Below, piece by piece: positions 1-55,411 of a stretch of 55,411 nucleotides of DNA (position 1 is its first letter; each line of letters starts with the position of its first letter). The position numbers and the translations under genes are program-made. This DNA is from Sulfuricurvum sp. (GTDB taxonomy: Bacteria; Campylobacterota; Campylobacteria; Campylobacterales; Sulfurimonadaceae), in contig JAUYRN010000025.1 of the NCBI GenBank assembly GCA_030696775.1, positions 1-55,411 of the forward strand, read 5' to 3'. The notes under the pieces were generated by a model. That model was not told where the DNA came from. It made no database searches and saw nothing but the letters and a program-made list of their open reading frames with translations.

Positions 1-1
1 T

Positions 2-169
2 ATTCGTATCAATGCGGCATGTCGCTTGAACGGTATGAGCTACTCAGTTTTCATGAACGGTCTTAAACGTGGTAACATCGAACTTGATCGCAAAATTCTA
101 GCTGATATGGCAATGAACGACGCAGCAGCATTTACTGCTCTGACCGCTCTTTCCAAAGCAGCACTGTAA
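2..169 (+). CDS. rplT: 50S ribosomal protein L20, C-terminal part
   Basis: The last 55 codons of a gene that begins before the window. The translation reads IRINAACR, then [10 protein letters not shown], then [11 protein letters not shown], and ends [10 protein letters not shown], which is the typical C-terminal half of bacterial L20. L20 binds 23S rRNA early in large-subunit assembly and in many bacteria also represses its own operon. The 5' part, and any infC-rpmI neighbours, lie outside the window. The stop codon is followed by a structured intergenic repeat. Confidence 0.93.
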
Positions 170-180
170 GTATATTTTAA

Positions 181-262
181 ACGCCAAAGGAATTCATTCC
201 TTTGGCTACGTTAACACTGGGTTCTCTTCAGCAGAGAGCTCAAAATTACTTGTAATTTTTAT
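181..262 (+). repeat. Structured intergenic repeat, family 1, copy A
   Basis: Three hairpins in a row. Hairpin 1 is a perfect 11-bp palindrome (183-193 with 196-206). A conserved linker, CTACGTTAACACTGGGTTC, follows. Hairpin 2 has a 5-bp stem (223-227 with 233-237) and loop TCAGC. Hairpin 3 is AAAATTAC/GTAATTTT (242-249 with 252-259) running into a T-rich tract. Copies at 52621 and 54998, and inverted copies at 12658 and 38288, share the linker while their stems differ with compensating changes. It lies between convergent rplT and a lipoprotein gene, where hairpin 3 could serve as a terminator. Confidence 0.75.
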
Positions 263-283
263 AATACAAGTATCTTTCGCTTT

Positions 284-532
284 TTACTTCTCTAGCTTAT
301 AGCCCTTTTTCTCCAAGCACTCTTTACATTCTGTTGATATAGGCGTAGCAGTTGCTTTTGCAGCATCATCAAGATTATAGTATCTGCATGCACTAAAATC
401 CGCTTTTATACGCTCTTCACTGTGACCTTCCGGACAAATCATCCCATTGATACCAAGTTGCTTTTGTGCACAGCCTGTGTTGCTAATAGCGAGTAGAGAA
501 AATAGGGTAATGGTTAATAGTGTTTTTTTCAT
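284..532 (-). CDS. Small putative lipoprotein, function unknown
   Basis: 82 residues with a lysine start, a hydrophobic stretch and a cysteine in SNTGCAQ around residue 21, suggesting signal peptidase II processing. The -3 position is Asn rather than Leu, so the lipobox is imperfect. The mature part is short, charged and has a C-E-C pair near the end (TECKECLEKKG) plus two earlier cysteines, so it may be disulfide-bonded in the periplasm. Its start overlaps the thyX stop by 4 bp (ATGA), suggesting translational coupling, although no functional link to thymidylate synthesis is apparent. I do not recognise a family. Confidence 0.65.
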   Translation of the reverse strand: MKKTLLTITLFSLLAISNTGCAQKQLGINGMICPEGHSEERIKADFSACRYYNLDDAAKATATPISTECKECLEKKGYKLEK

Positions 533-1152
533 GAATGTTGTTCCTTTAATGAATTTTCGAATAAATATTGATGTTCTTCTGGCAGTGTAGCATACACCAT
601 GTTTGCCAAATCACGAATTTCCCACAATGCGGCTTTATCGCTTCGTAAAGAGATGAAGTTTTGTAAGCTTCGTGCATTGATGGTCCACGTCAGCTCTGTT
701 TTGTAGCTCTCTGGTAAGCAGTATTTTGCTCGATCATTACTTATTCCCTCTACCAATACAATACGGAGATTTTCAAGGGCACGAATGCTCATTTCATCAA
801 CCATAGCAACACCGGTCATAACAAGATATTTTTCGGCACGCTCTTTGTTGTCAATAGCAAAGGAGGTTTCTTCTTTGAGTTCTTTGAGCGTGTAGCGAGT
901 ACTTTTAACGGACAGGCTCGCCATACGGTGGCGTGCAAGCTCTTGGAGCAGTGCACGACTGATTCCTGCTACGTAGAAGTTGTAGACGATATGCTCAAGC
1001 GTTGAGGCGTGTTTAAACTTATTCCCAACACGATCAATAAGGGCACGGTCTACTTCTCCACCATTATCGCTTTTGTCAAAACTTTGCCAACAAGTGCGGA
1101 TTGCATCGGAACAGATAACAAGGGGAGTGTGATGATGTAAGGTTACTTGCAT
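529..1152 (-). CDS. thyX: FAD-dependent thymidylate synthase ThyX
   Basis: Makes dTMP from dUMP using methylene-tetrahydrofolate with flavin and NADPH. The 207-residue translation carries the ThyX signature RHRx7S (R74-H75-R76 to S84, RHRMASLSVKSTRY). The C-terminal region has NARSLQNFISLR, matching the usual second nucleotide-binding region. An in-frame ATG 48 bases further upstream exists, but the added residues (MLFCYTLSN...) are unlike ThyX, so the start at MQVTL is preferred. ThyX in place of ThyA is typical of Campylobacterota. It is the upstream gene of a pair with the small lipoprotein. Confidence 0.93.
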   Translation of the reverse strand: MQVTLHHHTPLVICSDAIRTCWQSFDKSDNGGEVDRALIDRVGNKFKHASTLEHIVYNFYVAGISRALLQELARHRMASLSVKSTRYTLKELKEETSFAIDNKERAEKYLVMTGVAMVDEMSIRALENLRIVLVEGISNDRAKYCLPESYKTELTWTINARSLQNFISLRSDKAALWEIRDLANMVYATLPEEHQYLFENSLKEQHS

Positions 1153-1200
1153 AGGATAATCTTTAAGAAGTAAATTTGAAAGAGTATAGCAAAAAAGCAT

Positions 1201-1325
1201 TTAATAATGTCCCTCGAATATCCCAAAGCCAACCTTTTTGGCGCTATTGCCAAAATAGGTTGAGCGATTTATGCGAGGGATGAACTTCTTTTGTTTCTTT
1301 TCTTTGTTGTAAAGAAAAGAAAAAG
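1201..1325 (-). repeat. Structured intergenic repeat, family 2, copy 1
   Basis: Read on the minus strand it begins just after the rnj stop codon. It opens with a TTTCTTTTCTTT/AAAGAAAAGAAA hairpin (1294-1305 with 1311-1322) followed by AAACAAAAGAA. A larger fold is closed by TCCCTCG/CGAGGGA (1210-1216 with 1274-1280) and contains a 13-bp inner stem (1230-1242 with 1249-1262). The A/G-rich hairpin and adjoining box recur at 33330, also directly after a stop codon. It probably terminates or stabilises the rnj transcript and separates it from thyX. Confidence 0.6.
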
Positions 1326-1329
1326 TGCA

Positions 1330-3468
1330 TTACATCACAAAAACGTGAGGAACGATAAGAGGGTATTTTTTCATTTTGCGGTAGATATGTTTACGCACTA
1401 CTTGGCGTAAGTCATTTTCCAGCGCTTTTGGATTTTCGATGAGACCGTGCTTGAGATTTATGAGGAAATGTTCAAGGACATCTTCCATCTCACTTGCAAA
1501 AGCTTTGTCGTTACGATCCGCAACAAGTCCGAAACTGGTAACAAGAGGCTTGGAAAGAAGACGTGAATCAGCCGCTCCTACTTGTGCAACAAGAACCACC
1601 ATCCCTTCACTTGCCATTTTTTGACGATCGATGACGATATCATCTTCGATTTGGTGGTTGTTCTGGTTGTCGATGTAGGTTTTACCGGTTTTAACTGTTT
1701 TAGCTTTACGCATCATTTTACTGCTAACTTCGATACTGTCACCGTCGCTCATAAGCAAAATATTACGCTCAGGAACTCCGCATGCAATCGCTGTATCGCG
1801 GTGTTTCATGATGTGATTGTACTCACCGTGTACTGGGAGAAAATATTTCGGATTGGTGAGGCGAAGCATGAGCTTTTGCTCTTCCATACTTCCATGCCCG
1901 GATACGTGAATATCACGGTCATTTGCAACTTTAGCACCTGCACGTTGCAGATAGTTGAGCATCCCTGAAATAGATCCTTCGTTACCTGGAATAGCACGAG
2001 CTGAAAGGACGATCAAGTCGGTTGGTTTGATCTTGATATGGCGATGTTCACCGATAGACATTCGGTACAAGGCAGAGCTTGGCTCTCCTTGGCTTCCTGT
2101 GGTTACGATGAGAACGTCTTTGTCACTCATGCGGTTAGCTTCTTCGGCATCAATGAAAATATTTTTAGGAAGCTTGATGTAGTCATACTGCATACATACT
2201 TCGAGATTTCGTTCCATTGATCTTCCAATGACACATACTTTACGATTGTATTTTAACCCGTACTGGATTGCTTGATACACACGGTGAATATTCGAGCTAA
2301 AGGTTGACATAATGATGCGACCTTCTGCTTTTGAGAAGATACGATCAAATCCGCTTGCAACAGTAAGCTCACTAGGCGTCCACTCTTTGTTATAAGAGTT
2401 AGTCGAGTCACTTAGGAGACACAAAACACCTTTTTCGCCGTAATGGGCCAAACGGTGAATGTCCGCTGTGTATCCATCGATCGGTGTGAAGTCGATTTTA
2501 AAGTCACCGGTATGGATAATCGTCCCTGCTTTGGTTGTGATTGCCAACGAAGATGAATCGATGATGGAGTGCGTCATGTGCATCCATTCGATCTCAAACT
2601 CATTTCCGATTTTGTACACTTGACGTTTAACAATCGGGTTGAAATAGCGACGGTATTCACGCATGTGGTGTTCGTCAAATTTATTGCCGATCATTGCAAG
2701 AGGAAGTGGTGTCCCATAAATCGGGAATTGCATCTCTTTGAAAAAGTACGGTACGGCTCCGATGTGGTCTTCGTGAGCGTGAGTGATGATGACGGCTACG
2801 ATTTTTTTACGAATTTCGCGTAAGTAAGTGAAATCTGGAACCAAAATATCAACACCGTGCATATCTTCGCTTGGGAAACTCATCCCGATGTCGATGATGA
2901 TCGCTTCGTGTTCGGTTTCGATAACAGTGATATTTCCGCCGATTTCACCCAGGCCGCCCAATGGAGTAATACGTACTTTTTCATTGTTCTCAAGATTGAG
3001 TTTGAAATGAGGATTAAGACGATTTTTGTGTGCTTCTTGATTTTGCATGACAAAATCACGTAGATTAGTATCGATAGGGGTTGCAGGAGAGCCACGACGA
3101 CCTCCACGTCCACCACGATCACGTGATGGACGATTTTCACTTTCAGGTGCTAAATTAGTAGCATTTCCAGTCTCTTCAGTGCGAGGTGCTCTGTTGTCTT
3201 CTCGAGGAGGACGGTTGTCCATGCGAGGTGGGCGATTATCGGTACGAGGAGGACGGTTGTCCGTACGAGGTGGGCGATTATCAGTGCGTGGAGGACGGTT
3301 GTCCGTACGAGGTGGGCGATTTTCACCCTCTGGGCGTTCGCCAGCATTTTCACCCTCAACTCTAGGGGTGTCATTACGTGGGCGAAATGGTCGACGGTTA
3401 TTGTTCGGTCGTCGTTCGCGGTTCTCAGTTTGAGGTTGAGCACCTGTTTCTGTGGTTTCATCAGCCAT
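1330..3468 (-). CDS. rnj: Ribonuclease J with disordered repetitive N-terminus
   Basis: An mRNA-decay and rRNA-processing nuclease of the beta-CASP metallo-beta-lactamase family. The zinc motif HAHEDH is near residue 229, followed by IHTGDFKID, the beta-CASP region, and HGSMEEQ and PVHGEYNH near residue 540. About 150 N-terminal residues precede the catalytic core. They are rich in Arg, Pro and Asn and contain about six consecutive copies of a heptad like RPPRTDN, then Gly/Arg-rich sequence. A long N-terminal extension is known for Helicobacter RNase J, but the tandem heptads are notable. It lies 79 bp downstream of rsmA on the same strand. AAAGGA precedes the start. Confidence 0.95.
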   Translation of the reverse strand: MADETTETGAQPQTENRERRPNNNRRPFRPRNDTPRVEGENAGERPEGENRPPRTDNRPPRTDNRPPRTDNRPPRTDNRPPRMDNRPPREDNRAPRTEETGNATNLAPESENRPSRDRGGRGGRRGSPATPIDTNLRDFVMQNQEAHKNRLNPHFKLNLENNEKVRITPLGGLGEIGGNITVIETEHEAIIIDIGMSFPSEDMHGVDILVPDFTYLREIRKKIVAVIITHAHEDHIGAVPYFFKEMQFPIYGTPLPLAMIGNKFDEHHMREYRRYFNPIVKRQVYKIGNEFEIEWMHMTHSIIDSSSLAITTKAGTIIHTGDFKIDFTPIDGYTADIHRLAHYGEKGVLCLLSDSTNSYNKEWTPSELTVASGFDRIFSKAEGRIIMSTFSSNIHRVYQAIQYGLKYNRKVCVIGRSMERNLEVCMQYDYIKLPKNIFIDAEEANRMSDKDVLIVTTGSQGEPSSALYRMSIGEHRHIKIKPTDLIVLSARAIPGNEGSISGMLNYLQRAGAKVANDRDIHVSGHGSMEEQKLMLRLTNPKYFLPVHGEYNHIMKHRDTAIACGVPERNILLMSDGDSIEVSSKMMRKAKTVKTGKTYIDNQNNHQIEDDIVIDRQKMASEGMVVLVAQVGAADSRLLSKPLVTSFGLVADRNDKAFASEMEDVLEHFLINLKHGLIENPKALENDLRQVVRKHIYRKMKKYPLIVPHVFVM

Positions 3469-3547
3469 AGGAATATCCTTTATTATAATATTATTTTAGT
3501 TCTATTTATACGATAGTGCTTACGCGGTTTTTGAACTCTTGAAAGAG

Positions 3548-4324
3548 TTATTTTAAAAGGGCGTATAGCCGGTGAAAGTCAGAGGTGCAGAGCTGATGAG
3601 GTCGGATAGTGCGTTCTAATTCAAGCGTCTTAAACGCTTCAATCAAAGAATCACCATCATAGCATGCAGTGAGATTTTTGTGGAGGGTTTTGCGTGGCTG
3701 TGTAAAGGCAACACGTAAAAAGTCTTCAAACCCTTCATCGTTTCGATTCGCACGTTTTGAAATGAGCAGTACGGCAGAATCGACTTTTGGAGCAGGTTCA
3801 AACGCAGTAGGCGGAACATGAAGAACGATTTCTACGTCCGCCACGCTCTGTGTTATTACGCTAAGGGCTCCAAAAGCTCTCTCATTGGGTGCAGCAGAAA
3901 ATTTTTCTGCTACTTCACGCTGTATCATGACAAGCAAATTTTTACACGCCGGATCGGCGAGGGCTTTGAGGATGATATTGGTCGCAATATAGTACGGCAG
4001 ATTTGCCACTAAATCATACGGTTCATCCAAAAGCTCACTCTTCCAATGTTCTAACACATCTCCACAATGGAGGGTTAAACGATCGGTAGCGATGGCATCG
4101 GCAAAATGGTGCTGTAAATGCTTGCACAAGTCGGTATCAACCTCAAAAGCAGTAACACTTTTGACATCAACTAAATAGTTAGTTAAATCACCTAATCCAG
4201 GCCCAATTTCCACAATACGATGGGATGTATTGGGTATCGATTGGATGATTTGCGCTAAAACAGCTTCATCACGTAAAAAATTCTGACCAAATCTCTTTTT
4301 GGCGATAGCGGAACGATTTTGCAT
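3548..4324 (-). CDS. rsmA: 16S rRNA dimethyladenosine transferase RsmA/KsgA
   Basis: Dimethylates two adjacent adenines near the 3' end of 16S rRNA during small-subunit maturation. The 258-residue protein starts MQNRSAIAKKRFGQNFLRD, the standard family opening. The SAM-binding motif VEIGPGLGDLT and the catalytic motif NLPYY (ANLPYYIATNI) follow. The frame stays open another 333 bases upstream, but that stretch is unlike the family and runs into divergent hisF, so the internal start is used. It is followed on the same strand by rnj, a linkage seen in other Campylobacterota. Confidence 0.95.
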   Translation of the reverse strand: MQNRSAIAKKRFGQNFLRDEAVLAQIIQSIPNTSHRIVEIGPGLGDLTNYLVDVKSVTAFEVDTDLCKHLQHHFADAIATDRLTLHCGDVLEHWKSELLDEPYDLVANLPYYIATNIILKALADPACKNLLVMIQREVAEKFSAAPNERAFGALSVITQSVADVEIVLHVPPTAFEPAPKVDSAVLLISKRANRNDEGFEDFLRVAFTQPRKTLHKNLTACYDGDSLIEAFKTLELERTIRPHQLCTSDFHRLYALLK

Positions 4325-4425
4325 TGTTTCGATTATAGCAAATAAAGTGTTAATTACGGCTTTAGGTAAAAGATAAATTTTTCTTATCGTTACATTTGGT
4401 AATGGGGGGTTAAGTGACGCTGGAT

Positions 4426-4431
4426 TATAAT
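4426..4431 (+). promoter_or_regulatory. Probable -10 element of hisF
   Basis: A perfect TATAAT stands 28 bases before the hisF ATG in the 135-bp gap between divergent rsmA and hisF. The ribosome-binding sequence GGGGAG lies between them. There is no good TTGACA at 17 bp, which is usual for sigma-70 promoters in this phylum. Confidence 0.5.
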
Positions 4432-4459
4432 TGCGGCAATTATGCAGGGGAGATTTACG

Positions 4460-5218
4460 ATGGAATATTTTGCAAAGCGGATCATTCCTTGTTTGGATGT
4501 AAAAGACGGTCGTGTTGTTAAGGGTGTTAATTTTGTCGGACTCAAAGATGCGGGTGATCCTGTTGAAGTAGCAAAGCGCTACAACGACGAAGGTGCCGAT
4601 GAACTGACGTTTTTGGACATTACGGCATCGCACGAAGAGCGTGACACCATCGTTCATATTGTTGAGCAGGTTGCGCGTGAAGTTTTTATTCCCCTTACCG
4701 TCGGTGGTGGAATACGGGAACTCAATGATATTTATCGTCTTTTAAATGTCGGATGTGACAAGGTAAGCATTAATTCTGCGGCAATCAAACGTCCGGAATT
4801 TATCGATGAGGGGGCGAAGCGATTTGGCGCTCAGTGCATCGTTGTCGCTATCGATGTGAAACGCACAGGCTCGCAGTGGAATGTCTATCTTAACGGCGGA
4901 CGAGTTGACACAGGTATTAATGCATTAGAGTGGGCAAAAGAAGTGGTCAATCGTGGAGCAGGAGAGATACTTCTTACTTCGATGGATGCGGATGGTACGA
5001 AAGCAGGCTTTGATCTTTCAATAACAGAACAAATTAGCCGTGCAGTGAATGTTCCTGTGATCGCCAGTGGCGGAGCGGGAACGATGGAACACATCAAAGA
5101 AGCGTTTGATCATGGTGCGGATGCAGCATTGGCAGCAAGTATTTTTCACTATCGAGAGATTGATATTATGGACTTGAAGCGCTATCTTAGTGCGAATGGG
5201 ATTCCGGTACGCTTATGA
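4460..5218 (+). CDS. hisF: Imidazole glycerol phosphate synthase, cyclase subunit HisF
   Basis: Uses ammonia from HisH to convert PRFAR into imidazole glycerol phosphate and AICAR in histidine synthesis. The 252-residue TIM barrel begins [22 protein letters not shown], with the first catalytic Asp in CLDVKDGR and the second in [16 protein letters not shown] and [11 protein letters not shown] are the phosphate-binding loops. An ATG 18 bases upstream is possible, but GGGGAG sits about 8 bases before MEYF, which fits family length. The stop overlaps the next gene by 4 bp. The rest of the his operon is not here. Confidence 0.96.
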
Positions 5219-5751
5219 TACTATGTGCCGGCAATAATGAGACGTTTGATTTTGCGACCCCCATCGGTGTAGGGTTGATCGACAGTGCTATGAGTTTAAC
5301 CCGTATTTGTCTAACACAAAAGCCAGAATTTTTATTGTTTGTCGGGAGTGCTGGAAGTTATGGTGAACACAAAATTCACGACGTAATAGAGTCTAAAACG
5401 TGCGCTAACATCGAGTTAGGATTTTTAGATAAAAATGCTTATACCCCAATTGATAATGTGATTTCAGCACAAACTGAAAGCATCAAAGATGTTATGGTGA
5501 ACTCCTCGAACTACATTACGACAAGTGAGCGTTCTATGGAGCAGTTTCGTGCATTGGGCATTGGAATTGAAAACATGGAGTTTTTTGCTGTTATGCGTGT
5601 TGCTCAAGTTTTTGGGATTCCTGCGGGGGGAGTTTTTTGTATAACTAACTATTGTGATAGCAATGCTCACCGCGATTTTATCGCCAATCACGGGTTTGCT
5701 AAAGTGCTTTTAAGCGATCATTTAAAATCCAAAGGATTAATACATGGCTAA
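5215..5751 (+). CDS. Short nucleoside phosphorylase/nucleosidase superfamily protein
   Basis: 178 residues, shorter than the usual 230 or so of MTA/SAH nucleosidases. The middle reads [11 protein letters not shown], corresponding to the conserved GxAG loop, and [33 protein letters not shown] matches the family's E-x-M-E-x-A substrate-binding block. The typical N-terminal opening strand is present but abbreviated ([20 protein letters not shown]). It probably binds or cleaves a purine nucleoside or thio-nucleoside, but the substrate cannot be read from sequence. It overlaps hisF by 4 bp and rlmN by 8 bp, so the three are almost certainly co-transcribed. Confidence 0.75.
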
Positions 5752-6820
5752 ATTGTCACTTCTTGATTTTACGAAAGCAGAGCTAACTTCTATGGTGAAA
5801 CCCTCGTTTCGTGCCAAACAGATTTGGGGATGGATTTATCACCAGTATGCGACAAGTTTTGAAACGATGGCAAATCTCCCTAAAGCGATGCGCGAAGAGT
5901 TGGCATCTGAGTATGAAATCATGCCTCTCAAAATCGCCCGAAAAGAGTGTTCTTCGGATGGGACAATCAAGTATCTTTTTGAGCTCTCGGATGGAAAAAC
6001 GATTGAAACGGTTTGGCTAAAGATGAAAGATGAGTCCATCGACGAAGAGGGAAATGTCGAAAATGAAGCTCGTTATACGGTGTGTGTTTCGACGCAGGTA
6101 GGGTGTAAAGTAGGCTGCTCATTTTGTTTGACGGCTAAGGGCGGGTTTACGAGAGATTTGAGCGCGGGTGAAATCGTGGCACAAGTACTGGCAGTGAAAG
6201 CCGATAATGGTTTGGCCGCCAGTAAACGTCTTAATATCGTTTATATGGGGATGGGTGAACCGCTTGATAATTTAGAAAATTTGGCGAAAGCCATCACTAT
6301 TTTTAAAGATGAAGACGGTTTGAGTATTTCGGGTAAACGCCAAACGGTTTCGACGAGCGGTTTGAGTAGTAAGATCGATAAGCTGGGTGAAATGGATTTG
6401 GGCGTGCATATCGCGATTTCACTTCATGCAGTTGATGATGAATTGCGAAGTGAACTGATTCCCATGAATAAAGCATACAACATTGCTTCGATTATTGATG
6501 CGGTGAAGCGATTTCCTATCGATACTCGCAAGCGGGTGATGTTTGAGTATCTTGTTATCAAAAATAAAAATGATGACTTGGTGTCAGCTAAAAAACTCGT
6601 CAAGCTGCTGCATGGAATTAAAGCAAAAGTTAATTTGATCTTTTTTAACCCTTATCCGGGGAGTGATTATGAACGTCCTACGCGTGCGGATATGGTGAAA
6701 TTTAGAGACTATTTAGATGCACATGGGGTTCTGTGTACGATTCGTGATTCCAAGGGGCTGGATATTAGTGCAGCGTGCGGGCAACTCAAAGAGAAAGAAT
6801 TAAGTGAGGTTGTATCATGA
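5744..6820 (+). CDS. rlmN: Dual-specificity RNA methyltransferase RlmN
   Basis: A radical-SAM enzyme that methylates C2 of adenine 2503 in 23S rRNA and A37 in some tRNAs. The 358-residue protein carries the cluster motif CKVGCSFC near residues 121-128. SAM-binding features [10 protein letters not shown] and [10 protein letters not shown] follow, and the C-terminal catalytic cysteine is in ISAACGQL. The opening LLDFTKAEL...[12 protein letters not shown] is the family's N-terminal accessory domain. It overlaps both neighbours, so it is the third gene of a hisF operon. The downstream overlap starts a 31-codon membrane peptide. Confidence 0.96.
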
Positions 6821-6912
6821 GTATGATGGATTGGTTTCAAGTTGGGTTTTTAGTGATTGTAGTAGCTATTGGGTTAGGCGGTTTTGTTTGGGCGGTGATG
6901 AAAAAAGATTAA
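6817..6912 (+). CDS. 31-residue single-span membrane peptide
   Basis: The start overlaps the rlmN stop as ATGA. The peptide has a short polar head (MSMMDWFQ), one hydrophobic span of about 19 residues ([19 protein letters not shown]) and a basic tail (MKKD). The end of the span, GGFVWAV, loosely resembles the FLWAL segment of CcoS-type cbb3-oxidase assembly peptides, but the acidic tail of CcoS is absent, so I leave the function open. It stops one base before the end of the convergent Tsx-like gene. The overlap, TM pattern and basic end favour a real gene. Confidence 0.55.
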
Positions 6913-6913
6913 T

Positions 6914-7606
6914 TCACCATGTATATTTGACCATCGCTTGAAAGACATCATTGTCTTGGTGGTAAGTGTTTTCGTGATAATAATGCCACTCCGTTCCCAC
7001 TTCTAATTTCCCCATAGTTATACCTATCGAAGGTGCCAAATCAAATAACAACTGGTTTTGGGTTAAAAAATCAATTGTTGTCCAGTCGGTAAATCCTTCG
7101 AAATGCCATCGATCATTTAAAGGCAGGGAGTAGTTTACTGAGAGTTGATACGTATTGTCACCGATATTTTGAATTTTTCGATACACATTGAGTCCAAATA
7201 CTGTAAATTTTGGAATATTTAGATCGCTTCCTATCCCATAGAGATTGGCTCGGTATGTATCACCTCGATTATGCTGATAAGCTCCATACCACTCTTTGAC
7301 AATGCCATTGGATGTTGGAGTATTGGTAATTTTGTTAAGACTGATGCGAGGTGAGAATTCACCGTAAAGATCATTTTTTAAATTACTAAACTGCAAACCA
7401 TCTTTGGCGTATGCATAATCGACGAACATATACAAATCCCCATATTCCCATGTTCGAAAGTGCTCGGCTGTTAGTGTTTGTTTTAACCCTGTTTGGGTAT
7501 CGAGGAAAGTGGGACCCTCGAAATTACCATACAGATATTGAACATTGGTCGTAGAAAATGCTAACAGTTGTGATGCTAGAAGAGTGGATAAAAAGAAAAG
7601 TTTCAT
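6914..7606 (-). CDS. Tsx/OmpK-like outer-membrane beta-barrel protein
   Basis: 230 residues with an N-terminal signal peptide (MKLFFLSTLLASQLLAFS). Alternating aromatic and polar strands follow, including YGDLYMFVDYAYAKD, and the protein ends in Trp (AMVKYTW), the usual outer-membrane insertion signal. The pattern resembles nucleoside-specific channels of the Tsx family. It overlaps the upstream binding-protein/GGDEF gene by 4 bp, so the pair are one operon. A pore that admits a small heterocycle and a periplasmic domain that binds it would make sense together. The substrate is unproven. Confidence 0.65.
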   Translation of the reverse strand: MKLFFLSTLLASQLLAFSTTNVQYLYGNFEGPTFLDTQTGLKQTLTAEHFRTWEYGDLYMFVDYAYAKDGLQFSNLKNDLYGEFSPRISLNKITNTPTSNGIVKEWYGAYQHNRGDTYRANLYGIGSDLNIPKFTVFGLNVYRKIQNIGDNTYQLSVNYSLPLNDRWHFEGFTDWTTIDFLTQNQLLFDLAPSIGITMGKLEVGTEWHYYHENTYHQDNDVFQAMVKYTW

Positions 7607-9180
7607 TCACGTTCTTTTGTTTGTGCGAGAGTAATTTGATTTCGACCATTTGTTTTGCTTTTATAGAGGGCATCATCGGCAGCTTTTAAAAGCTCATCTT
7701 CAAGTTTTCCATGGAAGTCAAACATAGAAATTCCTGCTGAAATTGTGATTGAAATAGTATGATTGTTGTAGGTTGTGAGCATATTTTGAATCTCTTTTCG
7801 ACATGCTTCCATCCGTGCGTATGCTTTATCCATGGAAATGCCTGACATAACAATAATGAACTCTTCTCCTCCGTAACGGCAGACAAAATCATTTTGTCGA
7901 ATGGAACCTATTAGACAGGTTGCAATGTTTTGAAGTACCATATCTCCTGCGGCATGCCCATAGGTATCATTAACGTCTTTGAAGTGATCTAAGTCAATGA
8001 TTACAAGAGAAAGAGGGGTCATTTCACGTTGTGCCCGTGCTATTTCTCGCGGCAGTGTTTCAGCAAGATAGCGGCGGTTATAAAGACCCGTGAGAGGATC
8101 GCGAATTGCTTGTTCTTTAATCTTGCGATTGAGTCTGTATATATACGCCGCAACGGACCCAATAAGCGTAAGTAAAACTAACGAAATGGCTAAAGAATAA
8201 TAAAGCCATATGTAATCTTTAGGTGGATTTGGGTTGTATATAAACCCGTTTGGAATATGTGCGGTGGGAATAAATCCTAGTTTGTAATAGGTCTGAGCGA
8301 TATAGCTCCATCGTGCAGGATTCATGTGACCAACTTCGATGAGCTCTGGCACCATGAGTTTGTGAATTTCAGCCGCTTCAAAACGTAGATGATCGCGCGT
8401 TTTGAGTTTTGAATAGTCGGCTAGAATCACATTGATAGTCTCTTCCGGATGTGCGAGTGCATAAGCCCATCCTCGTAAGCTTGCATCACGAAATGCTTTA
8501 ACCCGTTCAGGATACTGTGAGAGCTCATTATCGCTGGTAAACAGACAGTCGCTGTAAAAATCAACTCCATATTTTCGAGGATCGATGGTGACGTAGTCAA
8601 TTCCTTGCTGTTTTAGGTAATAGGGTTCATTGGTCGAGTAGCCATTATATGCGTCTACTTTTTTTGAAATTAAATCGTTGATGTTGAAGGTGCTTTCTAT
8701 AATGTTAAGCTTATCAATATTAATACCCTCATTATAAAAGAGGGCAACAAGTTCAGCATTTTCGATATTTTTGGTCATCATCAGTCGTTTGTTAACCATA
8801 TCGACAATGGTGGAAATGTGAGAGTCTTTACGTAAAATCCAGACATTAGGAGAGGTTTGAAAGAGTGCTGCTAATACGACAACAGGTTTACCATTGAGAC
8901 GTTCATTGATAAGTCCTGAATTACCAATACCATATTGCGCGCGTCCTTCAACGACTTCTTCAACAGGATGAGGATGTTTGTTGTTGGCTTCTACAATCGT
9001 GACATTTAATCCGGCATCACGATAATATCCTTTTTCTTTTGCCATATAATATCCGGCGAATTGAAACTGATGCAGCCATCGAAGCTGAAGCGTAACATCT
9101 TCTAAGGGGTTACCAAAGAGGAAAGAAGGGAGGAACAAGGTCCCCAAAAATAAGAGGAGGGTGTGTCTTTTATTTATCAT
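7603..9180 (-). CDS. Periplasmic NMT1/THI5-like binding domain fused to a diguanylate cyclase
   Basis: 525 residues. After a signal peptide, residues 25-300 match NMT1/THI5/SsuA-type solute-binding proteins (LRWLHQFQFAGYYMAKEKGYYRDAGL). A membrane span lies near 325-350 and a GGDEF domain covers about 360-520. The catalytic loop is RYGGEEF near residue 433, and the inhibitory RxxD site is intact (RQND five residues upstream), so it should make c-di-GMP and be feedback-inhibited. The architecture implies that ligand capture in the periplasm controls c-di-GMP synthesis. NMT1-type domains often bind pyrimidines or sulfonates. It is co-transcribed with the Tsx-like barrel. Confidence 0.9.
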   Translation of the reverse strand: MINKRHTLLLFLGTLFLPSFLFGNPLEDVTLQLRWLHQFQFAGYYMAKEKGYYRDAGLNVTIVEANNKHPHPVEEVVEGRAQYGIGNSGLINERLNGKPVVVLAALFQTSPNVWILRKDSHISTIVDMVNKRLMMTKNIENAELVALFYNEGINIDKLNIIESTFNINDLISKKVDAYNGYSTNEPYYLKQQGIDYVTIDPRKYGVDFYSDCLFTSDNELSQYPERVKAFRDASLRGWAYALAHPEETINVILADYSKLKTRDHLRFEAAEIHKLMVPELIEVGHMNPARWSYIAQTYYKLGFIPTAHIPNGFIYNPNPPKDYIWLYYSLAISLVLLTLIGSVAAYIYRLNRKIKEQAIRDPLTGLYNRRYLAETLPREIARAQREMTPLSLVIIDLDHFKDVNDTYGHAAGDMVLQNIATCLIGSIRQNDFVCRYGGEEFIIVMSGISMDKAYARMEACRKEIQNMLTTYNNHTISITISAGISMFDFHGKLEDELLKAADDALYKSKTNGRNQITLAQTKERE

Positions 9181-9256
9181 AGAGACCTACTATTTTTTAT
9201 TTTATTAAGTTCACTTATTCTAGCAGAAAAAAATGAGAAAGAGAATCATTTATACT

Positions 9257-10069
9257 TTATAGTTTAAAAAGTGTTTCGATTTGTGTCATAAAATGGAGGG
9301 GATCGCTTTGAATCCCATGCACCATCACTCCAAAATGAAGATGGGGTCCGGTTATACGTCCGGTTGCTCCACTTAATCCGATGCTTTGTCCTTGGATTAC
9401 TTTATCTCCCACTTTTACATCCAGTTGACTAAAATGAAAATAGCACGTATAGATCCCTTCACCGTGATCAATGATAACCGTTCCTCCTGCGTAATAGCGG
9501 TCTTTGGCAAGGACGACGATCCCATCATTGGATGCAAGTATCGGCAAGGGTGTTTTGGCTCTGAAATCAACTCCTCCGTGATAACTCTTTAAAACGCCGT
9601 TATAGGTACGAGCAGAACCATATTCACTCGTGGTTATCGACTCTATAGGGCGGATAAACGGTTTGTTCCAATAACGTATCGGGTTATAGGCAGCATAGAT
9701 TTTTTCGGCCTCAGCTTTCTCTTGAGCAATTCTTTCTAATGCTTCAGGGGGTGGAGACACTTTTGCGCTTTCGACAACAAGTATTTCGGTTGGATAAGGA
9801 GCTTTTAAAATCTCTACGGACAGAGAGAGATTGCCATCGGGTGTATTCCATTGTCCCTCGATTTCGGATGGCAGTGCGTAATAATCAATGGGGAGAATGA
9901 CAAATCCTTTTTGGGCATTCAAAGGATGAGGTAATACCGTCATATTGAGTTCATTGAAGCTGACCGTCCCTTTGGAGGAATTTAGCAAGAAAAGCAGTGC
10001 CTTGCCATTACCTACCTCATAAGCAATGAGGGAATAGGCAGTAAAACAGAATAAAAGTAAAAATTTCAT
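9257..10069 (-). CDS. M23 family peptidoglycan endopeptidase (LytM type)
   Basis: 270 residues with a signal peptide (MKFLLLFCFTAYSLIAYE). The N-terminal half is beta-rich, a short charged helix follows (ALERIAQEKAEAEKIYAAY), then the LytM fold. The zinc and catalytic residues are visible: YHGGVDF (first His and Asp) and GPHLHFGV (HxH). It should cut peptide crosslinks in periplasmic peptidoglycan, and M23 enzymes of this kind influence cell shape in Campylobacterota. An ATG 54 bases upstream would precede the signal peptide with charged residues, so the internal start is used. It is transcribed away from the EAL gene. Confidence 0.9.
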   Translation of the reverse strand: MKFLLLFCFTAYSLIAYEVGNGKALLFLLNSSKGTVSFNELNMTVLPHPLNAQKGFVILPIDYYALPSEIEGQWNTPDGNLSLSVEILKAPYPTEILVVESAKVSPPPEALERIAQEKAEAEKIYAAYNPIRYWNKPFIRPIESITTSEYGSARTYNGVLKSYHGGVDFRAKTPLPILASNDGIVVLAKDRYYAGGTVIIDHGEGIYTCYFHFSQLDVKVGDKVIQGQSIGLSGATGRITGPHLHFGVMVHGIQSDPLHFMTQIETLFKL

Positions 10070-10164
10070 AGTAAAACACTTTTTTTGATCAAAATAATAC
10101 TGTTTTTTGGTTACAATAATCATCGTATGAGAATCATATAGACCACTAAAAGTAAGGCAGCATT

Positions 10165-12117
10165 ATGACCATACGTCGCTTTATTATCCTTTTTACGAGC
10201 ATTTTTATTTTGTTCATGTTTGGGATGTTCAGCGCCTATTATCAGTGGTATATGGTCGAAATCTTTTTGGGGATTACGGGGGGCATCGGAGGATTGCTCA
10301 TTATGATGTTCAAAAATATGGAACGTCAGTCTAAAGAACTTCATGATGCGCTCGATGTTTCCCATAATCTCGATGAAATTTTACGCACAATTTTGGATAT
10401 TAATCAAAATTTGCTCTTGATGGAAAACAGTGATGAATCAATTCAGGCGTGCTGTACAAGGTTAAGTAAGCATAGTGGGTATGGATTGTGCTGGATAGCC
10501 GTAAAAATAGACAAAGACTTGATCGTTCGAGGATGTTCTGATGATTCGCTTGGAGTTTTGCATCATACGATGACGCTTCCTCTCGATGATCCTATGTCTT
10601 TTGCCCCAAGTGTGTCTGCCTATCATGAAAATAGCATTGTAATTTTAGATCACCTCCAATCAAATACGTCATTGGCAACGTGGAGTTTTATTGCTAAAGA
10701 GAAAGGCTATGGCTCTATTGTCGCGTTGCCTTTAATGACTCAAAATAATGACAGTCCCTTTGGCGTCTTGACGCTGTACTCAAAACATAGTGAAGGATTT
10801 TCACAACAAGAAATAGAGATGATTCAGGAACTGGCGAGTGATATTAGTGTGGCCCTCTATTCACATACACAGCGAAGCGAGCTTACCCGTCATCTAGGTT
10901 TTGACAGCGTGAGCGGTCTCCCGAATCGTGTGTCGTTGATCGATTATCTCTCATCACATCACGTCTCGGCTTTGGCTATTCTCAACATTGATCGCTTTAG
11001 TGATATTAATGATGTGTACGGGGTTGCAATAGGTGATCAGGTTTTAGCAGGATACGGACAGTGGTTGAGAAAAAAAATCGATAAAACAAAAGGGATTCTT
11101 CTCTATAACATAGGCAGTGATGAGTATGCATTGGTTTTTGATGAGCACTCCAATACAGAGGATAATCTCTGTTTTTTAGAATATTTAATCGACAAAACAG
11201 AAGAAGCTTCTTTTGTGATTGAGGGGATCGAAGTGGTTCTTAGCATCAGTGTTGGATTTGATCCAAAATCCGAAAAATTGATTGAAAATGCGACTCGAGC
11301 ACTTAAGCAAGCAAAGATAGACCGAACAAAATTATCGGTATATACGCCGCTTTTGGGGGAGCGAAAAGAGCAGGCAAATAACATCGAGTGGTACAAAGAG
11401 ATCAAAGAAGCGCTTGAAGAGGAACGAATTGTCCCTTATTTTCAACCCATCGTGGACAATAAGAGTCATAAAATCATCAAATATGAAGCGTTGATCCGTT
11501 TGATTAAGCGCGATGGAACGGTGATCTCTCCTTGTCATTTTCTAGATATTTCAAAAAAAATTCGTCTCTATCCCAGGTTAACCAAGGCAATGATCGACAA
11601 AGTGGTAGAGCGGTTTGAGACATGCTATATTCCTGTTAGCATTAACCTTTCAACTGAGGATCTACTCAACGCTGAATTGGCCGATTATATTGAAGAGCAA
11701 TTGGAGCGGTATACGATTGGGGATCGTATTATTTTTGAGATATTGGAGAGTGAAGGAATTATTAATTATACTCAAGTCAGCACTTTTATTGAACGATTTA
11801 AAGCGATTGGATGTTCCTTTGCTATTGATGATTTTGGTTCAGGATATTCCAATTTTGAGCACCTTCTTCGTCTTAATATTGATACGCTCAAAATTGACGG
11901 TTCCCTCATAAAAAACCTTCCTTATGATAAAAATGCTCAAATCATAGTGCGTCATATTTGTGAATTTGCCCACGAAATAGGGCTTGCTACCATCGCCGAA
12001 TTTGTTGCTGATGAAGCAATTTATAACGCCGTACGGGACCTTGGTATTGATGCATCTCAGGGGTATTATTTTTATGAACCGCTCGCTGCTCCCTTGGATG
12101 ATGAAAATCGATTTTAA
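10165..12117 (+). CDS. Membrane GAF-GGDEF-EAL c-di-GMP phosphodiesterase
   Basis: 650 residues: two N-terminal membrane spans (about 5-23 and 30-48), a short coiled linker, a GAF domain (70-230), GGDEF (250-400) and EAL (420-645). The GGDEF loop reads NIGSDEYAL, so the cyclase site is degenerate and probably regulatory. The EAL domain keeps its metal and catalytic residues: YEALIRL, NLSTEDL, FEILESE, IDDFGSGYS, LKIDGS and the late SQGYYF. It therefore should hydrolyse c-di-GMP. It ends about 100 bp before the chemosensory cluster and may have its own promoter in the gap after 10069. Confidence 0.92.
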   Translation: MTIRRFIILFTSIFILFMFGMFSAYYQWYMVEIFLGITGGIGGLLIMMFKNMERQSKELHDALDVSHNLDEILRTILDINQNLLLMENSDESIQACCTRLSKHSGYGLCWIAVKIDKDLIVRGCSDDSLGVLHHTMTLPLDDPMSFAPSVSAYHENSIVILDHLQSNTSLATWSFIAKEKGYGSIVALPLMTQNNDSPFGVLTLYSKHSEGFSQQEIEMIQELASDISVALYSHTQRSELTRHLGFDSVSGLPNRVSLIDYLSSHHVSALAILNIDRFSDINDVYGVAIGDQVLAGYGQWLRKKIDKTKGILLYNIGSDEYALVFDEHSNTEDNLCFLEYLIDKTEEASFVIEGIEVVLSISVGFDPKSEKLIENATRALKQAKIDRTKLSVYTPLLGERKEQANNIEWYKEIKEALEEERIVPYFQPIVDNKSHKIIKYEALIRLIKRDGTVISPCHFLDISKKIRLYPRLTKAMIDKVVERFETCYIPVSINLSTEDLLNAELADYIEEQLERYTIGDRIIFEILESEGIINYTQVSTFIERFKAIGCSFAIDDFGSGYSNFEHLLRLNIDTLKIDGSLIKNLPYDKNAQIIVRHICEFAHEIGLATIAEFVADEAIYNAVRDLGIDASQGYYFYEPLAAPLDDENRF

Positions 12118-12219
12118 ATAATAAAAAACTATCTAACTCTTCGCTCTTTTTTCAGTTAATATTTAGAAATCTAACGTTAAGCTATGCCCCATTAAGGTTC
12201 GTGATGGAGGAGTTAGGTA

Positions 12220-12648
12220 ATGGCAAAAACGGATGATACGGCCAAGGTCGAAGGGCTAACATTTTTGGATGACGGTGAGGTGCTCTACGACGATTTGTAT
12301 TTATTGTCAGAAACCGATGAAAAAGGAATTATCACCTATGTGAGTGATTCATTTGCAAAAGTTGCAGGATGGAAAGCAGCAGAACTGGTTGGGCAAGCTC
12401 ATAACGTTGTCCGTCATTCTGACATGCCTCGCGCCGCATTCAAATCATTGTGGGATGACGTACAAGAAAAAGGTTTCTGGACTGGATTTGTTAAAAATGC
12501 CCGTAAAGGTGGTGGCTTTTACTGGGTATATGCTACCGTTTTGCGCTCAACGGATAAAAATGGAAGTGTTAAATATGTTTCTATCCGTATTAAACCTTCA
12601 CGCGACGACATTAAAAAAGCAGAAGCGCTTTACGCGACATTAGACTAA
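12220..12648 (+). CDS. Aer/CetB-like PAS redox sensor protein
   Basis: 142 residues, essentially one PAS domain. It closely follows the FAD-binding PAS of the energy-taxis receptor Aer: GIITYVSDSFAKVAGW, AHNVVRHSDMPRAAFKSLW, FWTGFVKN and FYWVYATV. The Arg-His-x-Asp of VVRHSDMP corresponds to residues that hold FAD in Aer. Like CetB of Campylobacter it lacks membrane and signalling domains, so it must act through a partner. The obvious candidate is the soluble receptor next downstream. GGAGGAG precedes the start. It is the first gene of the chemosensory run, although a 184-bp gap with a structured repeat follows. Confidence 0.88.
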   Translation: MAKTDDTAKVEGLTFLDDGEVLYDDLYLLSETDEKGIITYVSDSFAKVAGWKAAELVGQAHNVVRHSDMPRAAFKSLWDDVQEKGFWTGFVKNARKGGGFYWVYATVLRSTDKNGSVKYVSIRIKPSRDDIKKAEALYATLD

Positions 12649-12657
12649 CAAAATACA

Positions 12658-12815
12658 CACGCGTACGCTGGATCACTGACGAAGTGAACTCAGTGTTAAC
12701 ATGAGAATCGTTAGCGAGGTGAGTAGCCTCACCTTGATAAATTCGGAACTAGAGGCTAAGGGCTTCCCCAGCCTCCGGCTATATCGGGATTGCATCCCGA
12801 TTGGTGTCTGAATAA
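12658..12815 (-). repeat. Structured intergenic repeat, family 1, copy B (expanded)
   Basis: Fills the gap between the PAS gene and the receptor gene. On the minus strand it has hairpin 1 (ATCGGGAT/ATCCCGAT, 12783-12790 with 12794-12801) and, at the far end, GTTAACACTGAGTTC followed by hairpin 2 (TCACT/AGTGA, 12673-12677 with 12683-12687). These match copies A and D. Between them are two extra stems (GAGGCT/AGCCTC at 12752-12757 with 12770-12775; AGGTGAG/CTCACCT at 12717-12723 with 12728-12734), so it is longer than the other copies. In the operon transcript this would be a strong multi-hairpin spacer. Confidence 0.7.
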
Positions 12816-12832
12816 TTAAATAAGGAGAAATT

Positions 12833-14719
12833 ATGGCATTAATAAGACGAGCAGAGAGTTCACCAGTAGCTACAGGTGGCAGTGTAGGACCAGATAAACG
12901 ACGTCAGCGCACGTTGGCAAAACAACAGCAAATTTCTGAGAGTATTGCAGGCGTTGCTACTACGATTTTGGACAATGCACAAGAGAGCGTTAGTGCTATC
13001 GAACAACTCAAAAGTTCCATGGAGCAAATTGCAACAGCGGCAGAAGAAAACAGCGGAGCAAGTGAGCAAGCACTTAAAAATGTTCGCTCTATCAGTTCCA
13101 ATATCGGGCGCATGACGAGCAGTATTGATACCGTCATCAGTTCAACATTGGCGGCGGGTGAAAACATTATGAGTTCGGTGGGGACGATTAATACTTCCGT
13201 GGAGCGAATGGCAAAAGCGGTGAATGTTGCTAAAACCTCTTCTAAAAAATCCGAAGAGCTGAAATTATCCTCTGAAAATATCGGTGAAGCTGTCGGATTT
13301 ATTGCAAAAATTGCTGATCAAACTAATCTGTTAGCCCTCAATGCCGCTATCGAAGCCAGCCGTGCCAAAGAGCATGGTAAAGGGTTTGCGGTGGTTGCGG
13401 ATGAGACTCGTGCGCTTGCCGGAGAATCCGAAAAAAATGCTGATTTTATCTCACGTCTTGTGAATAAAATTCAAGAAAGCATTGATGGGATCATCAAAAG
13501 TATCAATACGACGACTAATATTATTGAACAAACTGGCGGACGCGGCAGTGCATTGAGTTTCAAAATGGAAGAACTTACGAAAATCGCCGTCTATTCCGTC
13601 GAAGCGGCACGAAACATGAGCGGTTATACTCAAAGCCTAAGTCACTCGATTACTCTCATTAATGATGGGTCCAAAGATATCGCTGATGCTTCAAGTGAAA
13701 TCGCTCGTTCAGTTGAAAAAACTCTTAACAGTATCGAAATGCAAAGTAATTCACTTGTTCAGACTGAAGAAGACATCAAAGAACTTAACAACCTTTCCGA
13801 AGAACTCAAATACTCAACGGATACGATGAAATCAGCAGAGGAAATTGCAGCATCTGCAGATGCAATCAGCTCATCGATGGAAGATATTCAAAACTCTCTT
13901 AAAGAAGTAACTTCAGGACTCAATCAAATCGAAGCCGCATCTCAATCTACCAATCAAAGTGCCATTGCGAATAAAGAGTTATTTGAAAGTGGCGTAAGTG
14001 CATCCAAAGATATTTCTAAACTTATCGAAATCGCACGTCGAAATTTTGATTTGTTGAAAGTATCGTTCGCAGATGTAAAAGGGCAAATGATCGGCATTAG
14101 CAATGATTTCACTGCTTCTATGAATGAGGGTGGAAGCGCAAGTAGTGAGCTTGATGTTATCGTAAAAGAGACTCGTAACGTTGATAAAACAGTAGGAAGT
14201 ATCAGTAACAGTATCATTCAGCTCAACATGCTCGCTATCAGCGGTTCTATCGAAGCGGCACGGGCAGGAGACTTTGGAAAAGGATTTGCCGTCGTTAGTG
14301 CCGATATCCGTAATCTTGCCAAAGATTCTGAATCCAATACGGAAAAAATCAACGATACCATCGAATCAATGAACGCTGAAATCGATACAGTACGTACAGA
14401 ATGGTTAAAACTTCTTGTAAATCAAGAGGGTGAAAAAGAGCAAATTACGGCATTGATTCATGAGATTGATAAGATCACAACGATGCTAATTGATTTGTTG
14501 GATCGTTTTACGGGACTAAAATCCATTAATGATCAAAATATCGAAGGGCTTAATCAAGGACTCATTGGAATCAGTGAAATTCAAAAAGCCGTTGAACTTT
14601 CAGCGCGTAATGCACAAGAGTCACGAAAAGCCAGTGAATTGATTATCGAAACAGTGAGTCACATCTCTGAGGGAGTTGAAGAGTTGGCTGTTATGGCAGA
14701 TGAACTTCAACAAGGATAA
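12833..14719 (+). CDS. Soluble chemoreceptor with two receptor-tip modules
   Basis: 628 residues, no membrane span or periplasmic domain, and a basic N-terminus (MALIRRAESS, then DKRRQRTLAKQQQ). Residues 40-240 are a receptor signalling helix pair with candidate methylation residues (ATAAEENSGAS) and the canonical tip (IADQTNLLALNAAIEASRA...GKGFAVVADETRALA). A second module around 400-560 has a variant tip: LNMLAISGSIEAARAGDFGKGFAVVSADIRNLAKDS. Nearly the whole protein is predicted coiled coil. It likely forms a cytoplasmic array with the CheW proteins and CheA here, with input from the PAS protein. There is no C-terminal CheR-tethering pentapeptide. AAGGAG precedes the start. Confidence 0.9.
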   Translation: MALIRRAESSPVATGGSVGPDKRRQRTLAKQQQISESIAGVATTILDNAQESVSAIEQLKSSMEQIATAAEENSGASEQALKNVRSISSNIGRMTSSIDTVISSTLAAGENIMSSVGTINTSVERMAKAVNVAKTSSKKSEELKLSSENIGEAVGFIAKIADQTNLLALNAAIEASRAKEHGKGFAVVADETRALAGESEKNADFISRLVNKIQESIDGIIKSINTTTNIIEQTGGRGSALSFKMEELTKIAVYSVEAARNMSGYTQSLSHSITLINDGSKDIADASSEIARSVEKTLNSIEMQSNSLVQTEEDIKELNNLSEELKYSTDTMKSAEEIAASADAISSSMEDIQNSLKEVTSGLNQIEAASQSTNQSAIANKELFESGVSASKDISKLIEIARRNFDLLKVSFADVKGQMIGISNDFTASMNEGGSASSELDVIVKETRNVDKTVGSISNSIIQLNMLAISGSIEAARAGDFGKGFAVVSADIRNLAKDSESNTEKINDTIESMNAEIDTVRTEWLKLLVNQEGEKEQITALIHEIDKITTMLIDLLDRFTGLKSINDQNIEGLNQGLIGISEIQKAVELSARNAQESRKASELIIETVSHISEGVEELAVMADELQQG

Positions 14720-14724
14720 GGTTC

Positions 14725-16092
14725 ATGTTTTTCGAAGAAGTTTTGATATTCAGACATGGTGAGATTGCTTTTGGTATTCCCACCTCTTTTATTGGTCAAA
14801 TTCTTCGTGTTCCTGATATTACCCCTTTGGCGCTTAGCCCTGGCGAGGTTCGAGGGTTGTGTGCGTTGGGTGGTAACATTGCTACGGCCATTGATATCAA
14901 TCTTCTCTTAGGTTTCCCCTTCTGTCCTGGAACTGAGCCTAAAAATCGTGTTATTACGCTGAATGCTCCTTGGAGTTCATTGTGTTTACTTGTCGATGAG
15001 GTTAGTATTTCCGTTACGGTTGACCCTAAAAAAATTGAGTATCTGGAAACGAATAAAGAGATAATTGCCGCGATCCTTCATCACGAGAATGAATTAATTC
15101 AAGTGATTGATTTAGACCATGCAATGAAGCGTGTGCAAAAAGTTTCGGTTAATCCTCGTAATGTCAGTGATAAAACGATTGTACTTAAGCATACTATGTT
15201 GTCTAACGAGCATGAACGTTATCTTGTATTTAAGATGGGAGGGGTGCACTACGCATTGCTGATTGATAATCTTCGCGAGATTTTAAATGCAGATGTTCCT
15301 ATTACAACCATTGCGGGAGCCAACCCAGAGATACAAGGGATGATGTCGCTGCGAGAAGAACTTATCGTTGTGGCTGATTTACGTTTGTATTACCATTATC
15401 AACCCATTATTGGGGATAAAAATAGAATTATGATTGTTCAGCGTCAGGGCAGGACGTTGGGGCTTGTGATTGACGAGATTGTTGATATTCATGAATTTTC
15501 TCAGTCAGATATTGATGTCAGTGGTGACAACAGTAACCAAATAGCAGGGGTTATTCAATTTGAAGACCATCTTATTTCTCTCATTGGCGAGGAACTCATC
15601 GAGTCGATTATGTCTCGTAATGAGGAGATTATTTTAAACAGTGAAGCGATACTTACCGATACGACACAAGAAGCATCGATAGAAGTTGTGATTTTTCAGC
15701 TTGGAAGTGAAGAATATGCGTTTGAGATCGAAGAAGTAGCTGAGATTATTGATATGACACCCGTGACTCCCGTCGCAGATTCTCATGAGATGATTGATGG
15801 GATCATCAACATACGCGGGCAGATTGTTACGATTGGTTCATTGCACAAGCGGTTAGGAATTGAACCATCGCATCGAGAGGATCAAAAGATTATTATTTGC
15901 CATGCGAAAGGGTCCCGGATTGGTTTTTTTGTGAACTATGTGAGTGATGTTATGGCAATACCTCATGATTTGATGCGTAAAGATGATGGGGAAGACGGAA
16001 TATTTTCGCATATCCTTCACTTAAATGAGGGAAAACGGTTGGTGATGTTATTTAATCCCAATGTATCCCAGCTTCTACGAGGTGAGAAGTAG
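14725..16092 (+). CDS. Protein of three tandem CheW domains
   Basis: 455 residues made of three CheW folds: about 1-145 (EVLIFRHGEIAFGIPTSFIGQILRVPDITPL), 150-305 (RYLVFKMGGVHYALLIDNLREIL) and 315-455 (EVVIFQLGSEEYAFEIEEVAEIIDMTPVTPV). The second and third keep the SLREELIVVADL and NIRGQIVTIGSL type strand. CheW couples receptors to CheA, and three linked copies could bridge several receptor or kinase units in an array. It starts 5 bases after the receptor gene and overlaps cheB by one base, so it is co-translated with them. Confidence 0.9.
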   Translation: MFFEEVLIFRHGEIAFGIPTSFIGQILRVPDITPLALSPGEVRGLCALGGNIATAIDINLLLGFPFCPGTEPKNRVITLNAPWSSLCLLVDEVSISVTVDPKKIEYLETNKEIIAAILHHENELIQVIDLDHAMKRVQKVSVNPRNVSDKTIVLKHTMLSNEHERYLVFKMGGVHYALLIDNLREILNADVPITTIAGANPEIQGMMSLREELIVVADLRLYYHYQPIIGDKNRIMIVQRQGRTLGLVIDEIVDIHEFSQSDIDVSGDNSNQIAGVIQFEDHLISLIGEELIESIMSRNEEIILNSEAILTDTTQEASIEVVIFQLGSEEYAFEIEEVAEIIDMTPVTPVADSHEMIDGIINIRGQIVTIGSLHKRLGIEPSHREDQKIIICHAKGSRIGFFVNYVSDVMAIPHDLMRKDDGEDGIFSHILHLNEGKRLVMLFNPNVSQLLRGEK

Positions 16093-17150
16093 TGAAAAAA
16101 GTATTGATAGCCGATGACTCCGCCTTGGTTCGTAAGCAGCTTAGTGAGATTATAGGGACATTGGATTTTGAAATCGAAACCGCTCGTAACGGGCAGGAAG
16201 CGGTACAAAAAGCGACAGAAACGCAATACGATGTAATCACCATGGATATAAATATGCCTGTGATGGATGGTCTCAGCGCAGTAAAACGCATTATGGAGGC
16301 GCGACCTACTCCTATTTTGATGATCAGCTCTCTTACTACTGAGAGTGCTGGCATTACGATGGAGGCATTGGATGCGGGTGCAGTTGATTATATTGCCAAA
16401 CCTGGAACCATGAATGTGGGAAAATCGGAAAATCGAGAAGATATTCTTGCAAAAGTAACGTCTCTTAGTCGTATTCCTCCTCGTCGCTTAAAGACGATTG
16501 TTCGACGTCCCGTACAGCGAGAGCGAGCTCCTATTCGTCGTGAAAGTAGTTTGGGGCAAGCTCCTACTTTTGTGGAGGTATCAAAAGTGTTGTTAATAGG
16601 TGCTTCTACCGGAGGTCCTGGACTCATTGAGCAGATATGCAAAGCGCTGCCAAGAGGATTTCCCTATGCGGTGTGCATTGTTCAGCACATGCCGGAGCAA
16701 TTTACTGCAGCCTTTGCAACTCGGTTAGATAAAGTCAGCACGTTACCGGTTATCGAGTGTAAAGATCATATGGAGCTTTCAAGCGGAGTGATCTACCTTG
16801 CTCGCGGCGGCGTGCACATGCATTTTGCGAAAAAAGTAACGGGAAAATTTGTCATACGGGAAGAGAAAAATAAAAACAACCGTTTTTTTCAACCCAGTGT
16901 GGATGAGATGTTTGAGAGTGCGGCTAAGATCTTTTCAGGCGATCAAATTACGGCTGTTTTGTTGACTGGTATTGGGGATGATGGAGCCAGCGGGATGGTA
17001 AAAATCAAAAATGCAGGTGGATTTACTATCGGAGAGTCAGAAGAGACAGCAACGGTGTATGGTATGCCAAAAGAGGCATTTGATCGTGGTGGCGTGTCCC
17101 AACAGTTACCGTTTCCAAAAATAGTACGCGCACTGCAAACATTACATTAA
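16092..17150 (+). CDS. cheB: Chemotaxis protein-glutamate methylesterase CheB
   Basis: 352 residues. A receiver domain (1-120, phosphoacceptor Asp52 in MDINMPVMDG) is joined by an Arg-rich linker to the methylesterase/deamidase domain (160-352). The catalytic triad is visible: Ser about 172 (GASTGGPG), His in VQHMPEQF and Asp in GIGDDGASGM. It removes receptor methyl groups when phosphorylated, giving adaptation. The likely substrate is the soluble receptor of the same operon, which has candidate glutamates. The start codon appears to be GTG, overlapping the stop of the CheW gene (TAGTGA). Confidence 0.95.
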   Translation: MKKVLIADDSALVRKQLSEIIGTLDFEIETARNGQEAVQKATETQYDVITMDINMPVMDGLSAVKRIMEARPTPILMISSLTTESAGITMEALDAGAVDYIAKPGTMNVGKSENREDILAKVTSLSRIPPRRLKTIVRRPVQRERAPIRRESSLGQAPTFVEVSKVLLIGASTGGPGLIEQICKALPRGFPYAVCIVQHMPEQFTAAFATRLDKVSTLPVIECKDHMELSSGVIYLARGGVHMHFAKKVTGKFVIREEKNKNNRFFQPSVDEMFESAAKIFSGDQITAVLLTGIGDDGASGMVKIKNAGGFTIGESEETATVYGMPKEAFDRGGVSQQLPFPKIVRALQTLH

Positions 17151-17160
17151 AGGAGATTAT

Positions 17161-17787
17161 ATGGCATTAATAAAAAAACATACAGCACCTATAATTGAGG
17201 AATTCCCTCCATTACAGACACTCCCGGAAGCAATGGCCTATTATCATTCCAATGAGGGTAATTTTGAATCTCAAGCGTATGCGGCAGAAAAAATTGTCTC
17301 TTTTGACGGCGGTGGAGCAAAGTTGGTTCATTTATTGGTGGATGACCCTCATATTCATAAAGATATGGCAAGCTATATCGCATCGTTGCTCACTGCGATG
17401 GATTCTAAGCGTGCCCCGATCGAAGCAATTATGGATTTGTTAAAAGTTCGTAATGCCTATATTCGTAATTTGGGGATTACAACACTGCAAAGTTATGGGG
17501 ATGCAATCAAATATTACATTGTTAAATTTCTTATAGGGAATGATCGCGATTTGCGTATTTTTGCTATCAATGTGTTAGGTGATGTTAATTTCGCTGAATC
17601 ACGTGAAATGCTTGTCGAACTTTTGGAGAGTGAAGCGGATATTAATGTGGCAATGACGGCAGTGGATTACATGGCAGAAATTGGAGAAGTTCGCGACATT
17701 GAGCTTTTGAACAGCGTCAAAGGGCGATTTAACGATGCATATGTTGATTTCGCGGTTGACAATGCTATCCGCAGTATTCGGGGGTAA
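17161..17787 (+). CDS. HEAT-like helical repeat protein of the chemosensory operon
   Basis: 208 residues built of short helical pairs. Repeating units such as IEAIMDLLKVRNAYIRNLGITTLQSYG and DLRIFAINVLGDVNFAESREMLVELL fit HEAT/armadillo-type repeats. There is no catalytic motif, signal peptide or membrane span. Such proteins usually act as protein-binding scaffolds. Its place between cheB and cheR suggests a role in holding the adaptation enzymes or array components, but this is inferred from position only. The first residues (MALIKK) and the Shine-Dalgarno region closely match those of the receptor gene (MALIRR). Confidence 0.75.
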   Translation: MALIKKHTAPIIEEFPPLQTLPEAMAYYHSNEGNFESQAYAAEKIVSFDGGGAKLVHLLVDDPHIHKDMASYIASLLTAMDSKRAPIEAIMDLLKVRNAYIRNLGITTLQSYGDAIKYYIVKFLIGNDRDLRIFAINVLGDVNFAESREMLVELLESEADINVAMTAVDYMAEIGEVRDIELLNSVKGRFNDAYVDFAVDNAIRSIRG

Positions 17788-17790
17788 GGT

Positions 17791-18621
17791 ATGGCCTATC
17801 TTTTAAACGACGAAAGCTTCCATAAAATGACCGATTACATTTACCGCAAAACGGGAATTTTTTTGGAAGTCGATAAGCATTTTGATAAATTAGCAAAATA
17901 CATCGATGTTCGGGCAAAGGTGATCAATGCAGACTCGTTTCGAAAGTATTTTTATACCTTACGATTTGAAGACAAGGACGGGACTGAATTTCAAGAGTTG
18001 ATGAATGCGGTTACGGTAAACGAAACCTATTTTTACCGAGAAAAAGAACAGTTTGAAGTTTTAGTTGATCGTATTTTGCCAGAGCTTCATGCAGTCAAAC
18101 CTCGAGCTGCGCCGATTCGGATTCTTTGTGCTCCGTGTTCGACGGGAGAGGAACCTTATTCAGTCATTTTACATTTGCTTGAAGAAGCGCGCCTGATTGA
18201 AGATAGAGATATTGAAGTTGTGGGAATCGATATTGACAGTACGGTTATTGCAAAAGCAAAATTGGGGAAATACAGCGAGCGTTCAGTTCATGCGATTCCC
18301 GCTGGAGCTTTGGCTAAATACTTTAAGAGACGGACACTAGGATTTGATTTGATCGATGATTTAATCGGAACAGTTGACTTCAAAGTAGCTAATATCTTTG
18401 ATAAAACGCAAATGCGTCAATTGGGAAAATTTGATGTTATCTTTTCACGAAACATGCTGATTTATTTTGATGATGCAAGTCGTAAAGAGGTAGCAATGAC
18501 CTTTTATGACATGGTCAACGTCGGTGGTTATGTATTGCTAGGTCATGCAGAGTATATGAGTCGTATTACTTCTGTCTTTAAAGCTAAAAAAATCGATTCA
18601 ACACTCATTTATCAAAAATAA
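17791..18621 (+). CDS. cheR: Chemotaxis protein methyltransferase CheR
   Basis: Transfers methyl groups from SAM to receptor glutamates. The 276-residue protein has the N-terminal helical domain (1-75), then the class I methyltransferase fold. Signatures are NAVTVNETYFYRE, the SAM loop ILCAPCSTGEEPYS, GIDIDSTVIAKA and VIFSRNMLIYFD, all standard for CheR. It lacks a tetratricopeptide or other extension. It sits 3 bases after the HEAT-like gene. Together with CheB it shows that the pathway has methylation-based adaptation. Confidence 0.95.
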   Translation: MAYLLNDESFHKMTDYIYRKTGIFLEVDKHFDKLAKYIDVRAKVINADSFRKYFYTLRFEDKDGTEFQELMNAVTVNETYFYREKEQFEVLVDRILPELHAVKPRAAPIRILCAPCSTGEEPYSVILHLLEEARLIEDRDIEVVGIDIDSTVIAKAKLGKYSERSVHAIPAGALAKYFKRRTLGFDLIDDLIGTVDFKVANIFDKTQMRQLGKFDVIFSRNMLIYFDDASRKEVAMTFYDMVNVGGYVLLGHAEYMSRITSVFKAKKIDSTLIYQK

Positions 18622-18633
18622 AAGGACAATATT

Positions 18634-19005
18634 ATGCCATTAGTTATATTTGTAGACGACAGTGAAACCGCTCTTGCTTCCACTCGGATGGTAACCGACA
18701 GTATGCCCATTACGGTTAAACAATATTTGAATGCTCCTGATGCACTTCGCGAGATTCAAGGCGGGATGACTCCTGATTTGATTATTACCGATATGAATAT
18801 GCCAGTAATGAACGGGTTTGAGTTTTTACAAGGAGTTCGTGCGCATCCTGCAACCGCACGCACCCCAGTATTGATGCTCACGACTGAAACCCGTGATGAG
18901 TTAAAGCAACAAGGTAAAGCATTGGGATTGACAGGGTGGATTGTCAAACCTTTTAATCCTGCACAGCTCAAGCAAGCGATTGCACGAGTATTACGTTTGG
19001 CGTAA
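18634..19005 (+). CDS. cheY: CheY-type single-domain response regulator (first copy)
   Basis: 123 residues, one receiver domain. The acidic pair is in FVDDSE, the phosphoacceptor Asp is in ITDMNMPVMNG, the conserved Thr is in MLTTET and the Lys in VKPF. It has no output domain, so it acts by binding a partner when phosphorylated by CheA. It precedes the CheZ-like gene, which may be its phosphatase. It differs substantially from the second CheY at 19409, so the two probably have separate targets or one acts as a phosphate sink. Which, if either, binds the flagellar motor cannot be told. Confidence 0.92.
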   Translation: MPLVIFVDDSETALASTRMVTDSMPITVKQYLNAPDALREIQGGMTPDLIITDMNMPVMNGFEFLQGVRAHPATARTPVLMLTTETRDELKQQGKALGLTGWIVKPFNPAQLKQAIARVLRLA

Positions 19006-19008
19006 GTG

Positions 19009-19398
19009 ATGCAGTTTTTACACACACTGGATGGATTGTTGGAACACATTAAATCCGTAGAGCGTGAGACGATAGAAATGACCCAGAAAGCCCAGCTTCA
19101 AGTGGTTCGTTTTATCGAAAAACAAGGTTTGATTCTCGATGATGAAACGTTAGAGGTGATGCAGTATCAAGACATCATTGCTCAGCAGTTAGGGGCAACC
19201 ATCGAAGCGATCGAAAATGCGCAAAAACATTTGCAGTATTTTACGCGTGCATTTAGTGAAGATGATTCACTAGCAGCAGAAAATTTAGAAAAAATGCATG
19301 GCAAGTTAACATCAGCGCTCAAGCGGGCACAAGAGAAGCATTCAGCTTTTGGCGGAAAAATACAGCATCAAGATGATGACGGTATAGAGTTTTTTTAG
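19009..19398 (+). CDS. Short CheZ-like putative phosphatase
   Basis: 129 residues, almost all helical. The segment VMQYQDIIAQQLGATIEAIENA has Asp55 and Gln59 spaced as the CheZ catalytic Asp and Gln (DxxxQ within QDLTGQ in E. coli). The last residues, HQDDDGIEFF, are acidic then aromatic, resembling the C-terminal CheY-binding peptide of CheZ. E. coli CheZ is about 214 residues, so this is a short form. Position between two cheY genes fits CheY-P dephosphorylation. A GTG three bases earlier is an alternative start. Assignment rests on motif, helices and context. Confidence 0.7.
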   Translation: MQFLHTLDGLLEHIKSVERETIEMTQKAQLQVVRFIEKQGLILDDETLEVMQYQDIIAQQLGATIEAIENAQKHLQYFTRAFSEDDSLAAENLEKMHGKLTSALKRAQEKHSAFGGKIQHQDDDGIEFF

Positions 19399-19408
19399 GA
19401 GATATGAG

Positions 19409-19780
19409 ATGGCAACAGTTATGGTAGTCGATGATTCAAAAACAGTACGAAGTTATCACGGCTCAATCTTGCGGGACTTAGGGGTGAATTTTCTTGAAGC
19501 CGAAAATGGGATGGAAGCGCTCGAAAAGACGTTGGATAATGAAGTAGATCTTTACCTCGTTGATGTCAATATGCCAGTAATGGACGGATACTCTTTTGTG
19601 AGTGAACTGCGAAAGCAGCCTGCTCATAAGCTAACTCCTGTCATCATGATTACAACGCAAGAAGCTGCTACCGATAAACTCGAAGCATTCAAAGTAGGGG
19701 CAAGTCTTTTTGAGACCAAACCGATTAAGCCCGATGCCCTCAAAGGGTATCTCCAGTTATTGATCAAAGCCACACTCTAA
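19409..19780 (+). CDS. cheY: CheY-type single-domain response regulator (second copy)
   Basis: 123 residues, one receiver domain. Key residues are present: Asp pair in VVDDSKTVR, phosphoacceptor in LVDVNMPVMDG, Thr in MITTQE and Lys in ETKPI. The opening DDSKTVRSYHGSIL resembles receivers of chemosensory rather than transcriptional systems. It follows the CheZ-like gene and is 10 bases before cheA, so it is expected to be phosphorylated by that kinase. GGAGATATGAG lies before its start. Confidence 0.92.
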   Translation: MATVMVVDDSKTVRSYHGSILRDLGVNFLEAENGMEALEKTLDNEVDLYLVDVNMPVMDGYSFVSELRKQPAHKLTPVIMITTQEAATDKLEAFKVGASLFETKPIKPDALKGYLQLLIKATL

Positions 19781-19790
19781 GGGACACACA

Positions 19791-22568
19791 ATGGATGCGC
19801 TACTCGAACAATTTTTACTTGAAGCCAGAGAAAATCTAGCTTTCATCGATCAAAACATTGACAAAATCGGCGGGGATGATCCTGAACTGCTTAATTCGGT
19901 TTTTCGTGCCGCTCATACACTCAAGGGTGGCTCTGGAATTGTCGGATTTGAAGCGGTTAAGCGAATCACTCATCACGCAGAAGATTTGTTGGATATGCTG
20001 CGATCGGGTAAACTCGATTTTCAAGAGAGAATGGTTGAGTCTCTCTATAACGCATTTGATGAGGTGGTGAATCTCATTGAAGCGGCAGAAGAGAGCGGGG
20101 ATATTGTCAGCGCGGATGAAGAACGAATCGACGAAATTGCAAAAGAGCTTAGCGGACTTATGGGTAAAACCATTGAAGTGCAAGTATGGACATGTCCTTT
20201 TAGAAGCGTAAGGGATATTAATCGCATTGTGAATCTTCCGATGCCATTTCTACGCTCTTTTGGTCAAAAAATGCCCTTTGCTCTTGGGGCTATTGATGAA
20301 GAGATGTGTTCGAGAGAGCAACTGTATGCGGTCGTTTTTGATATTGATGAATCGTGCATGGTGTATGGAAATGATCCAGTTTATACGCTATCTCTTATTG
20401 CCGATAAAGTACTTGGTGTTCATTCGTGCATGAGCAACAATGCGGCTACTTCTGCGCTTAGCGGATTTGATGATCCGGATGGATTGTTATTGAAACTTTC
20501 AATGGTTGCTTTTGTATACGCTACGTATGAAGAGATTAGCGATGCATTGTTCAACTTTAGTGATGAGCTCGAATTTATGCCATTGGATATTGTGACATTA
20601 TTGGGAGTAGATGAGGGAGAGCGTGGGCATACGTTGGATGTTCTCAAAGAGCTAAGCCATGAGTGTGCTGTGCAAATCGATGCGAACAATCCTCTCGAAA
20701 TCTCTCAGCGCATCGTCAATACTTTACCCCTTATTGGAAAAGATACGATTCAAAGCGCACAGCTCAATCGCGCGCTTGATGTTATTGGTTGTATAGCTGA
20801 TCGTGATTTAAAAGAGTTGAAATCCTTTTTTGCCAAATTGCCGCAGGGGCATACCTATGAGTATAGTAGTGAATCGTGTGCGCAGAGTGTGGATGAAGCT
20901 TCTTCTCAGCCGACAGTAATAGTAAAAGAACCGCTGGATGAGGTTGCGCTTCAACGGCTGCAAGCTATTCTTACTCAGCAACTTCAAACTCTTGAGTGTG
21001 TAGAGGATGACAGTGCTCTTGAGCGAGTCAAGGCGATGATAAGTGCTCTGAGTGAGCATTTAGAAACACTTCCAAGTCAAGATGCTTCGTCTGATGAAGT
21101 GATGAGATGGTTGCGTCAAGAGTTAGGATTGGAATCTCGCGAAGAAGTTTGTTTTGATGCTCCAGCAGAGAGTTTAAATGAGATAGACGAAGAGATTTTG
21201 AGTATCCTAGAACTTACGATTCCTGAGGTAGAAATTACAGTTCCTGCCCCAGTAAATATCATCACTGCTGCAGTAGAAAAGCCATTTGTGGTGATCAAAC
21301 CTGCTGTTGTCGAAGAGCTAAAAATTGAAGCAGACGTTCAAAACGCAGGAACTAAAAAAGGGGTTATTGGTAAAACCGTGAAGGTCGATCAGGAATCAAT
21401 TGATAATTTGATGAATGTAGTGGGCGAGCTTCTTGTGGCTAAAAACTCTCTACCGTATTTGGCAGACGGCGTACATGCAATGACTCCAGAGGGGACAAAA
21501 CGGGCGATCATGGAAAAATACACCTTTATTAACCGCCTCACCGAACAGCTCCAAGATTTGATTATGTCGATGCGTATGCTCCCAATCTCCTATGTATTTG
21601 ACCGTTACCCAAAACTGGTACGGGATATTTCGAAAAACCTTAATAAAAAAGTCACACTAATGATGGATGGAGGAGAGACGAAACTCGATAAAAATATGAT
21701 CGAGATGCTTGCCGATCCTATGATTCATATTATGCGAAATTCTCTTGATCATGGAATCGAACTTCCTGAAATACGTATCCAAAAGGGTAAAAATCCAGAG
21801 GGTCAAATTACCCTTAATGCCTATCCGCAGAGTGATAAAATCATCGTCGAAATTCGTGATGACGGAGCGGGTATCAATGTTGATCGTGTTGTTCAAAAAG
21901 TATTGGAAAAAGAGCTTTTGACATTGGATCAAATCGATGCAATGAGCGATGATGAAAAAGCAGCACTGGTTATGTTGCCTGGACTCTCTACGGCTGAGAC
22001 GATTAGTGAGTACAGCGGACGCGGCGTAGGTATGGATGTGGTACGCAAATCAATCGAAGGATTTGGTGGCACCATCCGCATCAAAACCGTTCCCAATCAA
22101 GGGACAACGATCTATCTCTCTATCCCAGTATCCCTCGCTGTAACGTCATTGCTTCATGTGACGATGAGCGGTGTTCACTATGGATTTCCAATGGATAGCG
22201 TCTCTGAGACTGTTAAAATCGAGTCATCGCAAATTGAATATTTACAAAATGAGCCGTTTATTTATTTACGCGGAGAAGTTATTCCTCTGTTGTTTACACG
22301 TCAAATGCTCGACGAGAAAGTATTGATCGGCAAAACACTTCCAGTTGTGGTACTCAATATCAAGGGTAATTTACTGGCTGTTGTTGTCAATGCGCTTATC
22401 GGGCAAATTGATGTCGTACAAAAACCGCTGGAGGGAATTATGGAACAGCATCCAATTTTCAGCGGTACGGCATTGTTAGGTAACGGGCAAATTATCATGG
22501 CGATTGATCCGCTGGGGATGTTACAGCTTTCGCACACACTTCAAACTGATTACCAACACGCAAGCTAA
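19791..22568 (+). CDS. cheA: Chemotaxis histidine kinase CheA with an enlarged P1-P3 linker
   Basis: 925 residues. P1/HPt covers 1-105 with the phosphorylated His42 (AAHTLKGGSG). Dimerisation helices begin near 528 (VDQESIDNLMNVVGELLVAKN). The ATPase domain has N-box HIMRNSLDHGIE near 645, DDGAGI and GRGVGMDVV, and a CheW-like domain occupies about 780-915. Residues 135-370, where a small P2 is expected, are a long region of unrecognised fold (VWTCPFRSVRDINRIVNLP...), followed by an acidic, probably flexible linker to 520. There is no C-terminal receiver, unlike the CheAY of Campylobacter and Helicobacter, which marks a different chemosensory class. Confidence 0.95.
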   Translation: MDALLEQFLLEARENLAFIDQNIDKIGGDDPELLNSVFRAAHTLKGGSGIVGFEAVKRITHHAEDLLDMLRSGKLDFQERMVESLYNAFDEVVNLIEAAEESGDIVSADEERIDEIAKELSGLMGKTIEVQVWTCPFRSVRDINRIVNLPMPFLRSFGQKMPFALGAIDEEMCSREQLYAVVFDIDESCMVYGNDPVYTLSLIADKVLGVHSCMSNNAATSALSGFDDPDGLLLKLSMVAFVYATYEEISDALFNFSDELEFMPLDIVTLLGVDEGERGHTLDVLKELSHECAVQIDANNPLEISQRIVNTLPLIGKDTIQSAQLNRALDVIGCIADRDLKELKSFFAKLPQGHTYEYSSESCAQSVDEASSQPTVIVKEPLDEVALQRLQAILTQQLQTLECVEDDSALERVKAMISALSEHLETLPSQDASSDEVMRWLRQELGLESREEVCFDAPAESLNEIDEEILSILELTIPEVEITVPAPVNIITAAVEKPFVVIKPAVVEELKIEADVQNAGTKKGVIGKTVKVDQESIDNLMNVVGELLVAKNSLPYLADGVHAMTPEGTKRAIMEKYTFINRLTEQLQDLIMSMRMLPISYVFDRYPKLVRDISKNLNKKVTLMMDGGETKLDKNMIEMLADPMIHIMRNSLDHGIELPEIRIQKGKNPEGQITLNAYPQSDKIIVEIRDDGAGINVDRVVQKVLEKELLTLDQIDAMSDDEKAALVMLPGLSTAETISEYSGRGVGMDVVRKSIEGFGGTIRIKTVPNQGTTIYLSIPVSLAVTSLLHVTMSGVHYGFPMDSVSETVKIESSQIEYLQNEPFIYLRGEVIPLLFTRQMLDEKVLIGKTLPVVVLNIKGNLLAVVVNALIGQIDVVQKPLEGIMEQHPIFSGTALLGNGQIIMAIDPLGMLQLSHTLQTDYQHAS

Positions 22569-22578
22569 AGGATAACAA

Positions 22579-23355
22579 ATGGAAGATTATATAGTTTTTA
22601 CGGTGGGAACGAATTTTTATGCACTCAATGTCGCGAATGTAGAACGGATTATTCAGATGCCGAGTGTTACAGCCATTCCTAACGCACATCCTTTTGTGGA
22701 TGGAATGATGTCTTATGAGAAGCGTGTGACAAAAGTGGTAAATTTTCGTAAAATGACAGCCATGACGGCGCATGAAGAAGAAATTCATAATCTGTTTCAA
22801 CGTGTTGGGAATGATCATCAAGTTTGGGTCGATACTTTTATGGCAGCGATGGAAAACAACAGCGGATTTGCTCTTACTACGGATCCTCATGCCTGTCGTC
22901 TTGGAAAATGGTTGGACAATTACAGTACCCATGATGCAGATGTATTGGCAATTTTAAAGGTACTGCGTCCTACCCATGCGAAACTTCATGAGCGCGGACG
23001 TGAAATATTAGCACTGCGTGAAACCAACCCTACCGAGGCTCTGGAGCAGGCACGCCGTGAAATTGTGTCAATTTTTTCAACGACACTGGGCGAAATTCAT
23101 AAAATGGGAGAAATGTCTCAATCCATTTCAGGGCACATGCAAAAACTATTGATTTACCAAGCGGGAGAGAGCTTTTTTGCAATCAAAGTTGATGGGATTG
23201 ACGATATAGCACGGATTGAACCTTCAATGATCAAGACGGTTGATTCAAATAGTAATTTAGGAGATTTTTTAGAAACGTCAGGCGTCGTTGAGATGGGTGA
23301 GCGACTGGTAAATGTTATAAAATCGGTCTCAATGCCGGTAAAAGAGGGTGCATAA
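22579..23355 (+). CDS. CheW split by an inserted zinc-binding CZB domain (first copy)
   Basis: 258 residues. Residues 1-62 are the first half of a CheW fold (DYIVFTVGTNFYALNVANVERI, then FVDGMMSYEKRVTKVVNFRKM). Residues 190-258 are the second half (KLLIYQAGESFFAIKVDGIDDIARI, then RLVNVIKSVSMPV). The roughly 125 residues between match the CZB domain: HxxW at 80-83, CRLGKW at 106-111 and HAKLH at 133-137, giving His80, Cys106, His133 and His137 as zinc ligands with family spacing. CZB domains elsewhere respond to zinc and hypochlorous acid. This protein could therefore couple metal or oxidant state directly to the CheA array. Confidence 0.88.
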   Translation: MEDYIVFTVGTNFYALNVANVERIIQMPSVTAIPNAHPFVDGMMSYEKRVTKVVNFRKMTAMTAHEEEIHNLFQRVGNDHQVWVDTFMAAMENNSGFALTTDPHACRLGKWLDNYSTHDADVLAILKVLRPTHAKLHERGREILALRETNPTEALEQARREIVSIFSTTLGEIHKMGEMSQSISGHMQKLLIYQAGESFFAIKVDGIDDIARIEPSMIKTVDSNSNLGDFLETSGVVEMGERLVNVIKSVSMPVKEGA

Positions 23356-23624
23356 TGTCTATTTCAATGGAAAATAACACCGTAACTTTCAGCGGGGTAA
23401 CGTATGAAGATGAGATAGGGGCATTACGTGATTATTTGCAGCTCTCTTCTCCTGAACCGATTCTTTTTGATTTTACGGAGTGTGATGATGTCCACTTGGG
23501 AATTTTACAGCTTGTTTTGGCGTATAAAAAATTGTATGCAGCTCAATATCGCTTCGGAATGTATGAGAAGTTGTATCAAAAAATATGTGAAGGCTTTGAA
23601 GTGACCGAAGTGCATTGCGCGTAA
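23355..23624 (+). CDS. STAS-like single-domain protein without the phosphoacceptor
   Basis: 89 residues with the alternating strand-helix pattern of STAS (SpoIIAA/MlaB-like) proteins. The core ILFDFTECDDVHLGILQLVLAYKKLY aligns with the usual VDTAGLQLLLAL block, but the Asp-Thr/Ser expected for phosphorylation is replaced by His-Leu. It would then be a constitutive binding module rather than a phosphoswitch. It shares one base with the stop of the upstream CZB-CheW gene and sits between the two paralogous CheW-CZB genes, so it probably contacts one or both. Fold assignment is by pattern and not certain. Confidence 0.6.
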   Translation: MSISMENNTVTFSGVTYEDEIGALRDYLQLSSPEPILFDFTECDDVHLGILQLVLAYKKLYAAQYRFGMYEKLYQKICEGFEVTEVHCA

Positions 23625-23633
23625 AGGATTATA

Positions 23634-24416
23634 ATGACGTCTGATTACATTATTTTTACAATTGCGCAAAGAGATTATGCGCTAGAAGTTAGTCATATTG
23701 ATCGTATTGATCAGATTCCACATCTGACTCCTATTCCCAATGCACATCCTTATATTGATGGATTGATGACGTATCAAAACCTGACGGCAAAGGTGATTAA
23801 TTTTCGAAAAATGACCAATTTGCAAACGCATGAAGAACAGATGTTGGAATTATTTAATCAGGTAATAAAAGATCATCAAAATTGGGTAGTATCACTGGAA
23901 ACGTCATTACGCGATGGTGTCCCTTTTAAGCTTGCCCTTGATCCCCATTTATGCCGATTGGGCAAATGGATTTATTCGTATCAAGCACACGACCCTGAGG
24001 TGCTTGCTATTATTCGTGCCCTCATACCTGTCCATGCGCAGTTACATGAAACGGGTGCAAAGTTATTGCAGCAATGCACGGGTGATACTGAAGCCACCTT
24101 GGAATGCTACCGAAATGAGATTGTTAATGGTGTTTTCGTGGATACAATGCGCCTCTTGGGTGAAATGGTACGAAAAAGTACCGAAATTTCTTCTCAAACA
24201 CAAAAACTTCTCATTTATCGAAGCGGAGACGGTTTTTTTGCGATCAAAGTGGATGCCATCCGAGATATTATTGCATTGGATGAGGGAGATATAAAACCTT
24301 ATGCGCATAATGTAAAAGTAGGCGCATGTTTGCGCACACGCGGAGTTATCGAGTACAAAAAATCACTCGTTGTTGTTATCGATTCCGTCACTCTTCCGAT
24401 TGAAGAGGTGGCATGA
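23634..24416 (+). CDS. CheW split by an inserted zinc-binding CZB domain (second copy)
   Basis: 260 residues with the same architecture as the protein at 22579. CheW half 1 is 1-62 (DYIIFTIAQRDYALEVSHIDRI), the CZB insert has HxxW at 81-84, CRLGKW at 107-112 and HAQLH at 134-138, and CheW half 2 begins near 193 (KLLIYRSGDGFFAIKVDAIRDII). All four zinc ligands are kept. The two proteins align end to end, so this is a tandem duplication with the STAS gene between the copies. Divergence is considerable, suggesting different partners or sensitivities. Its stop overlaps the ParA gene by 4 bp. Confidence 0.88.
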   Translation: MTSDYIIFTIAQRDYALEVSHIDRIDQIPHLTPIPNAHPYIDGLMTYQNLTAKVINFRKMTNLQTHEEQMLELFNQVIKDHQNWVVSLETSLRDGVPFKLALDPHLCRLGKWIYSYQAHDPEVLAIIRALIPVHAQLHETGAKLLQQCTGDTEATLECYRNEIVNGVFVDTMRLLGEMVRKSTEISSQTQKLLIYRSGDGFFAIKVDAIRDIIALDEGDIKPYAHNVKVGACLRTRGVIEYKKSLVVVIDSVTLPIEEVA

Positions 24417-25153
24417 AGACCATAGTTGTATCTAATCGTAAAGGTGGCTCTGCAAAAACAACCACGGCAGTCAATCTTGCGTGTGAGCTTGCCAAGCGAG
24501 GTTCAGTATTGCTCATTGATTTAGATACGCAAGCGCATGCATCTATGGGTGTGGGCTGTATGGGATCGCTTGATAATGGAGTGCACTCGATTTTTTTTGG
24601 TAAAACTCTCAGTGAAACTTTCGTTCCGACCGTATTTGAGCAACTGACACTCTCTCCTGCAACCGAATTCTTCGATGTGTACGAAAATGGTGATTTAAGA
24701 GGAGTATTACGAAACCGTTTTTTTAATGAAATGATTCACGAGTTCTTCGATTATGTAGTGATTGATACGCCCCCCACATTTGATTCTCTGCTCAAAAATG
24801 CACTTGAAGTTGCTGATGCAGTTGTGATCCCTTTTGTTCCTCACCATTTGGGTGTGGTTGCCGTGGGGCAAATGGTGCGAGCTATTTATCAAAATGCCTC
24901 ATATAATGGACAACGTACCCCAAATGTAGGAATTTTACCGGTCATGGTCAATACTCATATCCCTGAACATCGTGACGCTATTGCCAAAGTAAAAATACAG
25001 TTTGGAGAGGAAAAGTTTTTTTCTCCCATCGGAATTGATGTTAAGCTTTCCAATCAGTTTGAAGGTGGAAATCCGATAATCAATCAGCCTGAGCGATCCC
25101 GTGGAATAAAAGATTACCATCGCTTTGTCGAAGAGTTGTTAAATAGGATATAA
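24413..25153 (+). CDS. ParA/MinD-type ATPase of the chemosensory operon
   Basis: 246 residues. The deviant Walker A motif KGGSAKTTT is at 10-18, with the signature lysine, followed by LLIDLDTQAHASMG and the Walker B strand YVVIDTPP. There is no ParB gene nearby. ParA relatives inside chemotaxis operons, such as PpfA of Rhodobacter and ParC of Vibrio, position and segregate chemosensory clusters. The membrane-free receptor of this operon makes a PpfA-like role for a cytoplasmic array the best guess. The ATGA overlap with the preceding CheW-CZB gene ties it to the operon. Confidence 0.9.
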   Translation: MKTIVVSNRKGGSAKTTTAVNLACELAKRGSVLLIDLDTQAHASMGVGCMGSLDNGVHSIFFGKTLSETFVPTVFEQLTLSPATEFFDVYENGDLRGVLRNRFFNEMIHEFFDYVVIDTPPTFDSLLKNALEVADAVVIPFVPHHLGVVAVGQMVRAIYQNASYNGQRTPNVGILPVMVNTHIPEHRDAIAKVKIQFGEEKFFSPIGIDVKLSNQFEGGNPIINQPERSRGIKDYHRFVEELLNRI

Positions 25154-25182
25154 TTGTTTTAATATCATAGGATGGATGTAGT

Positions 25183-26514
25183 ATGAAAAAAATTCTCATC
25201 GTAGATGACAATCAAAATAACCGGATGTTGCTTCGAGCATTAATAGAAGATTATTGTGAGAGCAATGATGAGACGGTTATTATTCATGAAGCGATCAATG
25301 GATTAGAAGCTTCACTGCTAGCAGAAGACACCCGTTTTCAGATTATTTTTATGGACATTATGATGCCGGAGATGGATGGTGTCGAGGCAACACACCGGAT
25401 ACGTTCATTTGACCCAAAAGTATTGATTGTTGCCGTTTCAGCTGTTGATGATGGAGAGCGTCAGCGACAAATATTGAGTAATGGGGCAGAAGATTATATT
25501 TCTAAACCGTTAAATGCCGATGTTTTTATCGCCCGTCTAGGGAACTATTTTTCATTGGTAAATTCACGAGAAACGGTCAAAAAACGCTTTAATCCGGGTG
25601 CTGCGAATGTGATGAGTTCGGATACTTTTAGTCGTAAATTACTGTTTTACATTCAAAATGAAGATGATCTTGCAGAGTTTTGGGAATATTATCTTCTTGG
25701 CCACGAAGGTGGATCTGAAAGCTTGAGCAGTGGTGTCCGTACCTTGTATGCATTGGGATCGGTTAGTTTAAAACTGGGAATAAAGAACCAGATTATCGTT
25801 GAAGAATCGGATACGAGTCTCTATATGACGATGACAGAAGCTGAACAGATTAATGCCAAAATTATTCAGCTTATTTTCCTAAAGAACTCAGAAGTCCATG
25901 ATTATAAAATTCAAGACAATAAGCTGACTATACGAATCCCTAGTTTTGCCATTAAAAAAGTAGAGCTCGCGAGTGTTCCCAAGGCAGTTTCTTTAGAACC
26001 ACAAACGGATACGCTTCCTTCACCAGTAATATCATCAACCTCTTATGTTGCAGTACAAGAAACTTTACATGTGTATGACTATATGGACTTGGATGATCTT
26101 GAGGATTTAAGAGAGTTTGTGGGTAAACTTAACTCTCTTATGATGGTTGTCGGGGGCGAGATAGAAGCTCATGAAGTTGAAGAGATCAGCGATAGTCTTC
26201 AGCAAATCAGCCGAATTGCATCGGGATACACGGACAGCTATGCGATCGGCCAAGCGCTTTTTGCGATGGGATATGCCATTAGGAACCACAGTGCGTTATT
26301 TATGGCAAAATCAAATGATTTAGCTCCGATGTGTGCTGCATTCGGGCGTGATTTGAACAGTTGGATTCGTCTTATCTTTGTTGAGGGCGCATCGAGCGTC
26401 AATTACATGGATGATACGATTATCGCAAATGCAAAGACCATTGAAGGTATTTTGAAGATGGACGATAATGATGGTGATGGCTCGGAAGGGCTAGATGATA
26501 TTTTTGATTTTTAA
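25183..26514 (+). CDS. Receiver-domain protein with unrecognised output region
   Basis: 443 residues. Residues 1-125 are a receiver (IVDDNQNNRML, phosphoacceptor in FMDIMMPEMDG, Lys in ISKPL). The remainder has no domain I recognise. Residues 140-255 look alpha/beta (LLFYIQNEDDLAEFWEYYLLG), a Pro/Ser-rich linker follows near 260-290, and 300-420 is helical. The protein ends with an acidic then aromatic tail, SEGLDDIFDF, similar in character to the CheZ CheY-binding peptide and to the end of the CheZ-like protein here. It may be an adaptor taking phosphate from CheA or the downstream hybrid kinase. Confidence 0.8.
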   Translation: MKKILIVDDNQNNRMLLRALIEDYCESNDETVIIHEAINGLEASLLAEDTRFQIIFMDIMMPEMDGVEATHRIRSFDPKVLIVAVSAVDDGERQRQILSNGAEDYISKPLNADVFIARLGNYFSLVNSRETVKKRFNPGAANVMSSDTFSRKLLFYIQNEDDLAEFWEYYLLGHEGGSESLSSGVRTLYALGSVSLKLGIKNQIIVEESDTSLYMTMTEAEQINAKIIQLIFLKNSEVHDYKIQDNKLTIRIPSFAIKKVELASVPKAVSLEPQTDTLPSPVISSTSYVAVQETLHVYDYMDLDDLEDLREFVGKLNSLMMVVGGEIEAHEVEEISDSLQQISRIASGYTDSYAIGQALFAMGYAIRNHSALFMAKSNDLAPMCAAFGRDLNSWIRLIFVEGASSVNYMDDTIIANAKTIEGILKMDDNDGDGSEGLDDIFDF

Positions 26515-26525
26515 AAGGAGTATTG

Positions 26526-26741
26526 ATGCCCTACACGCTTCAAGTTAAAAATCCGTGCCGCTGTTTTATGCGCGATGGCGCTGCAGAAATCCAAAGCTTT
26601 AGTTCCATTGCCGAAGCAAAAGAAGAAGCGGAAATTCTCCAGGCTCGGATGGAAAAGAACTATTGTAAAAAGCATCGTTTCGTCTTAACTCAAGTCGCAG
26701 GCAATTATACGATAACGATACAACCTAGACCTGTTGGCTGA
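26526..26741 (+). CDS. Small conserved-looking protein, function unknown
   Basis: 71 residues beginning MPYTLQVKNPCRCFM. AAGGAG lies 5 bases before this ATG, which is why it is preferred to the TTG one codon upstream. It has a Cys-x-Cys pair at 11-13 and a third cysteine in KNYCKKH, a charged helix (SIAEAKEEAEILQARMEKNY) and a beta-strand end (FVLTQVAGNYTITIQP). It may bind metal or be redox-active, but no family is recognised. The 48 bp to the hybrid kinase gene show no strong promoter, so it probably belongs to the same transcript. Confidence 0.65.
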   Translation: MPYTLQVKNPCRCFMRDGAAEIQSFSSIAEAKEEAEILQARMEKNYCKKHRFVLTQVAGNYTITIQPRPVG

Positions 26742-26789
26742 GTAAATTTATGACATTCGTCATTTCATGTACTACTACAAGATAAGCAA

Positions 26790-29700
26790 ATGAAACTGCA
26801 TAAAGAAGTTGAAACAATCCGTTCTTATATTTATGGATTAAAGCGAAAGGTCAGAGAAACATCTCTACGGAATATCATACTTTTCTGGTTTTTACTTCTT
26901 GCTATCTTCCCTTTTTTAGGGATAGCATTGTACGCATATACGAAGACGGTAGAAAATGTTGTACTATTTCAGAACAATGAACTTTCAAATACCGCTAAAT
27001 TAAATGTTTCAACGCTCACAAATCGCTTTAATGAATCTGTAAGAAATTTGGCTAGTTGGTCACATCTTGAATTGCCTAGAGCGAATTTCTTAGCCATCCA
27101 GTCCGCTTTTTTAAACAATCAAACATCCTTAGGTAATTTTGTTCATTCTCCACAGTATGCAGCCCTGATTAGTACTCAATCGAAGACCTTAGTCAATCTT
27201 GTAGGAGATTACGATTACGTGTATGATCTTTTTATGATTGATATGGGAGGTAATATTCTTTATAGCGCTAAAAAAGAGTCCGAGCTGGGGACAAATCTTA
27301 AACGAGGCCCTTACTCTAATAGCGGATTTGCACAAGCATTTAGAGAGACTGTTGAGGATAAAAAAGCCCATTATTCAGATATTGAATATTATGAACCCTC
27401 AGGCGGTGCATTGGCTGGATTTATTACCTATCCTCTTTTTGATACATCGGGAAAAATGATCGGAATAATGGCAATGCAGCTCAATATGAGTGTTCTTTTT
27501 GGCTCAATCGGGACAAATTCGCAGTATATTCGTCACTATCTTGTAGGCGTTGATGGATTACTTCGAACTCCTTTGCATAATTCAAGGGAGGTTTTACATC
27601 GACGAATCGGGACAAAGGTGTTCTGGGACTGGCAAAAAGAGCATGGATTATTCGGAAAATATCCAGATACCATGACGGAAGTCGCGAGTTTTTATATGGG
27701 TCCTGATGGTAAAAAAGTTTTAACGGAACACCACTCGGTCACTCTTTTGGGTATTCACTATGCTCATATTAGTGAAATTGATGAAGTTGAAGTTATGCGT
27801 GTTCCCACTACGATGGGAACGGCACTTTTAATCCTTTCCTTAATGATCATAGGTTTGGTTGTATTGGCCGCAATCAAGATTACCAGGCGTATAGTGAAGC
27901 CAATAGAACAACTTTCAGATGCGAGTAATCAATACATGCGCGGTATCAAAGGTGTACAAGTAAGATTACGAGATCTAAATGAAATAGGGAAATTTGGAGA
28001 GGTCTTTAACACACTCATAAAAGTACAAGAAGAGAATGAAGCACGCTTAGAATCTATCACCGCAGAAGCAAACAAAACGCTTGAAGAACTTAGAGAGCAA
28101 AAATTTGCTCTTGATGCACATTCCATCGTCGCAATTACGGATGTTAAAGGAAAAATTACGTTTGTTAACTCTAAATTTGAAGAGATAAGCGGATACGCTG
28201 CTAGTGAACTTATTGGAAATAATCATCGACTTCTTAATTCAGGATTCCATGGAAAAGAGTTTTGGAAAGAGATGTACTCTACGATAAGCCATGGCGGAGT
28301 ATGGCGTAATGAAGTGTGTAATGTTACCAAAAACGGATCTATTTATTGGGTTGATACGACTGTTATTTCATTCAAAAATGATAAAGGAAAACCTCAAAGT
28401 TACGTCGTTATACGGACCGATATTACACAGCGTAAAAAAATCGAAGCTGAGCTGATCCATGCGAAAGAATCTGCAGAAGCGTCAGAACATTCAAAATCAG
28501 AATTTTTAGCGATCATGAGTCACGAAATACGTACTCCTATGAATGGTGTTTTGGGAATGTTAGGATTATTAGAGCGCTCACAACTGGATAAAATTCAACA
28601 TCATCAATTGCAGATTGCCAAAAACAGTGCGACATCTCTTTTGGTGCTTATTAACGATATTCTCGACTTTTCTAAAATTGAAGCAGGGAAGATGGAGTTG
28701 GAAGCTGTAGAAATTAATCTCCATGACTTATTGCAAGATCTTCAAGAGAGCTTCTTGTTTAAAGCACAGGAAAAAGGTTTGGAGCTAATCATTGATGACA
28801 GTTTGATTGAACAACATAACATCATTACTGATTCTGGGCGACTTCGTCAGATTCTTACAAATCTTATTGGCAATGCATTAAAATTTACACATCATGGCAA
28901 GATCACAGTTAAAGCGTCATTGGAGATGCAAGGTGAAGTGTGTCAGCTTCATATCGATGTTGTTGATAGCGGTATAGGAATATCTCCGGAGAAAATAGCG
29001 ACACTTTTAGACCCTTTCACTCAAGCAGATGGATCTACGACACGAAAATATGGAGGGACAGGGCTTGGTCTTTCGATTGTAAAACGCTTGTGTGAACTTA
29101 TGGGCGGAAAAATTTACATTACCAGTACGCTAGGTGAGGGGAGCATTTTTCATGCTGAGATTGTAGTTGGATTGGGCGGTGAGGGGATAACGTTGAAGCC
29201 TGATCCGGTAGAAATTTTCACCGATGAAGTAGAAATTCAGTGGCCGGTACGAACTCGAATACTTCTGGTTGAAGACAATCCTACAAATCAAATAGTGGCA
29301 GTTGGAATGCTGGATGCCATAGGCCTGAGTGCGGACATTGCCACCAATGGGATTGAAGCGATTGAAGCACTTCTTTTGGCTTTAAATACCTTTCCTTATA
29401 CTTTGGTTTTGATGGACGGTCAAATGCCCGAGATGGACGGATATGAGGCAACGCGCCGTATCCGAGCAGGGGAAGCAGGGGACGAAAATTGTACAGTCAC
29501 GATTATCGCCATGACTGCGAATGCGATGGCAGGTGACCGAGAAAAATGTATAAATGTAGGTATGAATGATTTTATAACAAAGCCGGTTGATTTGACGATT
29601 TTGACAAAAACACTAATGCGATGGCTTATCCCTGATTGCAGTGAAGAAAATGTGGTTAATCAAGATTCTTCGATACCAATGCAGACAGAAGGAGCGCCTC

Positions 29701-30305
29701 AAGTGTTAGAGGCTGAAAGTAAGCGGCAAACGCTTTGGAATCATAAAGAAGCATTGTTGCGTATGGGAGGAAATGAGGGGCTTTTAGATAAAATCGTCAA
29801 ATCTTTTATGAGTGACGCTCCGCAGATGCTTGCTAGCCTCAAAGAGGCAATTGAGCACGGTAATTTTAGCGATGCTCAGCTTCATGCACACTCGCTTAAG
29901 GGCTCATCAGCAAATATAGGAGCCGATACCCTTCAATCTATCAGTAAGAGTATTGAAGAGGCTGCCAAAGCGGAAAACGGTACGTTAGTGCAAGAAAGTA
30001 TTCTTATCTGTGAGCAAATTTTGGAAGAAACACTTGATTTACTGAATGCACATGCTTTGGAACCACGCGTTACAACTATAAAACTACGTAGTATTGATCC
30101 GCTTGAAATGGCGGTTGCATTGCAAGAGTTACAGCATACAATTGAGCAAGGGGTCTTTGTAGATACCGATACATCGATAATTTTTAGTGAATATGCCGAT
30201 AGTAATATAACTATTTTGATGAAAGAACTGAAAGAAAATATTGAAAAGTTTGAGTATGATAAAGCGCTGGAAGCGATAAAGCGCGTTATGGAGACTTTGG
30301 AATGA
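26790..30305 (+). CDS. Hybrid sensor histidine kinase with PAS, receiver and HPt domains
   Basis: 1171 residues. Membrane spans near 30-52 and 345-368 flank a periplasmic domain of about 290 residues that looks like a dCache sensor (DYDYVYDLFMIDMGGNILY). Then come HAMP, PAS (450-560), HisKA with His about 577 (MSHEIRTPMNG), the ATPase (DSGIGI, GGTGLGLSI), a receiver with Asp about 874 (LMDGQMPEMDG) and an HPt with His about 1034 (AHSLKGSSANIG). All phosphorelay residues are present. The HPt likely passes phosphate to the REC-GGDEF protein, whose gene overlaps by 4 bp. It gives the cluster a membrane input besides the soluble receptor. Confidence 0.92.
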   Translation: MKLHKEVETIRSYIYGLKRKVRETSLRNIILFWFLLLAIFPFLGIALYAYTKTVENVVLFQNNELSNTAKLNVSTLTNRFNESVRNLASWSHLELPRANFLAIQSAFLNNQTSLGNFVHSPQYAALISTQSKTLVNLVGDYDYVYDLFMIDMGGNILYSAKKESELGTNLKRGPYSNSGFAQAFRETVEDKKAHYSDIEYYEPSGGALAGFITYPLFDTSGKMIGIMAMQLNMSVLFGSIGTNSQYIRHYLVGVDGLLRTPLHNSREVLHRRIGTKVFWDWQKEHGLFGKYPDTMTEVASFYMGPDGKKVLTEHHSVTLLGIHYAHISEIDEVEVMRVPTTMGTALLILSLMIIGLVVLAAIKITRRIVKPIEQLSDASNQYMRGIKGVQVRLRDLNEIGKFGEVFNTLIKVQEENEARLESITAEANKTLEELREQKFALDAHSIVAITDVKGKITFVNSKFEEISGYAASELIGNNHRLLNSGFHGKEFWKEMYSTISHGGVWRNEVCNVTKNGSIYWVDTTVISFKNDKGKPQSYVVIRTDITQRKKIEAELIHAKESAEASEHSKSEFLAIMSHEIRTPMNGVLGMLGLLERSQLDKIQHHQLQIAKNSATSLLVLINDILDFSKIEAGKMELEAVEINLHDLLQDLQESFLFKAQEKGLELIIDDSLIEQHNIITDSGRLRQILTNLIGNALKFTHHGKITVKASLEMQGEVCQLHIDVVDSGIGISPEKIATLLDPFTQADGSTTRKYGGTGLGLSIVKRLCELMGGKIYITSTLGEGSIFHAEIVVGLGGEGITLKPDPVEIFTDEVEIQWPVRTRILLVEDNPTNQIVAVGMLDAIGLSADIATNGIEAIEALLLALNTFPYTLVLMDGQMPEMDGYEATRRIRAGEAGDENCTVTIIAMTANAMAGDREKCINVGMNDFITKPVDLTILTKTLMRWLIPDCSEENVVNQDSSIPMQTEGAPQVLEAESKRQTLWNHKEALLRMGGNEGLLDKIVKSFMSDAPQMLASLKEAIEHGNFSDAQLHAHSLKGSSANIGADTLQSISKSIEEAAKAENGTLVQESILICEQILEETLDLLNAHALEPRVTTIKLRSIDPLEMAVALQELQHTIEQGVFVDTDTSIIFSEYADSNITILMKELKENIEKFEYDKALEAIKRVMETLE

Positions 30306-31186
30306 GAGATAAAGCGGTTGTTCTTATCGTTGATGATGTTCGCATTAACCTCCAAACTTTGGCACATATACTGAAAGAGGATTACACGGTAAAAGTAGCT
30401 TCAGGCGGAGCACAAGCGCTTGAGCTAGTTGTGCAGGACCCTATTCCTGATTTGATTTTACTCGATGTGGGGATGCCGGACGTTAGCGGGTATGATGTAT
30501 GCCGAATCCTTCGTGAAAACAGTTCAACGGTGAACATTCCGATTATTTTTGTAACAGGAAAAGATTCAATTGAAGAAGAAGAGTACGGCTTATCCTTGGG
30601 AGCGGTAGACTATATTACTAAACCTATTCACCCCTCCATAGTTAAAGCTCGGGTTAAGACCCACATTACCCTAAAGCGTCAGTATGATCTTCTCAAAACA
30701 ATGGCAGTACGTGATCAGCTAACAGGTCTATATAACCGACATTATCTTGTTGATATGATGGCCGCGAAGGTCTCAGAGGCAAAGCGCCATGAACAGCCAC
30801 TTTGCGTAATTATGGTGGACATTGATCATTTTAAAGAGATCAATGATTCGTTTGGACATTTAGAAGGTGATAAAGTTTTGCAAAAGATAGCCCAAATTCT
30901 TAATAATGAAGCGAGAAGAGAAGACGTTGTCTCTCGTTTTGGAGGAGAAGAGATGGTTATAATCTTGAATAACTGTAGCTTGCCTGAGGCATCCCTAAAA
31001 GCTGAAAAATTGCGTAAGAAAATTGAGTTTTCAGAACCCGAGGGTATTGCAATTAGTGCAAGTTTTGGTATTGTTCAGATGAATGAAGTAAACAATACAT
31101 GCGAGAAATTATTTAAATGTGCGGATGATGCCCTCTATAAGGCAAAAGAGCTAGGACGAAATCGAGTGGAAGTGTATGGAAAATAA
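30302..31186 (+). CDS. Response regulator with diguanylate cyclase output (REC-GGDEF)
   Basis: 294 residues. The receiver (1-125) has IVDDVRINL, phosphoacceptor in LLDVGMPDVSG and Lys in ITKPI. The GGDEF domain (135-294) has RFGGEEMVI, so the usual final Phe of GGEEF is Met, a tolerated variation. An inhibitory RxxD site (RRED) lies five residues before the loop. Active c-di-GMP synthesis is expected, controlled by phosphorylation and product. It overlaps the hybrid kinase gene by 4 bp and is the last gene of the run, which links the chemosensory cluster to c-di-GMP. Confidence 0.92.
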   Translation: MRDKAVVLIVDDVRINLQTLAHILKEDYTVKVASGGAQALELVVQDPIPDLILLDVGMPDVSGYDVCRILRENSSTVNIPIIFVTGKDSIEEEEYGLSLGAVDYITKPIHPSIVKARVKTHITLKRQYDLLKTMAVRDQLTGLYNRHYLVDMMAAKVSEAKRHEQPLCVIMVDIDHFKEINDSFGHLEGDKVLQKIAQILNNEARREDVVSRFGGEEMVIILNNCSLPEASLKAEKLRKKIEFSEPEGIAISASFGIVQMNEVNNTCEKLFKCADDALYKAKELGRNRVEVYGK

Positions 31187-31312
31187 GATTTGATAGATCA
31201 TCTTTTTATGTGAATGTGTTGTGAGTAAGTATGAAAATATAGTCTGATAAGATATTTAAAATGAAGCTAGTTCTGAAGAGGTTTTGTGAGTGTATTTGAA
31301 GTTATAAAGTGG

Positions 31313-31396
31313 TGGTGCGGATGAGGAGACTTGAACTCCTACACCTTGCGGCACCAGATCCTAAGTCTGGCGTGTCTACCATTTCACCACATCCGC
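31313..31396 (-). tRNA. tRNA-Leu (anticodon TAG)
   Basis: An 84-nt cloverleaf on the minus strand: acceptor GCGGATG/CATCCGC, anticodon stem CCAGA/TCTGG around loop CTTAGGA, a long variable arm typical of class II leucine tRNA, T-loop TTCAAGT and encoded CCA. It is the last of five tRNAs. The 126 bp between it and the GGDEF gene hold no gene or clear terminator that I can see. Confidence 0.95.
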
Positions 31397-31411
31397 ACAT
31401 AAATTCTAAGG

Positions 31412-31488
31412 TGGTACGCCCTAGAGGATTCGAACCTCTGACCGATGCCTTAGAAGGGCATTGCTCTATCCGACTGAGCTAAGGACGC
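31412..31488 (-). tRNA. tRNA-Arg (anticodon TCT)
   Basis: A 77-nt cloverleaf: acceptor GCGTCCT paired with AGGGCGT-side bases, D-arm AGCTCAGTCGGATAGAGC, anticodon stem ATGCC/GGCAT around CTTCTAA, T-loop TTCGAAT and encoded CCA. It reads AGA and AGG codons. Confidence 0.95.
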
Positions 31489-31502
31489 GAGTCTTGTATA
31501 TA

Positions 31503-31579
31503 TGGTGCGCCCGATAGGGTTCGAACCTATAACCTACGGTTCCGAAGACCGTTACTCTATCCAATTGAGCTACGAACGC
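31503..31579 (-). tRNA. tRNA-Arg (anticodon TCG)
   Basis: A 77-nt cloverleaf: acceptor GCGTTCG with CGGGCGC (two G-T pairs), anticodon stem ACGGT/ACCGT around CTTCGGA, T-loop TTCGAAC and encoded CCA. It is a second arginine isoacceptor beside tRNA-Arg(TCT). Confidence 0.95.
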
Positions 31580-31637
31580 ACAAGATCCTTCTAAAACATC
31601 GAAAAAAAATCAAAGGTAAATTAAATAAACTAAAATA

Positions 31638-31714
31638 TGGGGTGGAATACGGGGCTCGAACCCGTGACCCCCGGCACCACAAACCAGTGCTCTAACCAAC
31701 TGAGCTAATTCCAC
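31638..31714 (-). tRNA. tRNA-His (anticodon GTG)
   Basis: A 77-nt cloverleaf: acceptor GTGGAAT/ATTCCAC, anticodon loop TTGTGGT in stem CTGGT/GCCGG, T-loop TTCGAGC and encoded CCA. A G at position -1 (complement of base 31715) opposite the C discriminator is the histidine identity feature. Confidence 0.95.
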
Positions 31715-31750
31715 CATAAAAAAGTTTTGATTTAAAATTTTGAAATAACG

Positions 31751-31828
31751 TGGTCGGGGCGAGAGGACTCGAACCTCCGGCCCCTTGCTCCCAAAGCAAG
31801 TACTCTAACCATACTGAGCTACGCCCCG
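31751..31828 (-). tRNA. tRNA-Pro (anticodon TGG)
   Basis: A 78-nt cloverleaf: acceptor CGGGGCG/CGCCCCG, anticodon stem CTTGC/GCAAG around TTTGGGA, T-loop TTCGAGT and encoded CCA. It is the first of the five tRNAs after the promoter at 31873-31901. Confidence 0.95.
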
Positions 31829-31872
31829 ACCTATCAGCTAAAAGTGGCAAAACCAATATTTAGTGAGGCGAA

Positions 31873-31901
31873 ATTATAGTGTATAAACAATAAAATGTCA
31901 A
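31873..31901 (-). promoter_or_regulatory. Consensus sigma-70 promoter of the tRNA cluster
   Basis: On the minus strand TTGACA (complement of 31896-31901) and TATAAT (complement of 31873-31878) are separated by exactly 17 bp. Both boxes are perfect matches. Transcription would start about 40 bases before tRNA-Pro and run through all five tRNAs. A separate TATAAT on the plus strand at 31920-31925 is a plausible -10 for the divergent permease gene. Confidence 0.85.
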
Positions 31902-31957
31902 TACAAAAATAGAATCTGCTATAATTATCACAGAAAATGATACAAAGGCAGTGATTT

Positions 31958-33322
31958 ATGGGTTTATTTAGTACTAAAATTCCAAAAGTTGGCGGTGCTG
32001 GTTTAGCTCGACATTTAAATCTTTTGGATATAACCTTTATTGGCGTTGGAGCGATCATCGGGGCGGGTATATTTGTAATTACAGGGCAAGCTGCTGCAAC
32101 GACTGCCGGTCCTGCGATTGTTTTATCTTTTTTAATTGGTTCGATTGCTATTGGAATCACAGCCCTGATCTATGCTGAAATGAGTTCCATTTACCCAGTA
32201 TCAGGAAGTGCCTATAACTACACATATGCGACGTTAGGTGAGTTTTTTGCTTGGCTTGTCGGATGGAATTTGCTGTTAGAATATGGTGTAGCTACGAGTG
32301 CAGTTGCTACGGGATGGTCAGGATATTTTCGTACCTTTATCGAGACTAACTTTCATCTTGCCTTGCCTACAGCTTTGAGCGGTTCTTATAATCCGGCAGC
32401 TGGAACCTATGTAGACATAAGCGCTTTTTTGGTGATAGCGGTTATTTTTACCCTTTTGGCAGTTGGGATTAAAGAGAGTGCTCGTGTTAATAACATCATT
32501 GTTTATATTAAAATTGTAGTGTTGTCTATCTTTGTCTATTTTGGATTGCAGCATTTTGATATTGAGAATATTCGAAACTTTTTTCCTTTTGGTTGGCAGG
32601 GAATGTGGCATGCGACCAGTTTGATTATTTTTGCTTATTTAGGATTTGATGCTATTTCCACGGTTGCAGAAGAAACAAAAGATCCTACTAAAACTATTCC
32701 AAAAGCTCTTATGATTGCATTGGCATTTTCGACCATGTTTTTTATCTTGGTTAGTTTTACGTTGACATCTATGGTTAGCTATACAGAATTGGATGTTCCA
32801 CATGCTCTCTCGTTTGCTATGTTGCGCGTTGATGAGCCTTTTGTTGCAAGTATTATTGCATTGGGAGCTGTTGTGACGATTACAACTGTTATGCTTGTTA
32901 TGGGACTAGGATTTACGCGTGTAGCTCATGCTCTTTCTCGTGATGGCTTTTTGCCTGAGTATTTCAGAGAAGTACATCCAAAATACAATACCCCTTTTAA
33001 AGTCACCCTTTATGGAGGGTTATTTCTCGCTATTTTGGCTGGATTTATTCCTTTGAAAATTTTGGCAGAATTGGTAAATATCGGCACATTATTCGCCTAT
33101 TTTGTCGTAGGAATAGCAATCATTGTTTTACGTAAAAAAGGGCTTATCGGAACGTTTAGAGTTCCAATGTTCTGGGTGCTTATCCCTCTAAATTTTGCAT
33201 TATTGATCTTTATCATGTCTGGATTGGAATTGCATACATGGATACGATTTGCTATTTGGAGCGGGATTGGAGTAGGAATTTATTTTATGATGCGTGGGAA
33301 GCTTAATAGAGACGAAGAGTAG
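31958..33322 (+). CDS. APC superfamily amino acid permease
   Basis: 454 residues with about twelve membrane spans. The family signature opens span 1 (FIGVGAIIGAGIFVITG), followed by AGPAIVLSFLIG and the EMSSIYPVSGSAYNYTYATLGE block. This pattern fits the cationic amino acid transporter (CAT/YfnA) branch. A proton- or exchange-driven uptake of basic or other amino acids across the inner membrane is expected, but the substrate cannot be read. TATAAT about 33 bases upstream is a plausible -10. The 3' end runs straight into a structured repeat. Confidence 0.9.
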   Translation: MGLFSTKIPKVGGAGLARHLNLLDITFIGVGAIIGAGIFVITGQAAATTAGPAIVLSFLIGSIAIGITALIYAEMSSIYPVSGSAYNYTYATLGEFFAWLVGWNLLLEYGVATSAVATGWSGYFRTFIETNFHLALPTALSGSYNPAAGTYVDISAFLVIAVIFTLLAVGIKESARVNNIIVYIKIVVLSIFVYFGLQHFDIENIRNFFPFGWQGMWHATSLIIFAYLGFDAISTVAEETKDPTKTIPKALMIALAFSTMFFILVSFTLTSMVSYTELDVPHALSFAMLRVDEPFVASIIALGAVVTITTVMLVMGLGFTRVAHALSRDGFLPEYFREVHPKYNTPFKVTLYGGLFLAILAGFIPLKILAELVNIGTLFAYFVVGIAIIVLRKKGLIGTFRVPMFWVLIPLNFALLIFIMSGLELHTWIRFAIWSGIGVGIYFMMRGKLNRDEE

Positions 33323-33520
33323 TCATTTTCTTTTCTTTTTTATAAGAAAAGAAACAAAAGAAAATCGCCCTCACACCAGAACGCTGAGGGTACGCGTTTG
33401 CCCTACGGAACGCGACCCTCGCTCTCGGTGTGGAGTGAGGGCAGAGAATATTTTATTTGAATAAAATCGCAAGCGATTTTCAGAGAAACATTTTGCTTTG
33501 CAAAAGTGGTTCCCTTGTTT
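33323..33520 (+). repeat. Structured intergenic repeat, family 2, copy 2
   Basis: Starts directly after the permease stop. It opens with TTTTCTTTTCTT / AAGAAAAGAAACAAAAGAA, matching the element after rnj. A long fold is closed by GCCCTCAC (33367) with GTGAGGGC (to 33442) and has a nested GAGGGT/ACCCTC arm. Further hairpins follow: AAAATCGC/GCGATTTT and TTTTGC/GCAAAA. It occupies most of the 247-bp gap before convergent thiG and may terminate both directions. No reading frame in the gap looks real. Confidence 0.6.
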
Positions 33521-33569
33521 TGAGCTTACTGCTGAAGTAGACGCAGCTTTGCTCTGTAGGCGTTTAAAA

Positions 33570-34346
33570 TTAAAATTGTATCATCCCGTCAATCGGTGAG
33601 CTTGCGGTTGCATATGGGCGTTTCGGAATTCGTCCTGCAAGGTAACTCAATCGTCCTGCAATCACCGCATTTTTCATAGCTTCTGCCATCATCATCGGAT
33701 TTTTTGCTTGGGCAATAGCCGTGTTGGTTAAAACACCATCCGCTCCCAGTTCCATCGCTAATGCCGCATCACTAGCGCAACCTATCCCTGCATCGACGAT
33801 AATAGGCACTTTGACCGCTTCACGTACAAACACGATGTTATAACGGTTTTGAACTCCTAATCCGCTCCCAATAGGTGCAGCAAGAGGCATGATGGCATGA
33901 GCGCCTGCGTCTTCAAGACGGCGTGCCATGATCGGATCATCGCTGGTGTACGCCATAATGGTAAAGCCATCCCGAGCCAATACTTCACACGCTTTGATGG
34001 TTTCTAGTACGTCGGGATAGAGAGTTTTTTGGGTGTCACCGATCACTTCGAGTTTTATCAGATCAATCCCGGTAGCTTCTCGCGTGAGGCGAAAAAGGGT
34101 AATGGCTTCTTCGGCAGTGGTACATCCGGCTGAATTGGGTAAAAATTTGACGTTTGTATTGGCGAAAGTATCACGCAAATTTGGCTCATTAGGATTGGTG
34201 ATATTGAGACGGCGTACTGCTACAGTGATAAGTTCTGAGCCGCTTGCGAGTGTTGCAGCTTTGGTTGTCTCGAACGAGTCATACTTACCGCTTCCAACGA
34301 TGAGGCGACTGCCTAATGTATATTTTCCGATTTGTAATGTATGCAT
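33570..34346 (-). CDS. thiG: Thiazole synthase ThiG
   Basis: Forms the thiazole phosphate ring of thiamine from deoxyxylulose phosphate, dehydroglycine and ThiS thiocarboxylate. The 258-residue TIM barrel has the opening [25 protein letters not shown], the Schiff-base lysine in [24 protein letters not shown] and [12 protein letters not shown], all standard. It is third in the nnr-purN-thiG run, 13 bp after purN. The ThiS, ThiF and ThiH partners are not in the window. No TPP riboswitch is seen before the operon. Confidence 0.96.
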
Positions 34347-34359
34347 TTTATGAGATTCC

Positions 34360-34911
34360 TTATTTTAATATTTGTATAACACTTAAGGGTAAAATTTCAT
34401 GCTCAATTTCGCGAATTTTAGCCGAAAATTCTTCTAAAGTATCAGCGGGATTTTTAGTAAAACTTTTTTGTAAGATTATTGCTCCCCCGTCGAGCTCATC
34501 ACTCACCCAGTGGACACTTACGCCACAAATAGTTTCATCACTTTCGAAACTTCGCTCAATCGCACGAGCACCTTTGAAGGCAGGGAGAAGGGAGGGGTGA
34601 AGGTTGATGGCTTTGATTTTAGTGGTAAAAACAGGGGTGAGAATCCGCATAAATCCACACAGTACAACGAGGTCTGGATCGTATTCTTGTACCATTTCGA
34701 CCAAGGCTTTGTCGTAATCTTCACGAGTTTCATACTCTCTATGGTCGCATACTTCGACGGGGATATTTGCGATTTTGGCTTTGGCAATACCACCTGCGTT
34801 TGGATTGTTAGTAATGGCACAGGTGATAAGACCATGTTTATGATGAATTTTTTCAATTAAGTTTGCGAGGTTGGTTCCCTCGCCGCTAAATAGGGCAACG
34901 ATTTTTTTCAT
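34360..34911 (-). CDS. purN: Phosphoribosylglycinamide formyltransferase PurN
   Basis: Transfers a formyl group from 10-formyl-tetrahydrofolate to GAR in purine synthesis. The 183-residue protein begins [21 protein letters not shown] and has the folate/catalytic block [18 protein letters not shown] with its His, plus [15 protein letters not shown] with the conserved Asp. It overlaps nnr by 4 bp upstream and precedes thiG. Confidence 0.95.
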
Positions 34912-36299
34912 AGGGTAGTGATACTTTCGATGAGATCAAGAGGGGTCATAGCGTAGTTGTTCTTGGTAAATTTTTGCGATGCGATTGCATGGGCCAGGGA
35001 GCCTTGGAGTGCTGATTTGAGCGGATCATATCCTTGTGCAAGTAACGCTGCGATAAGGCCAGAGAGGACATCTCCGCTTCCTCCTTTGGCAAGAGTGACG
35101 GTTCCGTGAGGATTGATGAAAAAGTCTTTATTTCTAGCGATGAGTACATTGGAGCCTTTGAGTACTAACACCGTGTTAGGAAAGGTCTCACAAAACTTTT
35201 GGGCATAGTTAAAACGATCGTTTTGGAGGGTTGCCGTGTCAATATCGGCGATTTCGCAAACACGAAGAATTTGAGTGAACTCTTTGGGGTGAGGAGTGAG
35301 GACGATATTGGGACGTTTGAGTAATTCTAAAAAGAGAGGATGAGTAAAAATATCAGCATCTAAAACAAGAGGAAGTGAATTGTCCAGCAAGGCAGCTAGT
35401 TCATCATCCCCAAATTCAGACCCCATTCCCATCCCTAATGCGATGGCGGTAGTATTTTCGGGGAGAGAGTGGCTTTGCATAAGCTCATAAGGGAGAGGGA
35501 CATTTTCATTGCTCAAAAGTGTGACCAAACCCGCACCAAATCGTAAAGCGGCCGAGCCTGCGATGACCGCAGCGCCTGCTTTTTCCCCGCATACAACTGC
35601 TACGTGTCCGTATGTCCCTTTGTGTGCGGTTGCTGTGGTGCGAAGAGGGAGGCGTAAATCGCTGACTTCGAGGAGATGCCACTGTGAAGGTACTTCATAA
35701 TGATTATGATGAATTCCCAAATCTGCAACGATGATTTCACCTACGATTTCCTTGGCATGATCACTAAACATCCCACGTTTCAGTGCTCCCATTGTGATAG
35801 TGAGAGCGGCTTTAAACGAGTGAGGATCACATGACCCGTCCAGATGTAATCCGCTGGGGATATCACAGGCGATTTTGAAGCCACTCATTGCGTTTAGGGC
35901 ATCTAAGATTTTAATGGAGGCTAAATCAAGAGGACGGTTTAAACCGCTTCCAAAAAGGGCGTCGATAATGACATCGGTACTTTTTGGCAACCGTTCACTT
36001 TTGATCCCCATTTTTTCCAGACGTTTAAGTTGCAGTTTGGCGAGAGGAGATGAGCCTCCAAAAGGGACATGTACAATGACATCAAAATCCCCATCCAATA
36101 ATCGTGCGAGAGCTAAGCCATCTGCACCATTGTTACCGCTTCCGCAGACGATGAGAATGGATGAACCAAGGACGAAACGTTCACGAATGGTACGCTCTAA
36201 AGCGATGGCGGCGTGCTCCATCATGATTTCTTCGCTCAGAGCGAATGTATCTACGGCACGACTATCAAGTGAGGTCACGTCTACATAAAGGTTTTGCAT
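34908..36299 (-). CDS. nnr: Bifunctional NAD(P)H-hydrate epimerase/dehydratase
   Basis: Repairs damaged NADH and NADPH hydrates. The 463-residue protein joins the YjeF N-terminal epimerase domain (1-200, CGSGNNGADGLALARLL, IDALFGSGLNR and CDIPSGLHLDG) to the ribokinase-like dehydratase domain (210-463, VVCGEKAGAAVIAG, LTPHPKEF and the catalytic AKGGSGDVLSGLIAALLAQG). It is first of three overlapping genes. Only 31 bp separate it from divergent kdsD, and the -10 regions of both strands appear to overlap in that gap. Confidence 0.94.
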   Translation of the reverse strand: MQNLYVDVTSLDSRAVDTFALSEEIMMEHAAIALERTIRERFVLGSSILIVCGSGNNGADGLALARLLDGDFDVIVHVPFGGSSPLAKLQLKRLEKMGIKSERLPKSTDVIIDALFGSGLNRPLDLASIKILDALNAMSGFKIACDIPSGLHLDGSCDPHSFKAALTITMGALKRGMFSDHAKEIVGEIIVADLGIHHNHYEVPSQWHLLEVSDLRLPLRTTATAHKGTYGHVAVVCGEKAGAAVIAGSAALRFGAGLVTLLSNENVPLPYELMQSHSLPENTTAIALGMGMGSEFGDDELAALLDNSLPLVLDADIFTHPLFLELLKRPNIVLTPHPKEFTQILRVCEIADIDTATLQNDRFNYAQKFCETFPNTVLVLKGSNVLIARNKDFFINPHGTVTLAKGGSGDVLSGLIAALLAQGYDPLKSALQGSLAHAIASQKFTKNNYAMTPLDLIESITTL

Positions 36300-36318
36300 G
36301 GATAAAGTCCATTTCCGC

Positions 36319-36324
36319 TATAAT
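36319..36324 (+). promoter_or_regulatory. -10 element of kdsD, only 6 bases before its ATG
   Basis: TATAAT ends 6 bases before the kdsD start codon, so transcription would begin at or next to the A of ATG. No Shine-Dalgarno can fit between. The flanking CTATAATTAG is nearly palindromic, and the minus strand reads TTATAG in the same place, giving a possible shared divergent promoter for nnr. Confidence 0.5.
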
Positions 36325-36330
36325 TAGTAT

Positions 36331-37299
36331 ATGAACAATGATTATATCGCAATAGCCTGCAAGACACTTGAAATCGAAGCGCAAACATTGCGTGATGCGA
36401 TGAAAACCATCGGGAATGAGATTCCAAAATGTGTGGAGATCATTCTCGCATGCCGTGGAAAACTCATCATTACGGGTGTCGGAAAATCAGGACTTATCGG
36501 GGCTAAAATGGCAGCAACGTTTGCCTCTACTGGGACGCCGAGCTTTTTTCTCCATCCGACCGAAGCGTTGCACGGTGATTTAGGGATGATTGACGGTGAT
36601 GATGTTGTTATTGCTATTAGTTATAGTGGTGAGAGTCCTGAACTTAGTGCCATTTTGCCTCATATTAAGCGTTTTGATATCCCCTTGATCGGTATGACAC
36701 GCAACAGTGCATCGACATTGGGTCGTTACAGTGATGAGGTGATTAACATCAATGTTGCGGTTGAAGCATGCCCTTTGAACATTGCCCCTACGAGCTCTAC
36801 GACATTGACTTTGGCCATGGGTGATGCATTGGCGGTATGTCTGATGGAAGCCCGCGGATTTAAAAAAGAAGATTTTGCCTCGTTTCACCCGGGTGGTGCA
36901 TTGGGCAAAAAATTGTTTGTAAAAGTATCCGATTTGATGCGTATCGAAAATCTCCCTATTGTTAGCGAAAATACTCCGCTTAAAGAGGCGATTTTGGTTC
37001 TCAGCGAAGGGCGTTTAGGTACGGTTATGCTCACAAATAGTGAGGGAAAACTCTCAGGATTGCTCAGTGACGGAGATATCCGTCGTGCCTTGCTGGGAAA
37101 AGATTTTTCACTGGAAACGAGTGCTTTTGAGTACGCGACGAAAAATCCGATGGTTATAAATGATGGTTCTATGCTTGCAAGTGATGCATTGGTGCTAATC
37201 GAAAACAAAAAAATTCAATTGTTAGTCGTCACCGACGGTGAAGGCAAAATTCAAGGTGCATTGCATCTTCATACACTCGTGGAAGCAGGTATCTCATGA
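36331..37299 (+). CDS. kdsD: Arabinose-5-phosphate isomerase KdsD/KpsF
   Basis: Converts ribulose-5-phosphate to arabinose-5-phosphate, the first step to Kdo of lipopolysaccharide. The 322-residue protein has a SIS domain (ITGVGKSGLIGAKMAATFASTGTPSFFLHPTEA, SYSGESPE and the APTSST loop) followed by two CBS repeats (205-322, LMRIENLPIV). Its promoter lies so close to the ATG that a leaderless message is likely. The stop overlaps the start of the pseudouridine synthase gene. Confidence 0.94.
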   Translation: MNNDYIAIACKTLEIEAQTLRDAMKTIGNEIPKCVEIILACRGKLIITGVGKSGLIGAKMAATFASTGTPSFFLHPTEALHGDLGMIDGDDVVIAISYSGESPELSAILPHIKRFDIPLIGMTRNSASTLGRYSDEVININVAVEACPLNIAPTSSTTLTLAMGDALAVCLMEARGFKKEDFASFHPGGALGKKLFVKVSDLMRIENLPIVSENTPLKEAILVLSEGRLGTVMLTNSEGKLSGLLSDGDIRRALLGKDFSLETSAFEYATKNPMVINDGSMLASDALVLIENKKIQLLVVTDGEGKIQGALHLHTLVEAGIS

Positions 37300-38282
37300 T
37301 GAGACTTAACAAATTTATAGCCCACTACTCGACCTATTCTCGCCGTGAAGCGGATCAGGCGATTTTGGACGGGTATGTCCGTATCGATGGTGAAATCGAA
37401 AAAAATCCAGCCGTATCGGTAGATGAGCGCAGTGCCAATGTCAGCGTGAGTGGTAATAAAATTACTGCAACAGATCAATTTACGGTGATTGTTTATAACA
37501 AGCCAAGAGGTGAGTTAGTAACGAAAAAAGATCCTCAAAACCGTAAAACAATTTATGATTCACTTTCTAAAAATTACAAACATTTTATCCCAGTAGGACG
37601 TTTGGACTATGCGTCAGAAGGGCTATTGCTTCTCACTGATGCATCGCGAGTTGCTACGGCACTGATGACCTCTAAAATGGAACGTGTTTACAAGATTAAA
37701 ATCAAAGGGCCTGTTACCGAGGGGATGAAAATCGCCATGGGTGAAGGATTGGAGCTTGACGATGCAAGTGCCGGTGCGCATGAGTATGCTGAAGAAGGTC
37801 CAATGAGCTTTGCTCCGTTTTACGCCTATCAAGTGCAAAAAGATCAAGGGGATTATTCGATCCTTAAAGTCGCGATCGGCGAGGGGCAAAACCGTGAACT
37901 TCGTCGCTTTTTCGCTCACTTTGGTGCTGAAATAGTGGATCTAAAACGTCTTAGTTTTGGAGGAATAGAACTCAACAATCTTCCAACGGGCAAAGTTCGC
38001 TTTTTGGAGCGTAACGAATATGCTTCTTTGCGTGACTTTTTAGAAACAGCGGAAAAAGCAGCTAAAATGAAACAAAAATCTGAGAAAAAGTTTACCGGTG
38101 CTCTCGGTAAATTTGATAAAAAGTTTTCAAAAGACGATAAATTTAGCGCAAAGCCAGCAGCAAAAGACGAGAAAAAACCGACCAAGCGAGAGTTTATCAA
38201 AGATAAAAAAGTGAAGCCTGAAAGTGAAGTCTTTGGTACCAATAAATACAGACCAAAAACAGATAATAAGTTTAAGAAATAA
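37296..38282 (+). CDS. rluB: RsuA/RluB-family 23S rRNA pseudouridine synthase
   Basis: 328 residues. An S4 RNA-binding domain (MRLNKFIAHYSTYSRREADQAI, 1-60) precedes the catalytic domain (70-240) with the Asp motif GRLDYASEGLLLLTDA and the late EGQNRELRRFFAHFGAEI. From about 255 to the end the sequence is lysine-rich and low in complexity (KKFTGALGKFDKKFSKDDKF), a likely disordered RNA-binding tail. Family membership is clear, but the target uridine, and hence RluB rather than another member, is inferred. Two consecutive ATG codons begin the gene, both overlapping the kdsD stop. Confidence 0.88.
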   Translation: MMRLNKFIAHYSTYSRREADQAILDGYVRIDGEIEKNPAVSVDERSANVSVSGNKITATDQFTVIVYNKPRGELVTKKDPQNRKTIYDSLSKNYKHFIPVGRLDYASEGLLLLTDASRVATALMTSKMERVYKIKIKGPVTEGMKIAMGEGLELDDASAGAHEYAEEGPMSFAPFYAYQVQKDQGDYSILKVAIGEGQNRELRRFFAHFGAEIVDLKRLSFGGIELNNLPTGKVRFLERNEYASLRDFLETAEKAAKMKQKSEKKFTGALGKFDKKFSKDDKFSAKPAAKDEKKPTKREFIKDKKVKPESEVFGTNKYRPKTDNKFKK

Positions 38283-38287
38283 AATAT

Positions 38288-38360
38288 CTCGCTCACACGA
38301 GCGAAGCTTTAGTGCCTTAGCGGCTAGCGTAGCTAAAGGGATGTATTCCTTTGGCGTTCA
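38288..38360 (-). repeat. Structured intergenic repeat, family 1, copy C
   Basis: On the minus strand it reads ACGCCAAAGGAATACATCCC then TTTAGCTACGCTAG, matching hairpin 1 and the linker start of copies A, D and E. The rest differs and ends in GCTC/GAGC (38291-38294 with 38299-38302). It fills the gap between rluB and rarA, which are on the same strand. Confidence 0.6.
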
Positions 38361-38374
38361 AATAAAGAGTGCTC

Positions 38375-39544
38375 ATGGCTGACTTCACCTATTTACTTCG
38401 TCCTAAAACCTTTGATGAGGTAGTAGGACAATCTCATTTATGCTCAAGCGAAGCACCGTTACGTTCCCTTTGCGAAAGCGGAAACCTCACCCACTCTTTT
38501 TTTTATGGTCCTCCCGGTTGTGGTAAAACCACATTGGCTCGGATCATCGCCTCTGTTATGGAACTTCCTTTTTATGAATTTAATGCAACTTCTCTCAAAA
38601 TCGAAGATTTACGTAAAATTTTTAATCAATACGAAAATTCTCTCACTAAGCCTCTTGTTTTTATCGATGAGGTGCATCGCCTTGCGAAGAACCAGCAAGA
38701 GGTGTTATTGCCGGTTATGGAAAAAAACAGTGCGTTAGTCATCGGTGCATCGACAGAAAATCCCTATTTTAGCCTTACTGCAGCGATGCGCTCTCGTTCG
38801 CTCTTGTTTGAGTTACAAACGATTGGTGTTGATGCGTTAGAAGATTTGTTAGCTCGAACGTCTATCGCGGTGGAAGACGATGCTCGTGAGTATTTAATCG
38901 CCAGTTCGGGAGGTGATGCCCGTGCAATGCTTAAGCTGCTTGAGGTGGCGTCAGCTCTTAATAAACCTATGACCCTCTCTTTGCTCAAATCTCTTCGCCC
39001 TACCGCGCAAGCACAGGGAAGTTCGGAAGCAGGGGTTCATTATGATTTAGCTTCCGCATTGATTAAGAGTATTCGTGGGAGTGACGCGGATGCGGCGATC
39101 TATTATCTCGCCCGCCTTATCGAGGGAGGTGAACCGCCTGAGTTTATCGCTCGACGGTTGGTCATACTCTCTAGTGAAGACGTAGGCAATGCAAACCCGC
39201 AAGCCCTAACGTTATGCACCTCGGCTATGATGAGCGTGAAGCAAATCGGGTATCCTGAATCTCGGATTATTTTGGCGCAAGCCGTGATTTATCTCTGTGC
39301 TTCTCCTAAATCCAACACGGCGTACAATGCAATTAATTCAGCGCTCGAAGCGGTGAAAAACGGGGTGATTTTGGAGATTCCCGATGCAATACGCCCACGC
39401 GGAGCAAACTATCTTTACCCCCATGACTTTGGCGGATGGGTAGAACAAAAATATCTTTCAAAACCGCTAAAATTTGTTGAGTTTAAAAACAGCGGCTATG
39501 AGGCTAAAATGGGAGAATGGATGGAAAAAGTTTGGAAACGTTAG
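38375..39544 (+). CDS. rarA: Replication-associated recombination protein RarA (AAA+ ATPase)
   Basis: A clamp-loader-like ATPase acting at stalled replication forks. The 389-residue protein begins MADFTYLLRPKTFDEVVGQ and has Walker A FFYGPPGCGKTTLARI, Walker B FIDEVHRL and sensor 1 GASTENPYF. The C-terminal helical region has AARRL-like ARRLVILSSEDVGNANPQAL and LYPHDFGGWVEQKYL, both standard for RarA/MgsA. A GTG six bases earlier is in frame, but AAAGAG spacing favours the ATG. Confidence 0.95.
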   Translation: MADFTYLLRPKTFDEVVGQSHLCSSEAPLRSLCESGNLTHSFFYGPPGCGKTTLARIIASVMELPFYEFNATSLKIEDLRKIFNQYENSLTKPLVFIDEVHRLAKNQQEVLLPVMEKNSALVIGASTENPYFSLTAAMRSRSLLFELQTIGVDALEDLLARTSIAVEDDAREYLIASSGGDARAMLKLLEVASALNKPMTLSLLKSLRPTAQAQGSSEAGVHYDLASALIKSIRGSDADAAIYYLARLIEGGEPPEFIARRLVILSSEDVGNANPQALTLCTSAMMSVKQIGYPESRIILAQAVIYLCASPKSNTAYNAINSALEAVKNGVILEIPDAIRPRGANYLYPHDFGGWVEQKYLSKPLKFVEFKNSGYEAKMGEWMEKVWKR

Positions 39545-39563
39545 AAACTTTTTCCTCTTCTAT

Positions 39564-39887
39564 TTATTGCTGAATATTGATTAATACTTTTCGTTCGCAT
39601 TTACAATCATCAAAATAGACCCAGCGCTCTTCATATATGGGTGCTTCATCATCCTGAACAACATATCTATCTTCTGCCATTCCAACAGGAGAATTGGTAT
39701 AGATGACGGTTGGTGAGGTTGTGTATACAACAGGCTGTCTTGCAACACTGTATCCTAGTATACTGCCAATAAATAATGGAGCTATCCAGCCATTCCAACC
39801 ATCATAATAACGAACATGACCACCCCTCGCATGAAGCGATCCTGCTAGAATCAACGTAGAGGCTGCCAATAAAACTATCTTTTTCAT
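39564..39887 (-). CDS. Small exported protein, function unknown
   Basis: 107 residues with a signal peptide (MKKIVLLAASTLILAGSLHA). After it come RGGHVRYYDGWNGW, a short hydrophobic glycine-rich segment (APLFIGSILGYSVA), a Thr/Tyr-rich linker and a charged end with a Cys-x-Cys pair (DDCKCERKV). It resembles small periplasmic proteins of unknown role found in many proteobacteria. It lies 34 bp downstream of the glycine-zipper protein on the same strand, and its end is 19 bp from the convergent rarA. Confidence 0.7.
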   Translation of the reverse strand: MKKIVLLAASTLILAGSLHARGGHVRYYDGWNGWIAPLFIGSILGYSVARQPVVYTTSPTVIYTNSPVGMAEDRYVVQDDEAPIYEERWVYFDDCKCERKVLINIQQ

Positions 39888-39921
39888 AACATAACTCCTT
39901 ATAATTTAATACTATCGTTCT

Positions 39922-40419
39922 TTAAAAACTGAATGAGTTGATAATTTTGATCTCTTTTAATGGTTGATCACTTGTTTTAGCAATGTCTTTTCCACGATAC
40001 TTGGCATAGTTGGTATACCCAGTAATGATTGTCTCTTTTTGACTTTCATATTGGGTAAAACATCGACGTACTGTTTGATAGGTTGTTTGGGTATCGCTGG
40101 CAGCATTTTGACCTACCATCGTTCCTAATGCAGCACCCCCGATTGTTGCAGCTACTTTACCGCTTCCCCCTCCTATTTGATGCCCGAGGACTCCGCCAAT
40201 TACCCCGCCAATGATTCCGGCAGCAACATTATTGCCACCGCTTTGCTGCTGAACAGCTACTTGTTGATCTTGACACACTTCATGTGGGATCATTCTGGTT
40301 ACAGTCGAGTATATAGGGACAGAATGTGTAACTGGAACATATTCAACACTATTTACATTACTATATTCGCTTGCAAATATAGGTAAGCTCAGAAGAACCA
40401 TTAAAGTTAGTTTTTTCAT
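39922..40419 (-). CDS. Glycine-zipper envelope protein (2TM glycine-zipper family)
   Basis: 165 residues. A short signal peptide (MKKLTLMVLLSLPIFAS) is followed by two glycine-zipper helices (AAGIIGGVIGGVLGHQIGGG and KVAATIGGAALGTMVGQNA) and a C-terminal region with one cysteine. The zipper repeat matches outer-membrane SlyB/UmoD-like proteins. It likely resides in the envelope and affects membrane stability or stress response. It is probably co-expressed with the small exported protein downstream. The 141 bp between it and metH hold its promoter region and no gene. Confidence 0.8.
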   Translation of the reverse strand: MKKLTLMVLLSLPIFASEYSNVNSVEYVPVTHSVPIYSTVTRMIPHEVCQDQQVAVQQQSGGNNVAAGIIGGVIGGVLGHQIGGGSGKVAATIGGAALGTMVGQNAASDTQTTYQTVRRCFTQYESQKETIITGYTNYAKYRGKDIAKTSDQPLKEIKIINSFSF

Positions 40420-40560
40420 CTATACTCCTTACTTATTTTTTGATAGCTATATTATTGCATAAGATAATTAGTAAAGTATGAGCGGGACAATATTTAAAGG
40501 GATGATGAGTAACCGCACATCCTTTTAGGATGAGAACGGATAAATCTGAAAGGTTTGTAC

Positions 40561-43500
40561 TTAAATGTTGTAGTACGTTGCGTTTGGATGATAGACTACG
40601 ATGGCTGAAGTGGACTGTTCAGGGTGAATTTGAAATGTTTCAGAAAGCTCAATTCCAAACTCTTCTGGTTTTAACAAATCAAAAAGAGGAACATTTTGTT
40701 CCAAATCAGGACATGCCGGATAGCCGAAGCTATAGCGTGAGCCTTGGTATTTATTCATTTGTACGTCGGCTAGTTTGCTACCCTCACCGTCACTAATCCC
40801 CAAATCCAGACGTATTTGTTTATGGGCGATCTCTGCTAACGCTTCGGCAAGCTCAACACCTAACCCGTGAACCAAATAGTATTCGGTATATTTGGCGTCA
40901 TCGTAAAGAGTTTTTTCATACGCACTTAACTTTGAACCGGCACTAACACATGTTATCGCTAATATATCGTGTTTGTCAGAATGGAAAAAATCGCTCAATG
41001 CGCGGTGGGGCTGCTTGCGCTGACGGGGGAAATCAAAATGATGAGAAGCTCTGCCTATAACACTCTCAAGCGATTCATTGTTGCGATCATTCTCATTATT
41101 CCATCCTTCACTCTCATCAAAAATGAGCAAGGAAGTATCATCACTGCGACATGGCCAATAGCCATAAAGAATAGTGGGATCAAAAAGTTGTTCGTCGATG
41201 AACTGTTTTTTGAGTCGTTCGTAGGCTGGCCATACGAGGGTGTCAAGCTGTTTTTTGTACGCCTCTTTCGTGAGCCCTTTTGAGTTATATCCCCAGCGTT
41301 GTTTAAAGAGAATTTTATGGTTTACCCATTCAAAGGCAAGATTGATATTGAAATCTTTAGCCTGGATTACTCGTCTTCCCCAAAATGGAGGGGTTGGAAT
41401 TCGTACATCTCGAGAGGGCATTTTTAGCTCATGAAATGGAGGGAGGATGATTTCTTCGCGGCTTGGAGCTTCGTATTCATCATCACGAGCATTACCGTGA
41501 AGGTCTGTGTCAAAATTGCCCGCTTCAATGCGCATCATAGAAGTAACCCCGTCAAAGGCATCTTTACAGTAAAAAATCGGTCCGTCATAGAAAGGTCGGC
41601 AAAAATCATCGATGAACGAGCGTGTCAACGCCGCACCGCCAAGAAGGATAGGGACTTGGATACCGGCAAGTTTCAGTGCTTCGAGATTGTCTTTCATTAC
41701 TTGGGTTGATTTGACGAGCAATCCACTCATACCGATGGCTGAAGCGTTTGAGTCTTTGAGCGCTTGAACAAATTTGTCCAAATCAACTTTAATTCCCAGA
41801 TTGATCACTTTGAAACCATTGTTTGTGAGAATGATATCCACGAGATTTTTACCAACGTCGTGCACGTCTCCTTTGACGGTTCCCAGCACCAAAATAGTCT
41901 CTGTTTCTTTCTCTTTTTTCGGCAGATACGGGTTGAGATAATCAACAGTCGTTTTCATCGTCTCGGCACTTTGGAGGACGAATGGCAACTGCATTTGACC
42001 TGAACCGAAGAGTTCTCCTACGACTTTCATTGCATTGATAAGGACTTCATTGACGATTCGCTCAGGAGCAATGGTATGACGGGCATTTTCAACCAGTGGA
42101 ATCATTCGCTCTTTATCTCCATCGAGTAAGAGTTTAGCAATTTTTTCTTCATCGTTCATTGCAGCATATGCCGCGTCTTCGACAGCTGAATCGAGAGCTT
42201 CACGGCTATCGAAGTGATTGATAAAATTGTAAACCGCTTGGCCCTCAGGGAGCCTGTCAAAAAGCAAGTCTTCACAGATATTTAAATCTTCTTCGTTGAT
42301 TTTCATCATAGGGATAATGTGCTTGACATTGATAATAACCGATGTTAGTCCTGCTTTAATACAGTGGTGCAGAAATACGGAATTGAGATAAGGACGTGCA
42401 TCTTTGTCCAAACCAAACGAAATATTGGAAAGCCCCAGCACAGCTCCTACCTCAGGATGACGCGTTCGGAGTTCTCGGATAGCATCGATGGTTTGGATGG
42501 CGGCATCACGATATTCTTCGTCACCGCTTCCTATGGTAAAAGTGAGGAGGTCAAAGACCAAATCTTCAGGGTTGATACCGTGTTTCTCGGTGGCTAGTGT
42601 ATAGATACGTTCTGCAATTTCGAGTTTTCGTTCGACGGTTTTCGCCATCCCTACTTCATCGATGGTGAGACATACTAACGCGGCACCGAATTTTTTTGCC
42701 ATAGCGCATACGGTATCGAATTTTTCGATTCCGTCTTCGAGGTTGACGGAGTTGATAATCGCTTTGCCGCCAATGAGTTTGAGAGCGGCTTCGAGCGCTG
42801 CAGTTTGCGTCGAGTCAGGCATCATCGGTAAGTTGATTTTTTGAGAGTACAGCGCCATCACAGAATTCATGTCTTTGGTCTCATCCCGACCTGCAAAACC
42901 TACGGAGAGATCAAGGACGTGTGCCCCTGCGCGAACTTGTTCTTGTGCGACACTGAGCGTCCCCTCATAATCCTCGGCGAGGAGGAGCTCACGAAATGCT
43001 TTTGACCCCGTTGAGTTAGAGCGCTCTCCTATGAGCAGAGGCGCTGGTTCTTGCATGAGGGCCGCTGTGCCAAAGAGAGATGCAAGGGCATTGGGCTGTG
43101 AACCGCTTGGTTTTTTGGGAACAGTAGTAGAAACTTTGTCCACCAGTGCGCGTATATGCTGAGGAGTAGTCCCGCAACATCCTCCTAGAAAACTCACCCC
43201 ATCAAAACTCAAAAAATCGTATTGACGTTGTGCAAACTCATCAGGTCCCATCGGATAGTACGAGTAGCCACCACGGTTTTGAGGCAGTCCCGCATTGGCG
43301 TGAACCGAGATCGGTTTTCCCCACACTTGAGAAAGGGTTTTGACGTGTTTGCCGTATTGTTCCGGTCCTGTTCCGCAGTTGAATCCGAGACTAAGAATGT
43401 CAAAAGGCTCCATAATGGTTGCAATTGTTTGAGCGTCGGTTCCGATAAGCATCGATCCGGCAAGTTCTATGGTGACGGAAACCATGATGGGTAAATTGGT

Positions 43501-44055
43501 TTTTCGTTCTTTATTAGCCGCTTCACATGCATGAAGAGCCGCTTTGATTTGAAGAGGATCTTGACAGGTTTCGAGAAGAAAAATATCAGCGCCTCCGTCG
43601 ATAAGTCCCAAACAGCACTCTGTATATCCCGCCAGCATCTCATCATAATGAATATGTCCTAAAGAAGGAAGTTTGGTCCCAGGCCCGATGGAGGCTAAAA
43701 CAAAACGGCGGTGATCAGGAGTGGAAAACTTGTCGCACTCATTTTTACATACCTGTGCTCCGGCGCGGGAAAGCTCATATGCGCGGTGTCCGATTTGATA
43801 TTCATCCAAAACCCAGTTGAATGCCCCGAAGGTATTCGTGGTGAGAAGATCTGCCCCTGCAGTAAGATAGGCATGAAAAATATCGCTCATGACTTCAGGA
43901 GCAGTAACATTAAGAAGTTCGTTACACCCTTCGTTACCTTCCCAAGCACTGGCAGGAATCATAGCGTCACGCTCTTGAATCTGGGTTCCCATGGCACCAT
44001 CAATGATAAGAGGGCGTTTTTGGAGTATTTCAAGAAGCTGTTGTTTGACTGACAT
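40561..44055 (-). CDS. metH: Cobalamin-dependent methionine synthase MetH
   Basis: Methylates homocysteine from methyl-tetrahydrofolate by way of methylcobalamin. The 1164-residue protein contains all four modules: the homocysteine domain (1-320, DGAMGTQIQ, zinc ligands in LGFNCGTGP and LGGCCGTTP), the pterin domain (340-600, LIGERSNSTGS), the B12 domain (about 640-870, with the cobalt-ligand motif DVHDVG) and the reactivation domain (about 900-1164). It is slightly shorter than the E. coli enzyme (1227). It stands alone, with a 94-bp gap to a divergent histidine kinase. No cobalamin or SAM riboswitch is visible there. Confidence 0.96.
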   Translation of the reverse strand: MSVKQQLLEILQKRPLIIDGAMGTQIQERDAMIPASAWEGNEGCNELLNVTAPEVMSDIFHAYLTAGADLLTTNTFGAFNWVLDEYQIGHRAYELSRAGAQVCKNECDKFSTPDHRRFVLASIGPGTKLPSLGHIHYDEMLAGYTECCLGLIDGGADIFLLETCQDPLQIKAALHACEAANKERKTNLPIMVSVTIELAGSMLIGTDAQTIATIMEPFDILSLGFNCGTGPEQYGKHVKTLSQVWGKPISVHANAGLPQNRGGYSYYPMGPDEFAQRQYDFLSFDGVSFLGGCCGTTPQHIRALVDKVSTTVPKKPSGSQPNALASLFGTAALMQEPAPLLIGERSNSTGSKAFRELLLAEDYEGTLSVAQEQVRAGAHVLDLSVGFAGRDETKDMNSVMALYSQKINLPMMPDSTQTAALEAALKLIGGKAIINSVNLEDGIEKFDTVCAMAKKFGAALVCLTIDEVGMAKTVERKLEIAERIYTLATEKHGINPEDLVFDLLTFTIGSGDEEYRDAAIQTIDAIRELRTRHPEVGAVLGLSNISFGLDKDARPYLNSVFLHHCIKAGLTSVIINVKHIIPMMKINEEDLNICEDLLFDRLPEGQAVYNFINHFDSREALDSAVEDAAYAAMNDEEKIAKLLLDGDKERMIPLVENARHTIAPERIVNEVLINAMKVVGELFGSGQMQLPFVLQSAETMKTTVDYLNPYLPKKEKETETILVLGTVKGDVHDVGKNLVDIILTNNGFKVINLGIKVDLDKFVQALKDSNASAIGMSGLLVKSTQVMKDNLEALKLAGIQVPILLGGAALTRSFIDDFCRPFYDGPIFYCKDAFDGVTSMMRIEAGNFDTDLHGNARDDEYEAPSREEIILPPFHELKMPSRDVRIPTPPFWGRRVIQAKDFNINLAFEWVNHKILFKQRWGYNSKGLTKEAYKKQLDTLVWPAYERLKKQFIDEQLFDPTILYGYWPCRSDDTSLLIFDESEGWNNENDRNNESLESVIGRASHHFDFPRQRKQPHRALSDFFHSDKHDILAITCVSAGSKLSAYEKTLYDDAKYTEYYLVHGLGVELAEALAEIAHKQIRLDLGISDGEGSKLADVQMNKYQGSRYSFGYPACPDLEQNVPLFDLLKPEEFGIELSETFQIHPEQSTSAIVVYHPNATYYNI

Positions 44056-44149
44056 GATGGGACCTTAAGGTAATATTATCGCGATTTTATCGTATCACAC
44101 CCCAAAGAGGTATAAGGATGATAATATAATTCTTCTGCTACACTTTTTT

Positions 44150-45181
44150 ATGAAAAAATTACTGCTATTACTTATTATTTTTGATAGTTGTTTGTGGTCA
44201 AAAGAATTATCTTCACGTGTTGATTATATTTCAAGTGCTCCATTTTTTATAATGGCTGCCGTGATTTTTGCAACAATTTTACTCAGTATCGCGTATAAAA
44301 ATCGTCGACTTGATGAACTGGTTCTTCGGCGTACGAAGGAGCTGGAAGCTTTTAATCAGCGTCTTCAAGATGAAATTGAAAAAGCAGTAGAAAAAAATCG
44401 TACACAAGAAAAAATCTTAATGCAGCAAGCGAAAATGGCAGAAATTGGCTCAATGGTTGAATCCATCGCCCATCAGTGGAGACAGCCTCTTAATATTTTA
44501 GGACTCTCAATGACAAAACTTAGTCTTAGTTGCAGTTTTGGTCGTATAGATAATATGGAAAAGACAATCGAAATTGTTGAGCAGCAAATACAGTACATGT
44601 CACAAACTATTGATGATTTTAGAAACTTTTTTAAACAAGACCGAATTCAAAGCAAAGTCAATATTAATCATATTATTGGTGAAGTGGAAACACTGCTTGG
44701 GCCATTGTTGGAGCGCAAAAAAATCACTGTCATTCGAGATATTGATCCTTCTATAACCGTTTTAGTCTATCCAAACGAACTCAAGCAAGTATTGATCAAT
44801 CTCGTCAATAATGCGCGTGAAGCGATTGAGCAGAGTAAAAATACAAAAAGAGAGATTCGTATATCGTGTGAACATAACAGTCATTTTTGTACGATTTCGA
44901 TTGAAGACACTGGCGGCGGTGTACCGTTATATATCATCGATAAAATATTTGATCCTTATTTTACAACCAAGTTTGAGTCACAAGGGACGGGGATTGGTCT
45001 GTATATGGCAAAGATGATTGTAGAGAAACATTTTTTAGGAAAGCTTAGTGTTCACAACACAGTAATGGGTGCGTGTTTCGAAATTCGCCTCAATCGTGCT
45101 GAAAATGAATGGAGAAAAAATGTTCCCCAGAAGCAAATTGATGCGACAGACGCAAAGAGTGAGCATCCAAAATCGACTTGA
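44150..45181 (+). CDS. Membrane histidine kinase with HQWRQPLN box
   Basis: 343 residues. A signal-like start (MKKLLLLLIIFDSCLWS) and one span (FFIMAAVIFATILLSIAY) are followed by a coiled coil (75-110). The phosphoacceptor region SIAHQWRQPLNILGLS is typical of Campylobacterota kinases. The ATPase has NLVNNAREAIEQ, DTGGGVP and GTGIGLYMAK. There is no recognisable sensor domain, so input may come through the membrane or a partner, and no response regulator gene is adjacent on this strand. The last 30 codons overlap the 3' end of the convergent kinase gene by 92 bp. Confidence 0.88.
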   Translation: MKKLLLLLIIFDSCLWSKELSSRVDYISSAPFFIMAAVIFATILLSIAYKNRRLDELVLRRTKELEAFNQRLQDEIEKAVEKNRTQEKILMQQAKMAEIGSMVESIAHQWRQPLNILGLSMTKLSLSCSFGRIDNMEKTIEIVEQQIQYMSQTIDDFRNFFKQDRIQSKVNINHIIGEVETLLGPLLERKKITVIRDIDPSITVLVYPNELKQVLINLVNNAREAIEQSKNTKREIRISCEHNSHFCTISIEDTGGGVPLYIIDKIFDPYFTTKFESQGTGIGLYMAKMIVEKHFLGKLSVHNTVMGACFEIRLNRAENEWRKNVPQKQIDATDAKSEHPKST

Positions 45182-46331
45182 TAATATAAAGCCCTAATCC
45201 AAATCCTTGCTGTGTTGACTGATTTTGTGAAAAAGGTTCCGTCAAAGATTCTAAAGTACGGCCATCAGGCCAAGGATCACCACGATTTATAAAGGTGATT
45301 GTCCCTTTTTCATGGACTATTCGGACTTTGTTATCAGGGCTGTATTTAAGTGCATTATCGATGAAATTCTTAAATACAGTGACAAAAATATCACAATCAA
45401 CTTCAATTAAGCCTCCATCACTTGTAATTTCCAATGTATCGGCCTTAATAAAGAGCAAACTGGCAGCTTTATGTATCAGTACTATGGGGTCACACTCTTT
45501 AGGCTCAGGTGCGATCATTCCTGATGTGATCTGCTCGATGCGTACCAGTTCTTGAATCAGATGCTCCATGCGCAAAAAAGCGCGTTCAAGAATAGACTTT
45601 TCTTCCCCATTTTTCAAAAATGGCAAGGAAAGTTTCCCTACGGTGATTGGGGTTTTGAGTTCATGCATAATATTACGTAAAAAGAGGCGTCGTGCTTCCA
45701 TAAGCGATTGATTTTTATGCATTGCTGCATCCAGCGCATTGGCAACTTGTGCAATTTCATCTCTTTTTAGGGTTTTGATTGGTGTATATTCTCCCTCTTT
45801 TCCGTATTTTTCGATGATATGAATAAGCTTTTTCAGAGGAAATACAGTTTTAATAATCAGCAGATAAAAAAGTAAAAAGGAAAGGAGAAGGATGATCAAT
45901 ACAGCTTCTGGCAAAAATGATTTTTCTGCAGCCTTAGGTTTGACAACAAGAAGCGGTGGTGTTGCTTTGGCAAGATAAACATAGAGATTGCGGTCATCTT
46001 TTAATATTCGTATGCGACCTTCTTTCATAGAATCTTGTATTTCTTCAGGGTAGCTTTTGGGAATAAGAGTTAAAGCATTTTCTAATGTATTGATGAGTGT
46101 CGGAGATGGTGTTGTAATTTCATAGCCGTGTTCAACTAAAAATGTTTTTCGTATCGGGGCAGGTAGAAAGACACTTTGTCGAAGTAGCAGAAGAAGCGTT
46201 TGTGCTTCACCTTGCAATCTTTGATCATTATCACGATTAAACTGATTATAAAGGGCATTAAATCCGGTCCCCATCGTGATAAAGGTAATAATAAAAAAAA
46301 GAGTTATTTTTAGGAATATACTATGACTCAT
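45090..46331 (-). CDS. Sensor histidine kinase, ArsS/OmpR-partner type
   Basis: 413 residues. Two spans (about 8-28 and 145-165) enclose a periplasmic sensor of about 115 residues. A HAMP segment follows, then HisKA with FLRNIMHELKTPITVGK and the ATPase (NFIDNALKYSPDN, GFGLGLYIIKSIL). It is the partner of the OmpR-type regulator 3 bp upstream. The pair resembles the acid-responsive ArsRS family of Helicobacter, but the stimulus here is unknown. The gene converges on, and overlaps by 92 bp, the kinase at 44150. Confidence 0.9.
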   Translation of the reverse strand: MSHSIFLKITLFFIITFITMGTGFNALYNQFNRDNDQRLQGEAQTLLLLLRQSVFLPAPIRKTFLVEHGYEITTPSPTLINTLENALTLIPKSYPEEIQDSMKEGRIRILKDDRNLYVYLAKATPPLLVVKPKAAEKSFLPEAVLIILLLSFLLFYLLIIKTVFPLKKLIHIIEKYGKEGEYTPIKTLKRDEIAQVANALDAAMHKNQSLMEARRLFLRNIMHELKTPITVGKLSLPFLKNGEEKSILERAFLRMEHLIQELVRIEQITSGMIAPEPKECDPIVLIHKAASLLFIKADTLEITSDGGLIEVDCDIFVTVFKNFIDNALKYSPDNKVRIVHEKGTITFINRGDPWPDGRTLESLTEPFSQNQSTQQGFGLGLYIIKSILDAHSLRLSHQFASGEHFFSIHFQHD

Positions 46332-46334
46332 AGA

Positions 46335-47003
46335 TTATTCCGAAAATCGGTATCCACTGCCGCGTATAGAGTGAATATGGCGAGGATTTTTTGGATCTAT
46401 TTCGATTTTTTGGCGAAGTCGTCTGATAATGACATCGATGCTTCGTGTAGAGCTCTCATCCGATATGGCTTCAGAATTATCGGAAAGAAAATCGCGACTG
46501 AGAGTTTGATTGGCATGGAGTAAAAAGAGTGAAAGAATATCATATTCGGCTCGCGTCAAAGAGAGTGAAACGTTATTGTGCAGAATGATTTGTTCTTCCT
46601 GATGTAAGACGAAGAGGGTATTCTTTTTAGCTGCTACCGGGTGGTATCGTCGTAAAACACTTTTTATCCGCGCAATAAGTTCTTTAGGTTCATAGGGCTT
46701 TGGCAGATAATCATCTGCACCAAATTGCAGTCCGATTACTTTGTCATTGATGTCACTTCGCGCGCTTGAAATGATGATAGGAATATCGGTTTTGGTGCGG
46801 ATAAGTTTACACACTTCTAACCCATCCATTTGAGGAAGTGTCAAATCCAATATAACGAGATTAAAATCATTGGTATCGAGCAAAGTAAGTCCGGCAGACG
46901 GTGTCGATGTAGCGGTTACGATAATATCGTACTTTTTGAGATAATTGACCAGAAGGGTAGTAATGTCAGGATCATCTTCGATCATCAGAGCATAGAGCAT
47001 CAA
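46335..47003 (-). CDS. OmpR/PhoB-family response regulator
   Basis: 222 residues. The receiver (1-120) has IEDDPDI, phosphoacceptor in VILDLTLPQMDG and Lys in YLPKPYEP. A winged-helix DNA-binding domain (130-222) has LTRAEYDILSLFLLH and the recognition region STRSIDVIIRRLRQKIEID, ending RGSGYRF. It is transcribed as the first gene of a two-gene operon with its kinase. The upstream gap contains a possible 26-codon gene on the same strand. Confidence 0.94.
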   Translation of the reverse strand: MMLYALMIEDDPDITTLLVNYLKKYDIIVTATSTPSAGLTLLDTNDFNLVILDLTLPQMDGLEVCKLIRTKTDIPIIISSARSDINDKVIGLQFGADDYLPKPYEPKELIARIKSVLRRYHPVAAKKNTLFVLHQEEQIILHNNVSLSLTRAEYDILSLFLLHANQTLSRDFLSDNSEAISDESSTRSIDVIIRRLRQKIEIDPKNPRHIHSIRGSGYRFSE

Positions 47004-47106
47004 AAACCTCTGTTCTTTTTACTATAGTATGCCATAGGGATGTTAATAAAGGAGAAATGAATAAAGGGATTAAGAATGAGGATTGCTCTTTATGAGCAAA
47101 GAAAAG

Positions 47107-47187
47107 TTAGCCAACCATCCAGTTTGCACGTTTAGAATGACGCAGTTTTTTGAGCATAGCTTTTTCTAATGAGCTTATTTTTTCCAT
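47107..47187 (-). CDS. Possible 26-residue basic peptide
   Basis: An ORF of 26 codons starting MEKISSLEKAMLKKLRHS and ending ANWMVG. A strong Shine-Dalgarno (AAGGAG) lies 7 bases before the ATG, and TATACT further upstream is a possible -10. The peptide has eight Lys/Arg and could be an amphipathic helix. It lies in the 272-bp gap between the OmpR-type regulator and msrA, which otherwise holds a weak TTGCTC/GAGCAA hairpin (47083-47099) just after the ORF. I know no homologue; ribosome-binding strength is the main support. Confidence 0.4.
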   Translation of the reverse strand: MEKISSLEKAMLKKLRHSKRANWMVG

Positions 47188-47275
47188 ACTAGTTTCTCCT
47201 TCTTTTATTTTTAAAAGTATATGATGGAATCATTACTGTAGAGTTACGTGAAATTTAGTAACCGAAGGAAATAGT

Positions 47276-47809
47276 GTGGCAACCTTAGAAAAAGCCTTGT
47301 TGGGCGGTGGATGTTTTTGGTGCATAGAAGCGGTTTACAATCGCGTTGATGGTGTTGAACGCGCTATTAGCGGTTATGCAGGTGGATTGCGAGCTAACCC
47401 AAGCTATGAGCAGGTGTGTACAGGAGTTAGCGGGCATGCTGAGGTCATTGAGGTAACATTTGACGCTGAAATACTAAGTTATGAAGCTATTTTAGATATT
47501 TTTTGGGCTATTCATGATCCAACCACGCTCAATGCTCAAGGGGCAGATCGTGGTACACAATATCGTTCTGTGATCTATTATTATAATGAAGAGCAAAAAG
47601 CCAAAGCAATAGCCTCTATAACTCAAGCGCAAAAAAACTTTGAGGGAAAAATCGTTACGGAACTTTCTGCTGTTCCCGAATTTTTCGAAGCAGAAGCGTA
47701 TCACCAAAATTACTATAGCGAGCACCCGACACAAGGATATTGTTACGCAGTTATTGCGCCGAAGATTGAAAAATTTGTGACGAAATTTGCTAATAAAGTT
47801 AAAAAGTAA
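47276..47809 (+). CDS. msrA: Peptide methionine sulfoxide reductase MsrA
   Basis: Reduces the S form of methionine sulfoxide in proteins. The 177-residue protein has the catalytic motif GGCFWCIEAVY near residue 12, GYAGG, the GxSGHAEVIEV block (GVSGHAEVIEVTF) and RGTQYRSVIYY. The start is GTG, with GAAGGAA about 5 bases before it and no suitable ATG. No MsrB domain is fused. It ends 52 bp before a convergent OmpA-like gene, with a shared terminator between. Confidence 0.95.
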   Translation: MATLEKALLGGGCFWCIEAVYNRVDGVERAISGYAGGLRANPSYEQVCTGVSGHAEVIEVTFDAEILSYEAILDIFWAIHDPTTLNAQGADRGTQYRSVIYYYNEEQKAKAIASITQAQKNFEGKIVTELSAVPEFFEAEAYHQNYYSEHPTQGYCYAVIAPKIEKFVTKFANKVKK

Positions 47810-47816
47810 AAAGTTT

Positions 47817-47842
47817 AATATCCCCATTAAAGTGGGAATATT
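47817..47842. terminator. Bidirectional terminator between msrA and the OmpA-like gene
   Basis: The inverted repeat AATATCCCCA / TGGGAATATT (47817-47826 with 47833-47842) has A/T-rich flanks on both sides, suiting termination of either convergent gene. Confidence 0.6.
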
Positions 47843-47861
47843 GCAAAGAAAAAAGTAAAGC

Positions 47862-48905
47862 TTAGTGACTAAGTTCTACTTCGATGCGACGGTTTTCTGT
47901 ACGACCTTGCGGGGTTTTATTCGAAGATATAGGACACATTTCACCTTTACCTGATGTTGATAAACGATTTGCTTCAACACCCTCTTTAACAAGAATATCT
48001 TTAATAATCGCAGCACGTTTTTCCGAAAGCTTTTGATTGTAAGCAGTTGAACCGGTAGCATCTGTATGCCCTATGATGCTTGCTTGATAAGCAGGACTTT
48101 CTTTCATAAATGCAGCAAATTCAGAGATTTTGTCTGTTCCTGCCTCATCTACTGAATTTGAATCCGTTGCGAAGTTTATGTGAAGTGTTGCAGTTAACGG
48201 ACAGCCATCTCCATCTACTTTAAAACCGGCAGGTGTATTTTGGCATTTGTCTTGTGGATCAAATACGCCATCTTTATCACTATCAATCGGACACGTCACA
48301 GCAGGAGCTGCAATTACTGGTGTAAGCTTTGGTTTTGGCTCTTCTTGCACGACAGGTTCTGCAACTGGAGTTACTACAGGTGCCGCAGGCTGTACTTTTT
48401 CACCAAAAGCGAAATTGAGGCCAGCCATGAGAAGTAGATTGTTATCCCAGTTAAAATTGTTAAACTTGAGCATATCAACTACTTCAAGTTTGAGAGCGAG
48501 TTGATCTAGAAGAGCGATTTTTACTCCTGCTCCTGCATCAGCAAACGCACTGTTATGGTTGTCGTACTGATGGTAGCTCATCATCTCATAACCGGCACCT
48601 CCTTTTATAAAAGGGGTGATAGTATTGCTTTTTTCAAATTCATAAACACCATTAAGAGCAGTTCTGAAAATATTAGTATCCCCTTTTCTCCCATTGTAAT
48701 CAGCATTACTATAGTAAATGGACAATTCGGGCTTTAACGCTGTACCTAAGTCATTAAATTGGATTTCTGCTCCATAAATATCATGGTCCTGAAGCTCTTG
48801 AGCGTTGTTAGAAGAGGCTTCACCTCCCATTATGCTAACTTCATAATTGTATTCACTGGCACCCAGTGCAGCAGCTAAAAAGGCAGAAAGTAGAATTTTT
48901 TTCAT
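47862..48905 (-). CDS. OmpA-like outer-membrane protein (downstream paralogue)
   Basis: 347 residues. After the signal peptide (MKKILLSAFLAAALGAS) an eight-strand-like barrel covers about 20-175, then a Pro/Val-rich linker. A thrombospondin-3-like calcium motif (DSDKDGVFDPQDKCQNTPAG) lies near 215. The C-terminal OmpA domain (235-347) has the peptidoglycan-binding segment IGHTDATGSTAYNQKLSEKRA and ends NRRIEVELSH. It should anchor the outer membrane to peptidoglycan. It is a paralogue of the next gene upstream, nearly identical in the C-terminal domain and divergent in the barrel. Confidence 0.92.
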   Translation of the reverse strand: MKKILLSAFLAAALGASEYNYEVSIMGGEASSNNAQELQDHDIYGAEIQFNDLGTALKPELSIYYSNADYNGRKGDTNIFRTALNGVYEFEKSNTITPFIKGGAGYEMMSYHQYDNHNSAFADAGAGVKIALLDQLALKLEVVDMLKFNNFNWDNNLLLMAGLNFAFGEKVQPAAPVVTPVAEPVVQEEPKPKLTPVIAAPAVTCPIDSDKDGVFDPQDKCQNTPAGFKVDGDGCPLTATLHINFATDSNSVDEAGTDKISEFAAFMKESPAYQASIIGHTDATGSTAYNQKLSEKRAAIIKDILVKEGVEANRLSTSGKGEMCPISSNKTPQGRTENRRIEVELSH

Positions 48906-48996
48906 AATATACCTCCATTTGGAATAACATAAATTTTACAGGAGAAAAATAAGTTTTTTGTGGGGTAAATGAATAAATATTGAGAAGAGGAGTAAA

Positions 48997-49014
48997 TTCC
49001 CGCCGAAGCAGGAA
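48997..49014 (-). terminator. Hairpin with UUCG tetraloop after the upstream OmpA-like gene
   Basis: On the minus strand TTCCTGC-TTCG-GCGGGAA forms a 7-bp stem (one G-T pair) closed by a stable C(UUCG)G loop, 15 bases after the stop of the 49030 gene. A pyrimidine-rich tract follows. It may terminate or attenuate transcription into the second OmpA-like gene. Confidence 0.5.
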
Positions 49015-49029
49015 AATGAAAGGTAAAAC

Positions 49030-50166
49030 TTAGTGGCTAAGTTCTACTTCGATACGGCGGTTTTCTGTGCGGCCTTGTTTCGTTTTGTTAGAAGATACAG
49101 GACATGTTTCACCTTTGCCTGATGTAGTTAAACGCGCTGCATCAACACCATCTTTAACAAGAAGGTCTTTAACAATTGCAGCACGTTTTTCTGAAAGCTT
49201 TTGATTGTACGCATTTGAAGCGGTAGAATCTGTATGACCTACGATACTTGCTTTATATGCAGGACTTTCTTTCATAAATGTAGCAAATTCAGAAATTTTA
49301 TCTGTTCCTGCTTCATCTACTGAATTTGAATTCGTTGCAAAATTTATGTGAAGAGTTGTAGTAAGTGGACAACCCTCTCCATCTACCTTGAAACCAGCTG
49401 GAGTATTAGGGCATTTGTCTTGTGGATCAAAGACACCATCTTTATCACTGTCAATAGGACAAACTTTTGCTACTGGAGCAGCAATGACTGGTTTTGGTGC
49501 TGGTTTCGCTGCAGGTTTTGGTTCTTCTGCTACGACTACAGCAACAACGGGAGCTGCAACAGCTGCTGCAACAACAGGAGCAGCTTTTTCATCAAAGCTA
49601 AATGTTAAACCTGCTAATGCAGCAACATTATGAACTTCACCATTACTGCCATCAACACCATTATTGTTCATTTTGTACATGTACAACCCTTCGAGTTTAA
49701 GGGCGATGTGTTTAGTCAACTCAGCTTTAAGACCCATTCCAGCATCAAGAACAAGTCCATCAAAATCACTTGGGTGAGTATTCGTGTACCATTCATACCC
49801 CAAACCTGCTTTTGCAAACGGAGTTACAAATGTGTTTGTATTTATTTCATAAACACCATTTAGCATCGTTGTAAGAACACCGGTATATTCTCCATTTGTG
49901 TTAACGGTTGATTGATTGACCGTATCACGTCCATAAAGTAATGAAAGTTCTGGTTTAATATCAAAAAGTGAAAGTTCATTTGCTTGCAATTCAACACCAT
50001 AAACAGCATGATTTTGAACTCCGCCCATCGCACCACCATTTGCAAGATTCGTTTCGTTTTTTGTTGTGTTCAACAGGTAACCAGCAACAGGGGTTACCTC
50101 ATAATTAAAATCGCTAGCACTAACCAAAGTAGCTGCGAGCAATGCAGAAAGAGTAATTTTGTTCAT
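49030..50166 (-). CDS. OmpA-like outer-membrane protein (upstream paralogue)
   Basis: 378 residues with the same layout as the 47862 protein: signal peptide (MNKITLSALLAATLVSAS), barrel (20-195), an Ala/Val/Pro-rich linker (about 200-245), a thrombospondin-3-like motif (DSDKDGVFDPQDKCPNTPAG) and the OmpA domain ending NRRIEVELSH. The linker is longer than in its paralogue and contains AAPV and PKP repeats. AAGGAGA precedes the start. The 140-bp upstream gap is A/T-rich and is shared with the divergent oxidoreductase gene. High expression is likely for this class but not proven. Confidence 0.92.
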   Translation of the reverse strand: MNKITLSALLAATLVSASDFNYEVTPVAGYLLNTTKNETNLANGGAMGGVQNHAVYGVELQANELSLFDIKPELSLLYGRDTVNQSTVNTNGEYTGVLTTMLNGVYEINTNTFVTPFAKAGLGYEWYTNTHPSDFDGLVLDAGMGLKAELTKHIALKLEGLYMYKMNNNGVDGSNGEVHNVAALAGLTFSFDEKAAPVVAAAVAAPVVAVVVAEEPKPAAKPAPKPVIAAPVAKVCPIDSDKDGVFDPQDKCPNTPAGFKVDGEGCPLTTTLHINFATNSNSVDEAGTDKISEFATFMKESPAYKASIVGHTDSTASNAYNQKLSEKRAAIVKDLLVKDGVDAARLTTSGKGETCPVSSNKTKQGRTENRRIEVELSH

Positions 50167-50306
50167 AGAATGTCTCCTTAAGACAAATAAGATTTATATT
50201 AATAATATTATCGTATAAATGTGATTAAATTGTGAACAAAAATTTTAATTAAATCAAGTTTTATCTCTCTTTGTGATAGAGTATAAAGAAAAATCGAGGA
50301 GCTGGG

Positions 50307-51260
50307 ATGGAGAACATATACGAGTTGGCCATTATAGGTGCAGGTCCAGCCGGGATTGCAACTGCAATCGAGAGTTATGCATTGGGAATGCGAGGGATAG
50401 TTTTACTCGAAAAAGATGAAAACCACAATGCAACCATTCGGAAATTTTATAAAGATAATAAGCGGGTAGATGTAGATTGGAAAGGGCAAAAAGTAGAGCT
50501 TGACGGCTCCATCTATTTCGTGGACGGAACGAAGGAGAGCACTCTTGATTTTTTTGATCAACTTTTAGACAATGAAGCGATGACGCTTCGTACGCATTGC
50601 GAAGTACAAAAAATACAAAAAGATAAAGATGGATTTGAAATTTCCGTTGCAGGCGGGACAATAAAAGCACGTCATGTAGTCGTGACAATAGGGCGAATGG
50701 GTAAGCCCAACAAGCCGGAGTATAAAATTCCACCCAGCATTAAAAACCAAGTTCATTTTACTCTTGATGCGTGTAGTTTTGGAGAAAAAATCATGGTAAT
50801 CGGTGGAGGTGATTCGGCGATTGAATATGCAGTGGAATTGTGCGGTAAGAATGAAGTGAGCCTTTGTTATCGACGTAATAGCTTTGAGCGTGCCAATCCA
50901 ACCAACCAAAATGACATTGCAAAAGCAATTGAAAACGGGTGTGTCCATGCACTTTTAAATACTGAAATTATGGAACTTGAGAGTGAAGGTGGATTTGTTA
51001 AAGTTGTCTTTAAAGATGGCTCATTAGCATTATTTGACCGTCTTGTGTACGCAATAGGGGGGACGACTCCCAGTGGATTTTTGCGAAGCAGCGGCATTCG
51101 TGAAGAGGACGGAAAGCCGGTTCACGATGAGAATTATGAAACGAACATTGAGGGACTTTTTGTCGCAGGAGACATCACCCAAGAATCAGGCGGCTCGATT
51201 GCATTAGGATTAAATCACGGATTCGCTATTGCAAATTATATTATTTCTCATCAGGTGTGA
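50307..51260 (+). CDS. FAD/NAD(P)-binding oxidoreductase, thioredoxin-reductase-like, lacking CxxC
   Basis: 317 residues. The FAD-binding motif IIGAGPAGIATAIES opens the protein, a second nucleotide motif is VIGGGDSAIEYAVEL near 165, and LFVAGDIT near 290 closes the FAD site. The layout is that of thioredoxin reductase, but no CxxC redox pair is present, so it is closer to YpdA-like or ferredoxin-reductase-like proteins of unknown or bacillithiol-related function. GAGGAG precedes the ATG. The last 20 bases overlap the 3' end of convergent bioB. Confidence 0.85.
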   Translation: MENIYELAIIGAGPAGIATAIESYALGMRGIVLLEKDENHNATIRKFYKDNKRVDVDWKGQKVELDGSIYFVDGTKESTLDFFDQLLDNEAMTLRTHCEVQKIQKDKDGFEISVAGGTIKARHVVVTIGRMGKPNKPEYKIPPSIKNQVHFTLDACSFGEKIMVIGGGDSAIEYAVELCGKNEVSLCYRRNSFERANPTNQNDIAKAIENGCVHALLNTEIMELESEGGFVKVVFKDGSLALFDRLVYAIGGTTPSGFLRSSGIREEDGKPVHDENYETNIEGLFVAGDITQESGGSIALGLNHGFAIANYIISHQV

Positions 51261-52092
51261 GGGCGATCTCAAAACCCATTTTTTGCAGCATCTCTAAATC
51301 AGTATGGGCTTCACGCCCTGCAGTAGTGAGATAGTTCCCCAAAACGATGCTGTTCGCACCTGCTTGGAAAATCTCATTTTGTCGTTCACGGAATGTGATT
51401 TCACGACCGCCCGCAATCATAATCCTATCCGCTTTATCTAAAACTGTGCGAGAAAGACGTATAAGAGCCAACGATTCATCAATCGTAAGAGGGCTTGGAC
51501 TGAGCGGCAATGCGGAATTGTGATGGTAAAAATTCAAGGGAACAGAGACAGGATTAAGTGCTTTGAGTGAATGGAGCATACTTAGGCGGTCGTCTTGAGT
51601 CTCGCCCATTCCGAAAATTCCTCCGCTGATGAGTTTCAATCCCACTGAATTGACATTTTCACACGTCTCATACCGCTCATTCCATGGGTGGGTAGTACAG
51701 ACTTGCGGATAAAACTCGCGACTGGTTTCGAGGTTGTGATTGTAGGCATGAATCCCTGATTTTTGGAGTTCTTGCAGTTGCTCGATGCTCGCAGTTCCAT
51801 TGCAGGCGATGAGACGAAGGCGTGGGACTTCGCGGCGCAAAGTTGTTGCAATGCTACAGACAAAGTCGAGTGTCTTGTCGTCCAGTCCTTTTTGTGCCGT
51901 GACAAGACAAAAGCCAAGAGCGCCCAGGGATTCCAGACGACGAGCTTCTTCTAGGATTTGTTCCATCGGTTTTTGCTTGTAGCGCTCGATATCGGCTTTG
52001 TATTTGACGCTCTGGCTGCAAAATTTACAATCTTCGTTGCATGTACCGCTGTTGATGTTACAAATCGAGCAAAGGAATATTTTTTGGGTCAT
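51241..52092 (-). CDS. bioB: Biotin synthase BioB
   Basis: A radical-SAM enzyme inserting sulfur into dethiobiotin. The 283-residue protein has the cluster motif CNEDCKFCSQS near residue 17, CLVTAQKGLDD, the YNHNLETS strand and NFYHHNSALPL in place of the common NFL block, then the conserved Arg in MIAGGREITFRERQNEIFQAGANSIVLGNYLTT. It is shorter than E. coli BioB (346), lacking the N-terminal extension, as in other Campylobacterota. Its start overlaps the phosphoesterase gene stop by 4 bp. Confidence 0.93.
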   Translation of the reverse strand: MTQKIFLCSICNINSGTCNEDCKFCSQSVKYKADIERYKQKPMEQILEEARRLESLGALGFCLVTAQKGLDDKTLDFVCSIATTLRREVPRLRLIACNGTASIEQLQELQKSGIHAYNHNLETSREFYPQVCTTHPWNERYETCENVNSVGLKLISGGIFGMGETQDDRLSMLHSLKALNPVSVPLNFYHHNSALPLSPSPLTIDESLALIRLSRTVLDKADRIMIAGGREITFRERQNEIFQAGANSIVLGNYLTTAGREAHTDLEMLQKMGFEIALTPDEK

Positions 52093-52610
52093 TTTTTAGA
52101 TCTTTCAAAAGTATAGTGGGTTTCTTCAAACAGTTCACTCCCGATAGGACGAACATATTGTGTGACAGCAAAAGATGAGTCTGTGATTTCGAGTATAGCG
52201 CACGATGAAAATGGTTCATCACGGGCACATGCTTCCCCTGGATTTAAAAAAAGTGTTTTATTTTTAAAATCGCACTCAAAAATATGAGTATGACCAAAAA
52301 TGACTACTTCCGCATCAGCATTCATATAAAACGGCAAGTGCATGAGTTTGCATTTTGCGCCGCCAAGGGTAAAATAGTGAGGCTCTTGAACAAGGTTGTA
52401 TTTATCGTGATATTCGTGCAAGTGGGCATCATTGTTGCCATACACTGCCATATAACGCAATCCGCTGGCTTTGAGCTGCGCTAAGATTTCAGGTTTGACA
52501 ATATCCCCGCCATGGATGAGAAATTCTGCTCCATTGGCTTTGAGGTGGTTAATGACTTTTTGAGAACGTCCGACTTTTGAATGGGTGTCAGAGAGCAAGC
52601 CGATTTTCAC
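52089..52610 (-). CDS. YfcE/MJ0936-type metallophosphoesterase
   Basis: 173 residues. Metal-binding motifs are GLLSDTHSK, LIHGGDIVK, YGNNDAH and VIFGHTHIFE, followed by FLNPGEACA, which define the calcineurin-like YfcE family of small phosphodiesterases. The physiological substrate is unknown. The start is GTG with GAGG upstream. It is translationally coupled to bioB. A family 1 repeat lies directly upstream. Confidence 0.88.
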   Translation of the reverse strand: MKIGLLSDTHSKVGRSQKVINHLKANGAEFLIHGGDIVKPEILAQLKASGLRYMAVYGNNDAHLHEYHDKYNLVQEPHYFTLGGAKCKLMHLPFYMNADAEVVIFGHTHIFECDFKNKTLFLNPGEACARDEPFSSCAILEITDSSFAVTQYVRPIGSELFEETHYTFERSKK

Positions 52611-52620
52611 TATTATGCCT

Positions 52621-52707
52621 CACGCCATCGGAATGCATCCCGATTGGCTACGCTAACGCTTGGTTCACTTCGGCAGTGAGCCCACGCACGATTGCGTGCT
52701 TTGAATA
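52621..52707 (+). repeat. Structured intergenic repeat, family 1, copy D
   Basis: Hairpin 1: GCCATCGG with CCGAT-TGGC (52624-52631 with 52640-52648). The linker is CTACGCTAACGCTTGGTTC. Hairpin 2: TCACT/AGTGA (52665-52669 with 52675-52679) with loop TCGGC. Hairpin 3: CACGCA/TGCGTG (52683-52688 with 52693-52698). It lies between topA and the phosphoesterase gene, both on the minus strand. Confidence 0.75.
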
Positions 52708-52709
52708 TA

Positions 52710-54968
52710 TTATTCACTTGCTGCTTCACTTATTTCTTCACTTGTCGTTTCAGTTACTGTTTCGTTTGGTGTTCTGTTTTTACATTTGGTACACTCAAAA
52801 ACTTCTTTGTTACGGTAAGTTCTAGGAGCCAGTGCACCACCGCACCCTTCAACTTCGCATTTATGTTCTGTTGGTTCAAACTTACTGATAAATTTACATT
52901 TTGGATAATGTTCACATCCCCAAAACGCACCGCGTTTGGATTGTCTCCATGTGAGTTTTCCGCCGCAATCAGGACACGGGACTTCAGAAAATTTGAGTTC
53001 TGCATTGAGTGTTTTGGTGTTTTTGCATTTAGGGTAACCGCTGCATGCCAAAAATTGTCCATTTCGACCACTTTTGATGACCATGGCGCTTCCACATTTA
53101 TCACACATCTCATCACTGACTTCATCAGGGACGGTAGGATTGTTTTTTTGATTCTCTTCGGTTTGTTCAGTGTATTTGCATTTTGGGAAACCGCTGCACG
53201 CGATAAACTCGCCAAAACGCCCTGAACGAAGAAGGAGCTCGCTTCCGCACTGTGGACAGTTTCGTCCTAGAGGAGTAGCGATTTTAAGACTTACGATGTC
53301 TGCTTTTCCGGCTTCTATTTTTGCCATAAAAGGATGGTAGAAATCAAGAATGATTTTATGCCACGATTTCCCCTCTTCGCCGATCTCATCCAATGTTTCT
53401 TCCATGCTTGCAGTAAACGAAGAATCTACAATCTCTTCGAAATGTTTTTCCAACAGTTCTGTCACTGTAAAGGCGATTTCAGTCGGAGTAATAGCACGCT
53501 TTTCGATTTCGATGTAGTTGCGTGCCTGGAGTGTTGAGACGGTAGGCGCATACGTTGATGGTCGACCAATTCCTTCGGATTCCAGTTTTTTGATCAGGCT
53601 GGCTTCTGAATACCGTGAAGGGGGCTCGGTGAAATGTTGCTCCGTAGAAATACTTTGGATATCAATCGCGTCACCCGTGGTCAGTGCCGGTAATAGTTTG
53701 TCTTTGTCATCGGTACCTACAACACGATAGAAACCGTCAAAAAGGAGTTTGCGTCCAGTGGCTCTAAACTCTGCTTTTGAACTCTCGAACGTGATGCTTT
53801 GCTGTTCAAAACGGGCATCGTTCATCTGACATGCGATAAAACGATTATAGATGAGTTTGTAGAGTTTGATCTCATCAGGTTTGAGATAGGTTGCTGCAAT
53901 TTCCGGAGTAAAGGCAAGCATCGTAGGGCGAATTGCTTCGTGCGCTTCTTGAGCTCCTTTGGATTTCTTCGTATACACTTTTGGATTTTCAGGAAGATAC
54001 GCTTTTCCATAACGGCTTAAGATCAGCTCACGCGCGGATTCGACCGCTTCGGCTGCAAGATTGAGTGAATCCGTACGCATATAGGTGATAACCCCAGATG
54101 TTCCCTCGGGTGTTTTGACCCCTTCATACAGCGCTTGCGCTACCATCATGGTTTTTTTAGGAGAAAAGCCAAGTTGTGAAGAAGCCGTTTGTTGAATCGT
54201 AGAGGTCATAAACGGAGGAGGAGTAGAAGATTTACGTTCTTTTGTCTCGATCTCTCCGACTTTGAACGCTTCATTTTTTATGACGGAAACAACACGTGAA
54301 GCTTCATCGCCTGTTTTAATGGTGAGTTTATCGATCTTTTCGTTTTCAAACTGTACGAGAGTTGCGTCAATATCCGTTTGAAACAGAGTATCGATCGTCC
54401 AATACTCTTGAGGAATAAAGGCACGTATTTCGCGTTCGCGGTCGATGACAATCTTGAGCGTCGAGGATTGAACCCGCCCTGCTGATAACCCTTTTTGGAT
54501 TTTGCTCGCCAATAGAGGCGAGAGTTTATAGCCTACGATACGATCTAAAAGCCGTCGTGCCTGTTGCGCGTTGACTCTGTCCATGTCGAGCTTGCGCGGG
54601 GTTTCTAGTGCATGAATGATTGCATTTTTAGTAATCTCATGAAACACAATACGCGGCAACGACTCAGGATCTTTACTAATGGCGTGAGCTATGTGCCAGC
54701 CGATCGCTTCTCCTTCGCGGTCTTCGTCGGTCGCGAGGTAGATAGTATCCGCTTTTTTTGCCAGTTCTTGAATCTGCTTAACGATAGCGGTGCTGTCTTC
54801 ACTGATCTTATAGTCAGGAATGATGGTCTCATTATCGATCTTAATCCCGAAACGAGCTTTTGGCAAATCGCGAATGTGCCCTTTGGAAGCAATGACTTCA
54901 TAGTCGCTTGAGAGGAAGTTTTTTATAGTCTTGGCTTTTGCCGGTGACTCTACGATGATTAGTTTCAA
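52710..54968 (-). CDS. topA: DNA topoisomerase I TopA
   Basis: A type IA enzyme relaxing negative supercoils. The 752-residue protein starts with the Toprim strand LIIVESPAKAKTIKNFL and has DEDREGEAIGWH. The catalytic Tyr is in GVITYMRTDSLNLAAE, and LLDRIVGYKLSPLL and IGRPSTYAP are also present. The C-terminus has four zinc-ribbon units, the first three of the C-x2-C...C-x4-C type (CPQCGSELL, CDKCGSAMV, CPDCGGKLT) and the last irregular (CEVEGCGGAL). It lies opposite flagellin, with a 239-bp gap holding a repeat and the sigma-28 promoter. Confidence 0.96.
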   Translation of the reverse strand: MKLIIVESPAKAKTIKNFLSSDYEVIASKGHIRDLPKARFGIKIDNETIIPDYKISEDSTAIVKQIQELAKKADTIYLATDEDREGEAIGWHIAHAISKDPESLPRIVFHEITKNAIIHALETPRKLDMDRVNAQQARRLLDRIVGYKLSPLLASKIQKGLSAGRVQSSTLKIVIDREREIRAFIPQEYWTIDTLFQTDIDATLVQFENEKIDKLTIKTGDEASRVVSVIKNEAFKVGEIETKERKSSTPPPFMTSTIQQTASSQLGFSPKKTMMVAQALYEGVKTPEGTSGVITYMRTDSLNLAAEAVESARELILSRYGKAYLPENPKVYTKKSKGAQEAHEAIRPTMLAFTPEIAATYLKPDEIKLYKLIYNRFIACQMNDARFEQQSITFESSKAEFRATGRKLLFDGFYRVVGTDDKDKLLPALTTGDAIDIQSISTEQHFTEPPSRYSEASLIKKLESEGIGRPSTYAPTVSTLQARNYIEIEKRAITPTEIAFTVTELLEKHFEEIVDSSFTASMEETLDEIGEEGKSWHKIILDFYHPFMAKIEAGKADIVSLKIATPLGRNCPQCGSELLLRSGRFGEFIACSGFPKCKYTEQTEENQKNNPTVPDEVSDEMCDKCGSAMVIKSGRNGQFLACSGYPKCKNTKTLNAELKFSEVPCPDCGGKLTWRQSKRGAFWGCEHYPKCKFISKFEPTEHKCEVEGCGGALAPRTYRNKEVFECTKCKNRTPNETVTETTSEEISEAASE

Positions 54969-54997
54969 AACTGTGAATCCTATACATTAATTTAAAT

Positions 54998-55077
54998 GCC
55001 ATCGGAATTCATCCCGATCGGCTACGTTAACACTAGGTTTTCTTTACGCAGAAAGCCCAAATCCATATATTATGGAT
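54998..55077 (+). repeat. Structured intergenic repeat, family 1, copy E
   Basis: Hairpin 1: GCC-ATCGG with CCGAT-CGGC (54998-55005 with 55014-55022). The linker is CTACGTTAACACTAGGTTT. Hairpin 2: TTTCT/AGAAA (55039-55043 with 55050-55054). Hairpin 3: ATCCAT/ATGGAT. It stands between topA and the flagellin promoter. Confidence 0.72.
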
Positions 55078-55116
55078 GAATAACGAAAGTGTAACAAAAA
55101 AAATTCTATTTTCCAT

Positions 55117-55143
55117 TAAACTTTTTTTTAAACCTTCCGATAT
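55117..55143 (+). promoter_or_regulatory. Sigma-28 (FliA) promoter of flagellin
   Basis: TAAA at 55117-55120 is followed after exactly 15 bp by TCCGATAT at 55136-55143, close to the sigma-28 consensus TAAA-N15-GCCGATAA. It lies 64 bases before the flagellin ATG, giving a leader of about 57 bases. Control of major flagellin by sigma-28 is established in Campylobacterota. Confidence 0.8.
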
Positions 55144-55152
55144 AGTTTGTAA

Positions 55153-55166
55153 CAGCAAGGATGCTG
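55153..55166 (+). promoter_or_regulatory. CsrA-type hairpin in the flagellin leader
   Basis: CAGCA-AGGA-TGCTG: a 5-bp stem presenting GGA in a four-base loop, the classical CsrA binding form. A second GGA is the Shine-Dalgarno itself (AAAAGGA at 55195-55201). A further hairpin, AGAGC-TAAC-GCTCT (55176-55189), lies between. CsrA repression of flagellin mRNA, relieved by FliW, is known in Campylobacter jejuni. Confidence 0.6.
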
Positions 55167-55207
55167 AAAAACTTCAGAGCTAACGCTCTACCATAAAAGG
55201 ATTTATC

Positions 55208-55411
55208 ATGGGATTTAAAATAAACACAAACGTTGCGGCAATGAACGCACATACAAATGCAAGTGTCAACAATCGTAATTTGGACAGTTCATTGGCAAAA
55301 CTTTCTTCTGGTCTTCGTATTAATACAGCAGCAGATGATGCTTCAGGTATGGCAATTGCGGATTCTCTTCGTTCACAGGGGTCAGCACTTGGACAAGCCG
55401 TATCAAATGCG
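55208..55411 (+). CDS. Flagellin, N-terminal part
   Basis: The first 68 codons of a flagellin running off the window. The translation begins [19 protein letters not shown] and includes [31 protein letters not shown], the conserved D0/D1 coiled-coil region of flagellar filament protein. AAAGGA lies 7 bases before the ATG. The leader carries a sigma-28 promoter and a CsrA-type hairpin. Whether it is flaA- or flaB-like cannot be decided from this part. Confidence 0.95.

Follow-up and report, generated by a model that had tools for sequence, protein, structure and literature searches.

A DosM chemoreceptor of the F9 class in Sulfuricurvum with two unlike signalling tips 300 residues apart

What can a soluble chemoreceptor do with two signalling tips, one of them a variant, and no domain with which to sense? 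The question is raised by a reading frame in Sulfuricurvum sp. contig JAUYRN010000025.1, of which the window analysed here is a stretch of 55,411 nucleotides. The frame runs exactly from 12833 to 14719, opens with ATG and encodes 628 residues. Its product matches the Pfam family MCPsignal (PF00015) twice (whole-protein E-value 9.1e-51; in a genome scan with MCPsignal, 5.9e-30 for tip 1 and 5.4e-17 for tip 2, scored apart), bearing out the preliminary description, which had read two tips in one chain about 300 residues apart and no sensor domain: the tips lie at residues 163-193 and 463-493, a spacing of exactly 300, and MCPsignal is the sole Pfam family above cut-off in the protein. Tip 1 (QTNLLALNAAIEASRAKEHGKGFAVVADETR), which had been called standard, is near-canonical rather than fully so, with RAKEHG for RAGEHG and DETR for DEVR, departures that are a trait of this Campylobacterota clade; tip 2 reads QLNMLAISGSIEAARAGDFGKGFAVVSADIR. 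In an AlphaFold2 model the chain is helical from residue 20 onward. The features of the gene, which we identify below as dosM, are:

12833..14719, plus strand: dosM, soluble chemoreceptor with a double signalling domain, 628 aa (open reading frame, Pfam, CheW3-adjacent homologues)
12890..13813, plus strand: module 1, helical hairpin, residues 20-327 (AlphaFold2 helix 20-327, constant heptad phase)
13031..13060, plus strand: ATAAEENSGA, residues 67-76, the sole strict methylation-type motif left, in module 1 (motif scan)
13319..13411, plus strand: tip 1, near-canonical, residues 163-193 (sequence, family alignment)
13814..13822, plus strand: joint between modules, residues 328-330 (AlphaFold2 helix break, one-residue phase slip, conservation)
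13823..14713, plus strand: module 2, helical hairpin, residues 331-627 (AlphaFold2; 2ch7_A match)
14219..14311, plus strand: tip 2, family-specific variant, residues 463-493 (family alignment, CheW3-fetched loci, genome pattern scans)

Judged by its sequence, the gene at 12833-14719 is that of DosM, the F9-class receptor with a double signalling domain, because a tandem double signalling domain beside a triple CheW protein is the stated signature of that class: the main text of Mo et al. (2022; PMC9321776) gives DosM and CheW3 as F9 signatures, and reports a sensory domain to be absent from 98% of DosM homologues. This type of gene is already known, and the Sulfuricurvum protein is a real, complete DosM. 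NCBIfam gave no match above cut-off for the receptor, and a PDB sequence search found no solved DosM, its matches being single-hairpin receptors only. The neighboring genes are:

12220..12648, plus strand: stand-alone Aer-like PAS protein, candidate input (domain match; R-H-x-D motif)
14725..16092, plus strand: cheW3, three concatenated CheW domains, the F9 signature partner (three CheW stretches; same order in relatives)
16092..17150, plus strand: cheB (domain matches)
17161..17787, plus strand: HEAT-repeat protein (domain match)
17791..18621, plus strand: cheR (domain matches)
18634..19005, plus strand: cheY-like receiver (domain match)
19006..19398, plus strand: 130-aa protein, possible phosphatase of CheZ type (motif judged by eye only)
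19409..19780, plus strand: cheY-like receiver (domain match)
19791..22568, plus strand: cheA with Hpt, dimerisation, HATPase and CheW domains (domain matches)
22579..23355, plus strand: CheW whose fold is interrupted by a CZB zinc-binding domain (Pfam, alignment, AlphaFold2/Foldseek)
23634..24416, plus strand: second CheW with an inserted CZB domain (Pfam, alignment)
24413..25153, plus strand: ParA-like ATPase (domain matches)

The plus-strand order is thus PAS, dosM, triple cheW, cheB, HEAT, cheR, cheY, small protein, cheY, cheA, two CheW-CZB genes and parA, so that the F9 set in the window is complete, with DosM and CheW3 accompanied by CheA, CheB, CheR and CheY. cheA is likewise in the set at eight related loci (L038-L041 and L043-L046), one of which, L038, on a contig named uncultured Sulfuricurvum, has 100% identity across a 225-residue query. 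A similar HEAT-repeat protein occurs in 50 of 66 other F9 loci. Domain searches found no family match for the 130-residue protein, which among F9 loci is present in those of Campylobacterota only; read by eye, its QYQDIIAQQ and acidic-hydrophobic C terminus resemble CheZ motifs, and it is possibly a CheZ-like phosphatase. The ParA-like ATPase closes the cluster in those loci of the clade that extend far enough, and could position or segregate a cytoplasmic array. Since the same genome holds, outside the window, three more long CheW-domain frames of CheA size (714, 830 and 862 aa), as well as 13 ordinary single-tip receptors, the F9 system coexists with other che systems. A second che cluster of this genome (L017, C18:196229) contains a soluble protein in which Aer-PAS is combined with one degenerate receptor tip (VFLSLNASVSSYKIENGGETFGVLARDIR), and within the window 7603-9180 encodes a GGDEF domain fused to an NMT1/THI5-like solute-binding domain.

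The best-described relative is DosM of Vibrio cholerae (VC1403; F9, also cluster I), which is likewise soluble, has two signalling domains and a triple CheW beside it, and belongs to an F9 operon with its own CheA. It comes from a different phylum and enters the comparison by description, not sequence; the Sulfuricurvum operon differs in including the Aer-like PAS and CheW-CZB genes, and the Sulfuricurvum receptor in having a second module stripped of most methylation-type motifs. A search in the order of Alteromonas returned only close relatives of locus L048. Within Campylobacterota, Mo et al. report partial F9 sets in Nitratiruptor and Nautilia, which also pair DosM with CheW3; those clusters are without cheA and cheY, whereas the Sulfuricurvum/Sulfurimonas operon is complete, and we found no mention of a full F9 set in this phylum in the main text of that paper (PMC9321776).

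Relatives were retrieved with the second module as query, which gave 80 second-module hits across phyla, nearly all with a multi-CheW gene directly downstream; four loci (L072, L076, L083 and L098) have four CheW domains rather than three in the CheW protein beside DosM, as counted with a home-made HMM, and one (L058) has a DosM-CheW3 pair on each strand within 10 kb. Of the 78 full-length family members, drawn from several phyla and including a few nearly identical to one another, 77 have a tip spacing of exactly 300, counting L062 and L083, which a first-tip motif missed and which were read by eye. The sole exception, L023, has a spacing of 293, one heptad shorter; its 7-residue gap adjoins the joint, and both of its tips are more degenerate. 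Three further members with broken frames (L055, L065, L116) have the first tip at 300 or no more than 1 base off. As the spacing of 300 holds at pairwise identities down to 25%, it is far better kept than the sequence, and because relatives in several phyla keep both tips at this distance, the two tips are not a matter of chance. A sample fetched by the second tip is open to circularity, and as a check the neighbors of CheW3 were fetched instead: the loci covering the region have the same second tip, and the spacing is 300 wherever both tips are covered.

The second tip has a signature of its own. Numbering from Q as 0, M+3, V/I+6, G+8, D+28, I+29 and N+39 are near-invariant (M+3 in 77/78 members, D+28 and I+29 in 78/78, N+39 in 76/78); M+3 to G+8 belonged to the search pattern and are hence partly circular, and D+28, I+29 and N+39 lay outside it. 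SG for NG in this tip is a minor variation seen in other lineages too. A DNA pattern of the signature had 4 hits in 296 Campylobacterota genomes and 2 in 240 Alphaproteobacteria genomes (G302 and G591), every one of them in a DosM. The idea that single-tip receptors also carry the variant was accordingly rejected: across the 536 genomes scanned the signature occurs in second modules only, the pattern missing the very divergent second tip of L023. In a tree built on 150-residue tip regions, all second modules form one split (support 0.87) against all first modules and the single-tip receptors of this genome. The variant tip, noticed in the preliminary description from this one gene, is therefore real and a family-wide trait of DosM. 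That the tips are always different and almost always 300 residues apart is a new detail: we found no description or discussion of either point in the literature searched, a scope outside which a key 2016 paper lies.

Is the second tip a working one? It may be silent towards the kinase or, as in the active-inhibitory pair that the preliminary description had also offered, inhibitory, mainly structuring the array while tip 1 controls CheA, a reading that fits either geometry discussed below and is not exclusive of them. The near-invariant substitutions of tip 2, A to G at +8 and E to D at +28, would suit such a role, as would the fact that module 2 has lost adaptation motifs in this clade; but tip 2 retains the tip glutamate (E+11) and arginine (R+14), and other lineages retain methylation-type motifs in module 2. 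On balance, we regard it as a tentative possibility. Lineages outside the clade have on average 3.9 strict methylation-type motifs in module 1 and 2.94 in module 2; in the Campylobacterota clade the means are 1.7 and 0.42, which suggests that adaptation in this clade acts on module 1 only.

The two modules are otherwise closely similar. Heptad phase, taken as averaged hydrophobicity over 77 gap-free sequences, shows a 3.5-residue period that is nearly constant from 140 residues before tip 1 to ~150 after it, shifts by roughly one residue in the stretch from +147 to +182, and is then nearly constant to the C terminus. AlphaFold2 (mean pLDDT 90) predicts two long runs of helix (20-327, 331-627) separated by a break that coincides with the phase slip and with a conserved motif, LK[NY]STDxxK[SD]AEE, at the joint. 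With residues 180 and 480 as turn centers, limits can be set for three arms, which measure ~149, 151 and 148 residues, or 21 heptads each, and both modules have a conserved Gly at -94 and +116 relative to their own tip. Unbroken heptads, arms of ~21 heptads and shared Gly positions mean that both hairpins, which are joined head to tail, are complete and alike over their length. The heptad count proposed earlier for the two modules thus finds periodicity kept in all four arms, and with both modules conserved in relatives, the outcome then envisaged, a single complete hairpin accompanied by a decayed duplication, does not hold. F9 receptors are expected in the 44H heptad class. Module 2 (model residues 323-628) superposes on the Thermotoga maritima chemoreceptor cytoplasmic domain 2ch7_A, which has one hairpin and one tip only and which we take to be of class 44H, over 298 residues (Z 11.4, rmsd 4.7 Å); this fit and the arms of ~21 heptads are what was observed on heptad class.

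How would such a chain be arranged? Among the arrangements that the preliminary description had offered was contact with two CheW/CheA lattices, and this is now the best reading: a DosM of a complete F9-class system, forming a rod that bridges two CheA/CheW baseplates, is the best explanation of the locus and, we think, a probable one. The extended, layer-bridging geometry is inferred by homology with V. cholerae DosM, reported from cryo-tomography to extend as a rod into both baseplates and to be needed for the array (PMC7534058). The two tips would plug into two opposing baseplates, the rods scaffolding a purely cytoplasmic two-layer array, and the near-invariant spacing would act as a ruler that sets the distance between layers. 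At 0.15 nm per residue, the 300 residues of the Sulfuricurvum protein predict a distance of ~45 nm, as against the 35 nm that separates V. cholerae F9 baseplates (PMC3964821, PMC7184735). This mismatch, together with a single-chain model that is ambiguous in superposing on a single hairpin, leaves the extended rod in some doubt.

The second arrangement offered, a chain folded back on itself, would make DosM a pseudo-dimer: a turn at the joint (328-330) would lay one hairpin against the other in a four-helix bundle that replaces the receptor dimer and puts both tips in one baseplate. The single-chain AlphaFold2 model does appear to be folded back, with a helix break at 328-330 (pLDDT about 80-90 there), and it superposes across both halves on one hairpin (3zx6_B, 303 residues, model 33-607). 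As the arms after tip 1 (149 residues) and before tip 2 (151) are nearly equal, the tips would be level in the folded chain, and family-wide tip asymmetry would be natural for a built-in heterodimer. However, prediction of a single chain is biased to bury the dimer face, so that modelling an obligate dimer in this way can force a fold-back; the joint is free of Pro and poor in Gly, with the heptad pattern continuing through it at a one-residue slip; and V. cholerae DosM is reported as an extended rod (PMC7534058). We consider the folded chain unlikely. The model also gave high-Z helical-bundle matches (TTYH, ClyA-type and others), which we discount as a generic likeness among long helices.

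A reading of tip 2 as a copy of tip 1 that has decayed and lost its function is hardly credible: the Pfam score of tip 2 is lower and the clade has lost most module 2 motifs, but the tip has its own strong constraint in all members and its own split from all module 1 and single-tip sequences, keeps E+11 and R+14, and differs from tip 1 in a way that is real and family-wide, so that decay of module 2, as a general statement, is refuted.

In the layer-bridging rod, the two tips would be specialised for non-identical contacts, with different neighbors or different baseplate compositions. A stronger version, which we find somewhat doubtful, is that DosM is obligately asymmetric, its tips having diverged into two fixed roles in all lineages, either as a polarised sandwich of unlike baseplates or as a pseudo-dimer in which one tip faces the trimer and the other CheW; if true, this would be at odds with a view of the two layers as equivalent.

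A receptor of this kind would take in its signal via partners, not by itself. The likeliest inputs would be the Aer-like PAS protein (redox or energy), the CheW-CZB adaptors (zinc or an oxidant) and other soluble receptors in the same trimers, and CheA would then phosphorylate the CheY proteins. Input from the adjacent PAS protein, as had been supposed at the outset, is plausible: all F9 loci checked in the clade (the window, L020, L021 and L038-L046) have its gene immediately upstream of dosM, and by eye the protein has the R-H-x-D motif, which in Aer is associated with the binding of FAD. The arrangement is reminiscent of CetA/CetB of Campylobacter jejuni (PMC2628428), a stand-alone Aer-like PAS protein with a receptor lacking that sensor, although CetA sits in the membrane and has a HAMP domain and a single tip, and the pairing of PAS protein and DosM is drawn from gene order only. 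In both CheW-CZB proteins the CZB domain divides the CheW fold into two halves (Pfam above cut-off), and a model (AlphaFold2 with Foldseek) matches both CheW and the CZB of DgcZ. The insertion is also seen in an alignment with the CheW proteins, devoid of CZB, that occupy this operon position in L039, L040 and L046. The His/Cys zinc-ligand pattern (H80, C106, H133, H137) is invariant in 8 sequences and predicts a zinc site. The architecture is known and rare, at 1.4% of CZB proteins (PMC8262984). In another Campylobacterota family (L022:469-3172), DosM is followed directly by CheW-CZB in place of CheW3. The PAS protein and CheW-CZB may feed the DosM array.

These observations bear on cytoplasmic F9 arrays at large. 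The near-invariant 300-residue spacing predicts the distance between their layers, and any model of an F9 array must explain the family-wide difference between the two tips; fixed spacing and tip difference together make open questions on these arrays testable. For Sulfuricurvum and its relatives, the operon suggests a route by which a sensorless scaffold may receive signals, through a PAS protein and adaptors with a sensor set within their CheW fold.
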